Shown in pieces: positions 1 to 64,000 of a stretch of 64,000 nucleotides of DNA. Source of the stretch: Terriglobia bacterium (GTDB lineage: Bacteria > Acidobacteriota > Terriglobia > Terriglobales > Acidobacteriaceae); contig JAIQGE010000012.1 of NCBI GenBank assembly GCA_020072815.1, forward strand, positions 124,001 to 188,000, read 5' to 3'. A model generated the notes under the pieces. It did no database searches, was not told where the DNA came from, and saw only the letters and a list, made by a program, of their open reading frames with translations. The translations under genes and the position numbers were made by a program. Positions within the stretch are counted from its first letter, which is position 1; the number at the start of each line of letters is the position of its first letter.

Positions 1-189
1 GCTAGTCCAATCCAGATTCTCGATCCGCATTGGAAACAGTTCTTTCTTTGGTCGCATTCCTGTATCACGCAGCAAAATAATGATGTCGCGCAACAGCGGT
101 CCACAAAAAAGAAGCAGTTTGCGCTCAGCTTCTTCATTGAGGAGCAAACTGCGTCCAATTTCTTTTGCGAGTTTGAAGATCCTGTACAT
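1..189 (-). pseudogene. Tyrosine recombinase (phage integrase) fragment, cut by the window edge
   Basis: Translating the minus strand from about 189 down to 1 gives an open frame reading MYRIFKLAKEIG, then LLNEEAERKLL, then LLRDTGMRPKKELF and MRIENLDW. This is the start of the catalytic domain of phage-type integrases: the GMRxxEL box carries the first catalytic arginine. The N-terminal DNA-binding part is absent, because upstream the same DNA encodes the Rhs toxin-like tail in another frame. The rest of the catalytic domain lies beyond base 1. The fragment is therefore 5'-truncated and fused out of frame to the Rhs remnant. Family assignment is confident; whether a working gene exists outside the window cannot be seen. 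Confidence 0.75.
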
Positions 190-740
190 TTTTGACTTCC
201 ACGACGGTTCCACGCGATTGAACTGTCAGATCTGGATCGAAGTCTGGAACGCGATATCCTCCTGGCCCCGTTCCAGGCACCGTCGCTTGGCCAGGCCCGA
301 TATTCCTTGGAATACCGATGGTGTCGGACACGATATTCTCCCCAGCTACGCCAATCTCGTTGGCAGTTTGTCCAGCAGCCGCATCGGCGGACGCCCATGC
401 TTCGACGGAAACAATTGCCGCTGCCCCTAAGCGAAAGGCCGCCTCAGCAGTGACTTGAACTGCCCACCCGAAAGCGCCCCCGAACAGACCCCACGCGCAA
501 CCAGTCGCCGCATAGCGAGCGGTGGTCCGAGAGCCTGCCTGCCAGGTCGTAGGTGTAGCCGACAGTCCGTCCGGAAATGTCGGTCGCCTGGGTGATGCGC
601 TTCTGCGCATCATAAGCCAGGTTGATGTAGCGGCCGTTGGCGAGGTAATTCTCGTGAGCGCACATGACGGGGCCGGCACGCGGGTGAATTTGATGGTATT
701 GCCGTAGCGGTCTTTTATCTGGATCAGGGCCTGGCATTCA
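134..740 (-). pseudogene. Rhs/YD-repeat remnant with a restriction-endonuclease-fold-like C-terminal tail, frameshifted
   Basis: One frame encodes IQIKDRYGNTIKFTR. A second frame continues the repeat with NGRYINLAYDAQKRITQATD and GYTYDLAGRL, and the first frame then resumes with a toxin-like tail containing GENIVSDTIG, PDFDPDL and GTVVEVKNVQDLQ. Two compensating frameshifts, near 680-655 and 530-515, are needed to join them. The tail resembles polymorphic nuclease toxins of restriction-endonuclease fold, where an Asp followed by E-x-K forms the metal site; here the pieces are PDFDPDL and VVEVKN. The tail stops at 134, where integrase sequence begins in another frame, so the domain is probably truncated. 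The Rhs core that normally precedes such a tip is missing, so this looks like a deletion derivative. Confidence 0.7.
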
Positions 741-793
741 GGATTGCCGTCTTGGCGGCTCATCTCTGCAGAACATCGCTCTGGACACGACTT

Positions 794-916
794 GACTTTA
801 TATCCCACCCTTTCGCCGAAGCTGAAAAACCAACAGCCAACTTCGGCGAAAGGATGGGGCACCCACGAGTATGGTGAGAGACAGAGAAAGAATCGGGGGA
901 AGGGTGGACCACCCGC
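794..916. repeat. 121-bp dispersed repeat, copy 1
   Basis: This segment matches 2676-2799 with only about four visible mismatches. It contains a perfect 12-bp inverted repeat, CTTTCGCCGAAG at 810-821 and CTTCGGCGAAAG at 841-852, separated by 19 bases, followed by a conserved tail with GGATGGGGCACCCACGAG. It lies between the third Rhs remnant and the small zinc-ribbon gene. It codes for nothing convincing. Confidence 0.85.
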
Positions 917-950
917 CATTCCCTTTTATAGAACACCCATCCCTTGTTTT

Positions 951-1274
951 TCACTTGTCCTCAAAGATTGACTTGCCGCAATGCCTGCAAATCTTAGGAG
1001 GATAGATCCAAGGTATTGCTTTCTTGAACGACTGCCCACACTGCGGGCATACTCGTTCATCTATCTGTCGAGCCACAACAATCCAGCGCCACAGCAAGAA
1101 GAGCGAAGGGATCCCTGCTACAACCCCGGATAGAACCGTATTTCCTGTCAGATAAAACGCAGTAATGTACAGCGCAACCAAAAGGACCACGGTAAATGCA
1201 GGCAAAGCATGATATGACCTAACCGCTCGCTGATATGCGCGCTGTTCGAGCCTGGAGCCCATTTGAAACCTCAT
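951..1274 (-). CDS. Two-TM protein with C-terminal zinc ribbon, candidate Rhs immunity protein
   Basis: The product is 107 residues. Two hydrophobic segments (about 24-42 and 46-63) are followed by a C-terminal zinc-ribbon pattern, CPQCGQSF and then CRHCGKSI, probably on the cytoplasmic side. The start codon overlaps the stop of the upstream Rhs tip gene (ATGA overlap), which implies translational coupling. Small genes coupled to the 3' end of a variable Rhs tip are often immunity genes, so that role is inferred here from position only. I do not recognise a named family. A general membrane sensor or scaffold is an alternative. Confidence 0.6.
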   Translation of the reverse strand: MRFQMGSRLEQRAYQRAVRSYHALPAFTVVLLVALYITAFYLTGNTVLSGVVAGIPSLFLLWRWIVVARQIDERVCPQCGQSFKKAIPWIYPPKICRHCGKSIFEDK

Positions 1275-2923
1275 TTCTTGCAGAAGGGTATGAAGATGCT
1301 AGGACCGATTTGACCACCAATACCCACTTCAGCACCAGCACCGAGGCCAAAGGTCCCCGTGATTGCCCCGCTACTTGTAATGGTCCCGCCAGCACCGAGA
1401 ACAGCCCCTCCTGCCGCACTTATACTGAAACTCGGACCGCTAATATCATCAATCGGATTAGGCGAGGTTAGCACCGTCAGGCCGAGGGCACCACCGGCTC
1501 CCCAACGGGAGCCGCTCGAACCCTTAAAACCAGCACCCCCGATTGACCATGAGTTGAGTATTCCGCTATTGCCTGTCTGATCAGCTACGATGACGGTCGA
1601 TGCGGAACCCCCAACTCCGAAATTCAGCTTGCCGGGTCCTATGCCGCCCGCGGCGTCCAACCCTGCTCCAAAACCGAAAGTCCATCCTGTGAGCTTTGCA
1701 TAAGTTTCGGCGGCATCCAACTGTGCCTTTTCGATCCAACTAAGTACGTTCTTATCAACGCATACTATCTGCTTATTGGCACCTTTGACGTCACCTCCGC
1801 CGGAGTTGCTGCTATCGCCGCAAGGCCCGCCGCCGCATGGGTCCGCAGGAATGCCGCCGCCTGAAGGAGGGGCGCTTACACTGGATATCCCAGGATCTCC
1901 CCAATCCTGAAAACTGAGGTTGCCCTCCTGATCCATGCCCCAACACTCAATAAGCACTCCGTCAGTGGTATACATGCAGCCGGATCCAGTAAAGTGAGCA
2001 TCTTCGTGATCCCCATCCAGACCCGTCGGGTCAACTAGGTTGATCGGATCATTTAAGGCATACGAGTAGCGGTTGAGCGACTGTGGCGTACCCAGATGCC
2101 CGCCTAGGAGATCGGCGCTCATGAACCGGGCCAACCCAGATGAATACCCTCGAAACATCGTGTAGTCAAGGCCGGTCTCGCCGGCGCCCAAATCGCGCTC
2201 GTAGCTGGTGAACTTGTCTTTGTCTGTCCCCGTGGGCTCGTACCAGGTTTCGCCGTAAGGGAAATGGCCGAAAAAACGGACAATGTTTCCGGTCGCATCG
2301 GTCTCGGCGCGGTTGGAGAGATGATCAGGGTGGTGATACGTGATGCTGCTGCCGACAATGGTCGCCAGGAGTTGTCCGCCGACATAAATGTACTCTTTGC
2401 TGATGGTCGTGCCCACATACTCGGCAATGGGTTTGGCGCCGGAATAGACGTACGTTGTTGTGACCCCGCCGACGGCCTTCTTGATGCGCAAGGGGCCGAA
2501 ATAAGTATACGTCGCGGCGCCGCTGTTGGCGCTAGTCATCCGATTGGCACCGTCAAAAGTGTAGGCTGCCGTTGCGTCGTGAGTCATGTTGCCAGCGTTG
2601 TCAAACACGTAGGGGCTGGTCTGGATACGGTTGGTGGCCGCATCAATGGACAAATTGGGCTGGCCAATACCGCCAGACTTAATATCCCGCCCTTTCGCCG
2701 AAGCTGAAAAACCAACAGCCAACTTCCGCGAAAGGATGGGGCACCCACGAGTATGGTGAGAGACAGAGAAAGAATCGGGGGAAGGGTGGGCCACCCGCCC
2801 GGTCCTTGCAATGAGGCCGGTCTCGGAAGCTCGTTCATGCTGCCGGGCTGCCGCGTTTTTTGCGGCTACTCCAATACCAATAGATGAAGATCCCAGCGAT
2901 AATTCCCGACACCACAGAACCAA
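1271..2923 (-). CDS. Displaced Rhs core plus variable C-terminal tip (orphan Rhs module)
   Basis: The frame is open for 550 codons, but Rhs homology begins only at about 2674 (GGIGQPNLSIDAATNR). The first ~80 codons run through the dispersed repeat, so the true start is doubtful and the module lacks the Rhs N-terminus. The core is nearly identical to that of the large rhs gene downstream in coordinates: YHHPDHLSNRAETDATGN, PYGETWYEP, GLDYTMFRGYSSGLARFMSAD and the closing DPINLVDPTGL. After the core the sequence diverges into a Gly/Ser-rich tip of about 240 residues that I do not recognise. It is coupled to the small gene at 951-1274. Known Rhs biology suggests an alternative toxin tip that can recombine onto the main rhs; this is inference. 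Confidence 0.65.
   Translation of the reverse strand: MVLWCRELSLGSSSIGIGVAAKNAAARQHERASETGLIARTGRVAHPSPDSFSVSHHTRGCPILSRKLAVGFSASAKGRDIKSGGIGQPNLSIDAATNRIQTSPYVFDNAGNMTHDATAAYTFDGANRMTSANSGAATYTYFGPLRIKKAVGGVTTTYVYSGAKPIAEYVGTTISKEYIYVGGQLLATIVGSSITYHHPDHLSNRAETDATGNIVRFFGHFPYGETWYEPTGTDKDKFTSYERDLGAGETGLDYTMFRGYSSGLARFMSADLLGGHLGTPQSLNRYSYALNDPINLVDPTGLDGDHEDAHFTGSGCMYTTDGVLIECWGMDQEGNLSFQDWGDPGISSVSAPPSGGGIPADPCGGGPCGDSSNSGGGDVKGANKQIVCVDKNVLSWIEKAQLDAAETYAKLTGWTFGFGAGLDAAGGIGPGKLNFGVGGSASTVIVADQTGNSGILNSWSIGGAGFKGSSGSRWGAGGALGLTVLTSPNPIDDISGPSFSISAAGGAVLGAGGTITSSGAITGTFGLGAGAEVGIGGQIGPSIFIPFCKK
2022..2674. repeat. Duplicated Rhs core, copy in the displaced module
   Basis: About 650 bp, closely similar to 3725-4382 in the main rhs gene and in the same orientation. 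The homology ends abruptly at the dispersed repeat on one side and at the variable tip on the other. Such core duplications can support homologous exchange of tips. Confidence 0.8.
2676..2799. repeat. 121-bp dispersed repeat, copy 2
   Basis: Near-identical to 794-916 and in the same orientation. The inverted repeat has one mismatch here: CTTTCGCCGAAG at 2692-2703 against CTTCCGCGAAAG at 2723-2734. It directly abuts the point where Rhs homology starts. Confidence 0.85.
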
Positions 2924-3092
2924 GGAAGGCCATCCACATGTGAGACCGAAATGGTTCGTACCTACTCAACACCACCCATATCGGGATCAGCAATATCAGT
3001 GCCGCGATCCGGGGGAGGCGCGTCTGATGTATCATTGTTCGTACCGCCGCCCGTGTTGCTTGCCATATTTCCAATCTGGTTGTACTTCGCAT
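2835..3092 (-). CDS. Small two-TM protein immediately downstream of rhs, candidate immunity protein
   Basis: An 85-residue protein is read from an ATG at 3092, 11 bases after the stop of the large rhs gene. A good ribosome site (TAAGGA) sits about nine bases ahead. It begins MRSTTRLEIWQATRAAV and has two hydrophobic segments, IAALILLIPIWVV and MAFLGSVVSGIIAGIFIYW, ending in a basic tail SSRKKRG. The tight spacing suggests co-expression with rhs. Because the rhs tip in front of it is rich in glycine-zipper membrane segments, a membrane immunity protein is a reasonable guess. No family was recognised. Confidence 0.6.
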   Translation of the reverse strand: MRSTTRLEIWQATRAAVRTMIHQTRLPRIAALILLIPIWVVLSRYEPFRSHMWMAFLGSVVSGIIAGIFIYWYWSSRKKRGSPAA

Positions 3093-3103
3093 GTTTTGTT
3101 TCC

Positions 3104-6100
3104 TTACGGAATCTGGGCACAAACTGCCAAGTCGTCTCGAAACTCTAACTCGGCGTCGTGCCTTTCCACCACATAGGTGATTCCGCCAACTAGAGTCATC
3201 GTCAGAATGATCTCGGGAGCCGCTGCTGTGACTGCAAGAGCGGCCCCGTCGATGCATCCTCCTACCGCCCCTAGGCCTGCCCCAGGTGCGTTCAATATGA
3301 TCCCGCCCACGACCCCACCTCCAGTAGCTCCGATTGCACAGCCACCACCTGCCGCAAGTCCGATTCCCACCCACATGGCGATTGCAGCTCCGTTGAGGGC
3401 AATCACCGGTACTTTTGCTCGCGCATTGGCGTGTTTCTGCTGTGCATCTTGTTCGCACTTTTGCCGTGGCGCCGACTTTTGCTTACCCTTTGGGTTTCCG
3501 CCGCCGGGGCCACTAGGACTGTCCTGAAGCGGCGGATGGGGAGATCCCGTGGCGCCCCCGACCCCGGGTGGGTTCTCGCCGGGGGTGCTACCGGGAGTGC
3601 TTCCTGGTGAGCAGTTTTCCAGGTGGTTGGGACCAGCGGTAACCGTTGTCTTGCCGTCTGATCCTACCGAACTCGTCGATTCGTACGAATAGACACAGTT
3701 CCCTAGCATAAAATACACGGTTTCCAGCCCCAGCGGATCTATCCAGTTAATCGGATCGTTACCGGTATAGCCGTACCGGTTCAGAGATTGCGGAGCATCC
3801 AACCGCCCACTCAGGAGATCAGCGCTCATGAATCTGGCCAGCCCAGATGAATAGCCTCGGAACATCGCGTAGTCAAGGCCGGTCTCGCCGGTGGCTGAAT
3901 CGCGCTCATAGCTGGTGAACTTGTCCTTGTCTGTCCCCGTGGGCTCGTACCAAGTTTCGCCATAAGGGAAATGGTTGAAAGAACGGACAATGTTTCCGGT
4001 CGCATCGGTCTCTGCTCGGTTGGAGAGATGGTCAGGATGGTGATACGTGGTGGTGCTGCCGGCAATGGTGGCCAGAAGCCGTCCGCCCGAGTAAATGTAC
4101 TCTTTGCTGAGGCTGGCGCCAACGTACTCGGCAATGGGCTTGACGCCGGAATAGACGTACGTTGTGGTGGTCCCGCCGACTGCCTTCTTGATGCGCAAGG
4201 GGCCGAAATATGTGTAGGTCGCAGCGCCGCTGTTGGCGCTGGTCATGCGGTTGGCGCCGTCGAAGGAGTATGCAGCTGTCGCGTCGTGCGTCATGTTGCC
4301 AGCGTTATCAAAAACGTAGGGGCTGGTCTGGATACGGTTGGTGGCCGTATCAATGGATAAATTGGGCTGGCCGATGCCGCCCGGCAGGTTGCCCCCAACA
4401 AAAGCCTGGGTGAGGCGGTTGCCCAAACGATCATACCCCCAAGTGAGGCTCCACGTTCCGGGAACGCTGGCGCTCACGGTGCCGGTGTTGGCGGCCTTGA
4501 GGCGCGACCACGCGTCGTAAGTGAAGTATTCGGACTTGGTGGCGTCTTCAGTACCGGGTGCAGTGTAAAAATGCACGGCCTGGATCTGGCCGTTGTTGCC
4601 GGGAACTGCGGTTGAAGTGTAGTCGTAGCCGAGGTTCAAAATGTCCGGGCTGCCGGACTTGAAATAGCGGAGCGAAGCAAGCTGCAAGTGGTCATTGTAC
4701 GTAAATTGGCTTTGCACGTTGTTGCCCAGCGTGAAACCCAGGGCCTCACCGGCGGCGTTGTAGCTGAGCCCGTTCAAGTAACTGGTTCCCGCGGTACAAG
4801 TGCTGCCGGCAGCGCCTATGGCACACAAACGGCCGACACTGTCAAAGCTCTGCGCGACGACGCGGCCGCTGGGATAAGTAATGGACGTGGGCTGACTGAG
4901 CTTGTTGTACGCATACCCGATCAGGTAATGGGTGGTGTCAATGAGGTTGTCCACTTGCGTGATGCGGCCGAAATTGTCGTAAGTAAACGTCTGCGAGTTT
5001 GCACCTTCAGTGATCTTGGTGAGACGGTCCAGGGCAAAAGACCCGTTGTCATAAGTGTAGGTCACACTCGGAGTCCCGTCACTGTAGGAGACGCCCGAGG
5101 GGCGGTTGATGCCGTCATAGGTGAAGGTTTTCCAAATGTTGCGCGCGTCCTGAACGCGGCAAGGCCGCGAGGGGTCCCCAGCGCAGTTGGCCCCGCCTGA
5201 CGTGGTGTAGTAGGTGCTCACGGTCCCAGACTCCGGAGTCGTCGTGCTTGTGAGACGGCCCAGGCTGTCATAGCTGTAGCCGCGGGGCTGCCCGGAAACA
5301 GGATTGCCATTCAGGAGTTGCATGGCTGCCTGAGAGACCGACAGCAGGTGGTCCAGGGCGTCATAGCCGTAGGTGGTCATGAGCGGGCGGCTGATGCTGG
5401 GAGTACCCGGGGACACGGCGTCCTGGCCGCCGGTGAGATTGGGCCCGGAGCGGGTACCGTTGAATGACGCCGAGCCGAAGTCGCCGGGATCGTTGGTGGA
5501 CGAAGAAGCCGAAAGCGAGTAATTGGCGCTGGTACCGCCTTGCCGGGAGGTGAGATAGACGGTGGCTCCGGTGATGCTGGCGGTTACAGGGTAAGCGGAA
5601 TCAGCGTTGATAGCGTTGGCCAAGTCTACGGCGATGCTGGAAGGGGTACTGGAGCTGAAATAGCTGGCCGATTTCGTGGACGAATTAACCGTGATGCTCA
5701 CCGTGCCGGTATCGTAAACGTACTGCCAGGGGAAGTCGCAGCCATCCACCAACAGGCAGGTCGAGCCCTCAAATCCATCAATGATGACGGAACCGTGGCT
5801 GGTCAGAGCATCACCCCATCCGGGTTCATCCACCTCAATCAGGCGGCCTAAAGCGTCACTGAAGTTCTTTCGCTGTTTGCCCGCAGGATCGGTGACCAGG
5901 ACGGAGTTGCCGGAATACTGGTACTGCGTGAATCCGGCACTGGGCGGAGTCACTTGCTTGATGCGACTGAGGCCGTCATAGATGAACGTGGTGTAGAGCG
6001 GGTTCCCGGTGGTAAATGGGTTGGAAACCTGGGTGCGCCGCCAGATCTGGTCATAGACGTTCTTGACGGTGCTGATGAGCGTGGTGCCGTCTTTGTTGTC

Positions 6101-6733
6101 CACTTGCATGACGTGGCCCAGGCCATCAAGAGTGGCCACACTGATGCCCGTATTGCCGCTGTTGGCGGTGGAATTGGTGACCGTGGGTACCTGCGCGGCG
6201 TCATCAAAAACGGTATTGAGCTGTACGGCGACGCCGTTCTGGGGCGGCAGGGTGGTCCCGATCAGCCGCATCATGTTGTCATACTGATACTGCGTGGTTT
6301 GGCTGTTTTCGTCGGTGGAGCTTGTTACCAGGCCGTAATCGAAATTGTAAGTGGCGCTGGTGGCGAACTGCGGCCCGCCGGCGGGGCCGCGCGTGACGGT
6401 GTCGGGATAGCTGTATTGGTTGCCGACGACGTAGTGAACTGATTCCTGATTGCAGCAATCCAATTGGGCCGTCAGGAGGTTGCCCAGCGAGTCATATGTG
6501 AAGTTGCGCGTGACCGCGCCCGTGCCAGCCGCCGCGTTGGAGTAGCGCGTGATTGAGGTGACGTTGCCACGCGTGGTCATGCCCGAGCCATAGTTGGTGT
6601 CATCGTGATTGCTGACGCCAGTGATGGAGGTGAGATCGGTGGCGTCATAAGCAAAATCTGTGCGGGCCACGATGTTGCCGTTGCCGTCTTTGACCAGGAT
6701 TTGCGCGGGCAGATTGTCCATGTTGCGGAGCAT
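3104..6733 (-). CDS. Large Rhs repeat protein, C-terminal part (core plus tip), after a frameshift
   Basis: This is 1209 residues of YD repeats (YDNMMRLIG, YDSLGRLTS, YDGINRPSG, YDNFGRITQ) leading to a typical Rhs-associated core that ends DPINWIDPLGL. A variable C-terminus of about 190 residues follows: a Pro/Gly linker, a Lys/Gln-rich stretch and several glycine-zipper hydrophobic segments (AIAMWVGIGLAAGGG, GATGGGVVGGIIL). Such a tip could insert into membranes; that is inference. The N-terminal half is encoded by the frame that closes at 6577. The two frames join near 6746-6750 by a one-base shift, so the listed start is not the biological one. Near the middle is an unusual insert without YD repeats at about 5400-5800. 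The gene is broken unless the shift is a sequencing error. Confidence 0.8.
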   Translation of the reverse strand: MLRNMDNLPAQILVKDGNGNIVARTDFAYDATDLTSITGVSNHDDTNYGSGMTTRGNVTSITRYSNAAAGTGAVTRNFTYDSLGNLLTAQLDCCNQESVHYVVGNQYSYPDTVTRGPAGGPQFATSATYNFDYGLVTSSTDENSQTTQYQYDNMMRLIGTTLPPQNGVAVQLNTVFDDAAQVPTVTNSTANSGNTGISVATLDGLGHVMQVDNKDGTTLISTVKNVYDQIWRRTQVSNPFTTGNPLYTTFIYDGLSRIKQVTPPSAGFTQYQYSGNSVLVTDPAGKQRKNFSDALGRLIEVDEPGWGDALTSHGSVIIDGFEGSTCLLVDGCDFPWQYVYDTGTVSITVNSSTKSASYFSSSTPSSIAVDLANAINADSAYPVTASITGATVYLTSRQGGTSANYSLSASSSTNDPGDFGSASFNGTRSGPNLTGGQDAVSPGTPSISRPLMTTYGYDALDHLLSVSQAAMQLLNGNPVSGQPRGYSYDSLGRLTSTTTPESGTVSTYYTTSGGANCAGDPSRPCRVQDARNIWKTFTYDGINRPSGVSYSDGTPSVTYTYDNGSFALDRLTKITEGANSQTFTYDNFGRITQVDNLIDTTHYLIGYAYNKLSQPTSITYPSGRVVAQSFDSVGRLCAIGAAGSTCTAGTSYLNGLSYNAAGEALGFTLGNNVQSQFTYNDHLQLASLRYFKSGSPDILNLGYDYTSTAVPGNNGQIQAVHFYTAPGTEDATKSEYFTYDAWSRLKAANTGTVSASVPGTWSLTWGYDRLGNRLTQAFVGGNLPGGIGQPNLSIDTATNRIQTSPYVFDNAGNMTHDATAAYSFDGANRMTSANSGAATYTYFGPLRIKKAVGGTTTTYVYSGVKPIAEYVGASLSKEYIYSGGRLLATIAGSTTTYHHPDHLSNRAETDATGNIVRSFNHFPYGETWYEPTGTDKDKFTSYERDSATGETGLDYAMFRGYSSGLARFMSADLLSGRLDAPQSLNRYGYTGNDPINWIDPLGLETVYFMLGNCVYSYESTSSVGSDGKTTVTAGPNHLENCSPGSTPGSTPGENPPGVGGATGSPHPPLQDSPSGPGGGNPKGKQKSAPRQKCEQDAQQKHANARAKVPVIALNGAAIAMWVGIGLAAGGGCAIGATGGGVVGGIILNAPGAGLGAVGGCIDGAALAVTAAAPEIILTMTLVGGITYVVERHDAELEFRDDLAVCAQIP
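3725..4382. repeat. Duplicated Rhs core, copy in the main rhs gene
   Basis: Partner of the copy at 2022-2674. The two differ mostly by scattered substitutions and diverge sharply after the conserved DPxGL boundary, as in tip-swapping Rhs loci. Confidence 0.8.
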
Positions 6734-8016
6734 GAATGGGTTGCCGTGGAGTAAGTGGTAACCGTGTGGCGCTTCAGTAGTCCATCGAAATCATATTGGT
6801 AAACGTCACTGACGCTTCCGAAAGAATCATAGCTGTATGAGACCGAAGACTGCTGCCCGGTGTCATTGAGCACGGTGGTGAGGCTGGCCACCACGTTGCC
6901 GACAGGCAAAGGCAGCCAGGTGTAATTCAGAGTGCGAAGCGTGTTCGCGCCCTCCTTGATCTGTACGGAAGAGACCAAGCCAGTAGACTGATCAAGGTTG
7001 ACAATGGAACTGTTGCCCAAAGGATCGGCGACCGTCATGCTGGTGACCACGCCGGTCCCTGTTTTGGTGGGAGTATAAGTCCAGGCTGACAGGTTATTAG
7101 CGGTGCCGTCCGGGGACACGGTTTGCTGGGTGTAAGGAGGCGCATCGGTGAGTACGCCTTGACTGCGCAACGGAAAGTTGTAGCTGACATAACTGCGCGT
7201 GGCCCCGCTGGCGCTGAGGGTCTCAATCTTGTTGATGATGGCCCAGTCGCCGTAGTTAAACCTGTATCCTGCGCCGTTGGCGTAAGTGCAACCTGTCAGG
7301 ACCTTGACCTGATCGTTGGAGGGAGCGCCATTCACGGTAAGACCGGAAAAGCCGTACCACAGCTGATTAGGCGCGTACAGACTGTTGGACGTCCAAGTAA
7401 AATTCACATAAGTATGAACGCCACCCTGCACGTTTTGACTGATGCTCAACAGCTGATTGGTGTTTGGGTCATAGTTGAACGTCACAACGCGGCCCAAAGT
7501 GTCAGTGACATACTGGATGAACTGGTCGTGCCCAGATAAATACTGTATTGAAATAAAGTTGCCGTTGGTGTCTTTGATCTTGATGGGGCGAAAGAGAGCG
7601 GGATGTTGCTGACCGACCTGACTGGGGAACACTTCATATTGGACGGTTGTTCCGTTCTTATAGGTCGAGACATTGGAGACATCGTTGAAAACGATGTAAC
7701 TGCCGTCCATGGACGGCAGCGGACGTTTGGTCCCGTCGCCCTCTGTGAGAATCCAAGCACCAGCCGTGTAAATATGCTCGATATATCCGAAATCCAGTCT
7801 GAAACCGTAACTAGGAAAGTCGCGGTCTGCATTGAAGGTGATAGTTCCGCCGGCGGTGTCGACGTCCCAAATGCGGCTGTTGTAATAAAGATTGAGATTC
7901 AAGTCCAGGCCATTGCGACCGGGCAACGACAGAACGGGAATCACCTAGTTGTAACTTTGGCTGCCGACTACCGTGTTGGTGATCGCGAGGACTATCTTGG
8001 GCCCGGCCACGACCAT
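6577..8016 (-). pseudogene. Rhs protein N-terminal part, interrupted by a nonsense codon and a frameshift
   Basis: The frame from 7944 to the frameshift near 6748 encodes the N-terminal Rhs shell: VIPVLSLPGRNGLDLNLNLY, SRIWDVDTAGG, and later the first YD elements (YSYDSFGSVSDVYQYDFDG). Beyond the shift the frame is junk until 6577. The open frame begins only because of a TAG at 7945-7947. Upstream of it the same frame still encodes plausible Rhs sequence (MVVAGPKIVLAITNTVVGSQ) from an ATG at 8016. No ribosome site precedes the GTG at 7944. One nonsense codon plus one frameshift mark the gene as decayed, although two sequencing errors would look the same. Confidence 0.7.
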
Positions 8017-8414
8017 GACGGTAGGGTTGCGGTGTCCGCGGGCATCGTGGGGGTGAGCCAGCAAGGTGAAGCACGCGAACCTTAATGCGCGAACTAGACG
8101 TTGTCAAGGTGTTTTTAGGGAGTGGCAAAACATGACCTTGGCGTTGTCCTTTTTCGCTGTGGATATATAGGCGAATAAATGGTAAACTAAAGACGCAATT
8201 GGCTTTTTCTACCCTAGGGCAGACTGTAAAGGATCTATGAAATTCTGCAAGTGGCAAAAAGTGGTAACCCTCAGCCGATTCTTGGGTGACATTGGGTGAG
8301 GTTGGGTGAAATTGGGTGAAACCGGGGGGGAGGGGTACTCCCCTCAAGATCGGTGATCGGATTATGATCGCGTGATGGGAAAAATCATCGCCGGGGATGA
8401 CTTGAGTTAAGTCC
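8017..8414. other. Intergenic region upstream of rhs
   Basis: No convincing gene. It holds the 10-bp tandem repeat at 8281-8320, a G-rich run just after it, and two CCGGGGATGAC-type motifs at about 8391 and 8431. It probably contains the rhs promoter on the minus strand; no -35/-10 pair was clear. Confidence 0.5.
8281..8320. repeat. Four tandem 10-bp repeats (NTTGGGTGAN)
   Basis: Four consecutive decamers share TTGGGTGA: 8281-8290, 8291-8300, 8301-8310 and 8311-8320. The 10-bp period puts every copy on the same face of the helix. They lie about 270 bp upstream of the rhs start, so they could be an operator array. That role is inferred. Confidence 0.7.
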
Positions 8415-9266
8415 TTATTTTCCGGGGATGACCGGGGAGGGGTAGGGGATCGCCAACGTCGCCAACGACCAACGCAGCATTTGCGATCCGTCTGGCGCGA
8501 AGAGATAGAGAGAACATGACGTCGGGTAGGTTGAGCTGGTCAGGTTGAGACTGACGCGCTGTCCGGCGGTGGCGTCGAAGAGCAACAGCCCGATCTTGCC
8601 AGCCGGGAGCGCTACGGTCTGGTTCGAGCCGAAGGCACTGCGGCCCGTATACGCGACGTCCGTTATGACGTGAGCCAGAAACGGAACGAACAAATCCTGG
8701 CTGCTAACCGCTATTCCTGCTGGAGTCACAACCGTTACCCGGCCTGAGGTGAACACAGGCGGAGCTGTTGTGGCTATAGAGGTTGGCGTAGCCGACGCGG
8801 GGAGGGCCGCTGACACGTTAACTCTGATCCGGTCGTTCAGGAGATTCGGATCGAAATTTGTTCCATTAATTGTCACGGCTGTGCCGGGCATGGCAATGAC
8901 AGGCGCAAAGCCAGATATCGCCGGCGGTCCGGCCGGAGCAACCACGGTGAAGTTGGACGCGGTGGTGGCTGAACCCGCTGGCGATGTCACAGAGATGGGC
9001 CCGGTAGTGGCTCCATTCGGAACTGTTACTACCAGTTGGTTGGATGAGGCTGAGATTATCGCGGCCGTGGCGCCGTTAAACTGCACGGAATTCTGATTGA
9101 GATTCGCGCTGAAGCCAGTGCGACGGCTCGTTAGTCGGCAATCTACTTCTTCGTCTGATTGACCAGGGGCATTGTCTCGAACCTTAGTACCCAGTTGTTC
9201 AGGTCCGGTGTGCGCGCCTTGCAGCGAGTGACAATCGGATCCGTGTGCGGCGTGAAATTGGACCAT
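8415..9266 (-). CDS. IPT/TIG-domain protein fragment, probably broken at its 5' end
   Basis: Two Ig-like IPT/TIG units can be read: GFSANLNQNSVQFNGATAA to ASNFTVVAP, and PPAISGFAPVIAMPGTAV, ITINGTNF-like, to VTVVTPAGIAVSSQDLF. A beta-rich segment with TAGQRVSLNLTSSTYP follows. The latter part resembles the region found before or beside acidobacterial Rhs proteins. TIG homology starts in mid-domain at about 9125; the first ~45 codons up to 9266 do not look like protein, and there is no signal peptide. The gene therefore seems to have lost its N-terminus, and its C-terminus may also be cut (it ends PSPVIPGK). It may once have been the N-terminal half or companion of the rhs gene downstream. Confidence 0.6.
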   Translation of the reverse strand: MVQFHAAHGSDCHSLQGAHTGPEQLGTKVRDNAPGQSDEEVDCRLTSRRTGFSANLNQNSVQFNGATAAIISASSNQLVVTVPNGATTGPISVTSPAGSATTASNFTVVAPAGPPAISGFAPVIAMPGTAVTINGTNFDPNLLNDRIRVNVSAALPASATPTSIATTAPPVFTSGRVTVVTPAGIAVSSQDLFVPFLAHVITDVAYTGRSAFGSNQTVALPAGKIGLLLFDATAGQRVSLNLTSSTYPTSCSLYLFAPDGSQMLRWSLATLAIPYPSPVIPGK

Positions 9267-9405
9267 TTCCCAACACCTGCGCTTGACACAATGGGCCTCT
9301 GGCCGCAGAACGCCGAAGCACTCGAAGGCGGCTGCGCGATGCGTTTACAGAACCAAAGTCGGATTTGGACCCCCGACATCCGCAGGGTGTGTTATGTTTG
9401 AATTG

Positions 9406-9445
9406 AGGTGGTTACCACCTTCCCCTCTTTCAGGTCTTCTGACCT
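9406..9445. promoter_or_regulatory. Two adjacent palindromes upstream of the small conserved gene
   Basis: AGGTGGT-T-ACCACCT (9406-9420) is a perfect palindrome with 7-bp arms, and AGGTC-TTCT-GACCT (9432-9445) follows 11 bases later. Both use AGGT/ACCT arms. They lie 60-100 bp before the ATG at 9505, a plausible operator position. Function is inferred only. Confidence 0.4.
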
Positions 9446-9504
9446 AAGCCAGTCCATCTGAAGTTTTTCCTCATCTTAGGTTGCTTTCGAAGAGCGGTGT
9501 ATCC

Positions 9505-9687
9505 ATGCCTTTTGACGCGATCCTGACTGAAATTGAGCAGATCCATGGCGCCAGCACGCGCCTTGAAGACCTGGCGGAGCTGCATCCGCCGGTCTCAGAA
9601 GCGCTCGTAGCCATCGCCAGAAGCCTTCGCAACACCGCCACGATATTGGCGGTGCTGGTGGCCACCAAAGGCCCCAGGCGGGTCTGA
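9505..9687 (+). CDS. Conserved small hypothetical protein
   Basis: A 60-residue protein begins at ATG 9505 (MPFDAILTEIEQI); an in-frame TTG at 9481 is less likely. The sequence has an amphipathic helical pattern (ASTRLEDLAELHPPVSEAL, then IARSLRNTATILAVLVATK) and no signal peptide. From memory it resembles short acidobacterial proteins of the same length with a conserved HPPVSEAL-like core; this was not checked. It converges on the response-regulator gene, 41 bp away. Function unknown; a helical partner or regulator protein is possible. Confidence 0.65.
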   Translation: MPFDAILTEIEQIHGASTRLEDLAELHPPVSEALVAIARSLRNTATILAVLVATKGPRRV

Positions 9688-9728
9688 ATACGGCAACAAG
9701 TTGTCTGGGATGTGGACTGGAGAAGTGA

Positions 9729-10454
9729 CTACTCGAGCGACTCGCGTTTCATCAACGGCTCGACTTCGTGATTGATTTCAAATTTCACGGGCATGCGGCA
9801 GGACTGGCAAGTAGTTTGGTGGATTCCGCCATCCAAGCTCATCGCCGCAAGCTTGTTGGGACGCAAGCATCTGGGGCAGGTGAGTATCAGGTATCCTGCG
9901 CTGTCTCGCGGCACGTAGAGTGGAGCAATGTCCCTTTTCTCTCTTTGGGACCTGATAGGCGAAGCCGCCAGAAGCCTCTTGACCTGCTGGAAAAGCTCTT
10001 TGACTGTGAATTGCCCTTTGGACAGGAATGCGTCGGACAGGCTCCCAACTTTCCCGGGTGAATATGCTGCACTCATCGCTATGGTTGCGATGTGAGGAAA
10101 CCGCGTCCGTACGATCGCCAGAAATTCGAATCCACTCATGCGCGGCATATTCAGATCAGAAATAATCAAATCGGGCAACGACTTGCTGAGGGCCTCTAAG
10201 CCATTCAGCCCGTCTGCCGCGGTAAGAACTTCATAACCTTCACGTTCTAAAATGAGCTTTGTGGTCTCGCACACGGCCGGTTCGTCATCCACCACCAGAA
10301 TGCGATAGCCGAACCGGGGCACACTGGATGCCGCAACCAGCGCATTTTCGAATCCAGACGTTGTCTCTTCCACCGCAGCCTTGTCCGTGGTTTGCTGAAT
10401 GTCCAGCTCTGGCGAAGCGCTTTCATCCCAATTTTCTTTTGGACTGAGAGGCAT
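9729..10454 (-). CDS. Response regulator (CheY-like receiver) with C-terminal zinc ribbon
   Basis: A 241-residue protein. After a ~45-residue variable N-terminus comes a receiver domain (about 50-165) with the acidic pair in VVDDEPA (D56/D57), the predicted phosphoacceptor D100 in LIISDLNMP, the MSAAY switch region and the SKG lysine. There is no DNA-binding or enzymatic output domain. Instead the C-terminus (about 185-225) has two CxxC knuckles, C193-C196 (TCPRC) and C216-C219 (CQSC), which suggest a zinc ribbon. No partner kinase is adjacent. Output probably works through protein-protein contact; target unknown. The Crp/Fnr gene lies upstream on the same strand, 243 bp away. Confidence 0.85.
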   Translation of the reverse strand: MPLSPKENWDESASPELDIQQTTDKAAVEETTSGFENALVAASSVPRFGYRILVVDDEPAVCETTKLILEREGYEVLTAADGLNGLEALSKSLPDLIISDLNMPRMSGFEFLAIVRTRFPHIATIAMSAAYSPGKVGSLSDAFLSKGQFTVKELFQQVKRLLAASPIRSQREKRDIAPLYVPRDSAGYLILTCPRCLRPNKLAAMSLDGGIHQTTCQSCRMPVKFEINHEVEPLMKRESLE

Positions 10455-10697
10455 GGGGTACTCCTTTTTGTTAGAACTTTGTTGACACTCGAATCTTAGC
10501 CAGCCTGAAGCGCTTGAATCTGCCCACTAGTGCACATTGAGTATGAATACCTGCTCAGGACGCGATCGAAATCGCGCATATAAAAAGCAGGAACGTCTGG
10601 GCGGGGCGGTAGCTGGAACGTCGTCCCAGTAAAAGCCGCAGGTTGCGGTCCTGATTCTTTCCACCTGCATGCATCGCGAATAGCAGCGACACGGGAA

Positions 10698-11375
10698 CTA
10701 GTCGTGGAGAACCACGTTGAGCAGCGAGCTGTGGACTTGCAACCCGCCTTCTTCACCGCTGGCGTAGTCAATGAAGCCCAGTTTTCTAAACCGGTTCATG
10801 AAGAAGCATACGCGCGATCGAGTGGTGCCGACCATCTCTGCCAGCGTTTCCTGGCTGATCTTGGGGACCACGGTCTCGGGTATTCCTTCTTTGCCGAAGT
10901 GAGCGAGTAAGAGAAGAATACGGGCCAGCCGTTTTTCGCTGGAATTAAACAACTGGTCAACCAGGTCTTCTTCATACCGTATGTTGCGCGCCAGCAAATA
11001 CGCAACGAACATATCGGATAAGTCGTGTTCGCGATGAAGCGCGGCCATCATTGGCTTCTTCTTAATCTGCAGGACCTCGCAATCCGTCATGGCCATCGCA
11101 GATCCCATGCGAATGACCTGGCCTGCCAGAGCGCCTTCCCCGAAAAAATCCCCTTCATTCAAAATGCCGATGGTCGCTTCCTTGCCGCCTGTTGATACCA
11201 CGGTCAGCCGGACTTTGCCTTTTTGGACATAGAAGATAGCGTCCGCCTCGTCGCCTTGTGTGAAGATCGCCTGTTTCTTCTGAAAAGGCGAGATTCTCTT
11301 GCCCTCGCCGATCGTTGCCAGAAATCCGTCAAGATTGAACCCACGCGTCGCGCCAATTGCTCTAACAGCAGTCAT
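10698..11375 (-). CDS. Crp/Fnr-family transcriptional regulator, copy 1
   Basis: A 225-residue protein with an N-terminal cyclic-nucleotide-binding-like beta-roll (about 25-125: FTQGDEADAIFYVQKGKVRL, FFGEGAL), a dimer helix, and a C-terminal winged helix (ISQETLAEMVGTTRSRVCFF). The FNR cysteine cluster is absent at the N-terminus, so it is not an Fe-S oxygen sensor. FFGEGAL lacks the full cAMP-contact FGExxL-x6-RS pattern, so the ligand is unknown. It is highly similar to the product of 56093-56770, ending in the same VHSSLLNVVLHD. Upstream lies an array of hairpins (11439-11525) that may affect its leader. Family certain, regulon unknown. Confidence 0.9.
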   Translation of the reverse strand: MTAVRAIGATRGFNLDGFLATIGEGKRISPFQKKQAIFTQGDEADAIFYVQKGKVRLTVVSTGGKEATIGILNEGDFFGEGALAGQVIRMGSAMAMTDCEVLQIKKKPMMAALHREHDLSDMFVAYLLARNIRYEEDLVDQLFNSSEKRLARILLLLAHFGKEGIPETVVPKISQETLAEMVGTTRSRVCFFMNRFRKLGFIDYASGEEGGLQVHSSLLNVVLHD

Positions 11376-11438
11376 GATCCCACTATTTCTTTAGCGTACC
11401 GGTTCGTTGCAAACACCATATTTGCCCCATTTTCCCTT

Positions 11439-11525
11439 GGAAGCCTGGCTTCCCTGCGGAGAGCCAGTCTCCGCCTGCAAAGGGGCTACGCGCCCCTTGG
11501 ATACAACCGGCGCTGTATGGCGCCG
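11439..11525. repeat. Array of four consecutive short hairpins
   Basis: Four perfect inverted repeats follow one another: GGAAG/CTTCC (11439-11453), GCGGAGA/TCTCCGC (11456-11474), AAGGGGC/GCCCCTT (11480-11498) and CGGCGC/GCGCCG (11508-11525). Loops are 5-6 bases. The array sits 64 bp upstream of the Crp/Fnr start, so it could lie in that gene's leader. It could equally be a structured RNA or a REP-like element. No coding potential. Confidence 0.65.
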
Positions 11526-11581
11526 ACTGTTCAAGAGTAAATCCCGTCTCTGCCGGGTGCCATCAGTACAGGATGATTGTT

Positions 11582-11625
11582 TTGTAGGACGGCGCCTGAA
11601 TGGCTTGTAGGTGTTTGTCCTACAA
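11582..11625. repeat. Inverted repeat TTGTAGGAC ... GTCCTACAA
   Basis: Perfect 9-bp arms (11582-11590 and 11617-11625) are separated by 26 bases, with an extra CTTGTAGG half-motif in the loop. It lies between the hairpin array and the insertion element. No function assigned. Confidence 0.5.
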
Positions 11626-11773
11626 CGCTGAGCTGGACGGATCAGTTCCGCTGCGCTTCGCGAGCCAACAAACGACGACCGTTACCCATTAACTAAATCG
11701 CCATCAATCATCTGATAAACCCACACCCCACCCTCCCCCTCCCTGCTCCGTTGCGAACAAAGGGACTTATCTC

Positions 11774-11796
11774 GGCAATAATATACTTGCCTGACA
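11774..11796. repeat. Left terminal inverted repeat of the IS1595-family element
   Basis: Inverted partner of 13873-13895 with one mismatch. The outer base pairs are GGC. The 8 bases outside (CTTATCTC) are repeated beyond the right end. Confidence 0.93.
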
Positions 11797-11823
11797 AAAC
11801 GGTTCTATGCTCCACTTGATGCT

Positions 11824-12609
11824 ATGCGAAAGTGCGCATTCTGCCCTTCCACTAAGTTGACCCGCGAGCATATTTTTGGCGATTGGATTAACAGAATCAT
11901 TCCGCCAACTCCTACAACTAACCGGAGAAGAACTTCACCCGATGGCCCAATGAAAGAATGGACAACGTTCGGGGTTAACTACACAGCCAAAGTCGCTTGC
12001 GCTAAATGCAACAACGGATGGATGAGCGCGTTTGAGCACAATGAGGCTAAGCCAACACTCACTGACATGATTCGATACGGAGGAGCTATCTCGCTTCTCC
12101 CGAGGGGCATTGCTTCAATTGCAGCTTTTGGATTCAAAATGGCAGCGATCGCCAACTACACGGGTTATCAGAATCAACCCTATTTCAGCGAAGCAGATCG
12201 TTACGGTTTTGCAAAGACTCTGAAGGTGCCAGACGGCGTTCAAATGTGGCTTTTTGCTCTTAACACTCCCGGCAGGCTAACCGCGAAAGTGAATGGCTAT
12301 TTAGGGCGCTTGCCAGCGGAAGTCATCCAACGTTTCGATATGTACATGGGTACATTCGCTATCGGGTACTTCGGTATCCAAGTGGTTGCTTCGCGATGGA
12401 GCAATCCCCACCTCTCCGCTGTCCTCGGGAGGTTTCCAGGACTCGCGGAGGGAAACCACTGGCGGGGTGCCACTGTCAAACTGTGGCCCAGCGATGGAAC
12501 GCCAGTCCTTTGGCCGCCGCAACTCTATATCGGCAGCAATGACATCGATGAGTTCTCCACACGATGGCGTGAGGTTTCCATGCCCAAGGAATGGGTTTCT
12601 AAGCGTTGA
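11824..12609 (+). CDS. HNH-like zinc-motif protein, passenger of the IS element
   Basis: A 261-residue protein. The N-terminus has the layout of an HNH/McrA-type metal-binding site: C4-x2-C7, then REHIF with H16, then C59-x2-C62 followed by NNGWMS. Many HNH endonucleases carry two zinc knuckles around a central histidine. The remaining ~190 residues have no motif I recognise. The start follows the left inverted repeat by 27 bp, so the gene belongs to the element. It may help transposition, act as a homing-like nuclease or protect the host; all are inference. The final catalytic H/N after the second knuckle is not clear, so activity is uncertain. Confidence 0.7.
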   Translation: MRKCAFCPSTKLTREHIFGDWINRIIPPTPTTNRRRTSPDGPMKEWTTFGVNYTAKVACAKCNNGWMSAFEHNEAKPTLTDMIRYGGAISLLPRGIASIAAFGFKMAAIANYTGYQNQPYFSEADRYGFAKTLKVPDGVQMWLFALNTPGRLTAKVNGYLGRLPAEVIQRFDMYMGTFAIGYFGIQVVASRWSNPHLSAVLGRFPGLAEGNHWRGATVKLWPSDGTPVLWPPQLYIGSNDIDEFSTRWREVSMPKEWVSKR

Positions 12610-12653
12610 CATATTGTGCCTTTCTGTTTTTTGAACCGTGCTAGGATAAAGCA

Positions 12654-12839
12654 ATGAGCAGCACCAAAAGAAATGAGATGCACGAGGGGCCAGAGGCTTA
12701 CGCGAGATTCCGCAACGCAATGAAGCAAATCATTTCCGTTCCTAAATCAGCGATTTTGCCAGAGAAAAACAAGAAATCAAAGCGGGCTAAGACTTCGCCC
12801 GCCTCCCACGCTTCCCGCGACCGGGCATCCAAAACTTAG
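12654..12839 (+). CDS. Small basic protein, IS passenger
   Basis: 61 residues, beginning MSSTKRNEMHEGPEAYARF and continuing RNAMKQIISVPKSAI, with a Lys/Arg/Ser-rich tail. It starts 44 bp after the HNH-like gene and its last four bases overlap the 3' end of the convergent transposase gene. The central F-x2-AM-x3-ISVPK pattern resembles small proteins found across many bacteria, but I cannot name a family. It could be an antitoxin-like or DNA-binding partner of the HNH-like protein. Confidence 0.5.
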   Translation: MSSTKRNEMHEGPEAYARFRNAMKQIISVPKSAILPEKNKKSKRAKTSPASHASRDRASKT

Positions 12840-13846
12840 AACGCCTGACTGCGGCCATCTGCGGTTTTTCCTGTGAGTTCTTGATAGGTCAAACGCTTAC
12901 CCACGATCTGAGACATTGCAAGGGTAAAGCGATCTGAGTCATTCAGCGGGTTGTCTTTCGTCGCCCGATTGTTAAAACGGAATGTTTGCTCATCCGCGTA
13001 ACGATCAAGATGGAACGGCTCGACCGCGACGTAAGTCCCGCGCAAAGTGCGCTTGAACAACGACCAGAAGTTTTCAATCCCGTTTGTGTGAACCTGCCCT
13101 TGCACGTAAGACTCTACATGATTGATTACGTCATGCGCGAATTTGTCAGCTAGCGCGTAGCGGTAAGTTGGAAAATCATCGGTAATGACGTGCGCTCCCG
13201 CTTCGATGTTCCCAAGGATTTTCTCTTGCAACGTGGCACGTTTTACGTTGGGAATGACCATCGCCCGAACCTGTCTCATGTTCCGGTCAAGCATTCCCAT
13301 AACAATAGTTTTTCCCGGTGCGCGGTGATTCTTCTCGCGGTCATTGCCAGCAATGGACAGAATCCGCGCTCTGCGGTCTTTGTGCATCCTGCGCGGGTCA
13401 GGGCCGACAAAGGTTTCATCTGCTTCGACCGGGCCACCCTCAGAGCCGAGTTTCATCAGCGAGTTATTCTTCATTGCCAGCCGAATGCGATGCGCCATGA
13501 ACCATGCCGATTTCTGCGTCACGCCCAGGTCGCGGTGAATCTCGTAAGAGCTGATTCCGTTCTTGCAGTTGACCATGAGCCAGACAGCAACAAGCCACTT
13601 CTCAAGAGGAATCGGAGAATCTTCAAAGATCGTTCCAACCTTGAGTGAGAATTTTTGTTTCTCGTGCTTCTGGTAGCACTTGAAGACCTTGGCATTCGGA
13701 AGCCATTGGACTTCCTCAGAGCCGCACCGTGGGCATTTCACTTTGCCATCGGGCCAGCGAAGCTCTACCATGAAGCGATGGCAGTTTTCGTACTCTGAGA
13801 AGTGGGCGATTGCTTGCTGAAGCGTTTCCGGCTCTCTTGATTTCAT
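12836..13846 (-). CDS. IS1595-family transposase (ISXO2-like DDE domain)
   Basis: 336 residues, intact. The N-terminal zinc ribbon (C38-x2-C41 in KCPRCGS, then C57) is followed by a helix-turn-helix segment near 97-118. The catalytic core has its first acidic residue in VEADETF (D143/E144), a second in VITDDF (D223/D224), and the HTNGIENFW box (E258) at the third position. This order and spacing are those of the ISXO2-like DDE transposase domain. It catalyses cut-and-paste or replicative movement of the element at 11774-13895. The ATG lies 27 bp inside the right inverted repeat. The promoter probably overlaps that end. Nothing is missing, so the element may be active. Confidence 0.95.
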   Translation of the reverse strand: MKSREPETLQQAIAHFSEYENCHRFMVELRWPDGKVKCPRCGSEEVQWLPNAKVFKCYQKHEKQKFSLKVGTIFEDSPIPLEKWLVAVWLMVNCKNGISSYEIHRDLGVTQKSAWFMAHRIRLAMKNNSLMKLGSEGGPVEADETFVGPDPRRMHKDRRARILSIAGNDREKNHRAPGKTIVMGMLDRNMRQVRAMVIPNVKRATLQEKILGNIEAGAHVITDDFPTYRYALADKFAHDVINHVESYVQGQVHTNGIENFWSLFKRTLRGTYVAVEPFHLDRYADEQTFRFNNRATKDNPLNDSDRFTLAMSQIVGKRLTYQELTGKTADGRSQAF

Positions 13847-13872
13847 ACCGAAACTTTAGCAAATTTACCCCC

Positions 13873-13895
13873 TGTCAGTCAAGTATATTATTGCC
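13873..13895. repeat. Right terminal inverted repeat of the IS1595-family element
   Basis: Pairs with 11774-11796. The sequence immediately outside is CTTATCTC (13896-13903), the second half of the target-site duplication. Confidence 0.93.
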
Positions 13896-13903
13896 CTTAT
13901 CTC

Positions 13904-14332
13904 ATTCGACCCAACGGTCACCCAACTGTTAACCAGCAAGTAAATTTACCGTCTAACCTACTGATAATATGTGCTTTACTGTGTTGCTCCTGGCCAAAGA
14001 CCACAGACCAAAAGCCGGCTTATTGTCAAAGGCCGTCTTACATCCCGCCTCGGCGGAATGAGTGGCCTTCTTGTCTTCCATCGGCCCTGATTGAGTGAAG
14101 TATTTTACCTCTTTTTATTCGCTATGTCGAGTGCGAAGAAGTACATGTATCCCGTCGCCTTCGGACCCATGGCTCACGTCGCCAACTAGAATGGGGGCAG
14201 CTTGGAGGACTGAGGTAGTTTGGAGTACTGAAGCATTTTTTTGGAGCACTGAGGTAGCTTGGAGCACCTGAGGCTGTTTCGGTACGAGAACGTGGCACGA
14301 GATGCTGCGCACCGCGAACCCCGAGAACGGTC
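13904..14332. other. Intergenic region between the IS element and the NarL-type gene
   Basis: No gene supported. The only structure seen is the 18-bp tandem repeat at 14202-14276 and a short GC-rich inverted stretch near 14048-14061. Confidence 0.5.
14202..14276. repeat. Four tandem ~18-bp units (TTGGAGNACTGAGGTAGY)
   Basis: Units start at 14202, 14220, 14241 and 14259, with lengths 18, 21, 18 and 18. All begin TTGGAG. The second carries a T-run expansion. A minisatellite just downstream of the response-regulator stop; no spacer diversity, so not CRISPR. Confidence 0.75.
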
Positions 14333-14965
14333 TCAGATCACCAATTTGTTTTGGATCGCGTATCGGGTAATTTCGGCGTTGTTCTTAACGTCCAGTTTTT
14401 GCAGGATCCGCGTGCGATAGGTGCTGACCGTCTTTGCGCTAAGCGACAGCTCTCCGGAGATTTCCGTCACCGTTTTGCCTGCAGCGATGCGGCACATGAC
14501 TTCATACTCGCGGTCGGAAAGTGTCTCATGCGGGGTGCGCGTGAAATCGTGACCTACCGTCTGGGCCAGTTTTTCGGCCAGCCCGGGACTTACGTACCGT
14601 CCCCCGGCCAGAATCTTGCGGACCGCATTCACCAACTCCTCAGGAGCGCTTTCCTTTGTCATGTAACCCTGAGCCCCCGCCTTCAGCACACGAACGGCAA
14701 ATTGATCTTCAGAGTAGACACTCAGGACCAGAATCGGGAGCTTGGGCCACGCGATCCTCACTTCCTTGAGAAGGTCCAGGCCGTTCTTGCCCGGCAGAGT
14801 TATGTCGAGCAGTAGCATGTCCCAGTCCTTTTTCTGAAGCTGTTCGATCGCCTGACGGGCATCGGCGGCTTCGCCAAACGCGGCCCCGTGGAATTCATCG
14901 GCGAGCAGGTCCTTCAAACCACGCCGGAGAATCGCGTGGTCGTCAACAATGAGGACTCGCATCAT
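14333..14965 (-). CDS. NarL/FixJ-family response regulator
   Basis: A 210-residue protein with a receiver domain (about 3-120) and a C-terminal LuxR-type helix-turn-helix (about 145-205: LSDREYEVMCRIAAGKTVTE, LSLSAKTVSTYRTRIL). The acidic pair is in VDDH (D8/D9) and the predicted phosphoacceptor is D54 in LLLDITLPG. The gene overlaps the end of the histidine kinase gene by four bases, so the two form a translationally coupled two-component pair. They sit at the 3' end of the KaiC/KaiB operon, which suggests that KaiC-KaiB state feeds into this output. Target genes unknown. Confidence 0.93.
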   Translation of the reverse strand: MMRVLIVDDHAILRRGLKDLLADEFHGAAFGEAADARQAIEQLQKKDWDMLLLDITLPGKNGLDLLKEVRIAWPKLPILVLSVYSEDQFAVRVLKAGAQGYMTKESAPEELVNAVRKILAGGRYVSPGLAEKLAQTVGHDFTRTPHETLSDREYEVMCRIAAGKTVTEISGELSLSAKTVSTYRTRILQKLDVKNNAEITRYAIQNKLVI

Positions 14966-16194
14966 GCCGTCGCCCCGCGTTTCTTCACGGACAGGAGCGG
15001 AATCCAGACGTTCACGCTGGCCCCTTTTCCCGGAGCACTGGAGACTTCCACCTTGCCGCCCAGCATCGCCGCGCGTTCCCGCATGCCAACCAGACCCAGG
15101 GATTTCGACGCGGAAGCGGCCGCTGGATCGAAGCCCCGTCCGTTATCGCGGACTGTCAGGACCAGATGGCCGCGACGTTTCCGTTTGACCACTTGGACCC
15201 GCGTGGCCCCGGCGTGCCGTGCGACATTGGTCAGAGTCTCCTGCAGAATACGAAACACGGTGGTAGAAACGTCCGGTGCAAAGACCTCCCGGGTAAGCAG
15301 AATGAGTGTGGACTGGATTCCGGTTCGGGCCTGAAAGTCATGGACCTGCCATTCCATGGCGGCCGCCAAACCCATATCCAGAATGCCCGGCCGTAGCTCC
15401 GTGGAGATTTTGCGAACAGATTTGATGAGGTTGTCCGCCAGTTGCAGAGTGGAGCGGATCCTGCTGAGCGTCGGGATGTCGAGCGAAGACATGCGGCTCG
15501 CAATCCAGGAGAGGTCGATTTTGACCGCAGTCAACGACTGGCCCAGTTCATCGTGGATTTCGCGGGCGATCCTGGTCCGCTCCTCCTCGCGGACCGAGAG
15601 CAAATGCGCCGCAAGAACCCGCAATTGCCTGTTGGACGTACGCAGTTCCTGCTCCGCGCGGTGCACTTCGGAGAGGTCCATGGCGATCATGCAGACAGTT
15701 CGCGTGCCTCCCTGGCGGAGAGGATTCAAGGAGAGGCGGACCGGCAAACGGGCCCCATCCTGCGACTGCAAATGGATCTCCCCCCGGCAGGGCTTTTGGC
15801 CCGCGGAACGCAGTAAGGCGTTGAACCTGGCAAGGTCGTCGGGCCAAACCACGCCCTCCATGGAAGAACCGATGACACTCTGGAGTTCGCTGCCCAGCAA
15901 CTGGGCAAACCGGTTGTTGCAGTGCAACACGGTGTGGTCACTGCTTAGGACGGCGGCGCCCTCGTTCATCCGCTCCACGAAAACCCGGTAGATATGATCG
16001 GCCCCTTCGAGCGTGAACACCTTTTCCCCGCCGGGGCCCTCCACAACAATGGCATCCACTTCGCCGGAACGAATGGCGTGGAGGGTGGTCTCGGCTTCGT
16101 GCAAGCGTACGAGCAGCTCCCGGCGCGACAGCCCTGCGGGTTTTTGCGAAGCGCCGTTTTTCTTGCTCTTCGCCAACTTCTTTCCACCTTCCAT
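14962..16194 (-). CDS. PAS-domain sensor histidine kinase (HisKA_3 type)
   Basis: 410 residues, no transmembrane segment, so cytoplasmic. A Lys-rich N-terminus is followed by a PAS region (about 60-180, MNEGAAVLSSDHTVLHCN), then the dimerisation/phosphoacceptor helix with H214 in AREIHDELGQSL. A HATPase domain with the N box near LTNVARHAGA and the G box in DNGRGFDP closes the protein. This is the NarX/DegS-like subclass that pairs with NarL-type regulators, in agreement with the coupled gene 14333-14965. The gene starts six bases after the stop of the upstream KaiB-like gene. Its soluble location and company suggest it senses an internal signal, perhaps KaiC or KaiB; that is inference. Confidence 0.93.
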   Translation of the reverse strand: MEGGKKLAKSKKNGASQKPAGLSRRELLVRLHEAETTLHAIRSGEVDAIVVEGPGGEKVFTLEGADHIYRVFVERMNEGAAVLSSDHTVLHCNNRFAQLLGSELQSVIGSSMEGVVWPDDLARFNALLRSAGQKPCRGEIHLQSQDGARLPVRLSLNPLRQGGTRTVCMIAMDLSEVHRAEQELRTSNRQLRVLAAHLLSVREEERTRIAREIHDELGQSLTAVKIDLSWIASRMSSLDIPTLSRIRSTLQLADNLIKSVRKISTELRPGILDMGLAAAMEWQVHDFQARTGIQSTLILLTREVFAPDVSTTVFRILQETLTNVARHAGATRVQVVKRKRRGHLVLTVRDNGRGFDPAAASASKSLGLVGMRERAAMLGGKVEVSSAPGKGASVNVWIPLLSVKKRGATA

Positions 16195-16200
16195 CGGCTG

Positions 16201-16614
16201 CTACTCTCGCTTCTTCAGTGCCAGCCCCATGAGCACTTGCTCCTGGTCTGACATGTCCCCAATAAGCCTGCGCAGGGGGGGAGGGAGCCGTTTGATGAGC
16301 GTTGGCGCCACCACAATCTGCTCGCCTCGGGCCAGTTGGGGCTGTTGGTAGATATCAATGACTTCCAGTTCGTACCTGTTGGGCAAGCGCTCCTCACAAA
16401 TCCGCTTGATGTTTTCCACGGCCCGCGCAGATTTTGCCGTGGACCCACTTACGTACAAACGCAACACGTACTTTGGATGGAAAGCCTGGGAGCCGGCCCG
16501 CTCCAGCTTCGCGGCAAATGCCGTTGTGCTGGGACGACGCACGGACTTCCGCTTCGCTGCCGGGCTGCTTCTTTTCGGAGACTTCTTCACGCGGACCTTC
16601 TTGAGCTGCTTCAA
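16201..16614 (-). CDS. kaiB: KaiB-like protein with basic N-terminal extension
   Basis: 137 residues. The first ~45 are Lys/Arg/Ser-rich ([19 protein letters not shown]). The KaiB thioredoxin-like fold follows: [20 protein letters not shown], a helix ending CEERLP, the [15 protein letters not shown] strand and [20 protein letters not shown]. The cis-proline TLIKRLPPP region is typical of KaiB. The ATG lies within the end of the upstream KaiB-like gene (four-base overlap), so the two are coupled. In cyanobacteria KaiB binds phosphorylated KaiC; in bacteria without a full clock, KaiB-KaiC pairs are linked to stress or timing. Why two divergent copies exist here is unknown. Confidence 0.9.
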
Positions 16615-16958
16615 TCAGACTTTCGCAAATCCAGGCCCACTAACAACCCGGTGGTGTTGGAGAGGTCGCCGATGATCTTCCGGACCGGCGCAGGAAGTTT
16701 TCTTACCAGCGTTGGAATGGCAACGATCTGGTCGCCGCGCGCTAGTCGCGGATTCTCCAGAAGATCAACCACCTTGATTCGATAGCGGCCCTTCAGCCGT
16801 TCTTCGCACATCATCTTGAGGTTGGCAAAGGCGCGAATCGACTTGGGAGTTTGCCCTGCGACGTAGAGACGCAGGTCCCAGACCTCCGGGCTTTGCCGGT
16901 CCTGCTTGCGGCCCCGCGCCAGGCTTTTCGTCTGTCTCTTTTTTATCGCTACCCGCAT
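16611..16958 (-). CDS. kaiB: KaiB-like protein
   Basis: 115 residues, with a shorter basic N-terminus than its neighbour. The KaiB fold is visible as [40 protein letters not shown] and [20 protein letters not shown]. It differs from the adjacent KaiB-like protein at many positions, so the pair is not a recent duplication. The start codon is one base after the kaiC stop (16960), which indicates a single transcript. The likely role is binding of the neighbouring KaiC-like ATPase. Confidence 0.9.
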
Positions 16959-16959
16959 T

Positions 16960-18717
16960 TCAGTGCCTCCGCCCTGGTTTGGCGTGCCCGTTTTTTTCCC
17001 CGGGTGGAGAGTCCGCCTGGCGGCTCCGTCCCATCACGGCGCGGTCCAGCACGACTTTCTTCTCGGATGATTCTGTGTCGGCGATGATCTGTTGAAGTCT
17101 CTCCTGCTCCGTTTCAAACTCCGCCCGGAGCATGGTCATACGGGCGTCAAAGATCTGCTGCTTGCGTTCCAGTTCGCGCTGGCGGCTTTCCAGTTCCTGC
17201 CGCCCGGATGAGGCAACGGATTTCTCGCGTTCTTCTTGCGCCAGCCGCGCGGATCCGGTCAGCACGCCCTCCGGTCCCAGGTAAACATCCAGCAATCGCA
17301 GGCCGTCGTCCGTGAGCACGAATTCCCGAATTTGATTGGAATGATCCATGCCCCTCGATTTCAGCACGCACAGCACGCGGTTCCTCTCTCCACCCACCTT
17401 GATGCTTTCCAGAAGAAGCCAGGTATCCATCAGAGAGGAGACCTCTACCTCGCTGGCTTCCAGGGGGCCGCCTCCAACTGTGAGGCTCGTGAAGACTGAA
17501 GTAATCCGCTGGGTCTTCAGGAAATCCACGAGCCGGGTAAGCATGGACCGCACTTCATTCGAGCTGCCGACCATGAGCAGATTGGTCACAGGGTCCACCA
17601 CAACCACGCTGGGCTTGAAACTTGAAATGTGCTGGTGGGTGGTTGCCAGGTGCTGCTCGATCCCCCCAAAGGTGGGACGCGCCGCATGGAATTCCAGCAG
17701 CCCTTTGTTCGCCCACACATCAAGATCAACGCCGATCGAACGCATGTTGCGGATGATCTGCCGGGGCGATTCCTCAAACGCGAAGAACAAGCAGCGCTCA
17801 CCGCGGCGGCAGGCCGCGTCCACCATATGTGCCGCAACGCTGGTCTTGCCGGTACCGGAGGTGCCGGACACCAAAATGCTGCTGCCGCGATAAAAACCCT
17901 TGTCGCCCAGCATGCCATCCAACCGGACCAAGCCGCTCGACATTCGTTCGGCGGTCGCCAAATGGTCCAGGCCCAGTGAGGAGATGGGGAAAACTGAAAT
18001 GCCGTGTTCATCAATCAGGAACGGGTACTCATTGGTGCCGTGCGTGGAGCCCCGGTACTTGACGATGCGCAGTCGCCGGGTGGCAATCTCTTCCCGGACG
18101 CGCAGGTCCAGCAGAATCACACAGTCAGAGACAAACTCCTCGATGCCATGCCGCGTCAGTTTGTCTTCCCGGTCGCGCTCAGAGGTAATGACGGTGGTCA
18201 GCCCCTGTTCCTTTAGCCAACGAAACAGCCGGCGGATTTCGGCACGCAGGATATTCGGGCTGGGCAACTCGCCGAAGAGCGCTTCAATGGTGTCCAGGAC
18301 AACGCGCCGCGCCCCCACCCGCTTGACCGCGTCGGCAATGCGAATGAAGAGGCCGTCAAGATCATACTCGCCGGTTTCCGCAATCTCGCTTCGCTCAATA
18401 TGAACGTAGTCAACGAAGATCTTCTTGGCCGCAACCAGCCGGTCCAGATCGAAACCCAGAGAAGCTGCATTCTTGCTCAGGTCCTGGGCTGTTTCCTCAA
18501 ACGAAATGAGTACGCCGGGCTCGTGGAATTGGGTTGCGCCCCGGACCAGGAACTCCAGTCCGAAAAGCGTCTTTCCAGATCCGGCCCCTCCGCTGATCAG
18601 GGTGGGGCGGCCTTGCGGCAACCCGCCCCAGGTAATTTCGTCGAAACCCTGGATGCCGGTGGCAGCTTTAGGCAGCTTTTTTAGGGATGCCGCGCGGATT
18701 TTCTTCTTTGGGGGCAT
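16960..18717 (-). CDS. kaiC: KaiC-like double-domain ATPase
   Basis: 585 residues with two RecA-like domains. Walker A motifs are GGAGSGKT (43-50) and GTSGTGKT (285-292), each followed by a catalytic glutamate pair (E74/E75 and E315/E316). In the second domain [11 protein letters not shown] aligns with the KaiC phosphorylation segment, giving S427/S428 in place of the cyanobacterial Ser/Thr pair, so autophosphorylation is plausible. A coiled-coil tail of about 75 residues (about 490-565) is extra compared with cyanobacterial KaiC. A strong Shine-Dalgarno (AGGAGGT) lies eight bases before the ATG. It heads the five-gene operon with two kaiB-like genes, a kinase and a regulator. No kaiA is present, so a full oscillator is unlikely. 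Confidence 0.95.
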
Positions 18718-19266
18718 TTTGGATACCTCCTGCCCTGGCTGTCCACGGCGGGCTCCACCCTAATTCTATCGGCGTTTCTTATCTCCAATCTGTGCAATCC
18801 GGGACACTTTTGCCGATTGAGCGACGGGGTGCATTGTTTTTCTTCGGCCGCAAGCTGCCATCGCAACCCGTAATGCCCTTGAAAGTGGCCACTTAGGGAC
18901 AGTTTCACGCCGAAACCACTAGGGGCAGGCATAGTTGTCTTTAATCGCATAATCTCAGGCGTTTGGCGTACTAGAGAATCGCGCGTCCCCAGTACACTTG
19001 TCACACACCATTCGTCCCGGGGCAACCCGCTGATCATCCGGAGCAACTCTTCCAGGAGATCAGGGGCCTGCCAGCCGCTGCGGTCTTTCGCAGAACCATT
19101 ACGAAGCCATCGCTGCTGATGGACTTCTTCACCGTTCCTGCTCTCACTTTTGGGGTGCTGTACTGTTTTTTGATCGCTCATGACTTGTCGGCGTGTCTTG
19201 TGACTTTGTGGGAGCTATATTGGCGCGCCAGTCTGGTCAATCTTGGACTTTATAGGAGTTCATGTT
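18718..19266. other. Intergenic region between kaiC and the exported-protein pair
   Basis: 549 bp between divergent genes, so it should hold both promoters. A minus-strand frame around 19060-18950 reads a protein-like stretch (DLLEELLRMISGLPRDEW), but composition and lack of a start or ribosome site do not support a gene. Nothing else was recognised. Confidence 0.4.
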
Positions 19267-20490
19267 TTGATAAAAAATCTAGGTCGAATCTCACTGGGAA
19301 TCTTATCTCTGGCCACAGCTGCATGGGCTGGGGTTACGGTCAATTCTCCTTTGCCTGCGTCCGTTTCCGGATCGCCGGTCCACTTTGTGGCTTCAGCTTC
19401 TTCCACATTGCCGGTCACGGCGATGCGCATCTACGTGGACAACGTCAGCGTTTACGCAAATTCAAGCAATGCCCTCGATGTGCTCGTGCCTTTGGCCAAC
19501 GGAACTCACCTGGTGGTCATTCAGGCTTGGGACTCCAGCGGCGCCGTCTTCAAGGCTTCGCAAAACCTGACGGTCGCTGGCGGTCTAAGCGTCAGCTCGC
19601 CACTCAACAGTTCATCGGTTTCTTCTCCCGTGCGAGTTGTTGCCTCCGCTTCAGCTGCCTTGCCCATTACCCAGATGGCCATCTATCTGGACAACAACAA
19701 TGTTTTCATGACGCCAGCCAGCAGTCTCGATACGCCTGTTACCGCCGCCGCGGGTCCCCATTCTCTGGTCGTGCAAGCCTGGGACTCAGCCGGAACAGTT
19801 TACAAACAGGCGCTGGCCATCACGGTTGATTCGAGTCTCCCTGCAAACGTCGTCACAAAGACCGCAATTCAAGCGATGGCCGGCTGGGAAAACTGCACTG
19901 TTTGTGCCGGCCCGGGCGGCACAGGGCCGGTTGCCGGATTCTCTCTTGTCCAAAACCAGGCGGCGCCCGCGCTCACCGGCAAGTCAGCTCAATTCAACAT
20001 CTGGGGCACCACACCCTACGCTGACGCGCTATGGTGGAAACAACTCGGCGGAGTGAATTCCGTCACCAATTTCAAATATGACGTGGATTTTTACCTTACG
20101 GCGCCGCAACTTGCCCAGGCGCTGGAGTTTGACGTGAACCAATCCAATGGCACTACAAAGTTCATTTTTGGCACTCAATGCAATATCCGGGGTGACGGCA
20201 AGTGGGACATCTGGGATACCCAAAACAGCATATGGCGTGCCACGGCTGTTCCATGTCCGGTCCCAGCCGCCGGCGTGTGGCACCACCTGACTTGGGAATT
20301 TCAACGAAACGCAACCCAGACAATCTTTATTGCTGTGACGCTGGATGGACAAAAGTCTTTTGTCAATCAGACCTACAACGCCAAGCCCATGAATGCCACC
20401 GAGATCAACGTTGCCTTCCAGTTGGACGGTGACTTTGCCCAACACCCATATTCCGCATGGCTGGACAACGTGACCCTCAGCTATTGGTAA
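19267..20490 (+). CDS. Exported protein: two Ig-like repeats plus a lectin-like C-terminal domain
   Basis: The best start is TTG 19267, preceded by AGGAG nine bases upstream; the product is 407 residues. A signal peptide (LGILSLATAAWA) leads into two similar Ig-like repeats of about 85 residues, each with SSPVRVVASASAALPIT-like strands and a closing VVQAWDSAGTVYK-type segment. A ~215-residue C-terminal domain follows (TAIQAMAGWENC to SAWLDNVTLSYW). It is rich in Trp and Gly and looks like a concanavalin/laminin-G type beta-sandwich, suggesting carbohydrate binding. The same domain occurs in the next gene. Probably secreted or surface-bound; the ligand is unknown. Confidence 0.75.
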   Translation: MIKNLGRISLGILSLATAAWAGVTVNSPLPASVSGSPVHFVASASSTLPVTAMRIYVDNVSVYANSSNALDVLVPLANGTHLVVIQAWDSSGAVFKASQNLTVAGGLSVSSPLNSSSVSSPVRVVASASAALPITQMAIYLDNNNVFMTPASSLDTPVTAAAGPHSLVVQAWDSAGTVYKQALAITVDSSLPANVVTKTAIQAMAGWENCTVCAGPGGTGPVAGFSLVQNQAAPALTGKSAQFNIWGTTPYADALWWKQLGGVNSVTNFKYDVDFYLTAPQLAQALEFDVNQSNGTTKFIFGTQCNIRGDGKWDIWDTQNSIWRATAVPCPVPAAGVWHHLTWEFQRNATQTIFIAVTLDGQKSFVNQTYNAKPMNATEINVAFQLDGDFAQHPYSAWLDNVTLSYW

Positions 20491-20708
20491 ATCCGGATCC
20501 ACCGCAACAAAGTTCATCGCAGGGGTGTGCCTTTGGCCACCCTTGCGGTGAAATTGCAATTGGCCGCAAATTCAAAGACTGGGACAATCCGCAGCCGGTC
20601 TTTCGTTACCCGATGTAAGGCTTTCCACGTAACTAAAATCCGCCTCATGGCGCGTACATTGTTTCAGCCACTCGTCCAGAGCAAATCTCTCGTTTTGAAG
20701 GAGGCGCT

Positions 20709-21482
20709 TTGCGGCATCTACCAATTGCGGTCGGTTACTTATCATTTTTCGTCCTTATACTTGCCTTCGTCTCTTGCGGCGGAGGAAATCCCGCCACGGC
20801 CAGCAGCCCGCTCATTCCAACTCCGACCCCTTCCGCGGGCGCATTCACAACCACGTCGATACAAGCTATGCCCAACTGGCAAGGCTGCTCTGCTTGTGCC
20901 GGTTCGAATGGCGCCGGGCCTGTCGCAGGGTTTTCCCTCCTGCAAAACCAGTCGACTCCTTCCATCAGTGGCCAGTCAGCGCAGTTCAACATCTGGGGAG
21001 CTACTCCTTATTCCAACGCGCTTTGGTGGAAACAGCTGGCTGCAAACAATAGCGCGACTAATTTCAAGTACGACTTGGATTTCTATCTCGCCGCTCCCGA
21101 ACTTGCGCAGGCGCTGGAGTTTGATGTGAATCAATCCAACGGCACAACAAAGTTCATTTTTGGCACTCAATGCGACTTCCGCGGTAACGGCATGTGGGAC
21201 GTTTGGGACACCGCCAACGGCGCGTGGCGCGCTACCGCCGTTCCATGTCCGGTCCCGGCCGCCGGTGTCTGGCACCACTTGACCTGGGAGTTCCAGAGAA
21301 ACAGCAATCAAACCACTTTCGTGGCTTTAACTCTGGACGGACAAAAACATCTGGTCAATCAGACCTACAACGCCAAACCGGTGACGGCGTCAGAAATCAA
21401 CGTGGCCTTCCAGATGGATGGAGATTTCGCGCAGCACCCGTATTCGGCGTGGCTGGACAACGTAACTCTTAGTTATTGGTGA
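20709..21482 (+). CDS. Lipoprotein with the same lectin-like domain as its neighbour
   Basis: 257 residues from TTG 20709, which has an excellent ribosome site (GAAGGAGG) ending four bases upstream. The N-terminus is a lipoprotein signal with a lipobox cysteine in LAFVSCGGG, followed by a Pro/Thr/Ser linker. From TTSIQAMPNWQGC to the end it is very similar to the C-terminal domain of the previous gene. Shared blocks include ALEFDVNQSNGTTKFIFGTQ and AVPCPVPAAGVWHHLTWEFQ. The Ig-like repeats are absent. The two genes are 218 bp apart on the same strand and look like a tandem duplication with domain reshuffling, giving a membrane-anchored and a secreted form. Confidence 0.78.
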   Translation: MRHLPIAVGYLSFFVLILAFVSCGGGNPATASSPLIPTPTPSAGAFTTTSIQAMPNWQGCSACAGSNGAGPVAGFSLLQNQSTPSISGQSAQFNIWGATPYSNALWWKQLAANNSATNFKYDLDFYLAAPELAQALEFDVNQSNGTTKFIFGTQCDFRGNGMWDVWDTANGAWRATAVPCPVPAAGVWHHLTWEFQRNSNQTTFVALTLDGQKHLVNQTYNAKPVTASEINVAFQMDGDFAQHPYSAWLDNVTLSYW

Positions 21483-21546
21483 TACTTGTCCACGATCCTG
21501 GTTTTGACCACCGGGACAGCACACCTGCGAGGGGCCAGTCCTATAC

Positions 21547-22647
21547 CTACCAGATTCCCTTGTCGCTCCCGCTCAATTTTTGAGCGACCGCGGCGGTGGT
21601 GGCAAGCCACGGTAATAAAATCAATCTTGCCGCGCCGCGGATGTTTCTGCTCCCGACAACGGACGCCAACTGGGCCGCGAATAGCTTGATAGAATGGGGC
21701 ACGATCGGCACGCGGAGAAATCCCTTTTTGAACCTCACGTCATCGCCCCCAAAGCGGGCCGCCGCGGTTACAAATGCCGGGAGATCCAGACTCTTGCCGC
21801 GATATCTTGTCGAATAGTCTGACGCAATCGCCAGATAAGTCGCCGTGCCATGCCAAATGCCGGCCCTCTCCGCGGACGTGCGCAACTCGTTGAAGTCAAC
21901 GGTCTGGTGCTCCAGAAGATGCACCGTATCCACGATGTCACATAAACGAAAATAGAAATGCCGGTACATTCGTTGCAAGGTGCTGATCATCAGCCGGTCC
22001 TCGGGAGCAGGAACGCTGAACTGATGGCCACCCATCTGCGCGAAGACAGCCCGATCAATCACGCGCCGGGCGAAGCGGACTTGCTCTCCGGTCTGCCCCA
22101 GACGGCCCACGTGAAATTCAACCAACTCCGGCAACCCAGGTACCCGAAAATTCCACTTGCCGGCCAGGCGGTCTCCCCAGCTGCGCGCTTCGGGCCTGGC
22201 GTTGAAGTCGTGGGTCATGATGCGGCATACATCGGCGGGACCAGCATTCGTGTACAGATCCAGGTCGCTGCCCAAATCGGGCCAATGGTCCAGCGACTTG
22301 ATGACCACCACTTCAAGACCCTTGGCCTCACAGCCTCGACAAATGCTCTCCAGGACAAACAGAGCGTGAGCTATGCGTGCTCGTTCGTTATTGAGAACGC
22401 TGTCAACCCGCTTTATCCGGCTTTGATCTTTGCCTTCGCGTACTAGGTCGGCGAGAATCTCCAGAGAACGCACGATCACGTGATGATCATTGGCAAACTT
22501 CGTGAGGGACAAGAAATCTGCCGGACTGAAACGGACGAGACTTGCCAGAGCCTTTTGCCGGTTCTCAGCGTTTGATTCAACCGACCGGGACTGATGGACT
22601 TTCCCGTCGTTTAACAAGAGTGTGGAGAGAAGAGCCAGGTTGTTCAT
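21547..22647 (-). CDS. Nucleotidyltransferase-like protein (NTP_transf_5 type)
   Basis: A 366-residue cytoplasmic protein. The centre has VVVIKSLDHWPDLGSDLDLY, matching the metal-binding G-S-D-x-D motif of the uncharacterised nucleotidyltransferase family PF14907 (family named from memory of its motif). The rest is helical, with VEFHVGRLGQ and a conserved block APEDRLMISTLQRMYRHFYF. In other bacteria such genes sit in surface-polysaccharide loci, which fits this neighbourhood. Substrate unknown. It is convergent with the lectin-like lipoprotein gene, 64 bp away. Confidence 0.7.
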   Translation of the reverse strand: MNNLALLSTLLLNDGKVHQSRSVESNAENRQKALASLVRFSPADFLSLTKFANDHHVIVRSLEILADLVREGKDQSRIKRVDSVLNNERARIAHALFVLESICRGCEAKGLEVVVIKSLDHWPDLGSDLDLYTNAGPADVCRIMTHDFNARPEARSWGDRLAGKWNFRVPGLPELVEFHVGRLGQTGEQVRFARRVIDRAVFAQMGGHQFSVPAPEDRLMISTLQRMYRHFYFRLCDIVDTVHLLEHQTVDFNELRTSAERAGIWHGTATYLAIASDYSTRYRGKSLDLPAFVTAAARFGGDDVRFKKGFLRVPIVPHSIKLFAAQLASVVGSRNIRGAARLILLPWLATTAAVAQKLSGSDKGIW

Positions 22648-22725
22648 TTCCGTGCACGCCGTGGCATGTCTAGCACCGGGTTTGACACGACGGCACGGGC
22701 CACCGGGTTGCTTGTACAGATGAGC

Positions 22726-23304
22726 TCACGAAGCCGTCCTTAAGTTGGCAGCCTCTGGCTCGCCAACCAGCTCTTCAAAGAGCGTCCTGTAGTGGATCAT
22801 GGCCTGGCGCAATTCTTCCGTGCTGGCCGTACCTTGTGTTTGCCGTAGCGCGATGTCATGGGCCAGGCGGTAATTTGTCATCACCGATGGATGGTCCACG
22901 GAAATATCTGCCGCGCGCTGCGCAAAGTCGCTTACCGGGTAACCACGCGTGGCCATCACATCGCTCAGGAGCTGGTCGGCTTCGGTCACAGCGCCTCCGG
23001 GGCTATCAACAAAGCGGGTCTGGGTCTTGCGCCAGGACTCCGTGAAGCGTGCGTGATCGACCGCCGACATCGGTCGGATATCCAAAGCCTCGACTCGCTC
23101 CTGACGCGCGTTGAGGCCAGCCTCCGCGATTTTGCGGCTTCCACTTTCCTCAATGGCGCGGGTATACTCCGGGCTGCCAAAGCGTGTGCGCAGCCGTTCC
23201 GTCCGTCGCTTTTGGAAAAACATCAGGGCTGCAATGCCCGCCACCACGATCACCGCAAGAACGATCAGCAAAAACATTGTCGCTGGACTCATCACTGTCT
23301 CCAC
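22726..23304 (-). CDS. Membrane-anchored conserved hypothetical protein
   Basis: 192 residues. A single N-terminal membrane anchor (MFLLIVLAVIVVAGIAALMF) is followed by a basic stop-transfer segment and a soluble helical domain with RFGSPEYTRAIEESGSRKIAE and DHARFTESWRKTQTRFVDSP. These blocks recur in short membrane proteins of many bacteria, often beside CsbD-like genes, as here (61 bp away). A role in stress response is suggested by the neighbour only. Confidence 0.72.
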   Translation of the reverse strand: METVMSPATMFLLIVLAVIVVAGIAALMFFQKRRTERLRTRFGSPEYTRAIEESGSRKIAEAGLNARQERVEALDIRPMSAVDHARFTESWRKTQTRFVDSPGGAVTEADQLLSDVMATRGYPVSDFAQRAADISVDHPSVMTNYRLAHDIALRQTQGTASTEELRQAMIHYRTLFEELVGEPEAANLRTAS

Positions 23305-23365
23305 TTCTTAGAACAAATCCTGAGTTACGCCCGGGCTCCCCGGTTTGAGCAAAACGCAAGCCGCG

Positions 23366-23545
23366 TTATTCGCCGACCGCTTTCTCCAACTGCCCAATCT
23401 TCTTTTGAACTTTTCCGGCCACTTTTTCACCTTCACCCTCGGATTCCAAATCAGGATTGTTCGTCACTTTTCCTGTCTTTTCCTTGACGCTGCCCTTGAT
23501 CTGGTGAATCGTACCTTCTGTTGTGTCTTTTACGCTGAGTTTCAT
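23366..23545 (-). CDS. CsbD-family stress-response protein
   Basis: A 59-residue, highly charged protein read from ATG 23545: MKLSVKDTTEGTIHQIKGSV, then KEKTGKVTNNPDLESEGEGE and VAGKVQKKIGQLEK. The K-x2-TGK and GKxQKKIG-x2-EK pattern is that of CsbD-like proteins, small hydrophilic proteins induced by general stress in several bacteria, with unclear function. A purine-rich GAGGAGAAATC lies directly ahead of the ATG. It precedes the membrane-anchored gene on the same strand. Confidence 0.85.
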   Translation of the reverse strand: MKLSVKDTTEGTIHQIKGSVKEKTGKVTNNPDLESEGEGEKVAGKVQKKIGQLEKAVGE

Positions 23546-23688
23546 GATTTCTCCTCATCACAAGAACAACCGTAAACGAAGCTTCCAATCCAGTTCTGTT
23601 CATAATTGATCGCTTTGACGGGAAACGCCGCTCTTGGGACAGTGATGAATGGGTCCGAAGCGGAACGCAGGGGAATGCACCGCTGTTA

Positions 23689-24762
23689 CTACTTACGTTG
23701 ATCAGCTGATGCGCAGTGAAGAAGATTGGCTTGCTCAATGGCCGTACCCTCTTCGTAGTCATTCCATGTTTCGATCAACAGAAAGGGCAGCGGCGCAGAG
23801 TCATCGTAATACCGGAGGTAGAGTTCCAGAGTGTCGCTAAGGGTTTGTCCGCAGCGTGTATCCATGTGGCGATTCAGGCCCCAAGGCGCCTTCGAATCGT
23901 CGAAACCAGGCCACGCTGCTCCCATTGCTATTTTCCCGGGATACTTGGACTTCATGTTCTTGTAAAACTCTTCCAGATACTGTTTGCCCCAGTCACTTCC
24001 GTCTGCGGTCCACCCTTTATCTCCGGGATGAATCCACGCATAGTAACCGTCAAAAGCGCTGACGAATTCTGACGGGGGCCCATCTTTGTAGAACAGCAGC
24101 GGCGGCGTCGGCCATGTGTTCACTTGTTCGCGCACCAAATTCCAATTCGTCTTGCCGCGCTTAGGGAAGATAACAATCACCGGCCGGCCGTTGTAGGTGA
24201 GATAAGCGTCGCGGTCCCGCGCTTTTGGACCGATGTATTCCTTGTAAGCTTTATTGAGAGCGCTTATCGCGTCTTCCGTGGCGTTCCCGTTGTTCTCCTC
24301 GGTTTCGTCATACATCAGCGCAACCTGAAAATGATTCGCTCGGGCCTCGCGTTGCAGCAGTTTGAAACTCTTGTCGAGGAATGGACCACGATCGCCGTAC
24401 CAATCCACAAGGAACGCCGAGATGCCAGCGCGGCGGGCGGCTTCAATTTGACGACGAAGGACATGGCGGTCCTGGCTTGAATACCCCACGTCAATATGTC
24501 TGGAATCGCCGAACCACGGCATGTAGACGGCTATTTTCCTGGGAGACGCTTGCGGAGTTTGCGGCGTGTCTTGCGCGAATGTACGCGTCGTGCAGACACC
24601 GGTGACCACAAGGCCCATCAGCAGAATCGCAAGGGCCGTCTGTTGCCGGCGCAGGCCTCGTCCGCGGATGCATGGAAGACGCCGGCGTCCGGCGGCCGGA
24701 TCAGCACATGACTTATCCATTGGTAGTGTCAGCTTTTTCCCTCGAATGTTCATTGGTGGCAA
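23689..24762 (-). CDS. Secreted GH99/GH71-like glycoside hydrolase
   Basis: 357 residues. The N-terminus is basic, then a signal peptide-like segment (ALAILLMGLVVTGVC) ends near TFAQDTP. The catalytic barrel begins KIAVYMPWFGD and contains GISAFLVDWYGDRG, HFQVALMYDETEEN, a YNGRPVIVIFP strand and the closing FLLIETWNDYEEGTAIE. This order is typical of GH99-like/GH71-like alpha-glycan hydrolases, where the acidic residues in YDETEE and ETWNDYEE are candidates for catalysis. It probably trims an exported polysaccharide. It is the last gene of a five-gene minus-strand run. The start is uncertain; M at 24750 is an alternative. Confidence 0.75.
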   Translation of the reverse strand: MPPMNIRGKKLTLPMDKSCADPAAGRRRLPCIRGRGLRRQQTALAILLMGLVVTGVCTTRTFAQDTPQTPQASPRKIAVYMPWFGDSRHIDVGYSSQDRHVLRRQIEAARRAGISAFLVDWYGDRGPFLDKSFKLLQREARANHFQVALMYDETEENNGNATEDAISALNKAYKEYIGPKARDRDAYLTYNGRPVIVIFPKRGKTNWNLVREQVNTWPTPPLLFYKDGPPSEFVSAFDGYYAWIHPGDKGWTADGSDWGKQYLEEFYKNMKSKYPGKIAMGAAWPGFDDSKAPWGLNRHMDTRCGQTLSDTLELYLRYYDDSAPLPFLLIETWNDYEEGTAIEQANLLHCASADQRK

Positions 24763-24781
24763 GAATCGGGCTCCGCATGCA

Positions 24782-25339
24782 TCAGAACTGGGGTACAGCC
24801 TGCAGTTGACGAATCACCCAACGGTCAGCCGCCGGTGTCATCAGGACCACATAGTGCAAAACCACGTGTTCCTCGTGAATCACTCTTCCATCAGCAGTCA
24901 GGCGCAGGTCTAGCTCAGCGGTGTCATGTAACTCCATCACGTCGCCTTCCGGCGCGTAGAAGACCGCCTTCAGTTTGTGGTGTGGCTCAAGATAGTAGCA
25001 GCGGATCCCCTGGCGCTTTTGACTGGCGATCGCATTCTCAAATCCGGCTTTTGCCGGACCAACAAAGTAACCATTCAATAGTTCAGGAGAAATGGAACTC
25101 AAGGCGGCGGCAAGATTGTCCCAAGCGTAGGCATAGTCACGAGTAATGCTGCGTTGCGTAAGCTCTTCCACGGTACGGGGTGCGGCCCTGGTGAAGTCTG
25201 TTTCCACCCGTGCCCGTGGCTCGCCTGACAATGCACGCGCCGCCCCAAAACCCGCTGCTAACACGCTGAGCATCGCCATCACCAGCAGCCGGCGGGTGGA
25301 GATGCCCTTCGAGAATTTCTGTTTGAGCCGGGTACCCAC
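24782..25339 (-). CDS. Exported hypothetical protein
   Basis: 185 residues. A basic N-terminus and hydrophobic segment (LLVMAMLSVLAAGFGAARAL) suggest a signal anchor. The mature part has a conserved-looking stretch TRDYAYAWDNLAAALSSISPEL, then IRCYYLEPHHKLKAVFYAPE and a beta-rich end VVLHYVVLMTPAADRWVIR. This resembles small NTF2/SnoaL-like or DUF4440-type accessory folds, but I am not confident. It starts two bases after the stop of the upstream gene (25342), so the two are co-translated. Function unknown; likely part of the same export or surface pathway. Confidence 0.65.
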   Translation of the reverse strand: MGTRLKQKFSKGISTRRLLVMAMLSVLAAGFGAARALSGEPRARVETDFTRAAPRTVEELTQRSITRDYAYAWDNLAAALSSISPELLNGYFVGPAKAGFENAIASQKRQGIRCYYLEPHHKLKAVFYAPEGDVMELHDTAELDLRLTADGRVIHEEHVVLHYVVLMTPAADRWVIRQLQAVPQF

Positions 25340-25341
25340 GG

Positions 25342-26235
25342 CTACTCACCCAGCCGAACGGAGTTGCCCAGGACTACGCCTGACGCAACTGAAACTACGC
25401 CTCGTGACGACGTCATCTGGGCGCGGGCCACACCTTGCTTAACGGGCGCATCCACGGTGCTCTGCCCGTTCTCGTCAGTCTTGGTAAAAGTGACGATTGT
25501 GCCGTCAGGCACAAGGTTTCCTGAGCAGTCTCGTACTACATCGGTCTCCAGAGCGACTCCCCGTGGAGTGCGAGTGGCCTTGAGGCGCAGGTTACAGGCA
25601 TCGGCGGCAACTTGACGCACAAGCCGCTGAACAACGATGTTTCCCGATGAGGCGGCCAGTTGTAGGGTTTCGGCAACGCTCCCAGAGTTGGCTCTGAACC
25701 AGGCAACTCCATTCTTCGTCGAGACAGATCGAGAACCCAGGTCCTTGACGCCGGCGGTGAACTTGAAATCGATTACCATGGGCGCCAATATCAAGTTGTC
25801 GCCTTCATCGAAAGCGAACACAACTCCGCTGATAGCATTTTCGGCCCGGACGGGAACGCGCGAAGGATGGGCCATGAAACTCAAACTGGCAATTTTTGTG
25901 GGCGCCACATAGAACGATTCGCTGCGGCACGTCTTCGCGCACAGGACGACCAGATAGCGGCCGGCACTCGCTGCCTCATCACCCAGGATGTGCACTTCTT
26001 GCCCCAATTGAATCTCTTGTTTGCTGGAATGGCTCGGTCCGATTAGATAAAAAGTGGCTTTGCCACTCCCGGATGTTGCAACAGAAAACGCTCTATACGC
26101 GACCACAGTATCAGGGACGCGCAGGCCCTCAACCTGGGCGGAAGATGCCGGTGCGAGCGCCATCACCATAAATACCAGAAGGGCCAACCCCAGGGCGCTA
26201 GTCCTTGCCGATGCTGTACTGATTAACGAGCACAT
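25342..26235 (-). CDS. Exported Ig-like beta-sandwich protein
   Basis: 297 residues. Signal peptide LGLALLVFMVMALAPASS with a cleavage region near SSAQVEG. The mature protein is all-beta. It contains a Cys pair region (VVLCAKTCRSESFYV), ISGVVFAFDEGDNLILAPMV, and a final Big_1-like segment (VPDGTIVTFTKTDENGQSTV, KQGVARAQMTSSRGVVSV), which resembles bacterial Ig domains of invasin type. Its first 38 bases overlap the end of the upstream gene. Probably a periplasmic or outer-surface structural protein of the same operon. Confidence 0.68.
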   Translation of the reverse strand: MCSLISTASARTSALGLALLVFMVMALAPASSAQVEGLRVPDTVVAYRAFSVATSGSGKATFYLIGPSHSSKQEIQLGQEVHILGDEAASAGRYLVVLCAKTCRSESFYVAPTKIASLSFMAHPSRVPVRAENAISGVVFAFDEGDNLILAPMVIDFKFTAGVKDLGSRSVSTKNGVAWFRANSGSVAETLQLAASSGNIVVQRLVRQVAADACNLRLKATRTPRGVALETDVVRDCSGNLVPDGTIVTFTKTDENGQSTVDAPVKQGVARAQMTSSRGVVSVASGVVLGNSVRLGE

Positions 26236-27340
26236 GGTACGTTTTCACCTTGCCGGCAATCTGTTCCGGAATCTCCACAGCAAAAGGCTCTGGTGTTTGT
26301 GGATATAAAGCTCGTTGCACGTATCCATCAGAAACCCAGATGATTTTCCCGCTGTTGTCATAAAAGCTGGCAATCACATGCGGCACATTCACTACCTGGC
26401 CGCTTTCATTCAACAACGTCCCACGAAGGACCGATTTTGCAAGAACATCAGTCTCTTGCTTTTGGTCCATCACCCCAATGACCGGGTCAGCCGCTGCCGG
26501 AACCACGCTCACGTTTACGTCCATGTGCACGTTCTTCACGGTCTGCAGCCGCACTGTTGGAAAATCGATGCGATAGGGGGACACCTGCTTCGGCAAGAGG
26601 ACGTGCGAGATTTTGTCAAAGCTGCTCTCTTCGTCGATAGCCTGGCCGCCTTCGCCAATCAAAGACGCGTTGACGTTTACGAAGGCCGGAATCGTGTCTT
26701 CGTTAACCACCTCTCCCATCACCACCGATCCACCCTGGTATTCGACAGCATTCATGGATAGGATGCGGACTCGGGGTGAATCCATGTTTTGTCCGCCCCA
26801 TTCGTCTTTGCTGGTTGGCGGAGTGACAAGGTCCCAACGGAGATAGTTGACGGAAATGATTTGCACCGGCACGTTGGTGGAATGTGCCGCGGGCCACGTC
26901 ACTTTCCAGATGTTGCCTGACTTTATCGTCTTCACATCGCGAACTTCATCGGCCGGCCCCACTGGCGTGGACCAATGCAAGACAGCGCGAACCTCGGCAG
27001 CATTCGCCGACTCACCAAGCGGGGATAGCTCCCATCTCTCCAGGGTGGATAGCGAGCGCAGACTGCCATCACTGCCGCCAATGGACCGTGCCAGTTGTCC
27101 CGAATCGCCTTCGCCGGAATTAGCAAGCTGGAGATAGGCTGCGCTCCAGTCGCGCCGGCGCACGTCAGACAGAAAATTGGCGATCCCTTGTTCCGGCGTG
27201 GCGGCTGCCGGCTTCAAAACAGATAATGTTGATCCTGACGTAGTGCCCACGGAGGTGCCGCCGCGACTGGGCTGCACAAACCCCAGAGCCACGAGAATGG
27301 CGGTCGCCAGGACAATCAGAATAGGACCAGCAATCTTCAT
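26198..27340 (-). CDS. Single-TM exported protein with FxLyD-like region
   Basis: The best start is ATG 27340 (MKIAGPILIVLATAILVALG), eight bases after the stop of the upstream gene; 380 residues. An N-terminal membrane anchor is followed by a helical domain (ATPEQGIANFLSDVRRRDWS), then two beta regions with VVMGEVVNEDTIPAFVNVNA and SVLRGTLLNESGQVVNVPHV. These G-x-V-x-N-E/S blocks resemble FxLyD-type domains that assess protein-surface interactions. Function unknown. It is the second gene of the five-gene run. Confidence 0.68.
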   Translation of the reverse strand: MKIAGPILIVLATAILVALGFVQPSRGGTSVGTTSGSTLSVLKPAAATPEQGIANFLSDVRRRDWSAAYLQLANSGEGDSGQLARSIGGSDGSLRSLSTLERWELSPLGESANAAEVRAVLHWSTPVGPADEVRDVKTIKSGNIWKVTWPAAHSTNVPVQIISVNYLRWDLVTPPTSKDEWGGQNMDSPRVRILSMNAVEYQGGSVVMGEVVNEDTIPAFVNVNASLIGEGGQAIDEESSFDKISHVLLPKQVSPYRIDFPTVRLQTVKNVHMDVNVSVVPAAADPVIGVMDQKQETDVLAKSVLRGTLLNESGQVVNVPHVIASFYDNSGKIIWVSDGYVQRALYPQTPEPFAVEIPEQIAGKVKTYHVLVNQYSIGKD

Positions 27341-27348
27341 GGATGCAC

Positions 27349-29094
27349 CTAGGCGATTGACCTTTCCGGCACATAAACGGGAGCGCCCGCGGTTTTGAAT
27401 GAACGTTTCCAAGCGGGCCACAGCAGTTCCAGGAAAATAACGAGCACGCTGCTGGCCATGGGCAAGATGCCCCACATCAAGCCTTCCCACCGGGTTGGCA
27501 TGGCGTCTGACTCAATACTCCGCGCCGGCGGCACGTCACCTTTAGACCACGCTGTAATTTCTCCTCCGCCATAGGTCTCAATCTTTCGCCATCCGGCAAA
27601 CGTCAACAGCGGCTCGTAGTACGGGTCATGCACGAAGACATATTTCAGCCCGTAGCGATTCGCGTGCTTCAGCATGTCTCGCAGCGAATCCATGCCGGCA
27701 GTTCCGTAAAACTTGGCATTCGTGAGCTGGGCTGAGCCGTGATGAGTCATCTCGGGCAGAAGTCGCGCGGAGTTGTAGTCTCCGTCCACACTGTTCGCGT
27801 CCGCGTAGGTTGATACTTTGGCCAGCGCGCTCCCAAATCCCAGGGTCAGATAGCGATAATCACCGTGACCGTCGCGGTTCAAAAACGAGATCACTGGGTT
27901 CACGTCCAGCACCGAAGCAGGACGGTAAGGGTTGTTGGTGGCCCAAGCCAGCGCCGCTCCGAATGTTGCCACGGATGCGAGCGCAAGCCCGACGGCGCCT
28001 TTGCCTCCGAAGCGGTCCAGCAGCTTCACGAACAGCAAACCTGCGATCGGCATGGCCAGCAGTGCGGCCCAGAACGCGAACCGCTCAAAGGTGAGAACTT
28101 CAAACGCGCGGCCTAATAACCATCTTGGAAGAGGCGTGGTGCCACCCAGTCCGAAGATAAAAGCCAGCCAAAAGCCCAGCAACAGCGGCCGCAAACGTCG
28201 GACTGCCATGCCACGAACCACGATGAACGGCAGCGCCAGGATCAGCAGTCCGTAAGGAATAACAAAATAGTTCAATCCGGTGATTGAGTTGAGCAAGAAA
28301 TTGCTGCGGCTGTCGTGAGGGATCGGCATTTGTTGGACAGGATGCCGAATGAGAGAAATCCAATAGGGAAGCAACAGGACGCCAATTCCAACTCCCGCCA
28401 AGGCGGCAAATGCAGCTGCGCGTAACGCAACGCCAGTTGAGCTCTTCTTGTCCTTATCCTGGCCGGCTGAAGCATCCATCATGGCGAGCCCTAGAACCGG
28501 CAGCGCAAAGAAAACCAAACCAAAAATTAGCGAGACGTGATGCGCAGCGGCGGCGGCAAGACTCATGGCCAGCCCCTTGGCCAGAGAACGCCACTCCGCA
28601 AGGCGCGACCATTCATATAAATAAGGTAGGGCATTCAGATAGAGCGCCGTAGCGGCTACGGTTGCCAACTGGCCAGCCTGGTAGACCATGAACGCCACCG
28701 CGCCGAGAAAGATGCTGCCCAAGGCGGCGTAACTGGCCGAACGATCGTCAACCCACAGCTTTCCAAAGCGATAGACGCCCACCGGCAACAACAGCAGAGC
28801 GGCGAGCTGAACCAACCCGTAACCGGCGTTCAGGCCAAACACGCTCGACAGCAGGGCAATCCACTGGTGCGTGAGAGGCGGATAGGTGGTCTGCGAAAAC
28901 CCCGCAAACCATTTGTCATTCCACGGACTGAACCAATGATGGGCGTAGTGCGACGCAAAGAAGATGTGGAAATTCGCGTCAAACGATCCTGCCGGAAGCT
29001 GCATCAGCAGCAGCGGCGCGTGCACCATGAGGGCCACCAGCACGATAACGGGCAGCGGAATCGCACGAAACGAGTAGGGGTTTGCACCGTTCAT
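27349..29094 (-). CDS. Polytopic membrane protein, PTPS-related/GT-C-like
   Basis: 581 residues from ATG 29094 (MNGANPYSFRAIPLPVIVLV). About 11 hydrophobic segments cover residues 10-400, followed by a soluble C-terminal part (DVNPVISFLNRDGHGDYRYL, NRYGLKYVFVHDPYYEP) and one more membrane segment near the end. The first loop has SFDANFHIFFASHYAHHWFS and FSQTTYPPLTHQW, a pattern known from the 6-pyruvoyl-tetrahydropterin-synthase-related membrane family and similar to GT-C enzymes, where acidic residues in loop 1 bind a lipid-linked sugar. It heads the five-gene run, divergent from the TPR/outer-membrane gene. Likely a glycan-modifying or glycan-assembly enzyme. Confidence 0.72.
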   Translation of the reverse strand: MNGANPYSFRAIPLPVIVLVALMVHAPLLLMQLPAGSFDANFHIFFASHYAHHWFSPWNDKWFAGFSQTTYPPLTHQWIALLSSVFGLNAGYGLVQLAALLLLPVGVYRFGKLWVDDRSASYAALGSIFLGAVAFMVYQAGQLATVAATALYLNALPYLYEWSRLAEWRSLAKGLAMSLAAAAAHHVSLIFGLVFFALPVLGLAMMDASAGQDKDKKSSTGVALRAAAFAALAGVGIGVLLLPYWISLIRHPVQQMPIPHDSRSNFLLNSITGLNYFVIPYGLLILALPFIVVRGMAVRRLRPLLLGFWLAFIFGLGGTTPLPRWLLGRAFEVLTFERFAFWAALLAMPIAGLLFVKLLDRFGGKGAVGLALASVATFGAALAWATNNPYRPASVLDVNPVISFLNRDGHGDYRYLTLGFGSALAKVSTYADANSVDGDYNSARLLPEMTHHGSAQLTNAKFYGTAGMDSLRDMLKHANRYGLKYVFVHDPYYEPLLTFAGWRKIETYGGGEITAWSKGDVPPARSIESDAMPTRWEGLMWGILPMASSVLVIFLELLWPAWKRSFKTAGAPVYVPERSIA

Positions 29095-29439
29095 AGGGTG
29101 CTCAACAAATGCGATGCATTTGTGGGCAACATATACGAGCCCTGGAACGGCCATTTGGTTTACTCATCTTTTCAACATTTATTTTGCGTGAATCCGGATA
29201 TTGGCGCTGGCGGCAGATGGCCGAAAATCACGCCAGGGGCATCCAATGGAGGTCTGCAGCAGGTCTGTGTTTGCGTTCTCTGCGGAATAGCGCGAAGAGT
29301 TTTGGGGAAAAAGGTGCTTCTTGTATCGGTCGGTTCAAACTCAAGTTATTGACTTCAATCCGCGGCGGCAGCTTCACGCAAACGCCCCTGAACCATGTCC
29401 TTTTGAACCATGCCCTATCCGCCAACGGATGGTGACAGC
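29095..29439. promoter_or_regulatory. Divergent promoter region of the envelope-glycan cluster
   Basis: 345 bp between two divergently transcribed operons. No gene; the open frames are short. Regulatory sites are expected here, but no clear operator or promoter boxes were recognised. Confidence 0.4.
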
Positions 29440-32400
29440 ATGAAGCCCCATTCGTGCTACGCAGGTTTTAGCGTTTTACTGCTCGCCGGTCTTGTCCAAG
29501 CGCAGACGTTTGACGTTCACGGGACCGACAAGCATAATCCGCCCAACGGTACCAAGCATGCAAGCTCGGAAGCGCAAAGCCTCGGCTGGGGATCAAACAT
29601 TGACGTCACCCGCGAAGCTCGGGCCGCACAAAATAGCCTGGGCAAGAACGACTATGCCGCCGCAGCCAGTCACGCGCAACAGGCCGTAAGACTTGCGCCC
29701 CAAGATGCGAACCTATGGTTCTTGCTGGGTTATGCGGCGCGGCTCGCCGGGCGGTACCCTACATCGATCGATGCTTACAAACGCGGACTGCAGCTTCAGC
29801 CCAGGTCCGCGCAGGGGCTAAGCGGCCTGGCGCAGACGTATGCCAAGTCCGGCCGCACGGATGAGGCCCGCCAGCTGTTGCTACAAGTGATTGAGGCTGC
29901 TCCGAATGACGTTAATACCCTCACACTTGCAGGCGAGTTGATGGTGAATTCTGATCCCAGCCGGGCGGCGGAAGTTCTGTTACGCAGCAATAGCTTGCGT
30001 CCTGCGGCGCGCACTGAGTTGTTGCTTGCCCGCGCGTATCAGCGTTCCGGCCGAACGGAAGAAGCCAGACGATATTTGACGCAGGCCAGGAACCGCGCTC
30101 CCCATGATCCGGAGATCCTGCGGGCCATCGCAGGCCAGTATCGCGACAATCAGCAATACGAGCTGGCCATCTCTATGTTGCTGGCCCTGCCTTCCAAACC
30201 GGTTGGCGTGCTGGCTGAGTTGGCCTACACCTATGAGCTTGCGGGGAAAAAGCAGCAAGCGGCAGATACGTATCTGCAGGCTGCAAAACTTGAAAAAGGA
30301 AATGTCGAGCTGCAACTCAGCGTTGCGCAGGCCTTGATCAACGTAGACCGCCTGGATGCTGCACGCGGCTTTCTGCAAAGAGCCCAGGAACTGAATCCCA
30401 ATCATTATCGTCTCCACGCGGTTCTGGCGCAGATTGAGAAACAGGCAAACAATACTTCGGGCGCCATTCGCGAGTTTCAGCTTGCGTTGCGCAACCTTCC
30501 GCCCGTTGTTCCGGAAGGACCTTTGTATCGGATCCAGCTTCGGTTTGATCTTTATCAGGTGTGCGACTCAAGCGGCGACCCTGACAACGCGAAAGAGCAG
30601 CTCCGCTTGGCCGCCGGTGAAATCCAAGCGACGCAAGGCGAGGGCGCACCGAAAGCCGAGTTTCTGCGGCTGCGCGGCGCCATTGAGGCCGCTTCAGGGG
30701 ACCTGGTCAGCGCGGAGAGAGACTTGAAAGAAGCGCTGGCGCTGGCGCCGGCCAATTTGAACACCATCCTCAGCTACGCTTCGTTGTTGTGGAAACTCAA
30801 ACAGCCAGATGCCGCACGCGCGATGTTTGAAAAAGCGATCAAAGCAGACCCTGACAATCCCGCTGCTTTGTCTTCGCTTGGCTATCTGGCCCGCGACGCC
30901 GGCAACAACCAGGACGCGGAAAAATATTTCACCCTGGTGGTTCGCCAGCATCCTCAGAACTATGCCCCGTATCTAGCATTGGGGGACTTGTTTGCATCGG
31001 AAAGAGCGTTCCCATCCGCGGAGGCGAACTATGAAGCCGCCTACAAGAGAATGCCTGATAACCCCTTGATTATCGCGGGCGGCGCCAACGCTGCTCTGGA
31101 AGCTCACGATCTTGAGTTGGCTGCCCAATGGCTGGACCGCGCGAAAGGAGCGGCCAACGAGAATCCCCAGGTGATGCGTGAACGCGAGCGATACCTGACT
31201 TGGAAAGGCTCCTATCTGGAGTCAGCGAACCTGGGATTCAAGGTGCTCGAGCAGTTGCCCGACGATGCGGAGGCTCCCGTCTATCTGGCCTATGACCTTT
31301 ACTACTTAGGCCGTTATGAGGAAGCTCTGGAGCTGTCTGCCAGGTATGAGCCAAGGCTCGTCAACAACAAGGACTTCGCGCTCATCGCGGGCTATGTTCA
31401 CGCCCGTTCCGGGTTGCTGCAGGATGCGCTCAGTGATTTCACCCGTGCACTGGCGCGCGATCCGAACATGGCCACCGGGTATGTAAGCCGCGGGTATGTG
31501 TTCAACGATCTGCTCACGCCGGCGAAAGCTGTCATGGATTTTCAGGCAGCGCTCGCGCTCCAGCCCGAATACGGTGAAGCGCATCTGGGACTGGCGTACG
31601 CTTATCTTCAGCAGCATCGTGCCCAGCTGGCCAAGAAACAATTGGATCTGGCTGAGAAACTCCTGGGAACGTCCCGCATTTTCCATCTAGGACGGGCGGA
31701 AGCCTTCCGTCAAGAACATCAATTGACGGAGGCAGCGCTCGAGTATCGGGCGGCCCTGAAAGAGGAACCCAGGGACCTGGTCACGCAGTTGGCGCTTGCA
31801 GACGCTCTATACCATCTGCATCTTTATAGCGATTCCATCGACACTCTCCGCATCGCACTGGAGCTGTCTCCCGATAACCCATTCATCTATGCCCACATGT
31901 CGGAAGCTTATGCCAGGGTCCACAAGCGTGAAGACATGCTGCGCAGCGCTCAAGAAGCGGAGCGTCTGGGCAACGGCAAAGCGGACATCTTGATGACCAC
32001 CGGCAATGCGTTCCTGTTTTTGGGTGATGAAAACGCAGCGATGCAAAGGTTCGGCACGGCCCTTGATGCTCCAGACGGGCACCGTCTCAGCACGCGGCTG
32101 GCGATCGCCGAGATCTTCGTCCGCAAGAACCATTGGGACGATGCCCGACGGCAGATTGGGCTGGGCCTTGCTGAGGCGCGAATCGGCGAGGCGGAACCGG
32201 CGACTCCTGACGATCTCGTCCAAGCAGCCAATATCTTCTTGAGCATTCATGATTTCGATCTCGCGGAAACATATTTTCAACGGGCAGAATCGGCTGGCGC
32301 CGACCGGCGTGAGGTAGCCATCGGGTTGGCGAACACTTACCTGGCGCAAGGCGATGCCACGAAAGCACAGGCCCAATTGGCGAGCCTGGGCGATCGCACC

Positions 32401-33606
32401 GTCTACAAGGACGATTACGACTACACGATGGCTGAGGCCAACATCTATCGGGAACGCCAGGATACAATCCACGCGCTCACCAGCCTTGCTCGTGCCACGG
32501 CGTTGCGCGGGCAGGACGATAGCCAGCAGTCCCTGCAGTCCGAATATGAATTGGCCGGTGAAGAAGGCCGGCAGATCAATAAGACGCTGAGCCTGCTGGC
32601 CCAAGCATCTCTAGAGCCCGTGCTTGAAGACATCAATATTTACACGCTGGATGCAAAGCTTTTGGGAGTAACGGACGCCGCCCTCTTGCCTCCACCACGG
32701 CATTCCTATCAAGACCTGGGCGCCGTTCACTATCGCCTGCATTTCCACGGTCTTCCGACAATTACCGGTTTTGCCGGAGAAGGCATGACGACGGGAAGGC
32801 TGTCATTGCCAAGTGTCTCCTTAATTCAAGATCGCAACACCTACGACACGATGCTCAACGGCGGAGTGACCCCGGTTGTTCATTTTGGGTCCAACAGCGT
32901 GGCCTTTAACCCCGGGGTGCAATTCACCTTGCGCCGTGACACGATTTCACCGCTGGCGCTGAATCAAAACCTGTTTCGCCAGTTTCTTTACTTTTCGACC
33001 AATTCTTTCTTCAACTGGATTTCAGTTCATGGTTCGGCGATCCACGAAAGCGGTCCGTTCAAGCAACAGAACCTGCATTCCCGCGATCTGGCCGCGAGCG
33101 TCGAGTTCGTTGTTGGACGCCCCTGGGGAAAGACGGCTTTGATCACCGGTTACTCAGCACGAGATTTGCTGTTTCGCCCCGCCATCCGCGAATACTTCAC
33201 GACTTCAACTTACATCGGGCTACAGCGGAAATTTGGAAAGCAGTTGACGGTAACCATGCTGGGAGAATACGCGCGGTCCTGGAGGGTGCAGGACGCTCAG
33301 TTTGCGATTGCACAAGCCGTTCTCCCCAGCGCAAAAATCGAGTACAAGGCGGGGACCCATTGGACCGTGCAAGGACAGTTCACTTTTTCCCGAGGAGAAG
33401 GGTTCCATGCTTACGACAATGCAAGAAGCCAATTCCTGGTTTCCTATGTACGGCCGGTCACCAGGTCGCTTGACGACGGCAATGGCGACTTGCGCGTCTC
33501 CTATCCCGCTAAGTTTTCCTTCGGCATCCAACAACAGACGTTTTACAACTTTGGCGGGCAAGGAAGAAATGTTTTTCTGCCGGTCGTACGCGTCACGCTG
33601 TTTTAG
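29440..33606 (+). CDS. Giant TPR protein with C-terminal outer-membrane barrel (BcsC-like architecture)
   Basis: The start is best placed at ATG 29440 (MKPHSCYAGFSVLLLAGLVQ), giving a clean signal peptide ending near VQAQTF; 1388 residues. About 25 TPR-type helix pairs follow (for example NLWFLLGYAARLAGRYPTSI and AALSSLGYLARDAGNNQDAE) up to about residue 1080. The last ~270 residues are beta-rich with alternating aromatic strands and a terminal phenylalanine (VFLPVVRVTLF), as in outer-membrane barrels. This matches the layout of cellulose or alginate exporters of the BcsC/AlgK-AlgE type: a periplasmic TPR scaffold plus a pore. It sits 21 bp before a flippase gene, so polysaccharide export is likely. 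No glycan synthase is adjacent. Confidence 0.82.
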   Translation: MKPHSCYAGFSVLLLAGLVQAQTFDVHGTDKHNPPNGTKHASSEAQSLGWGSNIDVTREARAAQNSLGKNDYAAAASHAQQAVRLAPQDANLWFLLGYAARLAGRYPTSIDAYKRGLQLQPRSAQGLSGLAQTYAKSGRTDEARQLLLQVIEAAPNDVNTLTLAGELMVNSDPSRAAEVLLRSNSLRPAARTELLLARAYQRSGRTEEARRYLTQARNRAPHDPEILRAIAGQYRDNQQYELAISMLLALPSKPVGVLAELAYTYELAGKKQQAADTYLQAAKLEKGNVELQLSVAQALINVDRLDAARGFLQRAQELNPNHYRLHAVLAQIEKQANNTSGAIREFQLALRNLPPVVPEGPLYRIQLRFDLYQVCDSSGDPDNAKEQLRLAAGEIQATQGEGAPKAEFLRLRGAIEAASGDLVSAERDLKEALALAPANLNTILSYASLLWKLKQPDAARAMFEKAIKADPDNPAALSSLGYLARDAGNNQDAEKYFTLVVRQHPQNYAPYLALGDLFASERAFPSAEANYEAAYKRMPDNPLIIAGGANAALEAHDLELAAQWLDRAKGAANENPQVMRERERYLTWKGSYLESANLGFKVLEQLPDDAEAPVYLAYDLYYLGRYEEALELSARYEPRLVNNKDFALIAGYVHARSGLLQDALSDFTRALARDPNMATGYVSRGYVFNDLLTPAKAVMDFQAALALQPEYGEAHLGLAYAYLQQHRAQLAKKQLDLAEKLLGTSRIFHLGRAEAFRQEHQLTEAALEYRAALKEEPRDLVTQLALADALYHLHLYSDSIDTLRIALELSPDNPFIYAHMSEAYARVHKREDMLRSAQEAERLGNGKADILMTTGNAFLFLGDENAAMQRFGTALDAPDGHRLSTRLAIAEIFVRKNHWDDARRQIGLGLAEARIGEAEPATPDDLVQAANIFLSIHDFDLAETYFQRAESAGADRREVAIGLANTYLAQGDATKAQAQLASLGDRTVYKDDYDYTMAEANIYRERQDTIHALTSLARATALRGQDDSQQSLQSEYELAGEEGRQINKTLSLLAQASLEPVLEDINIYTLDAKLLGVTDAALLPPPRHSYQDLGAVHYRLHFHGLPTITGFAGEGMTTGRLSLPSVSLIQDRNTYDTMLNGGVTPVVHFGSNSVAFNPGVQFTLRRDTISPLALNQNLFRQFLYFSTNSFFNWISVHGSAIHESGPFKQQNLHSRDLAASVEFVVGRPWGKTALITGYSARDLLFRPAIREYFTTSTYIGLQRKFGKQLTVTMLGEYARSWRVQDAQFAIAQAVLPSAKIEYKAGTHWTVQGQFTFSRGEGFHAYDNARSQFLVSYVRPVTRSLDDGNGDLRVSYPAKFSFGIQQQTFYNFGGQGRNVFLPVVRVTLF

Positions 33607-33627
33607 GTTGCAGGCTTAGCTGACTCC

Positions 33628-35655
33628 ATGCCCGACTACGTCACGAACAACGATGCGGGCCGCGCTTTGGCGTTTGAGAGCGGAAACAACGCAAAGGTCG
33701 CCACGTCCCTGAACACTCTTCGCGCCCAGTTGCTCAAGGGCGGCCTCACCTTGCTCGCCGGCACCGGCCTTGTGGGCATCCTGAACCTTGCCCACAATAT
33801 TGCAGTCGCGCGACTGCTGGGGCCCACCGGTTACGGCCACGCTGCAGCGGTCTTCACGCTGCTCATGCTGGTGTCGGCCATCACGCTGGCTTTTCAGATT
33901 TTGTGCGCCAAGTTGGTGGCCGGACATGACTCTCCGGCGGACAAGGCGGGGGTTTATGTAAAACTGCATCGCAAGTCCTGGACGGTCGGGATCACGCTTG
34001 GCTTGCTCTTGACCGTGATTTGCGGGCCAATCTCTGGGTACCTGAATCTACCGAACCCGCTTCTCATAGCATTACTTGGACTTGGAACCGCGTTCTACAT
34101 ACCGCTGGGAGTTCGTCGTGGATATACCCAGGGGATCTGCGCTTTTGCTCCTCTGGCAAGAAACTTTCTTCTCGAAGGCCTAGTGCGGCTGGGGGGCGCC
34201 CTGCTGCTCATCAAATTAGGCCTGGGAATCACCGGCGCCGTTGAAGCCAGTGTCGCCGCCATTGTCGGCGCTTATCTGCTGGCAAAACCGAAAGTGGCGT
34301 CAAGCTCCATCAATCACGCGATAAGCGTTCCCTTTCGAGAAGCCTTGCAGGCCATAGTCTTTTTTGCGGGACAAGTGGTCATCAACAATTTTGACATCAT
34401 TTTAGTGAAGCATTTTTTCCCTTCAGAGGAAGCGGGAATCTACGCAGCCGTGGCGCTCGTCGGCCGCCTTGTCAACGTCTGCTCGTGGTCGGTGGTCAAC
34501 AGCATGTTCCCCGTATCCGCCAGCAGAAGGGCTGCAATGAAGAAAGATACCCCATTGCTGATGATCTCTCTTGCGCTGGTCTTTGTGGTGCTTGCCCTAT
34601 TGATCGGCGGCCTGCTGGCAATGCCCAATGTTCTCTGGAGACTGCTGTACGGTGCGCAATTCGAGCTTGCAAGCTATGGCCGTATTTCCTCTTTGGTGGT
34701 GTTGTATGCAGTTACCAGCGGGCTTTATGCCTTGAGCAGCGTGGTAATTGCGTACGAGATGTCGCGCAAGATCGCCAATACAGGATGGGTGCAACTTGCA
34801 TTCAGCGGCGCACTGATAGCAGGCATCTATTTCTTTCACGCCAACTTATTTCAAGTGGTCTTGGTTCAGTTCATACTCATATGCTTATTGCTCTTTGTTG
34901 TAGTTGCTCTGTTTGCTTTGTCTTTTAAGAGCATTCCGCTCGCGGATCAATATCGCGGTACGGTCCGGCCTTTGAGGTCGTTGTCGGAAGACGAGGTGAT
35001 CGCAGAATTCTTAAGAAATGAATTTCACCGCGATGAATTCGCTGAATATCGAGAAGCGTTCAGGGCCGTGGTGGACGAGCCAAACTTTGACGATCATCGC
35101 GAGAACAGCCTGCGGCGAAGCCTGCTGTATCTTCGACGCGGCTCCATGTGGCGCGAACTGCCCTCCGACACCGAGTGGTTTGAAGTTGAGCTTACTCTGC
35201 AAGACCTGGCTAAGCTGCGAGTGTTCCCCCGGGCCCCATGGCGAAGAGCTGCCCAGGGTAGTTTTGAGCTGGTGGAAACGGTGGAGAGAATTCGCTCCGC
35301 ACCCAGGAACCAGCTCGACCCAGGCTTCCTCTCCAAGCTGCAACGGCTGTCTCCTCTTGTTCGCGATGACCTGGTCAATCGCACGGTCCTGCTGATCGGG
35401 ACCGACAAAGACGCTTCTTTGACAATACTGGATGGCAATCACCGGATTGCAGCCGCCATGCTCATGGATCCAGCAGCTGCCCTGAAGCAATTTCGGCTTA
35501 TCTGTGGTTTTTCAGTCCGGATGACGGAATGCTGCTGGTATAAGACCAACGTGGCGACTTTGTGGCGCTACGCCAAGAATCTTGTGCGATATATGCCCCA
35601 CGATCCCAATCGCGAGCTGAGAGCGTTCCTGCAGACGCCCGGAGTCAACGCGTAA
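33628..35655 (+). CDS. Oligosaccharide flippase fused to a ParB/sulfiredoxin-like domain
   Basis: 675 residues. Residues about 35-440 form a polytopic flippase of the Wzx/MATE-like type: GLTLLAGTGLVGILNLAHNI at the first helix, then about 12-14 membrane segments. After the linker (LADQYRGTVRPL) a soluble domain of about 220 residues begins. It contains ENSLRRSLLYLRRGSMWREL, FEVELTLQDLAKLRVFP and the key block TILDGNHRIAAAMLM (D602-G603-N604-H605-R606). The DGxHR motif is characteristic of the ParB-nuclease/sulfiredoxin-like fold. Such a domain on a lipid-linked-sugar flippase is unusual; it may use a nucleotide or modify the cargo. The frame is continuous, with no sign of error. Co-transcribed with the TPR/OMP gene. 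Confidence 0.78.
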   Translation: MPDYVTNNDAGRALAFESGNNAKVATSLNTLRAQLLKGGLTLLAGTGLVGILNLAHNIAVARLLGPTGYGHAAAVFTLLMLVSAITLAFQILCAKLVAGHDSPADKAGVYVKLHRKSWTVGITLGLLLTVICGPISGYLNLPNPLLIALLGLGTAFYIPLGVRRGYTQGICAFAPLARNFLLEGLVRLGGALLLIKLGLGITGAVEASVAAIVGAYLLAKPKVASSSINHAISVPFREALQAIVFFAGQVVINNFDIILVKHFFPSEEAGIYAAVALVGRLVNVCSWSVVNSMFPVSASRRAAMKKDTPLLMISLALVFVVLALLIGGLLAMPNVLWRLLYGAQFELASYGRISSLVVLYAVTSGLYALSSVVIAYEMSRKIANTGWVQLAFSGALIAGIYFFHANLFQVVLVQFILICLLLFVVVALFALSFKSIPLADQYRGTVRPLRSLSEDEVIAEFLRNEFHRDEFAEYREAFRAVVDEPNFDDHRENSLRRSLLYLRRGSMWRELPSDTEWFEVELTLQDLAKLRVFPRAPWRRAAQGSFELVETVERIRSAPRNQLDPGFLSKLQRLSPLVRDDLVNRTVLLIGTDKDASLTILDGNHRIAAAMLMDPAAALKQFRLICGFSVRMTECCWYKTNVATLWRYAKNLVRYMPHDPNRELRAFLQTPGVNA

Positions 35656-35750
35656 CGTGAGAGTCCGATATCTCGCCGTCACGCCGTGATAGACGCCAAC
35701 ATGTTGAGTTAGGCAAGGGCGTACCCAACCCGGCCGGGAAGCGCACGTCC

Positions 35751-36893
35751 TCATTTTCGCGGAATGCTGTTGTCAGGCGAGGGCGGGGGCTGTTGGTTGG
35801 CGCGGGTCCCTTCTCTTTGCTTCAGTTGGATCGGAACTTTATCGCGGATCCGGAGGTCACGCTGCGCTGCGATCTTGGCGTCTACTTTTTGGTCGTTGTC
35901 TTGGGCAACTTTTGACAGTTTCATCCCCTCAGCCGAACTGCTCGTGGCCAGGCCGACCCGCGCTTCACGCCGTTCGGCGTTGCGGGCTCGTTCGTAATAG
36001 TCCTGGGCTGTTTCCAAGTCGCCATCCAGCTCTGCAAGATACCCGAGGTTGTTAAGTGAAAACGAGTAGTCTTTGTCCAGCGCATATGCCTTTTCAAAGT
36101 ACCGGCGAGCATCAGCCCGGTCATTGCGGTTCAGAGCTGAAACACCCAGCAAGCTGAGGCGCACGGCCCGGGTGTGCTCGTTGCTCTCGGCTTGCAGCCG
36201 CTTCTGCACCTTTTTGGCATTAGCCATGGCCATTTCGTTCACGAGTTTCCCGCGCCAGGCGGGCTCAGACGCTATCGTTACCGGCTCCGTGGATTGAGGC
36301 GCTCTGGCCGCTTCGCCGTAGAATTTCGCCGCTCCTTCAAGGTCGCCCTGCATTTCCCTGGCAACGCCAATGTTGTTCAAGGTGAATGCATTCTGGGGGA
36401 CGTTTCCCTGGTTCCGCTGCAAAACAGATTGGGCCTCTCCGGCGCGGCCTCTCGACAAGAGCCGGACAGCCTCGCGGTTCGCGCTGTTGACTTGTGTGAA
36501 GTCCTGGGTGCCGGCAAGGACGCTTCGCACCGACTTACCCTCTATTTGCGGCGCACTGGCTTTATCGATGACCGCGTTGCTCGCCCGCTCCAACGCCAGG
36601 CTGTAGAACCGTTTCGCGCTTTCAGCGTTGCCTTCCAGCTCGGCAATGTATCCAAGGTTGTTCAAGGTAAAGGGGTCATCAGGATCAAAGAGATACGCCC
36701 GGTAGAAGAGGGTCTTGGCCTTTTCGTAATGATGTCTGCGAACGGCATCGACCCCTTCTCGATTGAGCCGCTGGACAGGTGTTGGTTTGCTGCGCTGCGG
36801 CAAACTGATTCTTAGATCTCCACCCACGGCATCGCGAGAGAGCCATAGTACGGTCACTATGACGGCCGCAAGAAATAATCGCTTGTAAGTCAT
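35751..36893 (-). CDS. Exported TPR protein
   Basis: The preferred start is ATG 36893 (MTYKRLFLAAVIVTVLWLSR), a signal anchor; 380 residues. Three separated TPR clusters carry the repeated phrase FTLNNLGYIAELEGNAESAK, FTLNNIGVAREMQGDLEGAA and FSLNNLGYLAELDGDLETAQ, which are near-copies of one unit. The C-terminus is charged and Gln/Pro-rich. Likely a periplasmic scaffold. It converges on the flippase gene, and its own upstream neighbour on the same strand (37009-37884) is also exported. Confidence 0.75.
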   Translation of the reverse strand: MTYKRLFLAAVIVTVLWLSRDAVGGDLRISLPQRSKPTPVQRLNREGVDAVRRHHYEKAKTLFYRAYLFDPDDPFTLNNLGYIAELEGNAESAKRFYSLALERASNAVIDKASAPQIEGKSVRSVLAGTQDFTQVNSANREAVRLLSRGRAGEAQSVLQRNQGNVPQNAFTLNNIGVAREMQGDLEGAAKFYGEAARAPQSTEPVTIASEPAWRGKLVNEMAMANAKKVQKRLQAESNEHTRAVRLSLLGVSALNRNDRADARRYFEKAYALDKDYSFSLNNLGYLAELDGDLETAQDYYERARNAERREARVGLATSSSAEGMKLSKVAQDNDQKVDAKIAAQRDLRIRDKVPIQLKQREGTRANQQPPPSPDNSIPRK

Positions 36894-37008
36894 ATATCCC
36901 TTTCTTACTGTGGACCGTAACCACGCGCTGAAAGCTCGCATCCAGGCGCCATTGCGCTTACTAGAAGCTACGCGATCAACAGATTCTGCGGAACTGCCAG
37001 CCCCGCGC

Positions 37009-37884
37009 CTATGGATCTACGACCAAGGCGCCGGCGACATAGCGAGAACCATCAAACTTGGCCGATATTGTGGCGGCTACTCCCTCGCGAAGGCGCTCGA
37101 CGCCTTGCGTACTGGAGGCATCGAAGTAGATCTCATAAGTCTTGCGGTCCTGAAGAGTTTCCAGAACGACGAGTTGAGAGCGTAAATCCAGGTGAACCAC
37201 GCGGCCGGCAAAGGTAAACGTTTCGCCAGCCGTAGCCACAACGGAAATCCTGGATGCGACCACGCGGCCATCGCCTTCCGGCTGAAAGGCCACCGAGATC
37301 AGCGACCCAGGCTCAATGTCCAGCGGGGACATCGGACGGTCCTTGTGGACGATCACTGTGCCAGGCAAGAGATGCACTCTCACCGTCGTCTGCAAGGAGG
37401 ACTCTCTCATCACCAACTCCCGGGTGCTGGCCTGGTAGCTCACCACCTGACCGCTGCTTTCGATGGTGGGGAGTTGGCTCAACACATAGATGCTTTGCGC
37501 AAAAACCTTTGTGCCGTTGAGTGCTACATCCAGATGAATACGCTGGCCGCGATGGAGATCGCGTTGCTTGCCAACTGTCAGGCGGTCAAGGTAGACGCGA
37601 GTGCGCTCATCGAAGAGGACCTTCATGCGTCCGCCGCCAAACGTCTGGAGGACAAGCTCATCCCGTACACCATCAACGGAGTAAATTGTTCCTCCCAGCA
37701 GGGAGAGCTTTCCCTGGGGCATTGGTTGCAAATTATCCAAGGGTGCGTTGTCTTTGACCGGTGCCGCTGAAGACATACCGGCCAATGCGGGCTGGGCTGA
37801 CTGTGGAGATGACGCGGTCTGAGCAGACAGCGCTTCAAGGCTCGCCAGACACCCGAGGAGAGCTAGTGCGCGAAGAAACTTCAT
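37009..37884 (-). CDS. Exported protein with OB-fold-like (DUF5666-type) repeats
   Basis: The start is ATG 37884 (MKFLRALALLGCLASLEALS), a clear signal peptide, rather than the longer upstream frame; 291 residues. The mature part is a chain of beta modules: GGTIYSVDGVRDELVLQTFG, SSGQVVSYQASTRELVMRES and FAGRVVHLDLRSQLVVLETL. Each has a G-x-V-x(4-6)-D/R pattern followed by a value such as EPGSLISVAFQPEGDGRVVA. This resembles DUF5666-type OB-fold proteins that are common in acidobacteria. Probably a periplasmic structural or binding protein. Function unknown. Confidence 0.7.
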   Translation of the reverse strand: MKFLRALALLGCLASLEALSAQTASSPQSAQPALAGMSSAAPVKDNAPLDNLQPMPQGKLSLLGGTIYSVDGVRDELVLQTFGGGRMKVLFDERTRVYLDRLTVGKQRDLHRGQRIHLDVALNGTKVFAQSIYVLSQLPTIESSGQVVSYQASTRELVMRESSLQTTVRVHLLPGTVIVHKDRPMSPLDIEPGSLISVAFQPEGDGRVVASRISVVATAGETFTFAGRVVHLDLRSQLVVLETLQDRKTYEIYFDASSTQGVERLREGVAATISAKFDGSRYVAGALVVDP

Positions 37885-38441
37885 GAACTGGTCACCTAAC
37901 TTTGGGGAGACCCCTTCTTTGGTTGGCGGCATCCGAATCTGGGCCGACGCGTCAACGCATCGGCCCAGCGTTGCACTTGGTGGCAAATGGCCCATCACGG
38001 ACAGGCACGGCCGGCGATGACAGCAAGGGGGTATCGCCGTGCTGTGCCGGTGAAGTTCTTCCAGACCCTCGCCGGCGGTTCGTGTGTCTAATGCAGGCCC
38101 CGGAATGTCCATTCTGAGCACTGATGGGCAGACGGATAGTCCATTGAGCGCCCGGAATCGGAGATCCCAATGACAAGAGTAAAAACTTTCGCCGGGCGCG
38201 TCTGTTCAAAATGAGTCACTTTCCGGCAAAGTCTTCCAGTCGCTGCCCTGGCTTCAAGAGAGCGAATGATCGCAATACTCGAAAAAACGCTGGCGCCGTT
38301 CCTGACTGGTCTGGAATTCAGTGAAATATGGTTTTGAGAACGGCAACCTTGCCATCCCTCAGGCGATCTACCTCAGCAGCGGGATTTCCCACTTTATTGA
38401 CCGAAGGGTCAGTTGGACGATTCAAAGGGCCTGGAACATTC
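37885..38441. promoter_or_regulatory. Divergent intergenic region
   Basis: 557 bp between divergent genes. Open frames here are extensions of the two genes beyond their signal peptides and are not supported as coding. No operator recognised. Confidence 0.4.
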
Positions 38442-39821
38442 ATGACGAAACGCATCTCTTATCTGCTTCACATCGCAACTGGACTGGCAATTGCGTTGAC
38501 CGTCGCGGGCTGCGGAGGAACGGCCGTAAGTTTTGCTCCGAGCCCCACTCCTTCCCCCACGCCAACCACATCCGGCATCCAGTCCATCAATCACATCATT
38601 TTCATGTACCAGGAGAATCGGTCTTTTGATCACTATTTTGGGGACCTTAATAACTACCGGCTGTCTCAAGGCCTTCCGGCCGTCGTGGATGTTGCGCCCG
38701 CCGGGATCACCAACGCGGCCCGCGATGGCAGCGGGCCCGTGGCGCGTTTCCACTTCAATGACAAGTGCAGCGAGTCTTTGAGCCCATTCTGGAATGAAAG
38801 TCACATCTCGTTCAATCTCTCTGACCCAACTTCTTCCACCGGTACGATGGACGGCTTTGCACAAACTGCTGGACAGTTTGCCATGGACAACCTGGAAAAT
38901 GACGTAGCAGGAAAGCGAGCGATGGGCTTCTATACCGCGGCCGATCTCCCGTTTTACTACTTCATGGCCACTCAGTTCGCAACCTCTGACCGCTGGTTCT
39001 CGCCAGTGATGAACCGCACGCAGTTGAACCGCATCTTTGGGCTCGGCGGAACAAATGCCGGCTTCGTTTATCCTCCAGGCACCGCCGCCGACAATGACCC
39101 CACACCGTTCCCTTCCACGGCAAAGAACATCTTTCAACTGCTGGAAGATGCTCACATCACATGGAGGGTTTACTCCGCAGCCGGCTCAGAGGACTTGACG
39201 GGCCTTGCCGCACACACCTATCTCAGCTATTTCCAGCCGTTTGCATCCCAGCATGCGGACCACATCGTTGCGCGCACGCAATTCCTGACGGACGTTCAGA
39301 ATGGGACTCTGCCCCAAGTGGCTCTGATTGAGCCCGACGGCAATGACGAGCATCCCAATACTGAACTCGAAGTTGGAGCCAGTGAAGTTGCGGGACTGAT
39401 GAATGCGCTGATGGCCAGCACTTCCTGGAAAGATTCCGCGTTCATTTTTACCTACGATGAAGGCGGAAACTTTTACGACCACGTGCCGCCTCAGCCCGCC
39501 GTACTGCCCGATAACATTCCACCGCGCTTCCTGCAGGCGTTCGATGTCCAGGCCACCTACGACCATACCGGCTTTCGCGTGCCTCTGATTGTGGTTTCGC
39601 CGTTTGCCAGGAAGAACTTTGTTTCACACACCGTCATGGACTACACGGCCATCCTCAAGTTTATTGAGACCCGTTTCAACCTGCCGGCGCTGACGGCCCG
39701 CGATGCCGCCCAGCCCGACATGACGGAGTTCTTTGACTTTGCAAATCCGCCGTGGAAAACCCCACCTGCCAGTGTGCCAACGCAACCGCAAGTCGGCCCA
39801 TGCACGTTCTTGATTCCGTGA
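38442..39821 (+). CDS. Phospholipase C/phosphoesterase-family lipoprotein
   Basis: 459 residues from ATG 38442 (MTKRISYLLHIATGLAIALT). The lipobox cysteine lies in TVAGCGG and is followed by a Pro/Ser/Thr linker. The catalytic domain opens with INHIIFMYQENRSFDHYFG, which carries the metal-binding Glu-Asn pair of bacterial phospholipase C/acid phosphatase AcpA-type enzymes. Later blocks are EPDGNDEHPN, FIFTYDEGGNFYDHVPP and VPLIVVSPFARKNFVSHTVM, the conserved Asp/Glu/His metal ligands. It probably cleaves phosphodiesters or phosphomonoesters at the outer face of a membrane. Substrate cannot be read from sequence. Confidence 0.88.
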   Translation: MTKRISYLLHIATGLAIALTVAGCGGTAVSFAPSPTPSPTPTTSGIQSINHIIFMYQENRSFDHYFGDLNNYRLSQGLPAVVDVAPAGITNAARDGSGPVARFHFNDKCSESLSPFWNESHISFNLSDPTSSTGTMDGFAQTAGQFAMDNLENDVAGKRAMGFYTAADLPFYYFMATQFATSDRWFSPVMNRTQLNRIFGLGGTNAGFVYPPGTAADNDPTPFPSTAKNIFQLLEDAHITWRVYSAAGSEDLTGLAAHTYLSYFQPFASQHADHIVARTQFLTDVQNGTLPQVALIEPDGNDEHPNTELEVGASEVAGLMNALMASTSWKDSAFIFTYDEGGNFYDHVPPQPAVLPDNIPPRFLQAFDVQATYDHTGFRVPLIVVSPFARKNFVSHTVMDYTAILKFIETRFNLPALTARDAAQPDMTEFFDFANPPWKTPPASVPTQPQVGPCTFLIP

Positions 39822-39900
39822 ACGCCAGAGGACTTGTTTCTTTGGTGCAAAGACCGGCGCCGAGGCCTGAACGAGAGCACCAGGGTATTTGAGGAGCACT

Positions 39901-41928
39901 ATGAGACTACTCACCCGAAATACTGTTGTCGCAGCAGTCATCGCATTCGCGAGTTTTTCTGCCTGGGCGCAGACCTGCCAAACCAGGGACGAGGTCCCCG
40001 AACTATCCAGGAAAGCCATAGAAAATGCCGGGCAGCAGGTGCTTGATCAAGCCATTCGTGGCGATGTAGGCGCGATGCGGGCAAGCGCCATCACTTCTCT
40101 GCAATCGAGTTTTGGCGGCATTGCCGCGGCCGTAAGCGACCATAAGGCGGTCTTCGCCGGCGACCACGCGCAGATTCGCACCTTGTTCATGCTGGCTACC
40201 GGCGAGACTCCAACTCCAGACGGTCATTTCTATTGCGGCGTCTTCGCGGCGAGTGGCCAAACGGCAACCAGCGCTGAATTTGATATTCCGGGACTACCCG
40301 CCGGCAAATACGCGATTGTGATCTATGACCTTGCCGGCGCCGAAGGGCCGCACGCATTGACCATGATTTTCCAGGACGCCGGTGGATGGAAGCTGGCGGG
40401 GTTCTATATTCGCCCGGAATCGGCTGCCGGCCATGATGGGCTCTGGTATCTGCAACGCGCACGGGACTACAAAGCCAAAGGGCAGAACCACAACTCCTGG
40501 TTTTACTACGTGAATTCCTGGAACCTGATGGCGCCGGTCAACTTTATGAGCACCAAGCTGCTTTCCACCATCAACCAGGAAGCCAGTATCGTGCGGCCAA
40601 AAGATATCCCCGAAGAAGGAAGCGCCACGGCTTTTTCCTCCAACGGACGGACGTACAAGATTACCGAGATGAGTGTCGTCCGCGGACGGACGAATATCGA
40701 TCTCAACATTAAATACTCTGTGCCCAGCACGGCGGACTCCAAAGCGGTACAAGACGATGCCCGCAACCTTTGCAATGCCTACGTGACTCAGTATCCGGAG
40801 CTCAAGGAAGGTTTCAACAACATACTCGCACATGCCGTCGATCCCTCCGGAGGAGATGTAGCAGGGCTGGTGGAGCTCAATCCGCGTCAAAAGAACCAGC
40901 AGCAGATTCAGGCTGCGTCCCTTCCGTTGGGGGTGGAACCGTTAGATCCGGCGGTTGCGTTGTGGATGCGCCCTGCCCAGGCGATTGCCCCAGCGACCAA
41001 CTCCAAATCTATTCCACCAAGCGAACCTGCTGTTCAGCCACCGAGCCCGGAAGGTCAAGTCACCAAACGCGGCGACGGCTTCACTCTACGCGTGCAATCC
41101 GAGGAGGTCAGCCTTCCGGCGACGGTGGTCGATGGCAAACAACACCTTGTTACCACTCTCGCACAGGGCGATTTCGTGGTGTATGAAGACGGGCAACCCC
41201 AAAGGATTACTTTGTTCAGGCGAGAAGACGTCCCGGTATCCATCGGCATTTTGGTGGACAACTCCGGCTCCATGCGGGAGAAACGCGCCGCTGTGAGCAA
41301 GGCGGTCGTGAACTTTGTAAAGGCCGGCCATCCCCTGGACGAGATCTTCATTGTGAACTTCAATGACTGGCCCTATCTCGACCAGGATTTCACCAGCGAC
41401 GTTGATCTGTTGCGTCGAGCCCTTGACCAGATCGATTCCCGGGGAAACACGGCGCTGTATGATGCAGTGATTGCCGCCGCTGACCATCTGGCCAGCCACG
41501 CGCGGCGCGGCAAGCAGATCCTGCTGGTTGTGACTGACGGGCAAGATAACTTCAGCCGCGCGTCCTTGGATGACGCGATTCGCACGGTGCAAAAGGACAA
41601 AGACCTCGGTCCAACGGTTTATTGCATCGGGATCATGGGCAGGGGAGAAAAGGAACGTCAAGCCAGGCGCGCGCTTGAGACGTTGGCAGTCCAGACCGGC
41701 GGCGTGGCGTACTTCCCGCAGAACCTGAGCGAAGTAGATGCAATCAGCCAGGAAGTTGCGCACGACATCCGCAACCAGTACGCAATCACCTACAAACCGA
41801 GCAACCCGCAGACCAGCGGAGGTTATCGGCGCGTCAAGGTGGTGGCGCATTCCGCCGGCCACAACGACTTGCAAGTCCGTACGAAGAGCGGCTATTTCGC
41901 ACGAGGACGCGAGGCGGCATCCAAATAG
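39901..41928 (+). CDS. Exported VWA-domain protein (acidobacterial type)
   Basis: 675 residues from ATG 39901, with GGAGC just upstream. The signal peptide ends near FSAWAQTCQ. The N-terminal ~330 residues are specific (FDIPGLPAGKYAIVIYDLAG, HNSWFYYVNSWNLMAPVNFM). After a Pro/Ser linker, the VWA module starts VVYEDGQPQRITLFRREDVP and has the MIDAS loop ILVDNSGSMREKR and LLVVTDGQDNFSR, ending QYAITYKPSNPQTSGGYRRV. This layout matches a VWA family abundant in Acidobacteria. Metal-dependent protein binding in the periplasm or outside is likely. Partner unknown. Confidence 0.85.
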   Translation: MRLLTRNTVVAAVIAFASFSAWAQTCQTRDEVPELSRKAIENAGQQVLDQAIRGDVGAMRASAITSLQSSFGGIAAAVSDHKAVFAGDHAQIRTLFMLATGETPTPDGHFYCGVFAASGQTATSAEFDIPGLPAGKYAIVIYDLAGAEGPHALTMIFQDAGGWKLAGFYIRPESAAGHDGLWYLQRARDYKAKGQNHNSWFYYVNSWNLMAPVNFMSTKLLSTINQEASIVRPKDIPEEGSATAFSSNGRTYKITEMSVVRGRTNIDLNIKYSVPSTADSKAVQDDARNLCNAYVTQYPELKEGFNNILAHAVDPSGGDVAGLVELNPRQKNQQQIQAASLPLGVEPLDPAVALWMRPAQAIAPATNSKSIPPSEPAVQPPSPEGQVTKRGDGFTLRVQSEEVSLPATVVDGKQHLVTTLAQGDFVVYEDGQPQRITLFRREDVPVSIGILVDNSGSMREKRAAVSKAVVNFVKAGHPLDEIFIVNFNDWPYLDQDFTSDVDLLRRALDQIDSRGNTALYDAVIAAADHLASHARRGKQILLVVTDGQDNFSRASLDDAIRTVQKDKDLGPTVYCIGIMGRGEKERQARRALETLAVQTGGVAYFPQNLSEVDAISQEVAHDIRNQYAITYKPSNPQTSGGYRRVKVVAHSAGHNDLQVRTKSGYFARGREAASK

Positions 41929-41988
41929 AGCGCCGATGGTTGCACGAGGAACTGCGTGAGTTGAGTTATTGTGCTGCTTGGAGCCACC

Positions 41989-43509
41989 TCAGGCGGCGTC
42001 GACGTCACCGGCAGCAAAGATCGGCTGTTGCTGCATGGGAGTCTCGTGGTCAGGGCCATGCCGCTGATGGCCATTGTGTTCAGCTCCCACAAGCGCGACC
42101 CGGCGGCCCAACTCAAGCAGATCAGAGCCTCTCCCGGCTCCTGTACGGCCCTGCCCAATGCTGTATCCGGCGCCGCCCAGAGTTCCGCTCCTGAATCCGT
42201 TGCCATTCAGTGAGGTTGCTTCGAATCCACTGGGCATAGACTGAAGCAGGCTGTTCCAATATCTGGGAACCGCGAACTTCCAGGTGGTAGAGATGTTTGC
42301 CAAGGCGCCGGACAGGACCCAGCGCGGCAGCTTGCGGAGCCGCGCAATCGCTTTCAAGGCTTTCGTCCTCTGCTCGAGATCAAATTGGCGGAGATACCGG
42401 TAAGTAACTTTGGGCATGGTCATCCGCAAAGCGGCAGAGAAATTCTGCTCCGCCATTTCCAACTGTTTCTCGGTAGACTCCAGGAGAGAAATCAGGCGGC
42501 GGGCAAGATCGAGAGAGTTCCCCGCTTCGTAGAATTCCATCGCAAGGCCTTCTTCATCGGCCATCTCGTGAAAATCCGCGATGTCAGCCGAGATGATGGG
42601 AACGCCGTAAGTACAGGCAAGATGCGCGACGCCGCTTGAACCAGCGGCTGATGAATAGGGCATGACGGCCACGGAGGCGCTCTGAAAGAGATTTGGAATG
42701 TCCGCTTCTGCAACATAACCGGTGAACTCAATCCGCGGGTCGCCCTCACACCGCTTGGCCATGGATGCCACATAGCCAGGCGTGCTGGGATGATCGCTAC
42801 CGGCAATGACCAGCTTGGCGTTGGGTAAGCAACTGGCCACCATGCTAAACGCTTCCAGGAGTGGTTCCAACCTCTTGTACGTGCCCCATTTGCCAAATGC
42901 CAGCACCCTTTGCGAGGGATTGCCTCTTCTTGAGAAGTCTGGATATTCAGGATACTGAGAAAGGATCCCGTGGGCCCGGACGTGCACATTGCGGCTTCCG
43001 TACTTGTCCACAAGAAGCTTCCGATAAGTGGGCACCAAAACAGAAACAGAGTTGGACTTGAGGAGTATCTTTGTGGCGAGCGCGCCGGCGGCCCGGTAAG
43101 CACGCGGGAAACGCACACCGGCGTCCTTGAGATTGATGTCCTCCATTAAGTGGTGCAGGGTTACGTGAGTATAGAACCCGCTGAGCCTGGTCAAGAGAGG
43201 AAGAGTGAGTCCGCAAAACGCCGCCAACGGCTTACGTCCGAATGTGGAAAAAATGAGATTAAACCAGACCACATCAGGGTCAAGTTCGCGAATTTTGGTC
43301 CAGAGTCTGCCTAAGCTCTTGGGATCATCAAACGACCAGCAGCGCGAGACTGAAAAGCCTTCCAGCTCTGGCTGTGCGTCCGCTAATTCGTCCGCCAATA
43401 TAGTAAGACTAAGAGAAGAATTATTTTGAAGCTCGCGAGCAATGTGAAACCCGTATTCGCTTAAGCCACCTCGGCTGGGTGGAAACGCGGTTATCAGACA
43501 AATTTTCAT
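41989..43509 (-). CDS. GT4-family glycosyltransferase
   Basis: 506 residues from ATG 43509 (MKICLITAFPPSRGGLSEYG, the usual GT-B N-terminus with a G-x-G-G loop). The second Rossmann half has VLAFGKWGTYKRLEPLLEAF, LVIAGSDHPSTPGYV, EFTGYVAEADIPNLFQSASV and VMPYSSAAGSSGVAHLACTY, the GT4 nucleotide-sugar pocket. The enzyme transfers a sugar to a surface glycan, probably at the cytoplasmic face. The last ~75 residues (from about FEATSLNGNGFRSG) are Gly/Gln-rich and out of character for the family. They could be a natural tail or the result of a shifted stop. It converges on the VWA gene. Confidence 0.88.
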   Translation of the reverse strand: MKICLITAFPPSRGGLSEYGFHIARELQNNSSLSLTILADELADAQPELEGFSVSRCWSFDDPKSLGRLWTKIRELDPDVVWFNLIFSTFGRKPLAAFCGLTLPLLTRLSGFYTHVTLHHLMEDINLKDAGVRFPRAYRAAGALATKILLKSNSVSVLVPTYRKLLVDKYGSRNVHVRAHGILSQYPEYPDFSRRGNPSQRVLAFGKWGTYKRLEPLLEAFSMVASCLPNAKLVIAGSDHPSTPGYVASMAKRCEGDPRIEFTGYVAEADIPNLFQSASVAVMPYSSAAGSSGVAHLACTYGVPIISADIADFHEMADEEGLAMEFYEAGNSLDLARRLISLLESTEKQLEMAEQNFSAALRMTMPKVTYRYLRQFDLEQRTKALKAIARLRKLPRWVLSGALANISTTWKFAVPRYWNSLLQSMPSGFEATSLNGNGFRSGTLGGAGYSIGQGRTGAGRGSDLLELGRRVALVGAEHNGHQRHGPDHETPMQQQPIFAAGDVDAA

Positions 43510-43750
43510 TGACCTGTCCCTGCTCTCACGTTCCCGAACCAGAATTCCCACTTTGGGCTCTGGGTGGCAGTACACCCAAACTAAATCTCATACACATCAG
43601 GTTAAAGGGTTCCCGAGGCCGGGTCTGTTCACAATGGCTCACTTTGGGATCGGCATAGCATGGCAAGTCGAACGATGATGAACCTGTAGATTTGTATAGA
43701 CGCGCCTCAAGCGGGCGCGGCGCGGGTGGGAGGAGCCTCTGTTGTCCCGC

Positions 43751-44518
43751 TCAGGCGGTGCGTATGGGCGAGCCACCTGGCCGGGACGAATTCATCTGCT
43801 GTGCTCCGCTGGAGGGCTGGTCTGCGTCGCCGCAGGAACAAAGCTTGCAGAACTCTTCCATGATCTTTTGTGACACTTCGAGAGGTGGGAGCGGGTTGAT
43901 CACCGTCATCCCGGCCAATGCACTGAGCGCCAGATAAGCCGCACGATTTGTCTGGAGAAACTCAATGGGATATTCAGGCTTGCGCTCGCGAGCCAGCCGC
44001 GGGTCTGCGTCGAGCAGATAGGCGATATCCGGTCTGGGGGTCATCCTCAGCAAGAATTTCAAGCACATTCCCGTCAGCCATCGGGGAGAAGATAGATTTG
44101 CGAATTCATCGTAGGCATACCTGTCAAAGATCACTACGTCAACTTTGCTCCTGCGCGCTTTCGCAACAGTCAGGTTGGTCCTCACGGTGTCCAGTGAATA
44201 AAAAACAAGCCGCGCAACCGTCATGTACCACGATCTGACATTCTTGTCTTGCCGATTTAAAGGCTTCTCCGGACTGCCAACACCTTTGTCTCCGCCGAAC
44301 ATGCTATGGCTTAGCTCCTTGCGGATATGCGTAAGCACCGCGACGTCATCCCAGAAGCTGAGGAGCAATACCCGGCTGCCGGCTTCATGTAGACGACGGC
44401 GCAGAGCAGTGATCTGCGTGGTCTTGCCGGCCCCGTCGATCCCCGAAAAGCTCAGTAAGACAGGATGGCCCCGTCGCACGATTTGCCGCGCGTGGATGGT
44501 GCCGCTCTTGTCAGGCAC
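43751..44518 (-). CDS. Thymidylate kinase-like P-loop protein
   Basis: 255 residues. The P-loop is LSFSGIDGAGKTTQI, the thymidylate-kinase signature, and a DR-Y motif follows in VVIFDRYAYDEFANLSS. The lid region and the tail differ from housekeeping Tmk: a long insert (FGGDKGVGSPEKPLNRQDKN) and a Cys-containing C-terminus with CKLCSCGDADQPS. Several such divergent kinases sit in polysaccharide loci, so a role in phosphorylating a sugar or lipid carrier is possible, but DTMP kinase activity is not excluded. Its end precedes the GT4 start by 241 bp on the same strand. Confidence 0.7.
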   Translation of the reverse strand: MPDKSGTIHARQIVRRGHPVLLSFSGIDGAGKTTQITALRRRLHEAGSRVLLLSFWDDVAVLTHIRKELSHSMFGGDKGVGSPEKPLNRQDKNVRSWYMTVARLVFYSLDTVRTNLTVAKARRSKVDVVIFDRYAYDEFANLSSPRWLTGMCLKFLLRMTPRPDIAYLLDADPRLARERKPEYPIEFLQTNRAAYLALSALAGMTVINPLPPLEVSQKIMEEFCKLCSCGDADQPSSGAQQMNSSRPGGSPIRTA

Positions 44519-44521
44519 CGC

Positions 44522-45037
44522 TTAGCGGACGCCCGGTGGTTTGCTAGACGTGGACCTGGAGAGGGCCAGGGTTGTCCCCAGGGCCACGCTCGCTCCCGCA
44601 ACGGCCCCGAGTTTGACCCAGAAAGCGCGGCGGCGATGCTGCTTCGCGGGAGCGATGGCCATTCCGGTTGGTGTGGACGCGGCAACTCCGCTCATTTTCT
44701 CTGATTCCGCAGCGGCGGTGCCGCTTGGCTTCTGAGCGTCAGCCTGCGTGGGCGTTGCAGACTTTTGCTCGTCAGTGCTCTGCGTCGTCTTGGCAACTGG
44801 AGCGCTGGGTAGTTCAGCAGGACCGGATTTGGACTCGCTCCGGGAAACCCCATCAGTCGGATCAGGGCTTGCAGGCTCTGCTTTTTGTGGTTGAGTTTCG
44901 GCAGGCTTTACCTCTTCCGATTGTTTTTGTGCGGAACCGTCCTGCTGTTGCGCCGGCGCCAAACTCCATCCTGGTCTGCTCAACAGCACGAGAATCAGAC
45001 TTGTCCCAATCCACCACGCTTGTTTCGTTGTTTTCAT
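44522..45037 (-). CDS. Exported low-complexity protein with C-terminal membrane segment
   Basis: 171 residues. Signal peptide WIGTSLILVLLSRPGWSLAP. The mature part is Gln/Glu/Lys/Pro/Ala-rich (SEEVKPAETQPQKAEPASPD), and the C-terminus has one membrane segment (FWVKLGAVAGASVALGTTLA) ending in a short Ser/Lys tail. There is no LPxTG motif before that segment, so it is not an obvious sortase substrate. The stop lies three bases before the kinase-like gene start, which suggests co-transcription. Function unknown; spacer or anchor proteins of this type are common in envelopes. Confidence 0.6.
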   Translation of the reverse strand: MKTTKQAWWIGTSLILVLLSRPGWSLAPAQQQDGSAQKQSEEVKPAETQPQKAEPASPDPTDGVSRSESKSGPAELPSAPVAKTTQSTDEQKSATPTQADAQKPSGTAAAESEKMSGVAASTPTGMAIAPAKQHRRRAFWVKLGAVAGASVALGTTLALSRSTSSKPPGVR

Positions 45038-45060
45038 TTTTCCTCATTTCTTGCTTGGCA

Positions 45061-45396
45061 TCAGCCGGCAATTCCGGAGAGTTTTTCCACGGCCTCAGAG
45101 TTGGAGGCAAAGATCTCAAAGAGCCGGTCAATGCAGGTGAGTTCCAGTACCACCATGACTTCTGCTGGAACGGAGGCAAGGCTCAATTCACCATCTTGTC
45201 TGATCACTTGCTCAACACAATGTAAGAGCATTTCCGTACCCGCACGATCAATCTCCTGGACTTGAGAAAAGTCGAAGACAATACGGGGGCGGTCAGCCCT
45301 AAAGAGAACATTTATCCCACGCAGAAAGCGTTGAACGTGCCTTGTTGTGAGGCGCGTCGGCAGTTCGATGACGACTACGGTTCTTTTATTGATCAT
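45061..45396 (-). CDS. STAS-domain protein (anti-sigma factor antagonist-like)
   Basis: 111 residues, a single STAS domain: VVVIELPTRLTTRHVQRFLR, RIVFDFSQVQEIDRAGTEML and LSLASVPAEVMVVLELTC. The loop that holds the phosphorylatable serine in SpoIIAA-type antagonists reads EIDRAGTEM here; the expected Ser is replaced by Ala-Gly-Thr, so phospho-control would need the Thr. No serine kinase (RsbW-type) gene is nearby. It stands 57 bp from the sugar-nucleotidyltransferase-like gene. A regulatory role is likely, but the partner is not visible. Confidence 0.8.
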   Translation of the reverse strand: MINKRTVVVIELPTRLTTRHVQRFLRGINVLFRADRPRIVFDFSQVQEIDRAGTEMLLHCVEQVIRQDGELSLASVPAEVMVVLELTCIDRLFEIFASNSEAVEKLSGIAG

Positions 45397-45453
45397 ATTT
45401 GTGCCTCATCGACTTCCGGACGCCGGGAGAAAAGTTTGCAAGCCTGCTTCTGT

Positions 45454-46470
45454 CTAGGGCTCGCGAATATCAGGGAAAGACGGCAGAAACCGGTGAAACG
45501 CTGATGTTCGCCTTCGAATCAATCGGTCATCTTGAATATCCACGGTAACGTTGTGACGCAGGTGGGCAACCTTGCTGCCGTAGATGACGGCATGTGATAC
45601 GTCAAGCCACGCTCCAAGGTGTGTATGTGCCAGGATCGAGGCGTCGGCGACCACGGTCCCGCAGCCTATGTTGCAAGACCGTTCCACGCTGCTGAACCTG
45701 GCGAGCAAAGCGGTTGCCTGAACTCGTGTGTCACGTCCTATGTAGACGGGCCCGGCAACGCGAGCGCGGGGATGCACGCGGGCATTGTCGTCCAGCCAGA
45801 CCCCTGGCCCGATTTCCGTCCCCGATGGACGGACGGCATGCCGTGAACTGAAAGCGTCCACAACAAGATGCCTGACATCGGAGGCCGTTGAAAGGCGATT
45901 TACATAGGTGGCCTGGTCGTAGTACGCAATGGAGCCCCTGCCTGCCGCGCATGTCTTTTCGAGCAAGTGCATCCCGATTGTGCTGAAGTGAAGGGCGTCA
46001 AGCATCCAGAAATCCAGAGGTCCATCGCCGTCAGTGACCTGCGTCATGGGCTGTGCCTTGTCTCGATGAAATTGCACAAGGTCAGCAAAATCAAATTCCA
46101 CGTAGGCCCCGAGCCGGATCAGCAAGATAGTTTTGACGCCGCCCTTGATGTACTCATCAACAACACGACCGAGAACAGGCCAGACCTTGCCCGTTTGATG
46201 AACCAGCACGTTGACAGCGGAAGATATTGACGCACCAGCCAAATCGGGCAGGCCAGCCGCGGCCGTCAGCGAAATGGGCTTTACGCCAACCTGCTGCAAG
46301 TATCTGATCGTTCGCTGAAGAGCGGATTGCCCCAAGATCTCTAGGGCCGCAATCGGAGTTCCGGCCAGACAATCCAGCGGTTCAGTTTTCGTGGCAGCAG
46401 GGCCAGCAGACACAGCGGTGCGTTCTACCAGCGCAGGACCACCAAGAACGACAATCGCACCAACCGGCAC
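45454..46470 (-). CDS. Sugar-nucleotidyltransferase-like protein with left-handed beta-helix
   Basis: 338 residues. The N-terminal ~200 residues resemble a degenerate nucleotidyltransferase: CLAGTPIAALEILGQSALQR corresponds to the region after the usual G-x-G-T-R-L-x-P-L loop, but that catalytic loop is missing. The C-terminal ~110 residues form hexapeptide turns (GTEIGPGVWLDDNARVHPRA, VAGPVYIGRDTRVQATALLA, CGTVVADASILAHTHLG), a left-handed beta-helix as in GlmU or mannose-1-phosphate guanylyltransferases. The absent pyrophosphorylase loop means catalysis is doubtful; it may be a scaffold or regulator. Confidence 0.7.
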   Translation of the reverse strand: MPVGAIVVLGGPALVERTAVSAGPAATKTEPLDCLAGTPIAALEILGQSALQRTIRYLQQVGVKPISLTAAAGLPDLAGASISSAVNVLVHQTGKVWPVLGRVVDEYIKGGVKTILLIRLGAYVEFDFADLVQFHRDKAQPMTQVTDGDGPLDFWMLDALHFSTIGMHLLEKTCAAGRGSIAYYDQATYVNRLSTASDVRHLVVDAFSSRHAVRPSGTEIGPGVWLDDNARVHPRARVAGPVYIGRDTRVQATALLARFSSVERSCNIGCGTVVADASILAHTHLGAWLDVSHAVIYGSKVAHLRHNVTVDIQDDRLIRRRTSAFHRFLPSFPDIREP

Positions 46471-46545
46471 AGTATTATGTCCCTTTCCGTCCGCTGCATA
46501 TCTTTTCCGGCACGCCGTTTACGCTCTCTGTACATTCAGTGCGCT

Positions 46546-47307
46546 TTATGAGGCTTTCAATGCGCTAACTCCGCAAGAGTTGGTCGCGCTTCTGAGATCA
46601 GGACGGCCCACGGACCGCGCCCGGGCCGCGCTTTGCTGGTCTGCGCCTTGGGTCGACACTTTCCTGGCTTCGCCACGTCCAGGCAGCATCAGCCAATTGC
46701 GGATCTTTTTTCTCGCTTTGTGAAGTTGGGCCTTGGAGTTGCCAACGGAGCACTCCAGCAGGTCAGCAACCTCATGATGCTCGTACCCCTCAACGTCGTG
46801 CAGGATGAATATTGTGCGGCAGCCGGGCGGCAATTCTTCAATCGCCCGCAGCAAGGTGATCCTATCGATCACTCCCAGGAGTTGAGCATCGCCCCGGCCC
46901 ACTTCTTGTCTTACAAACGTGGAGTCGACCCGGATTTCCGTGTCTACCGAAAGGGCCTCAGATTTGCCCTTGCGAAAATTCGCAAGCACGGTGTTCAGCG
47001 CAATTCTGTAGAGCCACGTGGAGAACTTGGCTTCACCCCTGAAGGTATGAAGTTTGCGGAACACTCGCATGAACGCGTCTTGAGTCAAATCTTCTGCTTT
47101 GGCAGTGTCCTTGGACATGTGCAGGCACAACGTGTAAACGCGCCGCTTGTGCATGTTGAACAGAGCAGCAAAGGCTTGTTCGCTGCCTTCTTTGGCCCTG
47201 GCAATCAACTGGCGCTCGTCGTCCTGATCGCAGATGGCAGCAAGGGGCCCGCAGATACTCTCGTTCCGCTGATGGACGCCCGCTTCACTTTGCTCTTGGC
47301 TGTGCAT
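46546..47307 (-). CDS. ECF-type RNA polymerase sigma factor
   Basis: 253 residues. Region 2 is FAALFNMHKRRVYTLCLHMS, AEDLTQDAFMRVFRKLHTFR and FSTWLYRIALNTVLANFRKG; region 4 is LRAIEELPPGCRTIFILHDV and HHEVADLLECSVGNSKAQLH. The order and length fit ECF (sigma-70 group 4) factors. About 55 residues at the C-terminus are an Arg/Ala/Ser-rich extension not usual for the group. No anti-sigma gene with a zinc motif is adjacent; the STAS gene 1.1 kb away is the only candidate regulator in sight. Confidence 0.88.
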   Translation of the reverse strand: MHSQEQSEAGVHQRNESICGPLAAICDQDDERQLIARAKEGSEQAFAALFNMHKRRVYTLCLHMSKDTAKAEDLTQDAFMRVFRKLHTFRGEAKFSTWLYRIALNTVLANFRKGKSEALSVDTEIRVDSTFVRQEVGRGDAQLLGVIDRITLLRAIEELPPGCRTIFILHDVEGYEHHEVADLLECSVGNSKAQLHKARKKIRNWLMLPGRGEARKVSTQGADQQSAARARSVGRPDLRSATNSCGVSALKAS

Positions 47308-47612
47308 AGTTCAATACTCCTCTTGCCTTCCAGTTCCAGGACGCCCATCTAATCTTGGCGTCACGACGCGCTGTTGCGAGGCGTCTCGCATGGCTGATTC
47401 TCTTCGCGCCTTCAACCAAGCATTCCGTCTTGCTTTCGCCAGAAGCTGGCTGTATCCAACTGGAATTCCCAACGCCAGACAACGGTAAAAATATTTTCCA
47501 GTTACGTCTGGTCAAAACGGCACACTTCAACGATTAATGAGGTAGGTTGGGTTGCTTTTCCGGAACAACTTTGGAAATGTTGAGATGACTCGGAGCCATG
47601 GGGTCTATGCCT
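47308..47612. other. Intergenic region upstream of the sigma factor gene
   Basis: 305 bp with no supported gene. It should hold the sigma factor promoter. Short open frames on both strands lack ribosome sites and conserved features. Confidence 0.4.
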
Positions 47613-47807
47613 TCATCGGAAGGATGCGCTGTTTTTTTCCTGGAGGCGCATTTCTTGTACGACTTTCTGCAGGGCCTCAGAGATTGTCGCCGCTTCAGCC
47701 AGATGATAGAGCTTCTCTCCGTTGCACGCGACGGCTTGCGCTGAATAGATCTCTTGGGCGCCGCGATATTCTGCGGAGATGGCTATCGTGAAGAGCAACG
47801 TGGTCAT
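47613..47807 (-). CDS. Small conserved hypothetical protein
   Basis: 64 residues: MTTLLFTIAISAEYRGAQEI, then YSAQAVACNGEKLYHLAEAA, then ISEALQKVVQEMRLQE. The pattern of a short strand followed by two helices and the conserved-looking GEKLYHLAEAATI block recalls small acidobacterial proteins of the same size (from memory, not checked). No signal peptide. It lies 27 bp from the next small gene on the same strand, so the two are probably co-transcribed. Function unknown. Confidence 0.55.
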   Translation of the reverse strand: MTTLLFTIAISAEYRGAQEIYSAQAVACNGEKLYHLAEAATISEALQKVVQEMRLQEKNSASFR

Positions 47808-47834
47808 TCATTCCTTCTTCTCGCCGCTTGGAGC

Positions 47835-48086
47835 TCAGCGCGACTCTGCGAGATCGAGAGCATTTGCGAACGCCGTTGCAGGATGGTCCGCGTTCGCATT
47901 GTTCACTGAATCCAATTGGGCCGGGGGCCCCTGGGTGACTTCACGCGTGATGGCGACAAGCCATGCTTCCACCTCCATGACCTCGCGGGCACGAAACTCG
48001 ATGATCTTTCCGCGCTCGCTCGGCGGAATCCCCTTTTCGGGCAAGACGGCATTCGTTGGAATGTAGAATTCGATCAGCTGCGCCAT
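47835..48086 (-). CDS. Small conserved hypothetical protein
   Basis: 83 residues, beginning MAQLIEFYIPTNAVLPEKGI and PPSERGKIIEFRAREVME. The start QLIEFYIP and the later GKIIEF are features of a short protein type I have seen often in Acidobacteria; this is from memory only. The helical C-terminus ends in ANALDLAESR. Soluble, no cysteines. Possibly expressed together with the small gene at 47613-47807. No function can be proposed. Confidence 0.6.
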   Translation of the reverse strand: MAQLIEFYIPTNAVLPEKGIPPSERGKIIEFRAREVMEVEAWLVAITREVTQGPPAQLDSVNNANADHPATAFANALDLAESR

Positions 48087-48428
48087 GGATACCTCAAGAG
48101 CCGGAGCCTAATCCTGCAAAGCTTCCATCCGCCAATCATCAGCGGTTTGCATCGGGACTTGATCCAATCCTAACCTTCACGGTTTCAGAAGTCTGGTCAT
48201 AAGTGCTCAGGGGCCGACAAAGCGATCTCTGGCGCCCACGTGAACCGTTAAGCTCAATATTGATCAGTAATCTGGAAGTCAGACCTTGATACTAGCCATG
48301 GATAACACTCTTCACGGTTGAGAAGATGCCGGATCCCCGGCTGTACACCTTTTGTGAGCCGACAGCACAAATAGGTCCCACAACGTACCAGCGACCGTGC
48401 AGCTATTCGGAGAAAAGCAGGAGTCAAC
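48087..48428. promoter_or_regulatory. Divergent region ahead of the sortase module
   Basis: 342 bp between a minus-strand small gene and the plus-strand LPATG gene. It should contain the promoter of the sortase module. No clear boxes seen. The start at 48429 is preceded by a weak AGGAG (about 48418-48422). Confidence 0.4.
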
Positions 48429-49199
48429 ATGAAATCGTTCAAGATGTTTGCAACTGTACTGTCAGTCGCCGTGCTGTGCATGCTCGCTGTTCCCAGAGCA
48501 GCAGCCGATGACTGGAACAAGCGCACCACGGTGACATTCAGCGCGCCCGTCGAGGTGCCCGGCGTGGGCGCCCAGGTTTTGCCGGCCGGCACGTATCTTT
48601 TCAAGCTGATGGATTCGCCATCGGACCGGAACATCGTTCAGATCTTCAACGAAGATGGAACTCATCTGTACACAACCATCCTGGCAATCCCGAACTACCG
48701 TTTGCACGCAACCGACAAGACCGTAATGACTTTCCGGGAAAGAGCAGAAGGCCAGCCAGAAGCGATCCGGGCGTGGTTTTATCCCGGGGCAACTTGGGGC
48801 CAGGAATTTGTTTACAACAAGACAAGGGCCGTGGAACTGGCAAAGATAACCAATGAGCCAGTTCTCTCTACTCCGGTCGAACTTGCAGCGGCGCCTATTG
48901 AGTCTTTGAAGACGGCGCCGGTGGAAGCCGTTGACCCAAAAGGCGAACCGGTACAACTGGCGCAGGTTGTTGAAGCGCCGCCGGTAACGGAGCCAGCTCC
49001 CGCAGTTGCAACAGAACCGGCGGTTGAACCAGCGCCGGCCGCCGCCGCTGCGCCGATTGCCAGCGAAAACCTGCCTGCGACGGGCAGCTTATTGCCACTG
49101 ATCGGAATGATGGGACTGCTATCCCTGGGTGCAGGCTTAGGCGTCGGCTTTGGCCTGAAACTGATTTCTAGGAAACCCGCTTTGACCGAGCAAATGTAA
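48429..49199 (+). CDS. Exported protein with LPATG sortase-type sorting signal
   Basis: 256 residues. Signal peptide with cleavage near VPRAAADDW; then a beta-rich domain of about 110 residues (TTVTFSAPVEVPGVGAQVLP, AGTYLFKLMDSPSDRNIVQI) that resembles acidobacterial surface-domain proteins. A Pro/Ala/Glu spacer (about 150-212) leads to a complete sorting signal: LPATG at 215-219, a hydrophobic segment (LLPLIGMMGLLSLGAGLGVG), and a positively charged tail with SRKPALTEQM. This is the tripartite signal recognised by sortases, which cleave between Thr and Gly. The class D-like sortase gene 1.2 kb downstream is the natural partner. In a diderm the final anchor is unknown. Confidence 0.88.
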   Translation: MKSFKMFATVLSVAVLCMLAVPRAAADDWNKRTTVTFSAPVEVPGVGAQVLPAGTYLFKLMDSPSDRNIVQIFNEDGTHLYTTILAIPNYRLHATDKTVMTFRERAEGQPEAIRAWFYPGATWGQEFVYNKTRAVELAKITNEPVLSTPVELAAAPIESLKTAPVEAVDPKGEPVQLAQVVEAPPVTEPAPAVATEPAVEPAPAAAAAPIASENLPATGSLLPLIGMMGLLSLGAGLGVGFGLKLISRKPALTEQM

Positions 49200-49334
49200 T
49201 CGCAGGCAAGGCAATCAGCTGTAAGAAACACGGAAGAGGTGGTGCGCAGGCGCCACCTCCTTTCGTCGTAAAGAACCAAGTCCCACATCCCGGAGTGAAG
49301 GCGAGAAGCGTTGCTCCATGAAAGCGCCACGCGC

Positions 49335-50444
49335 ATGGCTCAGCCGTTTACAGCTCGAGCAAGTTTGTACGGCTGCCCGAGGCAGCATGCCGACTATCCC
49401 GGCGCTGGAGAAGGCATTGCCGGAGGACACCATTTCACTTTCCGATTCCTGCTCGCACTTGTTGCCATGCTTGCTTTACCCAGCGCGGTGCGGCCGCAAG
49501 AATCGTTGCCATCGCACAGACAGAAGAGCGATGCCTACACCATCCGCGTGAATGTTGGCGAGGTAGTTCTGCACGCCACGGCACACGACCACAAAGGCGT
49601 CCTTGTCTCCGGACTCAATAAAGAACAGTTTCAGATTTACGAAGATGGAGTGCTCCAAGCAATCAAATATTTTAGCCACCAAGACGTTCCGGTTACCGTC
49701 GGGCTGGTGATTGACAACAGCGGAAGCATGGGAAAGAAGCGGGCGGAAGTCATCGCGGCATCGTTGGCGTTTGCCCGCTCCAGCAATCCGCACGATCAGA
49801 TCTTCGTGGTCAACTTCAATGAGCATGTTCGGTTCGCGCTTCCGGGGGCCGCGCCGTTTACCGACCAGGCGCCGCAGCTTGAAATTGCTCTGTCCACAAT
49901 CATCACCAGTGGGCAGACGGCGCTTTACGACGCCGTGGCAGCAGCGCTCGAACAATTGAAGAAGGGTGACCGCGACAAGAAAGTGCTGATTGTAATCAGC
50001 GACGGAGGCGACAATGCCAGCCGACACACCCTGGTCCAGATTATGGCCCTGGCGCGGTACAGCGACGCAATCATCTACACCATTGGCCTCTTTGACGACG
50101 AAGATGACGACCGTAATCCGCATGTTCTGAGGCAACTTGCGGCGGACACGGGCGGCGATGTGTTTCTGCCCCGCTCACTCAAGGAGGCAATCCCAATTTG
50201 TGAACGCATCGCCCGCGATATCCGCAACCAGTACACGATCGCATATGTCCCCGCCAACCGTCTGCGGGATGGAAGCTACCGGAACATACAGGTGAAGGCC
50301 AGCGCGCCCGGACACGGGCATTTGTTGGTCCGCACGCGGGCTGGTTACTACGCGGCATTGCCGACGCAGCCATTACCAACGCAACCATCGCCGACGCAAC
50401 CGTCGCCTGCAGCGAAAGTTCCCGACCATGACACCTACGACTGA
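49335..50444 (+). CDS. Exported VWA-domain protein of the sortase module
   Basis: 369 residues from ATG 49335 (an in-frame TTG at 49311 is possible). Unusual N-terminus of about 35 residues before the hydrophobic segment FRFLLALVAMLALPSAVRPQ. The VWA domain has the MIDAS loop LVIDNSGSMGKKR, the VVNFNEHVRF strand, TALYDAV and VLIVISDGGDNASR. The end is a Pro-rich repeat (LPTQPLPTQPSPTQPSP) and contains no sorting signal. It resembles the VWA module of 39901-41928. Its stop lies inside the first codons of the sortase gene (17-base overlap), so the two are translated together. In proteobacterial dedicated sortase systems a VWA protein is the substrate; here the VWA protein lacks LPxTG. Confidence 0.85.
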   Translation: MAQPFTARASLYGCPRQHADYPGAGEGIAGGHHFTFRFLLALVAMLALPSAVRPQESLPSHRQKSDAYTIRVNVGEVVLHATAHDHKGVLVSGLNKEQFQIYEDGVLQAIKYFSHQDVPVTVGLVIDNSGSMGKKRAEVIAASLAFARSSNPHDQIFVVNFNEHVRFALPGAAPFTDQAPQLEIALSTIITSGQTALYDAVAAALEQLKKGDRDKKVLIVISDGGDNASRHTLVQIMALARYSDAIIYTIGLFDDEDDDRNPHVLRQLAADTGGDVFLPRSLKEAIPICERIARDIRNQYTIAYVPANRLRDGSYRNIQVKASAPGHGHLLVRTRAGYYAALPTQPLPTQPSPTQPSPAAKVPDHDTYD

Positions 50445-51042
50445 GCAGAAGGCGCTTGCCGCAACGCGCACTGAATGGGTCCTGCGTTTCAGCCAATCGC
50501 TGCTCGTCGGCGCTGGTGTCATCGCGCTCTGCTACTTTGCCTTTGCCAAGCTCGACGCATGGGTGTATCAGGCGAATGCCAAGCGTTTGCTGGATTCGCA
50601 GATCCAAATGCAACAAGAGAAGAGGGTCAGCCCTCCTCAGCCAGCAGCCAAAGATGGAGATGTTCTTGGCCGCGTTGAAATTCCCAGACTGGGAATATCC
50701 GTGGCCGTGCTAAAAGGCACAAGCTCGCGGATCCTCCGGTTGGGCGCCGGGCACATCGAAGGCACCGCACTTCTTGGTGAACCCGGGAACAGCGGAATCG
50801 CGGGGCACCGCGATACGTTCTTTCGTCCATTAAAGAACATTCGGCAGAACGACGAAATTCAAATTCAAACAGCAACTGGGCTGTCCCGCTATCGGGTGGA
50901 TTGGTTCCGGGTGGTCGGCCCCGGCGATATGAGCGTGTTGGCCCCCTCAACTGAAGCAGCTCTCACGCTTGTGACTTGCTACCCCTTTTACTATTTCGGT
51001 GCAGCGCCGAAAAGGTTCGTGGTCCATGCGCAGAAGCTTTAG
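50428..51042 (+). CDS. Class D-like sortase
   Basis: 204 residues. An N-terminal membrane segment (about 22-40) is followed by a spacer and the sortase beta-barrel from VLGRVEIPRLGISVAVL. The catalytic triad is visible: H127 in IAGHRDTFFRPL, C184 in LVTCYPFYY (the TLxTC active site) and R196 in PKRFVVHA. The short catalytic domain and the TLVTCYPF form fit class D/E or Gram-negative sortases. Membrane-anchored transpeptidase that would cleave LPATG-type signals. It overlaps the VWA gene by 17 bases and lies downstream of the LPATG substrate gene, so the three genes act together. Acceptor nucleophile in a diderm unknown. Confidence 0.9.
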   Translation: MTPTTEQKALAATRTEWVLRFSQSLLVGAGVIALCYFAFAKLDAWVYQANAKRLLDSQIQMQQEKRVSPPQPAAKDGDVLGRVEIPRLGISVAVLKGTSSRILRLGAGHIEGTALLGEPGNSGIAGHRDTFFRPLKNIRQNDEIQIQTATGLSRYRVDWFRVVGPGDMSVLAPSTEAALTLVTCYPFYYFGAAPKRFVVHAQKL

Positions 51043-51215
51043 CCCAATTGCCGCAACCAGTTCCGCACCCGCGCAGCTCAAGTCCGCCACACACATGATC
51101 TTACAAACGGGAAAGCGCAGCACATGGCTGCGCGATTCCCGGCTGATCAAACAAGATGAGAGCGGCGAGTCCTGCGCGGGTGCGGCATGAGCACAATGTT
51201 GCTCTCCAAAATCTA

Positions 51216-51560
51216 CTACGTCGTGGCGGGGTATCGCGGAACACCTGCGCCTTTCACGCTGAGGTGGATTCGATAAAGCCCGGTCTTCGCCGTCAAGTAC
51301 AGCGTTTGGCGGTCATCGTCGCCCCAAGCCAGATTGTGCGCGTGCATGGGAGTAATGATGGTGCCCAGGTGCTTTCCTTCGGCCGAGATCACCCAAATTC
51401 CGCCCGAACCGGAGACATATAGATTGCCGCCCTCATCCACCAAAATGCCGTCAATCGCGTCTTCGCCCGGCGCGCTGGTGGTATCAAGAGTGAGCCCGTT
51501 CGATCCAGGCTGGCCATACTCGGCGATGTCGGCTCCATCGAAGCCGCTCTTTTCGACGCA
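51216..51560 (-). pseudogene. Truncated SMP-30/gluconolactonase-like gene
   Basis: The frame encodes the C-terminal third of the six-bladed propeller family: FDGADIAEYGQPGSNGLTLD, DAIDGILVDEGGNLYVSGSG, GKHLGTIITPMHAHNLAWGD and TLYLTAKTGLYRIHL. About 200 N-terminal residues are missing; the frame runs back into the DUF3309-type gene with no suitable start. GNLYVSG and WGDDDRQTLYLTA are diagnostic for SMP-30/gluconolactonase/LRE proteins. It is a remnant left by a deletion or insertion, next to other damaged genes. Confidence 0.75.
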
Positions 51561-51564
51561 TGGT

Positions 51565-51720
51565 TCAGATTTGCCCGAGCACCACGAGGATTACAACCAC
51601 GAGAAGAACCAGTCCCAATCCCCCCATCGGCATATAACCCCAGTTTCTGCTATGCGACCATCTGGGTAACGCTCCAAAGAGCGCCAGTATCAGAATCACA
51701 ATCAATATCATTCCAAGCAT
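51565..51720 (-). CDS. DUF3309-type small membrane protein
   Basis: A 51-residue protein, read from ATG 51720: MLGMILIVILILALFGALPR, then WSHSRNWGYMPMGGLGLVLL and VVVILVVLGQI. Two membrane segments flank a short W-x-H-S-x-N-W-G-Y-x-P-x-G-G turn, the motif of DUF3309-type peptides found in many proteobacteria and acidobacteria. Preceded by AAGAAGGAGTGAAGC, a strong ribosome site. Function unknown; often stress-linked. The frame overlaps the start of the SMP-30 remnant. Confidence 0.85.
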   Translation of the reverse strand: MLGMILIVILILALFGALPRWSHSRNWGYMPMGGLGLVLLVVVILVVLGQI

Positions 51721-51801
51721 GCTTCACTCCTTCTTTTATCATTCGGGCAGGACGCTTCGCCGCTGGGTGCAGCCTCTCCCGAGGCTGCACCGCACATACG
51801 G

Positions 51802-52430
51802 CTAAAGCGAGATGCTGATCGCGATCCCCGTCCGGGGATGCCTGCGGTTGAACAGGTAGTATCCGTTGTCCACGTAGGTGACATAGACATCATCGGTGTC
51901 ATACCAGCTGTTGCCCCAGGATAGTGGCCAGGGGTCAACCACGCTGACCCAGTACCCGTTGTATTGGAAGCGGAGAAATCCGCCAACCACTTCGAAGGGG
52001 AGACCGTAAATGCGGAATCCATGGTCCCGTCCAAAGTATCCGCGGAAGCGGTCGTCCGGAATGCGGTAGCCGTTGTAGCCGCCGCGTTGTTGCCAGGTGC
52101 GATGATCAGACGCCCAGCGCTGTGAGCTGTGCTCATGCCATGCGCTCTGCTGGACCCGCTGCTGTTCCTGGGTGCGCTGCGGCCGTGCATTGCCCCGCTG
52201 CTGCGCGTGCTGCTGTTGGTTGTTCTGGCGTTGCTGCTGCTGCTGCGCGCGCGGTTGATTGTTCTGGCGTGGCTGCTGCTGAGCGCGCTGCTGTTGCTTG
52301 TTACGGTTTTGCTGCTGTTGCTGCGCGCGTTGTGGCTGCTGCTGTTGCTGGGCGCGCGGTTGTTCCGTGTTCCGCCGTTGTTGCGGCTGCTGGGCGTGCC
52401 ACTGTACAGCGCGAATGCAATCCAGCCGAT
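51802..52430 (-). pseudogene. Gln-rich secreted protein, 3' part (body), split from its signal peptide
   Basis: The frame from about 52430 to 51802 encodes a long Gln/Arg/Asn-rich stretch (RAQQQQQPQRAQ, QQQRQNNQQQHAQQ). A structured end follows: RGYFGRDHGFRIYGLPFEVV, GGFLRFQYNGYWVSVVDPWP and DVYVTYVDNGYYLFNRRHP. The latter resembles the C-terminal module of DUF6600/RcnB-like exported acidobacterial and proteobacterial proteins. It has no start: at 52430 the sequence changes abruptly to a low-GC segment. The missing N-terminus is recognisable at 52897-52977, with the foreign segment in between. Confidence 0.75.
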
Positions 52431-52854
52431 GGGCTACGTTGAAAAGTCAAATATTTCAGACTTTAGTTGCCCTGTCATTTTATGGGGCATTGACAACAGT
52501 CTTTTCAACTATAACCTGATTCCAGCTGGGCAGGTGTTCGCCACCACCGATCACTGCGGGGCGATCCAAATTCTAGACAAGAGCATTGTCCCGGAATATG
52601 TGCTTTATGCTCTGTGTCTTCTTCGGTCAGAGGAAAGTTTCGACAGGTCATTTCGTTCGTCGTTGACAAATATGAGATTGCTTTCGTTGGCGATCCCAGT
52701 AAAGCAGCACTCCAATGGATTTGACATTACAGCGCAACGAGCAGTTGCCAAGAGATTCACGACTATACAAGAAACCCAACAGCGATTGTCGATTGTAAAG
52801 CGACGTTTAGACGATGTGTTTTCAAGGTATTTGGTGCTTGGTAATTGGCACTAG
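52429..52854 (+). pseudogene. Restriction-modification specificity-domain fragment (type I S-like), inserted
   Basis: About 140 codons read SCPVILWGIDNSLFNYNLIP, AGQVFATTDHCGAIQILDKS, EYVLYALCLLRSEESFDRSF and QETQQRLSIVKRRLDDVFS. This is the C-terminal half-repeat of Methylase_S-type specificity domains, as found in type I S subunits or at the end of type IIG methylases. The N-terminal target-recognition part is absent. GC content is visibly lower than in the flanking genes. It lies inside the Gln-rich protein gene, on the opposite strand. It is therefore a horizontally acquired scrap with no methylase or restriction gene in this window. Confidence 0.65.
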
Positions 52855-52896
52855 CTTTTTTGGGCAGACTGCCGACTTTTTGGGCAAGAGGCACTT

Positions 52897-52977
52897 TTAA
52901 GGCAAAGCCGCGGGAGCAGAGATTCCGAGAAGCACAGCCAGGGACGCTGCGCTCAAGATTCCAATTCGTTTCATCAT
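52897..52977 (-). pseudogene. Signal-peptide end of the split Gln-rich gene
   Basis: From ATG 52977 the frame reads MMKRIGILSAASLAVLLGIS and APAALP, then a stop at 52897. It is a typical signal peptide without a mature protein. It has the orientation and position expected for the missing start of the Gln-rich gene that resumes at 52430. The separation (about 465 bp) equals the inserted restriction-like fragment. Confidence 0.65.
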
Positions 52978-53015
52978 GTTTTCTCCATTACTGCTGGGAC
53001 GCGTACGCCGTGCTC

Positions 53016-54680
53016 CTAGCGCAAGCTTCCTGTCGTCGCGTTGACCTGTTTACCGATGGCCTCACCGGAGACCAGAAGTTCCACTCTGCGGTTCTGCTGC
53101 CGGCCCGCCGAGTTGTCATTGGTGGCCACCGGCAAAGTGTTGCCGAAGCCTTTGGCGGTGACGGCGTTGGTCGCCACGCCTTGCTGCACCAGGTAATCGC
53201 GCACCGAGCCGGCGCGGTTCTCTGAAAGGGTTTGGTTCATCGCGTCGCCGCCGACGTTGTCGGTATAGCCGCCGACTTCAATGTTGAGTCCGGGATAAGC
53301 GAGCAAAATTCCGGCGACCTTCGCCAGCTTCTCTCTCGCGCCCGGTTTCAGTGAATATTTCCCGGTGTCAAACAGGACGTCGGACATGCTGACGATCAGC
53401 CCGCGCGCGCTGTCGCGCGTTTGCAGGACTTGATTCAACTGTTCCGACAACTGCGCACGCATGGCTGCCTTGTCGGCTTCCGACTGCCGCGCGCTCATCT
53501 GCGCCTGCTGCGCGGCCAGGCGGGACTGTTCCGCATCCGCCTGGGCTGCGGAGAGCGCGCTGGCCGATGAAGCCTGGCTGTCCGCCTGATCCGCCTTGGC
53601 CCTTGCCGCCGCCGATTGGGCATCAGCCGCGTCGTTCCGGGCCTTGGCTGCATCCGACTCTGCCTGGGCCTGGCCGGCCTGGGCATTTGCCGTAGCAGAT
53701 TCCGCCCGAGCCGTTGCTCTTTGCGCTTTCGCCGCATCGCGCTCAGCTTGCTCTTTCTGCATCATGGCGTCATTGGCCTGGGCCTGCGTGTTCATTTGCG
53801 CGTCCGAAGAAGCCTGGCGTTCGTTGGCTAGGCGCACTTCGTCCATCTTCTTGACGGCGATTTCCCGCGCATCTTCAGCCGTCTGCACAGCCTCGCGGGA
53901 CACGGCGATCAGCGGCTTCTTGTCAATGTGCTTGCTTGAAGCCATTTCATCGGCCTGGTTCATGAGCTGGACAGCGTGCTGATAACTGCTGGACGCGTAT
54001 TCCTCGGCGCCCTCAGACTGCGCAATGCGCAGAGCGTTGCGGGCTTCAAAGAATTCCAGCGGCAGATTTGCATGCAAGACCACGGGGTCAAACCTGTAGC
54101 CGGTGGGAATGTAGCCTCCCCGATCCATCAGTTCATATTTCGCGTGCACCGTCTCGAAGGTTCCCTTGGTGTCCTCGCGAATGACATTCTCGATCACTAC
54201 CACGTTGCTGGGCTGGCGCACGGCATAGTAAGGTTCCGCGGTAACGATCAGAGCGAAGGCCTGCAGGTCCGTGGTGACGTCCACTTTGCTGCGGTGGTTG
54301 TCGCCCACCAGGATCTCGCCCAGGTTGACGGCGCGGCCTTCGGGCGAAATGGCCCACAGAACGTAGGTCAGATACTCATGGCCGAAAGTCGTAGGCCGCT
54401 GCAGATTGCCAAATTCCACTTCGATTTCGATGTAGCCCTTCTTGCTCTCTACTTTGGCTTGGCCGTTCGCCAGGGGCATCAAGTCGGTGCCGGCAAAATC
54501 CACCTTGGTGGCTCCGCCGCGATGCTTGTAGTTGATTGCATCCACGCTGCGGCTGGTGACGGTGATGCGGAAGACCGGCGTCGGGCTTAGATGTTCGACT
54601 TTCATGGTTTGTGAATTGGTTTGAGCAAATGCGCTCAAACCGAGGACGATTCCGGCTGCGAGCCAAAACTTAGGCTTCAA
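53016..54680 (-). CDS. OmpA-family outer-membrane protein with long Ala-rich coiled coil
   Basis: The best start is TTG 54680 (LKPKFWLAAGIVLGLSAFAQ), with GGAG seven bases upstream; it gives a perfect signal peptide and 554 residues. An N-terminal beta domain (VEHLSPTPVFRITVTSRSVD) of about 190 residues precedes a DUF4398-like helix pair (YASSSYQHAVQLMNQADEMA). A long Ala/Gln/Glu/Lys coiled coil of about 130 residues comes next. The C-terminal OmpA domain has VLFDTGKYSLKPGAREKLAK, LNIEVGGYTDNVGGDAMNQT and LSENRAGSVRDYLVQQGVA, so it binds peptidoglycan. It likely spans the periplasm and links outer membrane and cell wall. Confidence 0.88.
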   Translation of the reverse strand: MKPKFWLAAGIVLGLSAFAQTNSQTMKVEHLSPTPVFRITVTSRSVDAINYKHRGGATKVDFAGTDLMPLANGQAKVESKKGYIEIEVEFGNLQRPTTFGHEYLTYVLWAISPEGRAVNLGEILVGDNHRSKVDVTTDLQAFALIVTAEPYYAVRQPSNVVVIENVIREDTKGTFETVHAKYELMDRGGYIPTGYRFDPVVLHANLPLEFFEARNALRIAQSEGAEEYASSSYQHAVQLMNQADEMASSKHIDKKPLIAVSREAVQTAEDAREIAVKKMDEVRLANERQASSDAQMNTQAQANDAMMQKEQAERDAAKAQRATARAESATANAQAGQAQAESDAAKARNDAADAQSAAARAKADQADSQASSASALSAAQADAEQSRLAAQQAQMSARQSEADKAAMRAQLSEQLNQVLQTRDSARGLIVSMSDVLFDTGKYSLKPGAREKLAKVAGILLAYPGLNIEVGGYTDNVGGDAMNQTLSENRAGSVRDYLVQQGVATNAVTAKGFGNTLPVATNDNSAGRQQNRRVELLVSGEAIGKQVNATTGSLR

Positions 54681-54776
54681 GATATCTCCATAAGGCAGAT
54701 GTACTGCCGTGTTGCATTGCATTCGCGAATGGATGGTGCGTTCAGCCTTCTTGTCGGGCTGTGGTTGGGCCATCTT

Positions 54777-54968
54777 TTACGTTCGTAAGCGGATCCCTGA
54801 AAGCGAGTGAAAGAGTCCAAAGACGTTCAGGAGCCAAAGAACAACGGCGATGATCACAACGCCGTTCAAAATGGACTTGATGTTTTTCTGCATGGGAATG
54901 AAACGATTCACCAGCCACAGAAGGACACCCACTACAATCAGAATCTCCAGCAGTTGAATTAAAGGCAT
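54777..54968 (-). CDS. Thivi_2564-type small membrane protein, copy 1
   Basis: 63 residues from ATG 54968: MPLIQLLEILIVVGVLLWLV, then NRFIPMQKNIKSILNGVVII and AVVLWLLNVFGLFHSLSG. Two membrane segments flank a conserved NRFIPMQ-x-NIKSILNGVV loop. The same protein type occurs again at 56969-57160. It resembles the Thivi_2564 family of small membrane proteins. Function unknown; probably inner membrane. Confidence 0.85.
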   Translation of the reverse strand: MPLIQLLEILIVVGVLLWLVNRFIPMQKNIKSILNGVVIIAVVLWLLNVFGLFHSLSGIRLRT

Positions 54969-55347
54969 AGGTTTGACCTTCCTTGTTTCGCGGCCCAACT
55001 CCTCTCCTTGGAGGAGTTGAAGCCCGGTTTTCGATGTTCAAGAACCTGTGCGGGCGATTCGTGTTGCGCCGGTGAAATTCACGGCAATACCCGCAAAAAA
55101 TGCCAGTGGGACGGATGCGGCCGCTTCGCCGTAACTGGATCCGACCTGAGGCCTAAGGGAATGGGAGCTGCAAGTTCAGCAGTCGCGGCCCAATCTGCAC
55201 ACTCAATAGGTTCAATGATGACAGGCAGGGGGCCTTCACGTCTGAGCCGGATTGCTCACATGTTGCGATTGACGGTGTGGGCTTGTGCGGCAGGAGGGAT
55301 TTAGACCACCGCGATTTCCGTTGCGCCGGAAGCCGCGCAACGGCGTC

Positions 55348-55524
55348 TTAAGCGGCGACATTTATCTCCCGCGGCAGAGAGGATCCCGGCGCCGCTGCGT
55401 GCTCAAATTCCTGTCCGCACTCAACACAGACCTGGTAGGTCCGTTTCTTGATGGTAAATACACGGCTCAGCCGTTTGTGATGACACCCAAAGGCAAACTG
55501 CAACATCCACATCAGTAGATTCAT
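55348..55524 (-). CDS. Small CxxC protein
   Basis: 58 residues from an ATG at 55524 (a longer start at 55548 is possible): MNLLMWMLQFAFGCHHKRLS, then RVFTIKKRTYQVCVECGQEF. The CHH and CVECG pair could bind zinc. CHHKRLSRVFTI-KKRTYQVC is a block I recognise from short acidobacterial proteins, from memory only. The end is Ala/Pro-rich. No neighbour suggests a role. Confidence 0.6.
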   Translation of the reverse strand: MNLLMWMLQFAFGCHHKRLSRVFTIKKRTYQVCVECGQEFEHAAAPGSSLPREINVAA

Positions 55525-55772
55525 AAGGGTCCTTTGTTTCTCTGCCATGGAAAGCGATTTCTCAGCTTCGGAAGCATCGCCACGAAGATTGTTTCAATCG
55601 CAAGCGGAGTCCCGAGACGCTCATTAAGTATCGCCTGCCAGCACGGGCAAGTCTGATCACAATCGCTCACGCCGGTCTTGGAAGCCTGGTCCACTAGTCG
55701 AGCAGCAATGGCGACGCGAACAGTGGTCAAAAGTGACCAGATTCCTGCCCAGTAAACGTTCATGATGTACCC

Positions 55773-55913
55773 ATGAAGGTTACTGAAAAGCAGTCGCTCA
55801 AGGTTCGGTGCCCTACTTGCGGGGCCAAACGGGGCGAGAAGTGTGAGCTCAGTACCGGTCTGCCCAGGACTGAGCCGCATCGGGACCGACGGCTGACCGC
55901 TGCCGAGAAATAA
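55773..55913 (+). CDS. Small CxxC zinc-finger-like protein
   Basis: 46 residues: MKVTEKQSLKVRCPTCGAKR, then GEKCELSTGLPRTEPHRDRR and LTAAEK. The pattern C-x2-C-x7-C plus a later histidine (PHRDRR) fits a minimal zinc-binding fold. CPTCGA-x3-GEKCELS-TG-x-PRT-x-PHRDRR is well conserved in small proteins of Acidobacteria and some actinobacteria, from memory. The composition (Lys/Arg-rich) suggests nucleic-acid contact. Confidence comes from the motif and codon pattern. Confidence 0.65.
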   Translation: MKVTEKQSLKVRCPTCGAKRGEKCELSTGLPRTEPHRDRRLTAAEK

Positions 55914-56092
55914 CTCGCTCCACTAACGCTAAGACTCTTTCTTCCTCAGTGTTAGACCAGCGCAACAGCAGTCCTATGTGTACCGCTTTGTTACTTTTCG
56001 GAATTGCCAGCAGAATCGTGCCGGTAGAGCACACGGGCGACGGAGCCCGATTTATGCCCATCGGTTGTTCTCAGGGACTAGAATAGTAGTAG

Positions 56093-56770
56093 ATGAGTTT
56101 AGCTGTAGTTGCCAAGAAGAGCCGCGAGTTCGATCCCAACACTTTCCTAGCCACCATTGGCGAGGGAAGAAAAAACCTGACAATTTCCAAAAAGCAAGCC
56201 ATCTTCGCCCAGGGAGACGCGGCTGACGCCGTTTTTTATGTCCAGAAGGGCAGGGTCAAGCTCACCGTCGTGTCCAAAGCCGGCAAGGAAGCCACAATCG
56301 GCATGTTGGGTGAGAAGAATTTTTTTGGGGAAGGCTCGCTGGCCGGACAGGCTCTCCGCATGGGATCTGCCATTGCCATGACCGATTGCCATCTTTTACG
56401 GATTGAAAAGAAGGCAATGATGGATGCGCTTCATCGGGAGCACTCCCTTTCCGATTTGTTCGTGGCATATTTGTTGGCGCGCAATGTCCGCTACGAAGAA
56501 GACCTGGTGGACCAGCTGTTCAATTCCAGCGAAAAGAGACTGGCTCGCGTGCTTCTGATGCTGGCCCATTTCGGCAAGGAGGGGGTACCTGAGACCGTGG
56601 TCCCCAAGATCAGCCAGGAGACTCTGGCGGCGATGGTGGGAACGACTCGTTCGCGGGTAAGCTTCTTTATGAACCGGTTCAGGAAGATGGGCTTCATTGA
56701 CTACGCCGGGGGTGAAGACGGCGGGTTACAAGTCCACAGTTCACTGCTCAATGTCGTTCTTCACGATTAG
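56093..56770 (+). CDS. Crp/Fnr-family transcriptional regulator, copy 2
   Basis: 225 residues, the same length as the product of 10698-11375. Shared blocks include RYEEDLVDQLFNSSEKRLAR, HFGKEGVPETVVPKISQETL and VHSSLLNVVLHD; differences concentrate in the first 90 residues. The cNMP-like roll (FAQGDAADAVFYVQKGRVKL, FFGEGSLAGQALRMGSAIAM) and a winged helix (LAAMVGTTRSRVSFFMNRFR) are complete. The FNR cysteine cluster is absent here too. Two such close paralogues 45 kb apart suggest duplication; each may respond to a different signal while sharing target sites, because the recognition helices are nearly the same. Confidence 0.9.
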   Translation: MSLAVVAKKSREFDPNTFLATIGEGRKNLTISKKQAIFAQGDAADAVFYVQKGRVKLTVVSKAGKEATIGMLGEKNFFGEGSLAGQALRMGSAIAMTDCHLLRIEKKAMMDALHREHSLSDLFVAYLLARNVRYEEDLVDQLFNSSEKRLARVLLMLAHFGKEGVPETVVPKISQETLAAMVGTTRSRVSFFMNRFRKMGFIDYAGGEDGGLQVHSSLLNVVLHD

Positions 56771-56968
56771 TCCGCGTCCTCTGCGATCTTCGATACTCGC
56801 ATCAGCCTTGCTGGAAGGTGCTACGCAACCCAATCCATCACTCGCCGCAGCAACTGAAGGAGAGGACTGACGAAAAGATCATACAGAAGGGTTCTAGCGG
56901 GATGGTCCATAAGATTGCCTGCTCGCTGAAAATCGCCGGGCCGAGACCGGCAAGCGGCGGACCAGCCG

Positions 56969-57160
56969 TCAAGTCCGAACGTGCATGTTGGACAGGGCGT
57001 GAAACAGCCCGAAAACATTCAGCAGCCACAAGACCACCGCAATCACCACCACGCCATTCAGAATCGATTTAATTGACGACTGCATGGGGATGAAGCGATT
57101 TACCAGCCACAATAGAACACCTACCACGATGAGAACTTCCAGGACTTGAATGAGGGGCAT
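56969..57160 (-). CDS. Thivi_2564-type small membrane protein, copy 2
   Basis: 63 residues: MPLIQVLEVLIVVGVLLWLV, then NRFIPMQSSIKSILNGVVVI and AVVLWLLNVFGLFHALSN. It differs from the product of 54777-54968 at only about ten positions. Both are on the minus strand, 2.2 kb apart, so they are a recent pair. Two membrane segments with a conserved polar loop. Function unknown. Confidence 0.85.
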   Translation of the reverse strand: MPLIQVLEVLIVVGVLLWLVNRFIPMQSSIKSILNGVVVIAVVLWLLNVFGLFHALSNMHVRT

Positions 57161-57494
57161 TATTTCCTAGCCTTTCGTGTTTCGGGGATCCCCTTCTATG
57201 CGTTCAAGGGTGACACACCGTGTTTGCGTTGAAATCGGTTGAAAAAAACGCCAATCAGCTGGATGTGGTACGCGATGTGACTACGAGTTTTTGGTGTCGC
57301 AAGTTCTGTTGACAAACTCAGGAGACTGAATAATGGCAGACAAAGGCTTTCGTTGCTGAGCAAGATAGCTCATAAATCAAGAGAGCGGGAAACAGTCACA
57401 AACACGAAAAAGCAGCGTTGTGTGCTTTTTTGAACAGGCATTCCCGGCATTGCAGGGGCATAATATCGGGCCGTTTAGAAAGGGCTGGCAAAGC
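57161..57494. other. Intergenic region
   Basis: 334 bp. No supported gene or repeat. It should contain the promoters of the two divergent small genes. Confidence 0.4.
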
Positions 57495-57752
57495 ATGAGC
57501 AGCAGCAGGCAGCAGAAGTCACCCTATGAAGAGGGCTATGCGAATGGCCTGATTGAGGGTTTCGAGCTAGGAGTGCAGCAAGGAACGCGAGATGTGGCGT
57601 TTGAAACTCAGAGACTGCTGGCATTGCTGGGGATCACGCCCGAGCAGCAGAAAACCGCGGTGATGAAGCTTGCTGCCGAGCGGAATGTGGGACGAGGAGC
57701 GAGTTGTGCCACAGAAGCACCTGCGCCCGGCAAATCCGCGTTTCACGCCTAG
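57495..57752 (+). CDS. Small helical hypothetical protein
   Basis: 85 residues from ATG 57495: MSSSRQQKSPYEEGYANGLI, then EGFELGVQQGTRDVAFETQR and LLALLGITPEQQKTAVMKLA. The YEEGYANGLIEGFELGVQQG repeat-like stretch (G-Y/F-x2-G) recalls flexible amphipathic helices of flagellar-type or stress proteins, but I do not recognise a family. No signal peptide. Upstream neighbour is on the opposite strand. The longer frame starting at 57420 lacks a ribosome site. Confidence 0.55.
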   Translation: MSSSRQQKSPYEEGYANGLIEGFELGVQQGTRDVAFETQRLLALLGITPEQQKTAVMKLAAERNVGRGASCATEAPAPGKSAFHA

Positions 57753-58309
57753 GCGCACTCAATGACACTTTCAGTCCACGGCGCGAAGACGGACATGGCA
57801 GGCCACCTTTGCCCGTAGTAATCATGCGATACACGATCAAGATGTCCACCCGACGCTCTGCTGAACTAACAAATGGCGCCTCATCCTGATGTGAGCAGTT
57901 TTGCTCAGATTATTTTCCTAGTTGTCTTCAGAATGATCCTTGGCCCCCGAGCGAAACAGGCGCGGCAGCGGTTGTGTCCAGCGAAGGCCCCGGTTCTCGG
58001 TTCAATCATTCTGTGCTGCGAAGCAACATGAATGCTCTCTGCAACTTTCGCTGTGATTGGGAAACACGCCCCGATTCTTCCTGACGATCGCAAATAATCG
58101 AATCGGAATCCATGTCTGGCCCGTTTCCATCCCAGCACACAAAAGTTCGGGTTGGCCGTACCGATTTGCGTCAGCGGATTGAGCTTTAGGTTACGCCTGG
58201 GCTCGCCCTTGCATCTTAGTTACAGGTCTAATCAGGGTTACAGCTCCAATCGGGCTGCCTGCCCAATGACACAGGTCCGACACTTTCGTTGGGAAAGAGA
58301 GCTGATTCG
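57753..58309. other. Intergenic region before the glucan synthase
   Basis: 557 bp with only unsupported short frames. Likely holds the promoter of the large plus-strand gene; no boxes recognised. Confidence 0.4.
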
Positions 58310-61300
58310 TTGAACCGCCGTCCGAGACACGGAAATTTGCACCAAATCGGGACTCTGCTGCGCAAAAGCTTGTGGGAGACAAGGCCTAACGCGGAAGAAG
58401 CCCCCCTGCGCTCAGAGTTGTTCAGCAGAGAGCAGATGAAGCAGCATGGCAGGGTCCTGGCAGCCTCGCACCACGTTGCCCTGGAACCCGCACCGGACCA
58501 GCTCTTATCGAGATTAGCGGACAACGAAAAAGTCCTAACCGAAACCTGTCACCTTCTGACCAGGGCGATAGAAGAGAACCGGCGTATCGCGCCGGCCGGC
58601 GAATGGCTGCTCGATAATTTCTACCTGATCGAACAACAAATCCGGACCGCCAAGAGACATTTGCCTAAAGGGTACAGCCGGGTACTCCCGCGGCTGCTGG
58701 ACGGCCATTCAGCGGGGTTGCCTCGTGTATATGACTTGGCCCTGGAAGCCATTTCTCACAGCGACGCCCGAGTCGATCTGGAAAGCCTCAGCGGGTTCGT
58801 GGCCTCTTACCAGACGATCACGGCCCTCAACCTAGGCGAGTTGTGGGCCATTCCCATCATGCTGCGGCTGGCTCTCATTGAGAATCTTAGACGCGTGGCT
58901 GCGGCGATTGCGGCTGACAGGCTCGACCGCAACCTCGCCGACAGTTGGGCTGATAAGCTGACGGGAGTTGCAGAAAAAGACCCCAAAAACCTGATTCTCG
59001 TAGTCGCAGATATGGCGCGGTCGCGTCCTCCTATGGCAAGTTCGTTCATTGCCGAGTTGGCGCGACGCCTGCAGGGACAAGGTCCAGCATTGGGATTGCC
59101 GCTTACCTGGATTGAGCAACAGCTCTCGGAATCCGGACTGACGATTGAGCAATTGGTGCGGTCAGAGAACCAGCAGCAAGCCACGGACCAGGTTTCCATC
59201 AGCAACAGCATTGCCAGTCTCAGGTTCCTGGATGCGACGGACTGGCGCGAGTTTGTTGAGTCCATGAGCGCTGTTGAGAGCACCCTGCGCGAGGATCCCC
59301 AGGGTGTGTACGGCAAAATGAGTTTTGCCACACGCGACCGCTACCGCCACGTCGTCGAAAAGATCGCGCGGAAAAGTGACTTATCAGAAGTCGAGGTGGC
59401 TGGCAAAGCCGTTCAACTGGCCATCGAAAGCTGGAAGAACAAAGAAGACCGGGCCGGACATGTTGGCTTTTATTTAATCGCGGAAGGGCGAGCGACTCTG
59501 GAACGCGCGGTCGCCATGCGCCGGTCCACTTTGCGATCTTTGCGACTGGCGGGTCGGCGGCACTCTTTGCTGCTGTATTCGGGAACACTTCTTGCAGCCA
59601 CCGCCCTCTTAACCAAAACTCTAAGCGTAAGAGCGCACGCTCATGGCGTGCGGGGCGCAAGGTTGGCGGCCTTCACCATTCTCGCACTGAGCGTTGTCAG
59701 CCAGTTTGCGGTCACCGTGTTCAACTGGCTGCTGACCAAGCTGACCAAGCCGCGCCTGTTGCCGCGGATGGACTTCTCTCACGGAATCCCTCCGGAGTTA
59801 CGCACTCTCGTTGTGGTGCCCAGCATGTTCACGACCGCGGAAGGCGTTGCCGACCTGGTGGAAGCGTTGGAAGTCCGCTTTCTAGCCAACCGCCTTGACC
59901 ATATGCACTTCTGTCTGTTGTCGGATTTTCGTGATGCCGATGCGGAGAATATTCCGGAAGACTCCCCTCTCCTGGATCTCGCCGAGGCAAAGATCGCAGA
60001 GCTGAATGAGAAGTACAGCAGCCAGGGCGTTGATATCTTCTTCCTGCTCCATCGCCCGCGGCGCTGGAACGCAACCGAGCGGATGTGGATGGGCCACGAG
60101 CGCAAGCGAGGCAAGCTCGAAGACTTGAACGCATTCCTGCGCGGCCATCCAGGAGACCGCTTCTTGCGCATCGCCGGGAGAACGGCCATTCTGCGAAGCG
60201 TCCGGTATGTGATCACGCTTGATACGGACACACAGTTGCCGCGCGACACCGTTTGGCAGCTGGTGGGGGCCATGGCGCATCCTCTCAACCAGCCGGTTTA
60301 CGACGGCACAAAACGACGCGTTACCCAGGGCTACGGCATCCTGCAACCGCGCGTTGCCGTGAGTCTCCCAGGCGTCAACCGGTCGCGCTACACCCGGCTC
60401 TGGGGCGGTGAACCAGGCATTGATCCCTACACGCGCGCAGTGTCTGACGTTTACCAGGATTTGTTCGGCGAAGGGTCCTTCATTGGCAAAGGGATTTATG
60501 AAGTTGATGTCTTCGAGCAGGCGCTGGGCAGCCGCTTTCCGGAAAATCGGATCCTCAGCCATGACCTGATTGAAGGTTGTTATGCGAGGTCCGCTCTCCT
60601 CAGCGACGTGCAGCTCTACGAAGACTATCCGCCAACCTATGAAGGTGACGTAGCCCGGCGTCATCGTTGGATTCGAGGCGACTGGCAGATCGCCCGCTGG
60701 ATCCTGCCGCGCGTGCCTGGCCCAAAGGGCGAGGCAGTGCCAAATCCGCTGTCGTTTCTCTCCCGCTTGAAAATTGCTGACAATCTTCGCCGCAGCCTGA
60801 CGCCAGCATCACTGGTTCTCCTGCTGCTGTTGATTTGGCTGCGACTTGCGCCGGCCGGCGCGTGGACCCTGGCGGTCCTTGCGATGCTCTTTGTTCCCAT
60901 TGCTCTCGCCTTTGGCTTCGACCTGTTTCAGAAACCAAGAGACGTGGCCGCCAGGCAGCACTTTCCGGAAGCGCTGCGGTCTTTCGGACGGCAATTGGCC
61001 CAGGAGTTGACTGCGTTTGCCTGCTTGCCCTACGAAGCTCTCTACAGCCTTGATGCAATTCTCCGGGCGACGTGGCGGATGCTTTTCTCCCATCGACGGC
61101 TCCTGGAGTGGAATCCGTCAAGCGAGCATAAACATCAGAGCCAATCCGGCCTGGCTGAATCTTACGGGCGTATGTGGTTTGCTCCTGCCTTTGCAGTTGC
61201 CTGCCTGATTGGCGTGGGCCTGCTGAAGCCGTCAAGCCTAAGCATAGCCGCTCCGATATTGCTGGTTTGGCTGGCAGCCCCCGCGGTTACTTGGTGGATT

Positions 61301-64000
61301 AGTCGTCCACTCCAGCGGCACGAGCCAAGGCTCTCTCTGGAACAGACTATCTTCCTTCGCAAACTCTCCCGCAAAACATGGTCGTTTTTTGAGAAGTTCG
61401 TCACCGAAGAAGACCATTGGATTCCCCCCGACAATTATCAGGAGAGCCCGGGGCCCACTCTGGCGCACCGCACGTCGCCCACGAATATGGGATTGGCGTT
61501 GCTGGCAAATCTTTCCGCCTACGACTTTGGTTATCTCTCAGCTGCCCAATTGCTCCAACGGACCGGCCAGGCGTTCCAGACCATGGGATCACTGGAACGG
61601 CATCGCGGACACTTCTATAACTGGTATGAAACGCTGACATTGAAACCGCTCTCGCCGCTTTATGTTTCTACTGTTGATAGCGGGAACCTTGCGGCCCACA
61701 CGCTCACCCTGGAGCCTGGGCTGGCCGGCCTGGTGGATCAGAAGATACTAGCGCCTCGGTTGTTTGGCGGGCTTCTTGATACGCTCCGCGTTTTCCTGGA
61801 CGTTACCAGGGTCCCGGCGCCTCACGATACCAAACTGGCAAACCCCGCACTTGTTTGTGCTGCTGATCTACTGAAACAACTGGACGCTTCGTGCGCGCAA
61901 CCGCCAACCACATTGGCGGCCGCGCGCGTCCGGTTGGAAGAGCTTTCCACAAAAGCTGCGAGTCTGGCCGAACTCGCTAAGGACCTGCTGGGAAGCGAGC
62001 CGGTTTGGTGGGCGGACGCTCTCGCTCGCCAGTGCCAGGCTGCTCTTGACGATTTGACCTTCCTCACTCCTTGGACGGTGCTGGCGCATTCGTCCGATGC
62101 ACTGGACGAGTTCCACTTAAACTCCATTCCCACGCTGCGTGACTTAGCTGCATTGACAGTAGCTTGGGATGCGGAATTTGTCTCCGTCATCCAGGACTCG
62201 CGCAACGACCGTGAGGCGTTGCGCCAGCGGGTGGAAGCCTTGAGGCTTCTGATCGGTGAAGCAAGTCATCGCGCCAGGAACCGGATTGCGGAGATTGAGC
62301 GGCTCACGCTGCAGTGCAGGGAGTTTGCTCGCGTCGAGTACGACTTCCTCTACGATGAAACTCGTCACTTAATGACGATTGGGTACAACGTGAGCGAACG
62401 GCGGCGTGATTCCAGCTACTACGATTTGCTGGCTTCAGAGGCAAGACTCGCCAGCTTTGTGGCCATTGCCCAAGGCCAGGTTCCTCAAGAGAACTGGTTT
62501 GCTCTGGGCCGCCAGCTTACGAGTTCTTCCGCGGGGCCAACGCTTCTTTCGTGGGACGGCTCGATGTTTGAGTACCTCATGCCGCTGCTCGTGATGCCTA
62601 CCTACGAAAATTCTCTGCTGGATGAGACTTGCAAGGCAGCCGTGGAAAGGCAGATCGAGTACGGCGCGGCGCGAAGCGTGCCCTGGGGGATATCAGAATC
62701 TGGTTACAACGTAGTCGATGCCCGCATGAATTACCAATACAGGGCCTTTGGAGTGCCTGGCCTTGGCCTGAGGCGCGGACTTGGCGCTGACCTGGTGGTT
62801 GCGCCTTACGCATCAGCTTTAGCATTGATGGTGGCTCCCGAGCAGGCCTGCGCCAACCTGCAAAGGCTCGCGCTTGCGGGCGCGGCAGGCAAACACGGCT
62901 TTTATGAAGCCACGGACTACACTCCATCACGTGTGCCCCGGGGCCAGTCGAAAGCTATTGTCCGTTCGTATATGTCCCATCATCAGGGAATGAGCTTGTT
63001 GGCCCTCTCTCATGTTCTGCTGGACCGGCCGATGCAACGCCGGTTTGAATCGGTGCCGATCTTCCAGGCCACAACGTTACTTCTCCATGAGAAGGTCCCC
63101 AAAGCAACAGCACTGTACTCCGCGGCCTATGATCTTCCCCAGACGCACAGAGTCGCGGATGAGCTGGCAACCCCGGTGCGCGTCTTTCACAGCCCAAACA
63201 CTCCGATTCCCGAAGTGCAGTTGCTGTCCAATGGCAGATACCACGTCATGGTCAGCAATGCCGGCGGCGGGTACAGCCGATGGAAGGACATGGCGGTGAC
63301 CAGGTGGCGTGAAGACTCCACCTGCGATTCCTGGGGGACTTTCTGTTACATCCGGGACGTTGCCACAAGAAGGTTCTGGTCCACCGCCCACCAACCAACC
63401 GCCAAGCCCCTGGAATACTACGAAGCCATTTTTTCGGAGGCCAAAGTCGAGTTTCGTTGCCGTGAGGGAGAACTGGAAGCACACACAGAGATCGCGGTTT
63501 CGCCGGAAGACGACATCGAGCTTCGGCGAGTCACGCTTACCAACCATGCCCGCAAACGCAAGGTCATTGAGATAACCAGTTACGCTGAAGTTGTTCTGGC
63601 CTCACCTGCGTCTGACGACCTGCACCCGGCCTTCAGCAACCTCTTCGTGCAAACCGAGATACTGGAACAGCGACGCGCGATTCTTTGCACGCGGCGGGCC
63701 CGGTCTCATACCGAGCAGCCGCCCTGGATGTTTCATCTGCTGGTGGTCCATGGCGCGGAGGTAGTCGCCGTGTCCTACGAAACCGACCGCATGCGATTCA
63801 TCGGCCGAGGAAGAACTGCGGCGAATCCCCAGGCGATGAATCCGGCCGGTCCAGCGTCGCTGTCCGGCAGCCAGGGCTCCGTGCTTGATCCTATTGTCGC
63901 CATCCGCTATCAGATCACCCTGGAGCCGGGGCAGTCTGCCACCGCCAACCTGGTTTCTGGCGTCGGCGAGAATCGAGACCGTTGTGTGCAGTTGGTCGAT
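58310..64000 (+). CDS. ndvB: Cyclic beta-1,2-glucan synthase-like protein (GT84/GH94 type), 3' end outside the window
   Basis: At least 1897 residues with no stop before the window ends. The start is uncertain: TTG 58310, preceded by AAGAGAG, is proposed, and the frame opens only after a TAA near 58229. The layout is that of NdvB/ChvB: an N-terminal helical region, membrane segments near 420-435 and 455-475, a processive GT84-like catalytic part with the metal motif D638-x-D640 (TLDTDTQLP) and RRHRW (783-787). More membrane segments follow near 835-873 and 960-995, then a glycoamylase-like region (WGISESGYNVVDARMNYQY, SHHQGMSLLALSH near 1556). The GH94 phosphorylase domain that sets ring size lies at the right edge and beyond. 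Product: a periplasmic cyclic glucan. Confidence 0.9.
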   Translation, partial: MNRRPRHGNLHQIGTLLRKSLWETRPNAEEAPLRSELFSREQMKQHGRVLAASHHVALEPAPDQLLSRLADNEKVLTETCHLLTRAIEENRRIAPAGEWLLDNFYLIEQQIRTAKRHLPKGYSRVLPRLLDGHSAGLPRVYDLALEAISHSDARVDLESLSGFVASYQTITALNLGELWAIPIMLRLALIENLRRVAAAIAADRLDRNLADSWADKLTGVAEKDPKNLILVVADMARSRPPMASSFIAELARRLQGQGPALGLPLTWIEQQLSESGLTIEQLVRSENQQQATDQVSISNSIASLRFLDATDWREFVESMSAVESTLREDPQGVYGKMSFATRDRYRHVVEKIARKSDLSEVEVAGKAVQLAIESWKNKEDRAGHVGFYLIAEGRATLERAVAMRRSTLRSLRLAGRRHSLLLYSGTLLAATALLTKTLSVRAHAHGVRGARLAAFTILALSVVSQFAVTVFNWLLTKLTKPRLLPRMDFSHGIPPELRTLVVVPSMFTTAEGVADLVEALEVRFLANRLDHMHFCLLSDFRDADAENIPEDSPLLDLAEAKIAELNEKYSSQGVDIFFLLHRPRRWNATERMWMGHERKRGKLEDLNAFLRGHPGDRFLRIAGRTAILRSVRYVITLDTDTQLPRDTVWQLVGAMAHPLNQPVYDGTKRRVTQGYGILQPRVAVSLPGVNRSRYTRLWGGEPGIDPYTRAVSDVYQDLFGEGSFIGKGIYEVDVFEQALGSRFPENRILSHDLIEGCYARSALLSDVQLYEDYPPTYEGDVARRHRWIRGDWQIARWILPRVPGPKGEAVPNPLSFLSRLKIADNLRRSLTPASLVLLLLLIWLRLAPAGAWTLAVLAMLFVPIALAFGFDLFQKPRDVAARQHFPEALRSFGRQLAQELTAFACLPYEALYSLDAILRATWRMLFSHRRLLEWNPSSEHKHQSQSGLAESYGRMWFAPAFAVACLIGVGLLKPSSLSIAAPILLVWLAAPAVTWWISRPLQRHEPRLSLEQTIFLRKLSRKTWSFFEKFVTEEDHWIPPDNYQESPGPTLAHRTSPTNMGLALLANLSAYDFGYLSAAQLLQRTGQAFQTMGSLERHRGHFYNWYETLTLKPLSPLYVSTVDSGNLAAHTLTLEPGLAGLVDQKILAPRLFGGLLDTLRVFLDVTRVPAPHDTKLANPALVCAADLLKQLDASCAQPPTTLAAARVRLEELSTKAASLAELAKDLLGSEPVWWADALARQCQAALDDLTFLTPWTVLAHSSDALDEFHLNSIPTLRDLAALTVAWDAEFVSVIQDSRNDREALRQRVEALRLLIGEASHRARNRIAEIERLTLQCREFARVEYDFLYDETRHLMTIGYNVSERRRDSSYYDLLASEARLASFVAIAQGQVPQENWFALGRQLTSSSAGPTLLSWDGSMFEYLMPLLVMPTYENSLLDETCKAAVERQIEYGAARSVPWGISESGYNVVDARMNYQYRAFGVPGLGLRRGLGADLVVAPYASALALMVAPEQACANLQRLALAGAAGKHGFYEATDYTPSRVPRGQSKAIVRSYMSHHQGMSLLALSHVLLDRPMQRRFESVPIFQATTLLLHEKVPKATALYSAAYDLPQTHRVADELATPVRVFHSPNTPIPEVQLLSNGRYHVMVSNAGGGYSRWKDMAVTRWREDSTCDSWGTFCYIRDVATRRFWSTAHQPTAKPLEYYEAIFSEAKVEFRCREGELEAHTEIAVSPEDDIELRRVTLTNHARKRKVIEITSYAEVVLASPASDDLHPAFSNLFVQTEILEQRRAILCTRRARSHTEQPPWMFHLLVVHGAEVVAVSYETDRMRFIGRGRTAANPQAMNPAGPASLSGSQGSVLDPIVAIRYQITLEPGQSATANLVSGVGENRDRCVQLVD

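Follow-up and report, generated by a model that had tools for sequence, protein, structure and literature searches.

Members of the IS1595 family of insertion sequences usually code for a single transposase, which bears an N-terminal zinc ribbon in all groups of the family except IS1016 (PMC8101967). This single-gene rule is usual rather than strict, and departure from it is what defines the cargo-bearing "transporter IS", a variant known since 2009 (Siguier, Gagnevin & Chandler 2009, Res Microbiol 160:232, as represented by the citing papers PMC3129680 and PMC12888890), in which an IS1595 transposase, GG-ended inverted repeats and an 8-bp duplication are combined with passenger genes unrelated to transposition. 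A comparable coupling of a fixed transposition module to very diverse cargo, including anti-phage genes, is seen in the Tn7-like transposons with defence cargo, which use an unrelated and much larger multi-protein machinery (PMC8649781).

Our analysis of a 64,000-nucleotide stretch (hereafter the window) of DNA from a Terriglobia bacterium, whose family belongs to the Acidobacteriota, points to an element that is probably an intact cargo-carrying transporter IS of this kind, in which the backbone would consist of the transposase and a small partner that aids or regulates transposition, with the rest of the element given over to exchangeable, host-benefiting cargo. In place of the Tn7-like machinery there is a single transposase with one small partner, in a format of about 2.5 kb. 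The element has the same transposase domains and duplication length as classical IS1595-family insertion sequences but two further genes inside its ends, and one of these, coding for an HNH-like protein, is a passenger gene lying beside the element's own transposase, as is typical of transporter ISs. In the literature searched, the 2009 original aside, we found no description of a conserved small partner, of a fixed slot with a coupled small gene, or of a defence-rich cargo. The conserved partner, the fixed architecture and the defence-rich cargo appear to be new, a provisional judgement since the 2009 description enters this comparison through the papers that cite it.

The element spans positions 11774–13895 of the window, from a cargo-side terminal inverted repeat (GGCAATAATATACTTGCCTGACA; 11774–11796, forward strand) to a transposase-side repeat (13873–13895, reverse strand). 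These 23-nt ends are complementary at 22 of 23 positions and are bounded by a perfect 8-bp target-site duplication, CTTATCTC, at 11766–11773 and 13896–13903; both the GG-ended repeats and the 8-bp duplication are features of the IS1595 family. The end pattern matches the 5.29-Mb genome 13 times, as against 0 for a reversed control, which argues that the window ends are not due to chance; 10 of the 13 matches pair up as the two ends of five elements. The transposase (336 aa; 12836–13846, reverse strand) displays both the N-terminal zinc ribbon (PF12760, 4.2e-8) and the catalytic domain (PF12762, DDE_Tnp_IS1595, 8e-37) typical of the family, and is recovered by the NCBIfam IS1595 model NF033547 (1.1e-53). 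Residues D143, D223 and E258 are invariant in the transposase alignment and, together with K265 seven residues further on, are predicted to form its DDE site. Thus, the complete IS1595-family element proposed in an earlier sequence-only reading, with its near-identical ends, perfect CTTATCTC repeats and intact transposase, is fully borne out. The genome holds five more IS1595 transposase genes, bringing the total with the window copy to six.

The joined flanks of the window element have matches at 11 further sites in this genome, and those copies that were aligned run continuously across the junction with the 8 bp present once. This indicates that the element jumped into a dispersed intergenic repeat, duplicating 8 bp in the process, and that the uninterrupted copies represent empty sites. 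Sister strains had earlier been proposed as the place to look for an empty site; none of 8 same-genus genomes has both flanks (a 49-nt piece at most), and it is at paralogous uninterrupted sites within the same genome that the empty state is found. The dispersed repeat itself, split by the element into window positions 11689–11773 and 13904–13965, occurs at 34 further genomic places. Its core, ATTCGACCCAACGGTCACCCAACTGTT, has 35 copies with at most 3 mismatches, 23 of them perfect, against 0 in the reversed control, and an Rfam search of the repeat returned no match. Two of the other IS1595 copies, on contigs C7 and C21, lie at most about 1 kb from a copy of this repeat.

Related elements can be delimited in the same way: from an initial 73, of which L094 and L140 were dropped for non-canonical ends, we retained 71 with canonical ends, 66 showing an 8/8 duplication and 66 a small gene, whereas 0 of 125 composition-matched controls pass the same filter. 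Among the end-pattern matches in viral contigs, 55 of 73 have no detectable partner end. The 71 elements range from 1702 to 5904 bp (median 2525) and, unlike the classical single-gene insertion sequences, nearly always carry a further ORF (at least 90 aa in 68 of them, at least 150 aa in 65). The comparison shows the stretch bounded by the distal inverted repeat and the small gene to be a slot for exchangeable cargo, the relatives keeping the same layout around unrelated genes. Indeed, L158 and L180 have transposases that are 89% identical and different cargo, so cargo is exchanged.

In close relatives from soil Acidobacteria this same slot is filled by many other genes, among them known anti-phage defences. 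Most prominent are DUF3800 proteins, found in 19 elements (12 recognized with Pfam and the others from similarity or a motif) and modelled elsewhere as having an RNase H fold (PMC10910872). Others include RelA/SpoT-like proteins in three elements, matching a PADLOC candidate family; N6/N4 and C5 DNA methyltransferases; Schlafen/AlbA proteins in two; and a type IIG restriction-modification enzyme (L146), an AbiU/AIPR-type protein (L167), a SocA-type antitoxin (L172) and a DUF433-family protein (L097). The L150 element carries a complete PD-Lambda-5 (A plus B), an experimentally selected anti-phage system (PMC9519451). Outside the delimited set, L256 likewise encodes PD-Lambda-5 A plus B, and L059 encodes the B component with a partial neighbour; in all three cases, drawn from three genomes, the small domain is fused in-frame to the C-terminus of PD-Lambda-5 B.

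The conserved small partner found with this diverse cargo is represented in the window by a 61-aa basic protein (12654–12839, forward strand) with the signature EGPEAxxRFxxAMxxxxxVPKS and a Lys-rich tail. Its gene meets that of the transposase tail to tail in a 4-nt stop-codon overlap (TTAG, 12836–12839), and the exact overlap is seen again in roughly half of the 80 convergent relatives. The sequence-only reading had listed both extra genes as cargo; this description holds for the HNH-like gene, while the 61-aa gene is part of the transposon backbone rather than a partner of the HNH-like gene. A version of it accompanies 107 of 125 related transposase ORFs, taken from viral and genome contigs and the genome's own copies: 81 converge on the transposase gene, most of them at a distance of 10–60 nt from its end, and 26 share its strand, most of these following it directly. 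Within the genome all 6 significant homologues lie in or beside the six IS1595 copies (no ends could be located for the C21 copy, and the small gene there is counted as beside its transposase). In searches elsewhere that were blind to the transposase, 26 of 34 and 14 of 19 homologues adjoin one of the IS1595 type, and some have no transposase nearby. Plasmids searched with the small protein gave no match, and with the transposase gave relatives at most about 41% identical.

Comparisons within the family lead in the same direction. The identities of transposase and small protein co-vary (Mantel r 0.34–0.37, reached in 0 of 100 and 0 of 300 shuffles), whereas those of transposase and DUF3800 do not (r 0.08; 58 of 300 shuffles). 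In 40 of 40 close pairs pN is below pS, a mark of purifying selection and hence of a real protein gene. Against this, some transposase pairs that are about 83–85% identical have small proteins only 32–36% identical, implying that the small protein can be exchanged too. Of the roles earlier suggested for it, that of an accessory to transposition probably fits best, given its retention with the transposases, the co-variation and the selection on it. By eye, divergent look-alikes can also be discerned beside the transposases of L100, L172 and L186, which were scored as having no small gene. A perfect 6-bp GCGGGC/GCCCGC hairpin at window positions 12782–12802, towards the 3′ end of that gene, is possibly a terminator between the two convergent genes; the KRAKTSPAS-like tail that it encodes recurs in several relatives.

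The inverted repeats suggest how such an element might be expressed. A promoter-like arrangement of TTGACT, lying inside the inverted repeat, an 18-nt spacer and TAAAGT (13853–13882, reverse strand) reads into the transposase gene. An inward-reading TTGAC is present in 52 of 52 transposase-side ends against 28 of 52 cargo-side ends (Fisher 4e-9, uncorrected for relatedness), and a −10-like box at 15–19 nt spacing follows in 89% of the former and 51% of the latter, as against 11% of random positions. On the cargo side, the window element and many relatives have TTGCC in place of TTGAC. The TTGAC-containing ends can thus be proposed to act as promoters: an inward-facing −35 box would be contributed by each inverted repeat, the first of them serving the transposase gene and its counterpart, in many cases weakened, directing expression of the cargo together with the small gene as a translationally coupled operon. 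In 43 of 59 cases the small-gene start falls within −25 to +40 nt of the cargo stop, and in 18 of 59 the start and stop overlap by 4 or 1 nt. AlphaFold predicts for the small protein one confident helix (residues 13–27) and a disordered basic tail; with this short helix and Lys/Arg-rich tail it might bind DNA or the transposase as a helper or regulator of transposition. The cargo, for its part, would owe its persistence to a tendency to be of use to the host, in many cases through anti-phage or toxin–antitoxin functions.

The coupling to cargo and the fusion to PD-Lambda-5 B count against a purely accessory role and would also fit a function on the cargo side; the small homologues with no transposase nearby count against it as well. 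We regard it as unlikely, if worth serious consideration, that the small protein serves the cargo instead, always accompanying it at the C-terminal side and binding, neutralizing or localizing whichever protein is translated just upstream. Both the start/stop overlaps and the fusions in three genomes are what this idea would lead one to expect, as is a transposase-less element that keeps a DUF3800 gene and the small gene between its inverted repeats; however, different elements carry unrelated cargo, small-protein identities co-vary with those of the transposase and not with those of DUF3800 (r −0.13), and the 26 small genes on the transposase strand mostly follow the transposase gene directly, apart from any cargo operon. 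More doubtful still is the notion that the small protein represses the element's own transposase. The tight association of a small basic protein with the transposase would suit such a role, and convergent genes with overlapping stops favour mutual regulation, but the same-strand layout also exists, so that antisense effects cannot be general, and the AlphaFold prediction has no recognizable DNA-binding fold.

The accessory role in transposition, which we favour, admits a more speculative extension: a large branch of the IS1595 family could be two-component, its transposase joined by a dedicated small basic protein with cargo-coupled translation, which would tie expression of a transposition factor to an intact cargo gene. 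If so, this would explain the near-absence of bare elements, and the members of this branch would be dedicated shuttles for defence-like genes.

The cargo of the window element is a 261-aa protein (11824–12609, forward strand) with the motifs C4-x2-C7, E15-H16 and C59-x2-C62-N63, followed by W66; all the named Cys, Glu, His and Asn residues are invariant in seven homologues. This resembles the C-x2-C … E-H … C-x2-C-N pattern of HNH_5 (PF14279) and other treble-clef HNH nucleases, from which it differs in lacking a significant Pfam match and an evident third catalytic position. The HNH layout noticed earlier is therefore upheld in the conserved Cys4 and the catalytic-like His/Asn and not at the level of profiles. 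Searches with Pfam, NCBIfam and PADLOC gave no match for the protein, the best-scoring of its homologues reaches an HNH profile with E 0.098, a PDB sequence search yielded nothing significant, and the AlphaFold model, built from 2 sequences with one full-length usable relative, has a pLDDT of 31, so "HNH-like" is to be taken as a motif-level reading.

Of 399 genomes from the class, 20, counting that of the window, encode members of this family, with identities of about 22–33%. Among 17 homologous loci examined with wider flanks, a single one is carried by an IS1595 element, whose ends differ from those in the window (L198:4420-7121; duplication GTGCTAAG), so the family has been picked up at least twice; a second (L199) adjoins an IS1595 element but falls outside its ends, and the others have no IS1595 transposase nearby. 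HNH-like homologues thus stand mostly outside IS1595 ends. That the two form a toxin–antitoxin or nuclease–immunity pair, as had been suggested, is highly improbable: the two genes do neighbour each other on one strand, with 44 nt between them, but the 17 homologues have no detected copy of the small gene, and the HNH-like protein matches no toxin–antitoxin or defence model. We likewise reject them as a two-gene unit, since the small gene is found beside dozens of unrelated cargo genes. The notion of defence cargo is plausible for the element family as a whole, even as the window protein itself matches no PADLOC defence model; our guess is that it might be a nuclease-fold effector of an anti-phage or toxin–antitoxin kind.

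If these proposals are right, one of the simplest types of bacterial transposon would be a systematic carrier of defence, methyltransferase and toxin–antitoxin-like genes in soil bacteria, with a conserved and apparently undescribed partner protein. The end consensus and small-protein profile would then offer both a route to defence candidates among uncharacterized cargo (DUF3800, the HNH-like family and others) and a handle on whether a tiny cargo-coupled protein controls transposition.

Several further elements were noticed. The transposase-less IS1595-type element mentioned above (L236:4027-5514), with inverted repeats and near-identical 8-bp duplications (CTTTGTTA/CTTCGTTA), looks like a non-autonomous insertion cassette; its DUF3800 and small genes overlap by a few nt. 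MITE-like elements of 317 bp (L278) and 275 bp (L332) share these inverted repeats and are flanked by perfect 8-bp duplications. On the Methylobacterium oryzae plasmid pMOC1, a 3413-bp IS1595 element (L370:693-4105; perfect duplication AATCGGAA) carries a VapC-family toxin and hypothetical genes. An IS1595 element on a Pseudosulfitobacter pseudonitzschiae plasmid (L368:3369-5237) encodes, just downstream of the transposase, a non-basic 46-aa protein, DRFKEAARELETDDDEARFNERLRKLAKQ, possibly the alphaproteobacterial counterpart of the small partner. A second recurrent type of small ORF (..GQ[FI][VT]TERYADxHPxTTER..) is shared by IS1595 elements of different lineages, in the L060 element and at L198:4818-4941.
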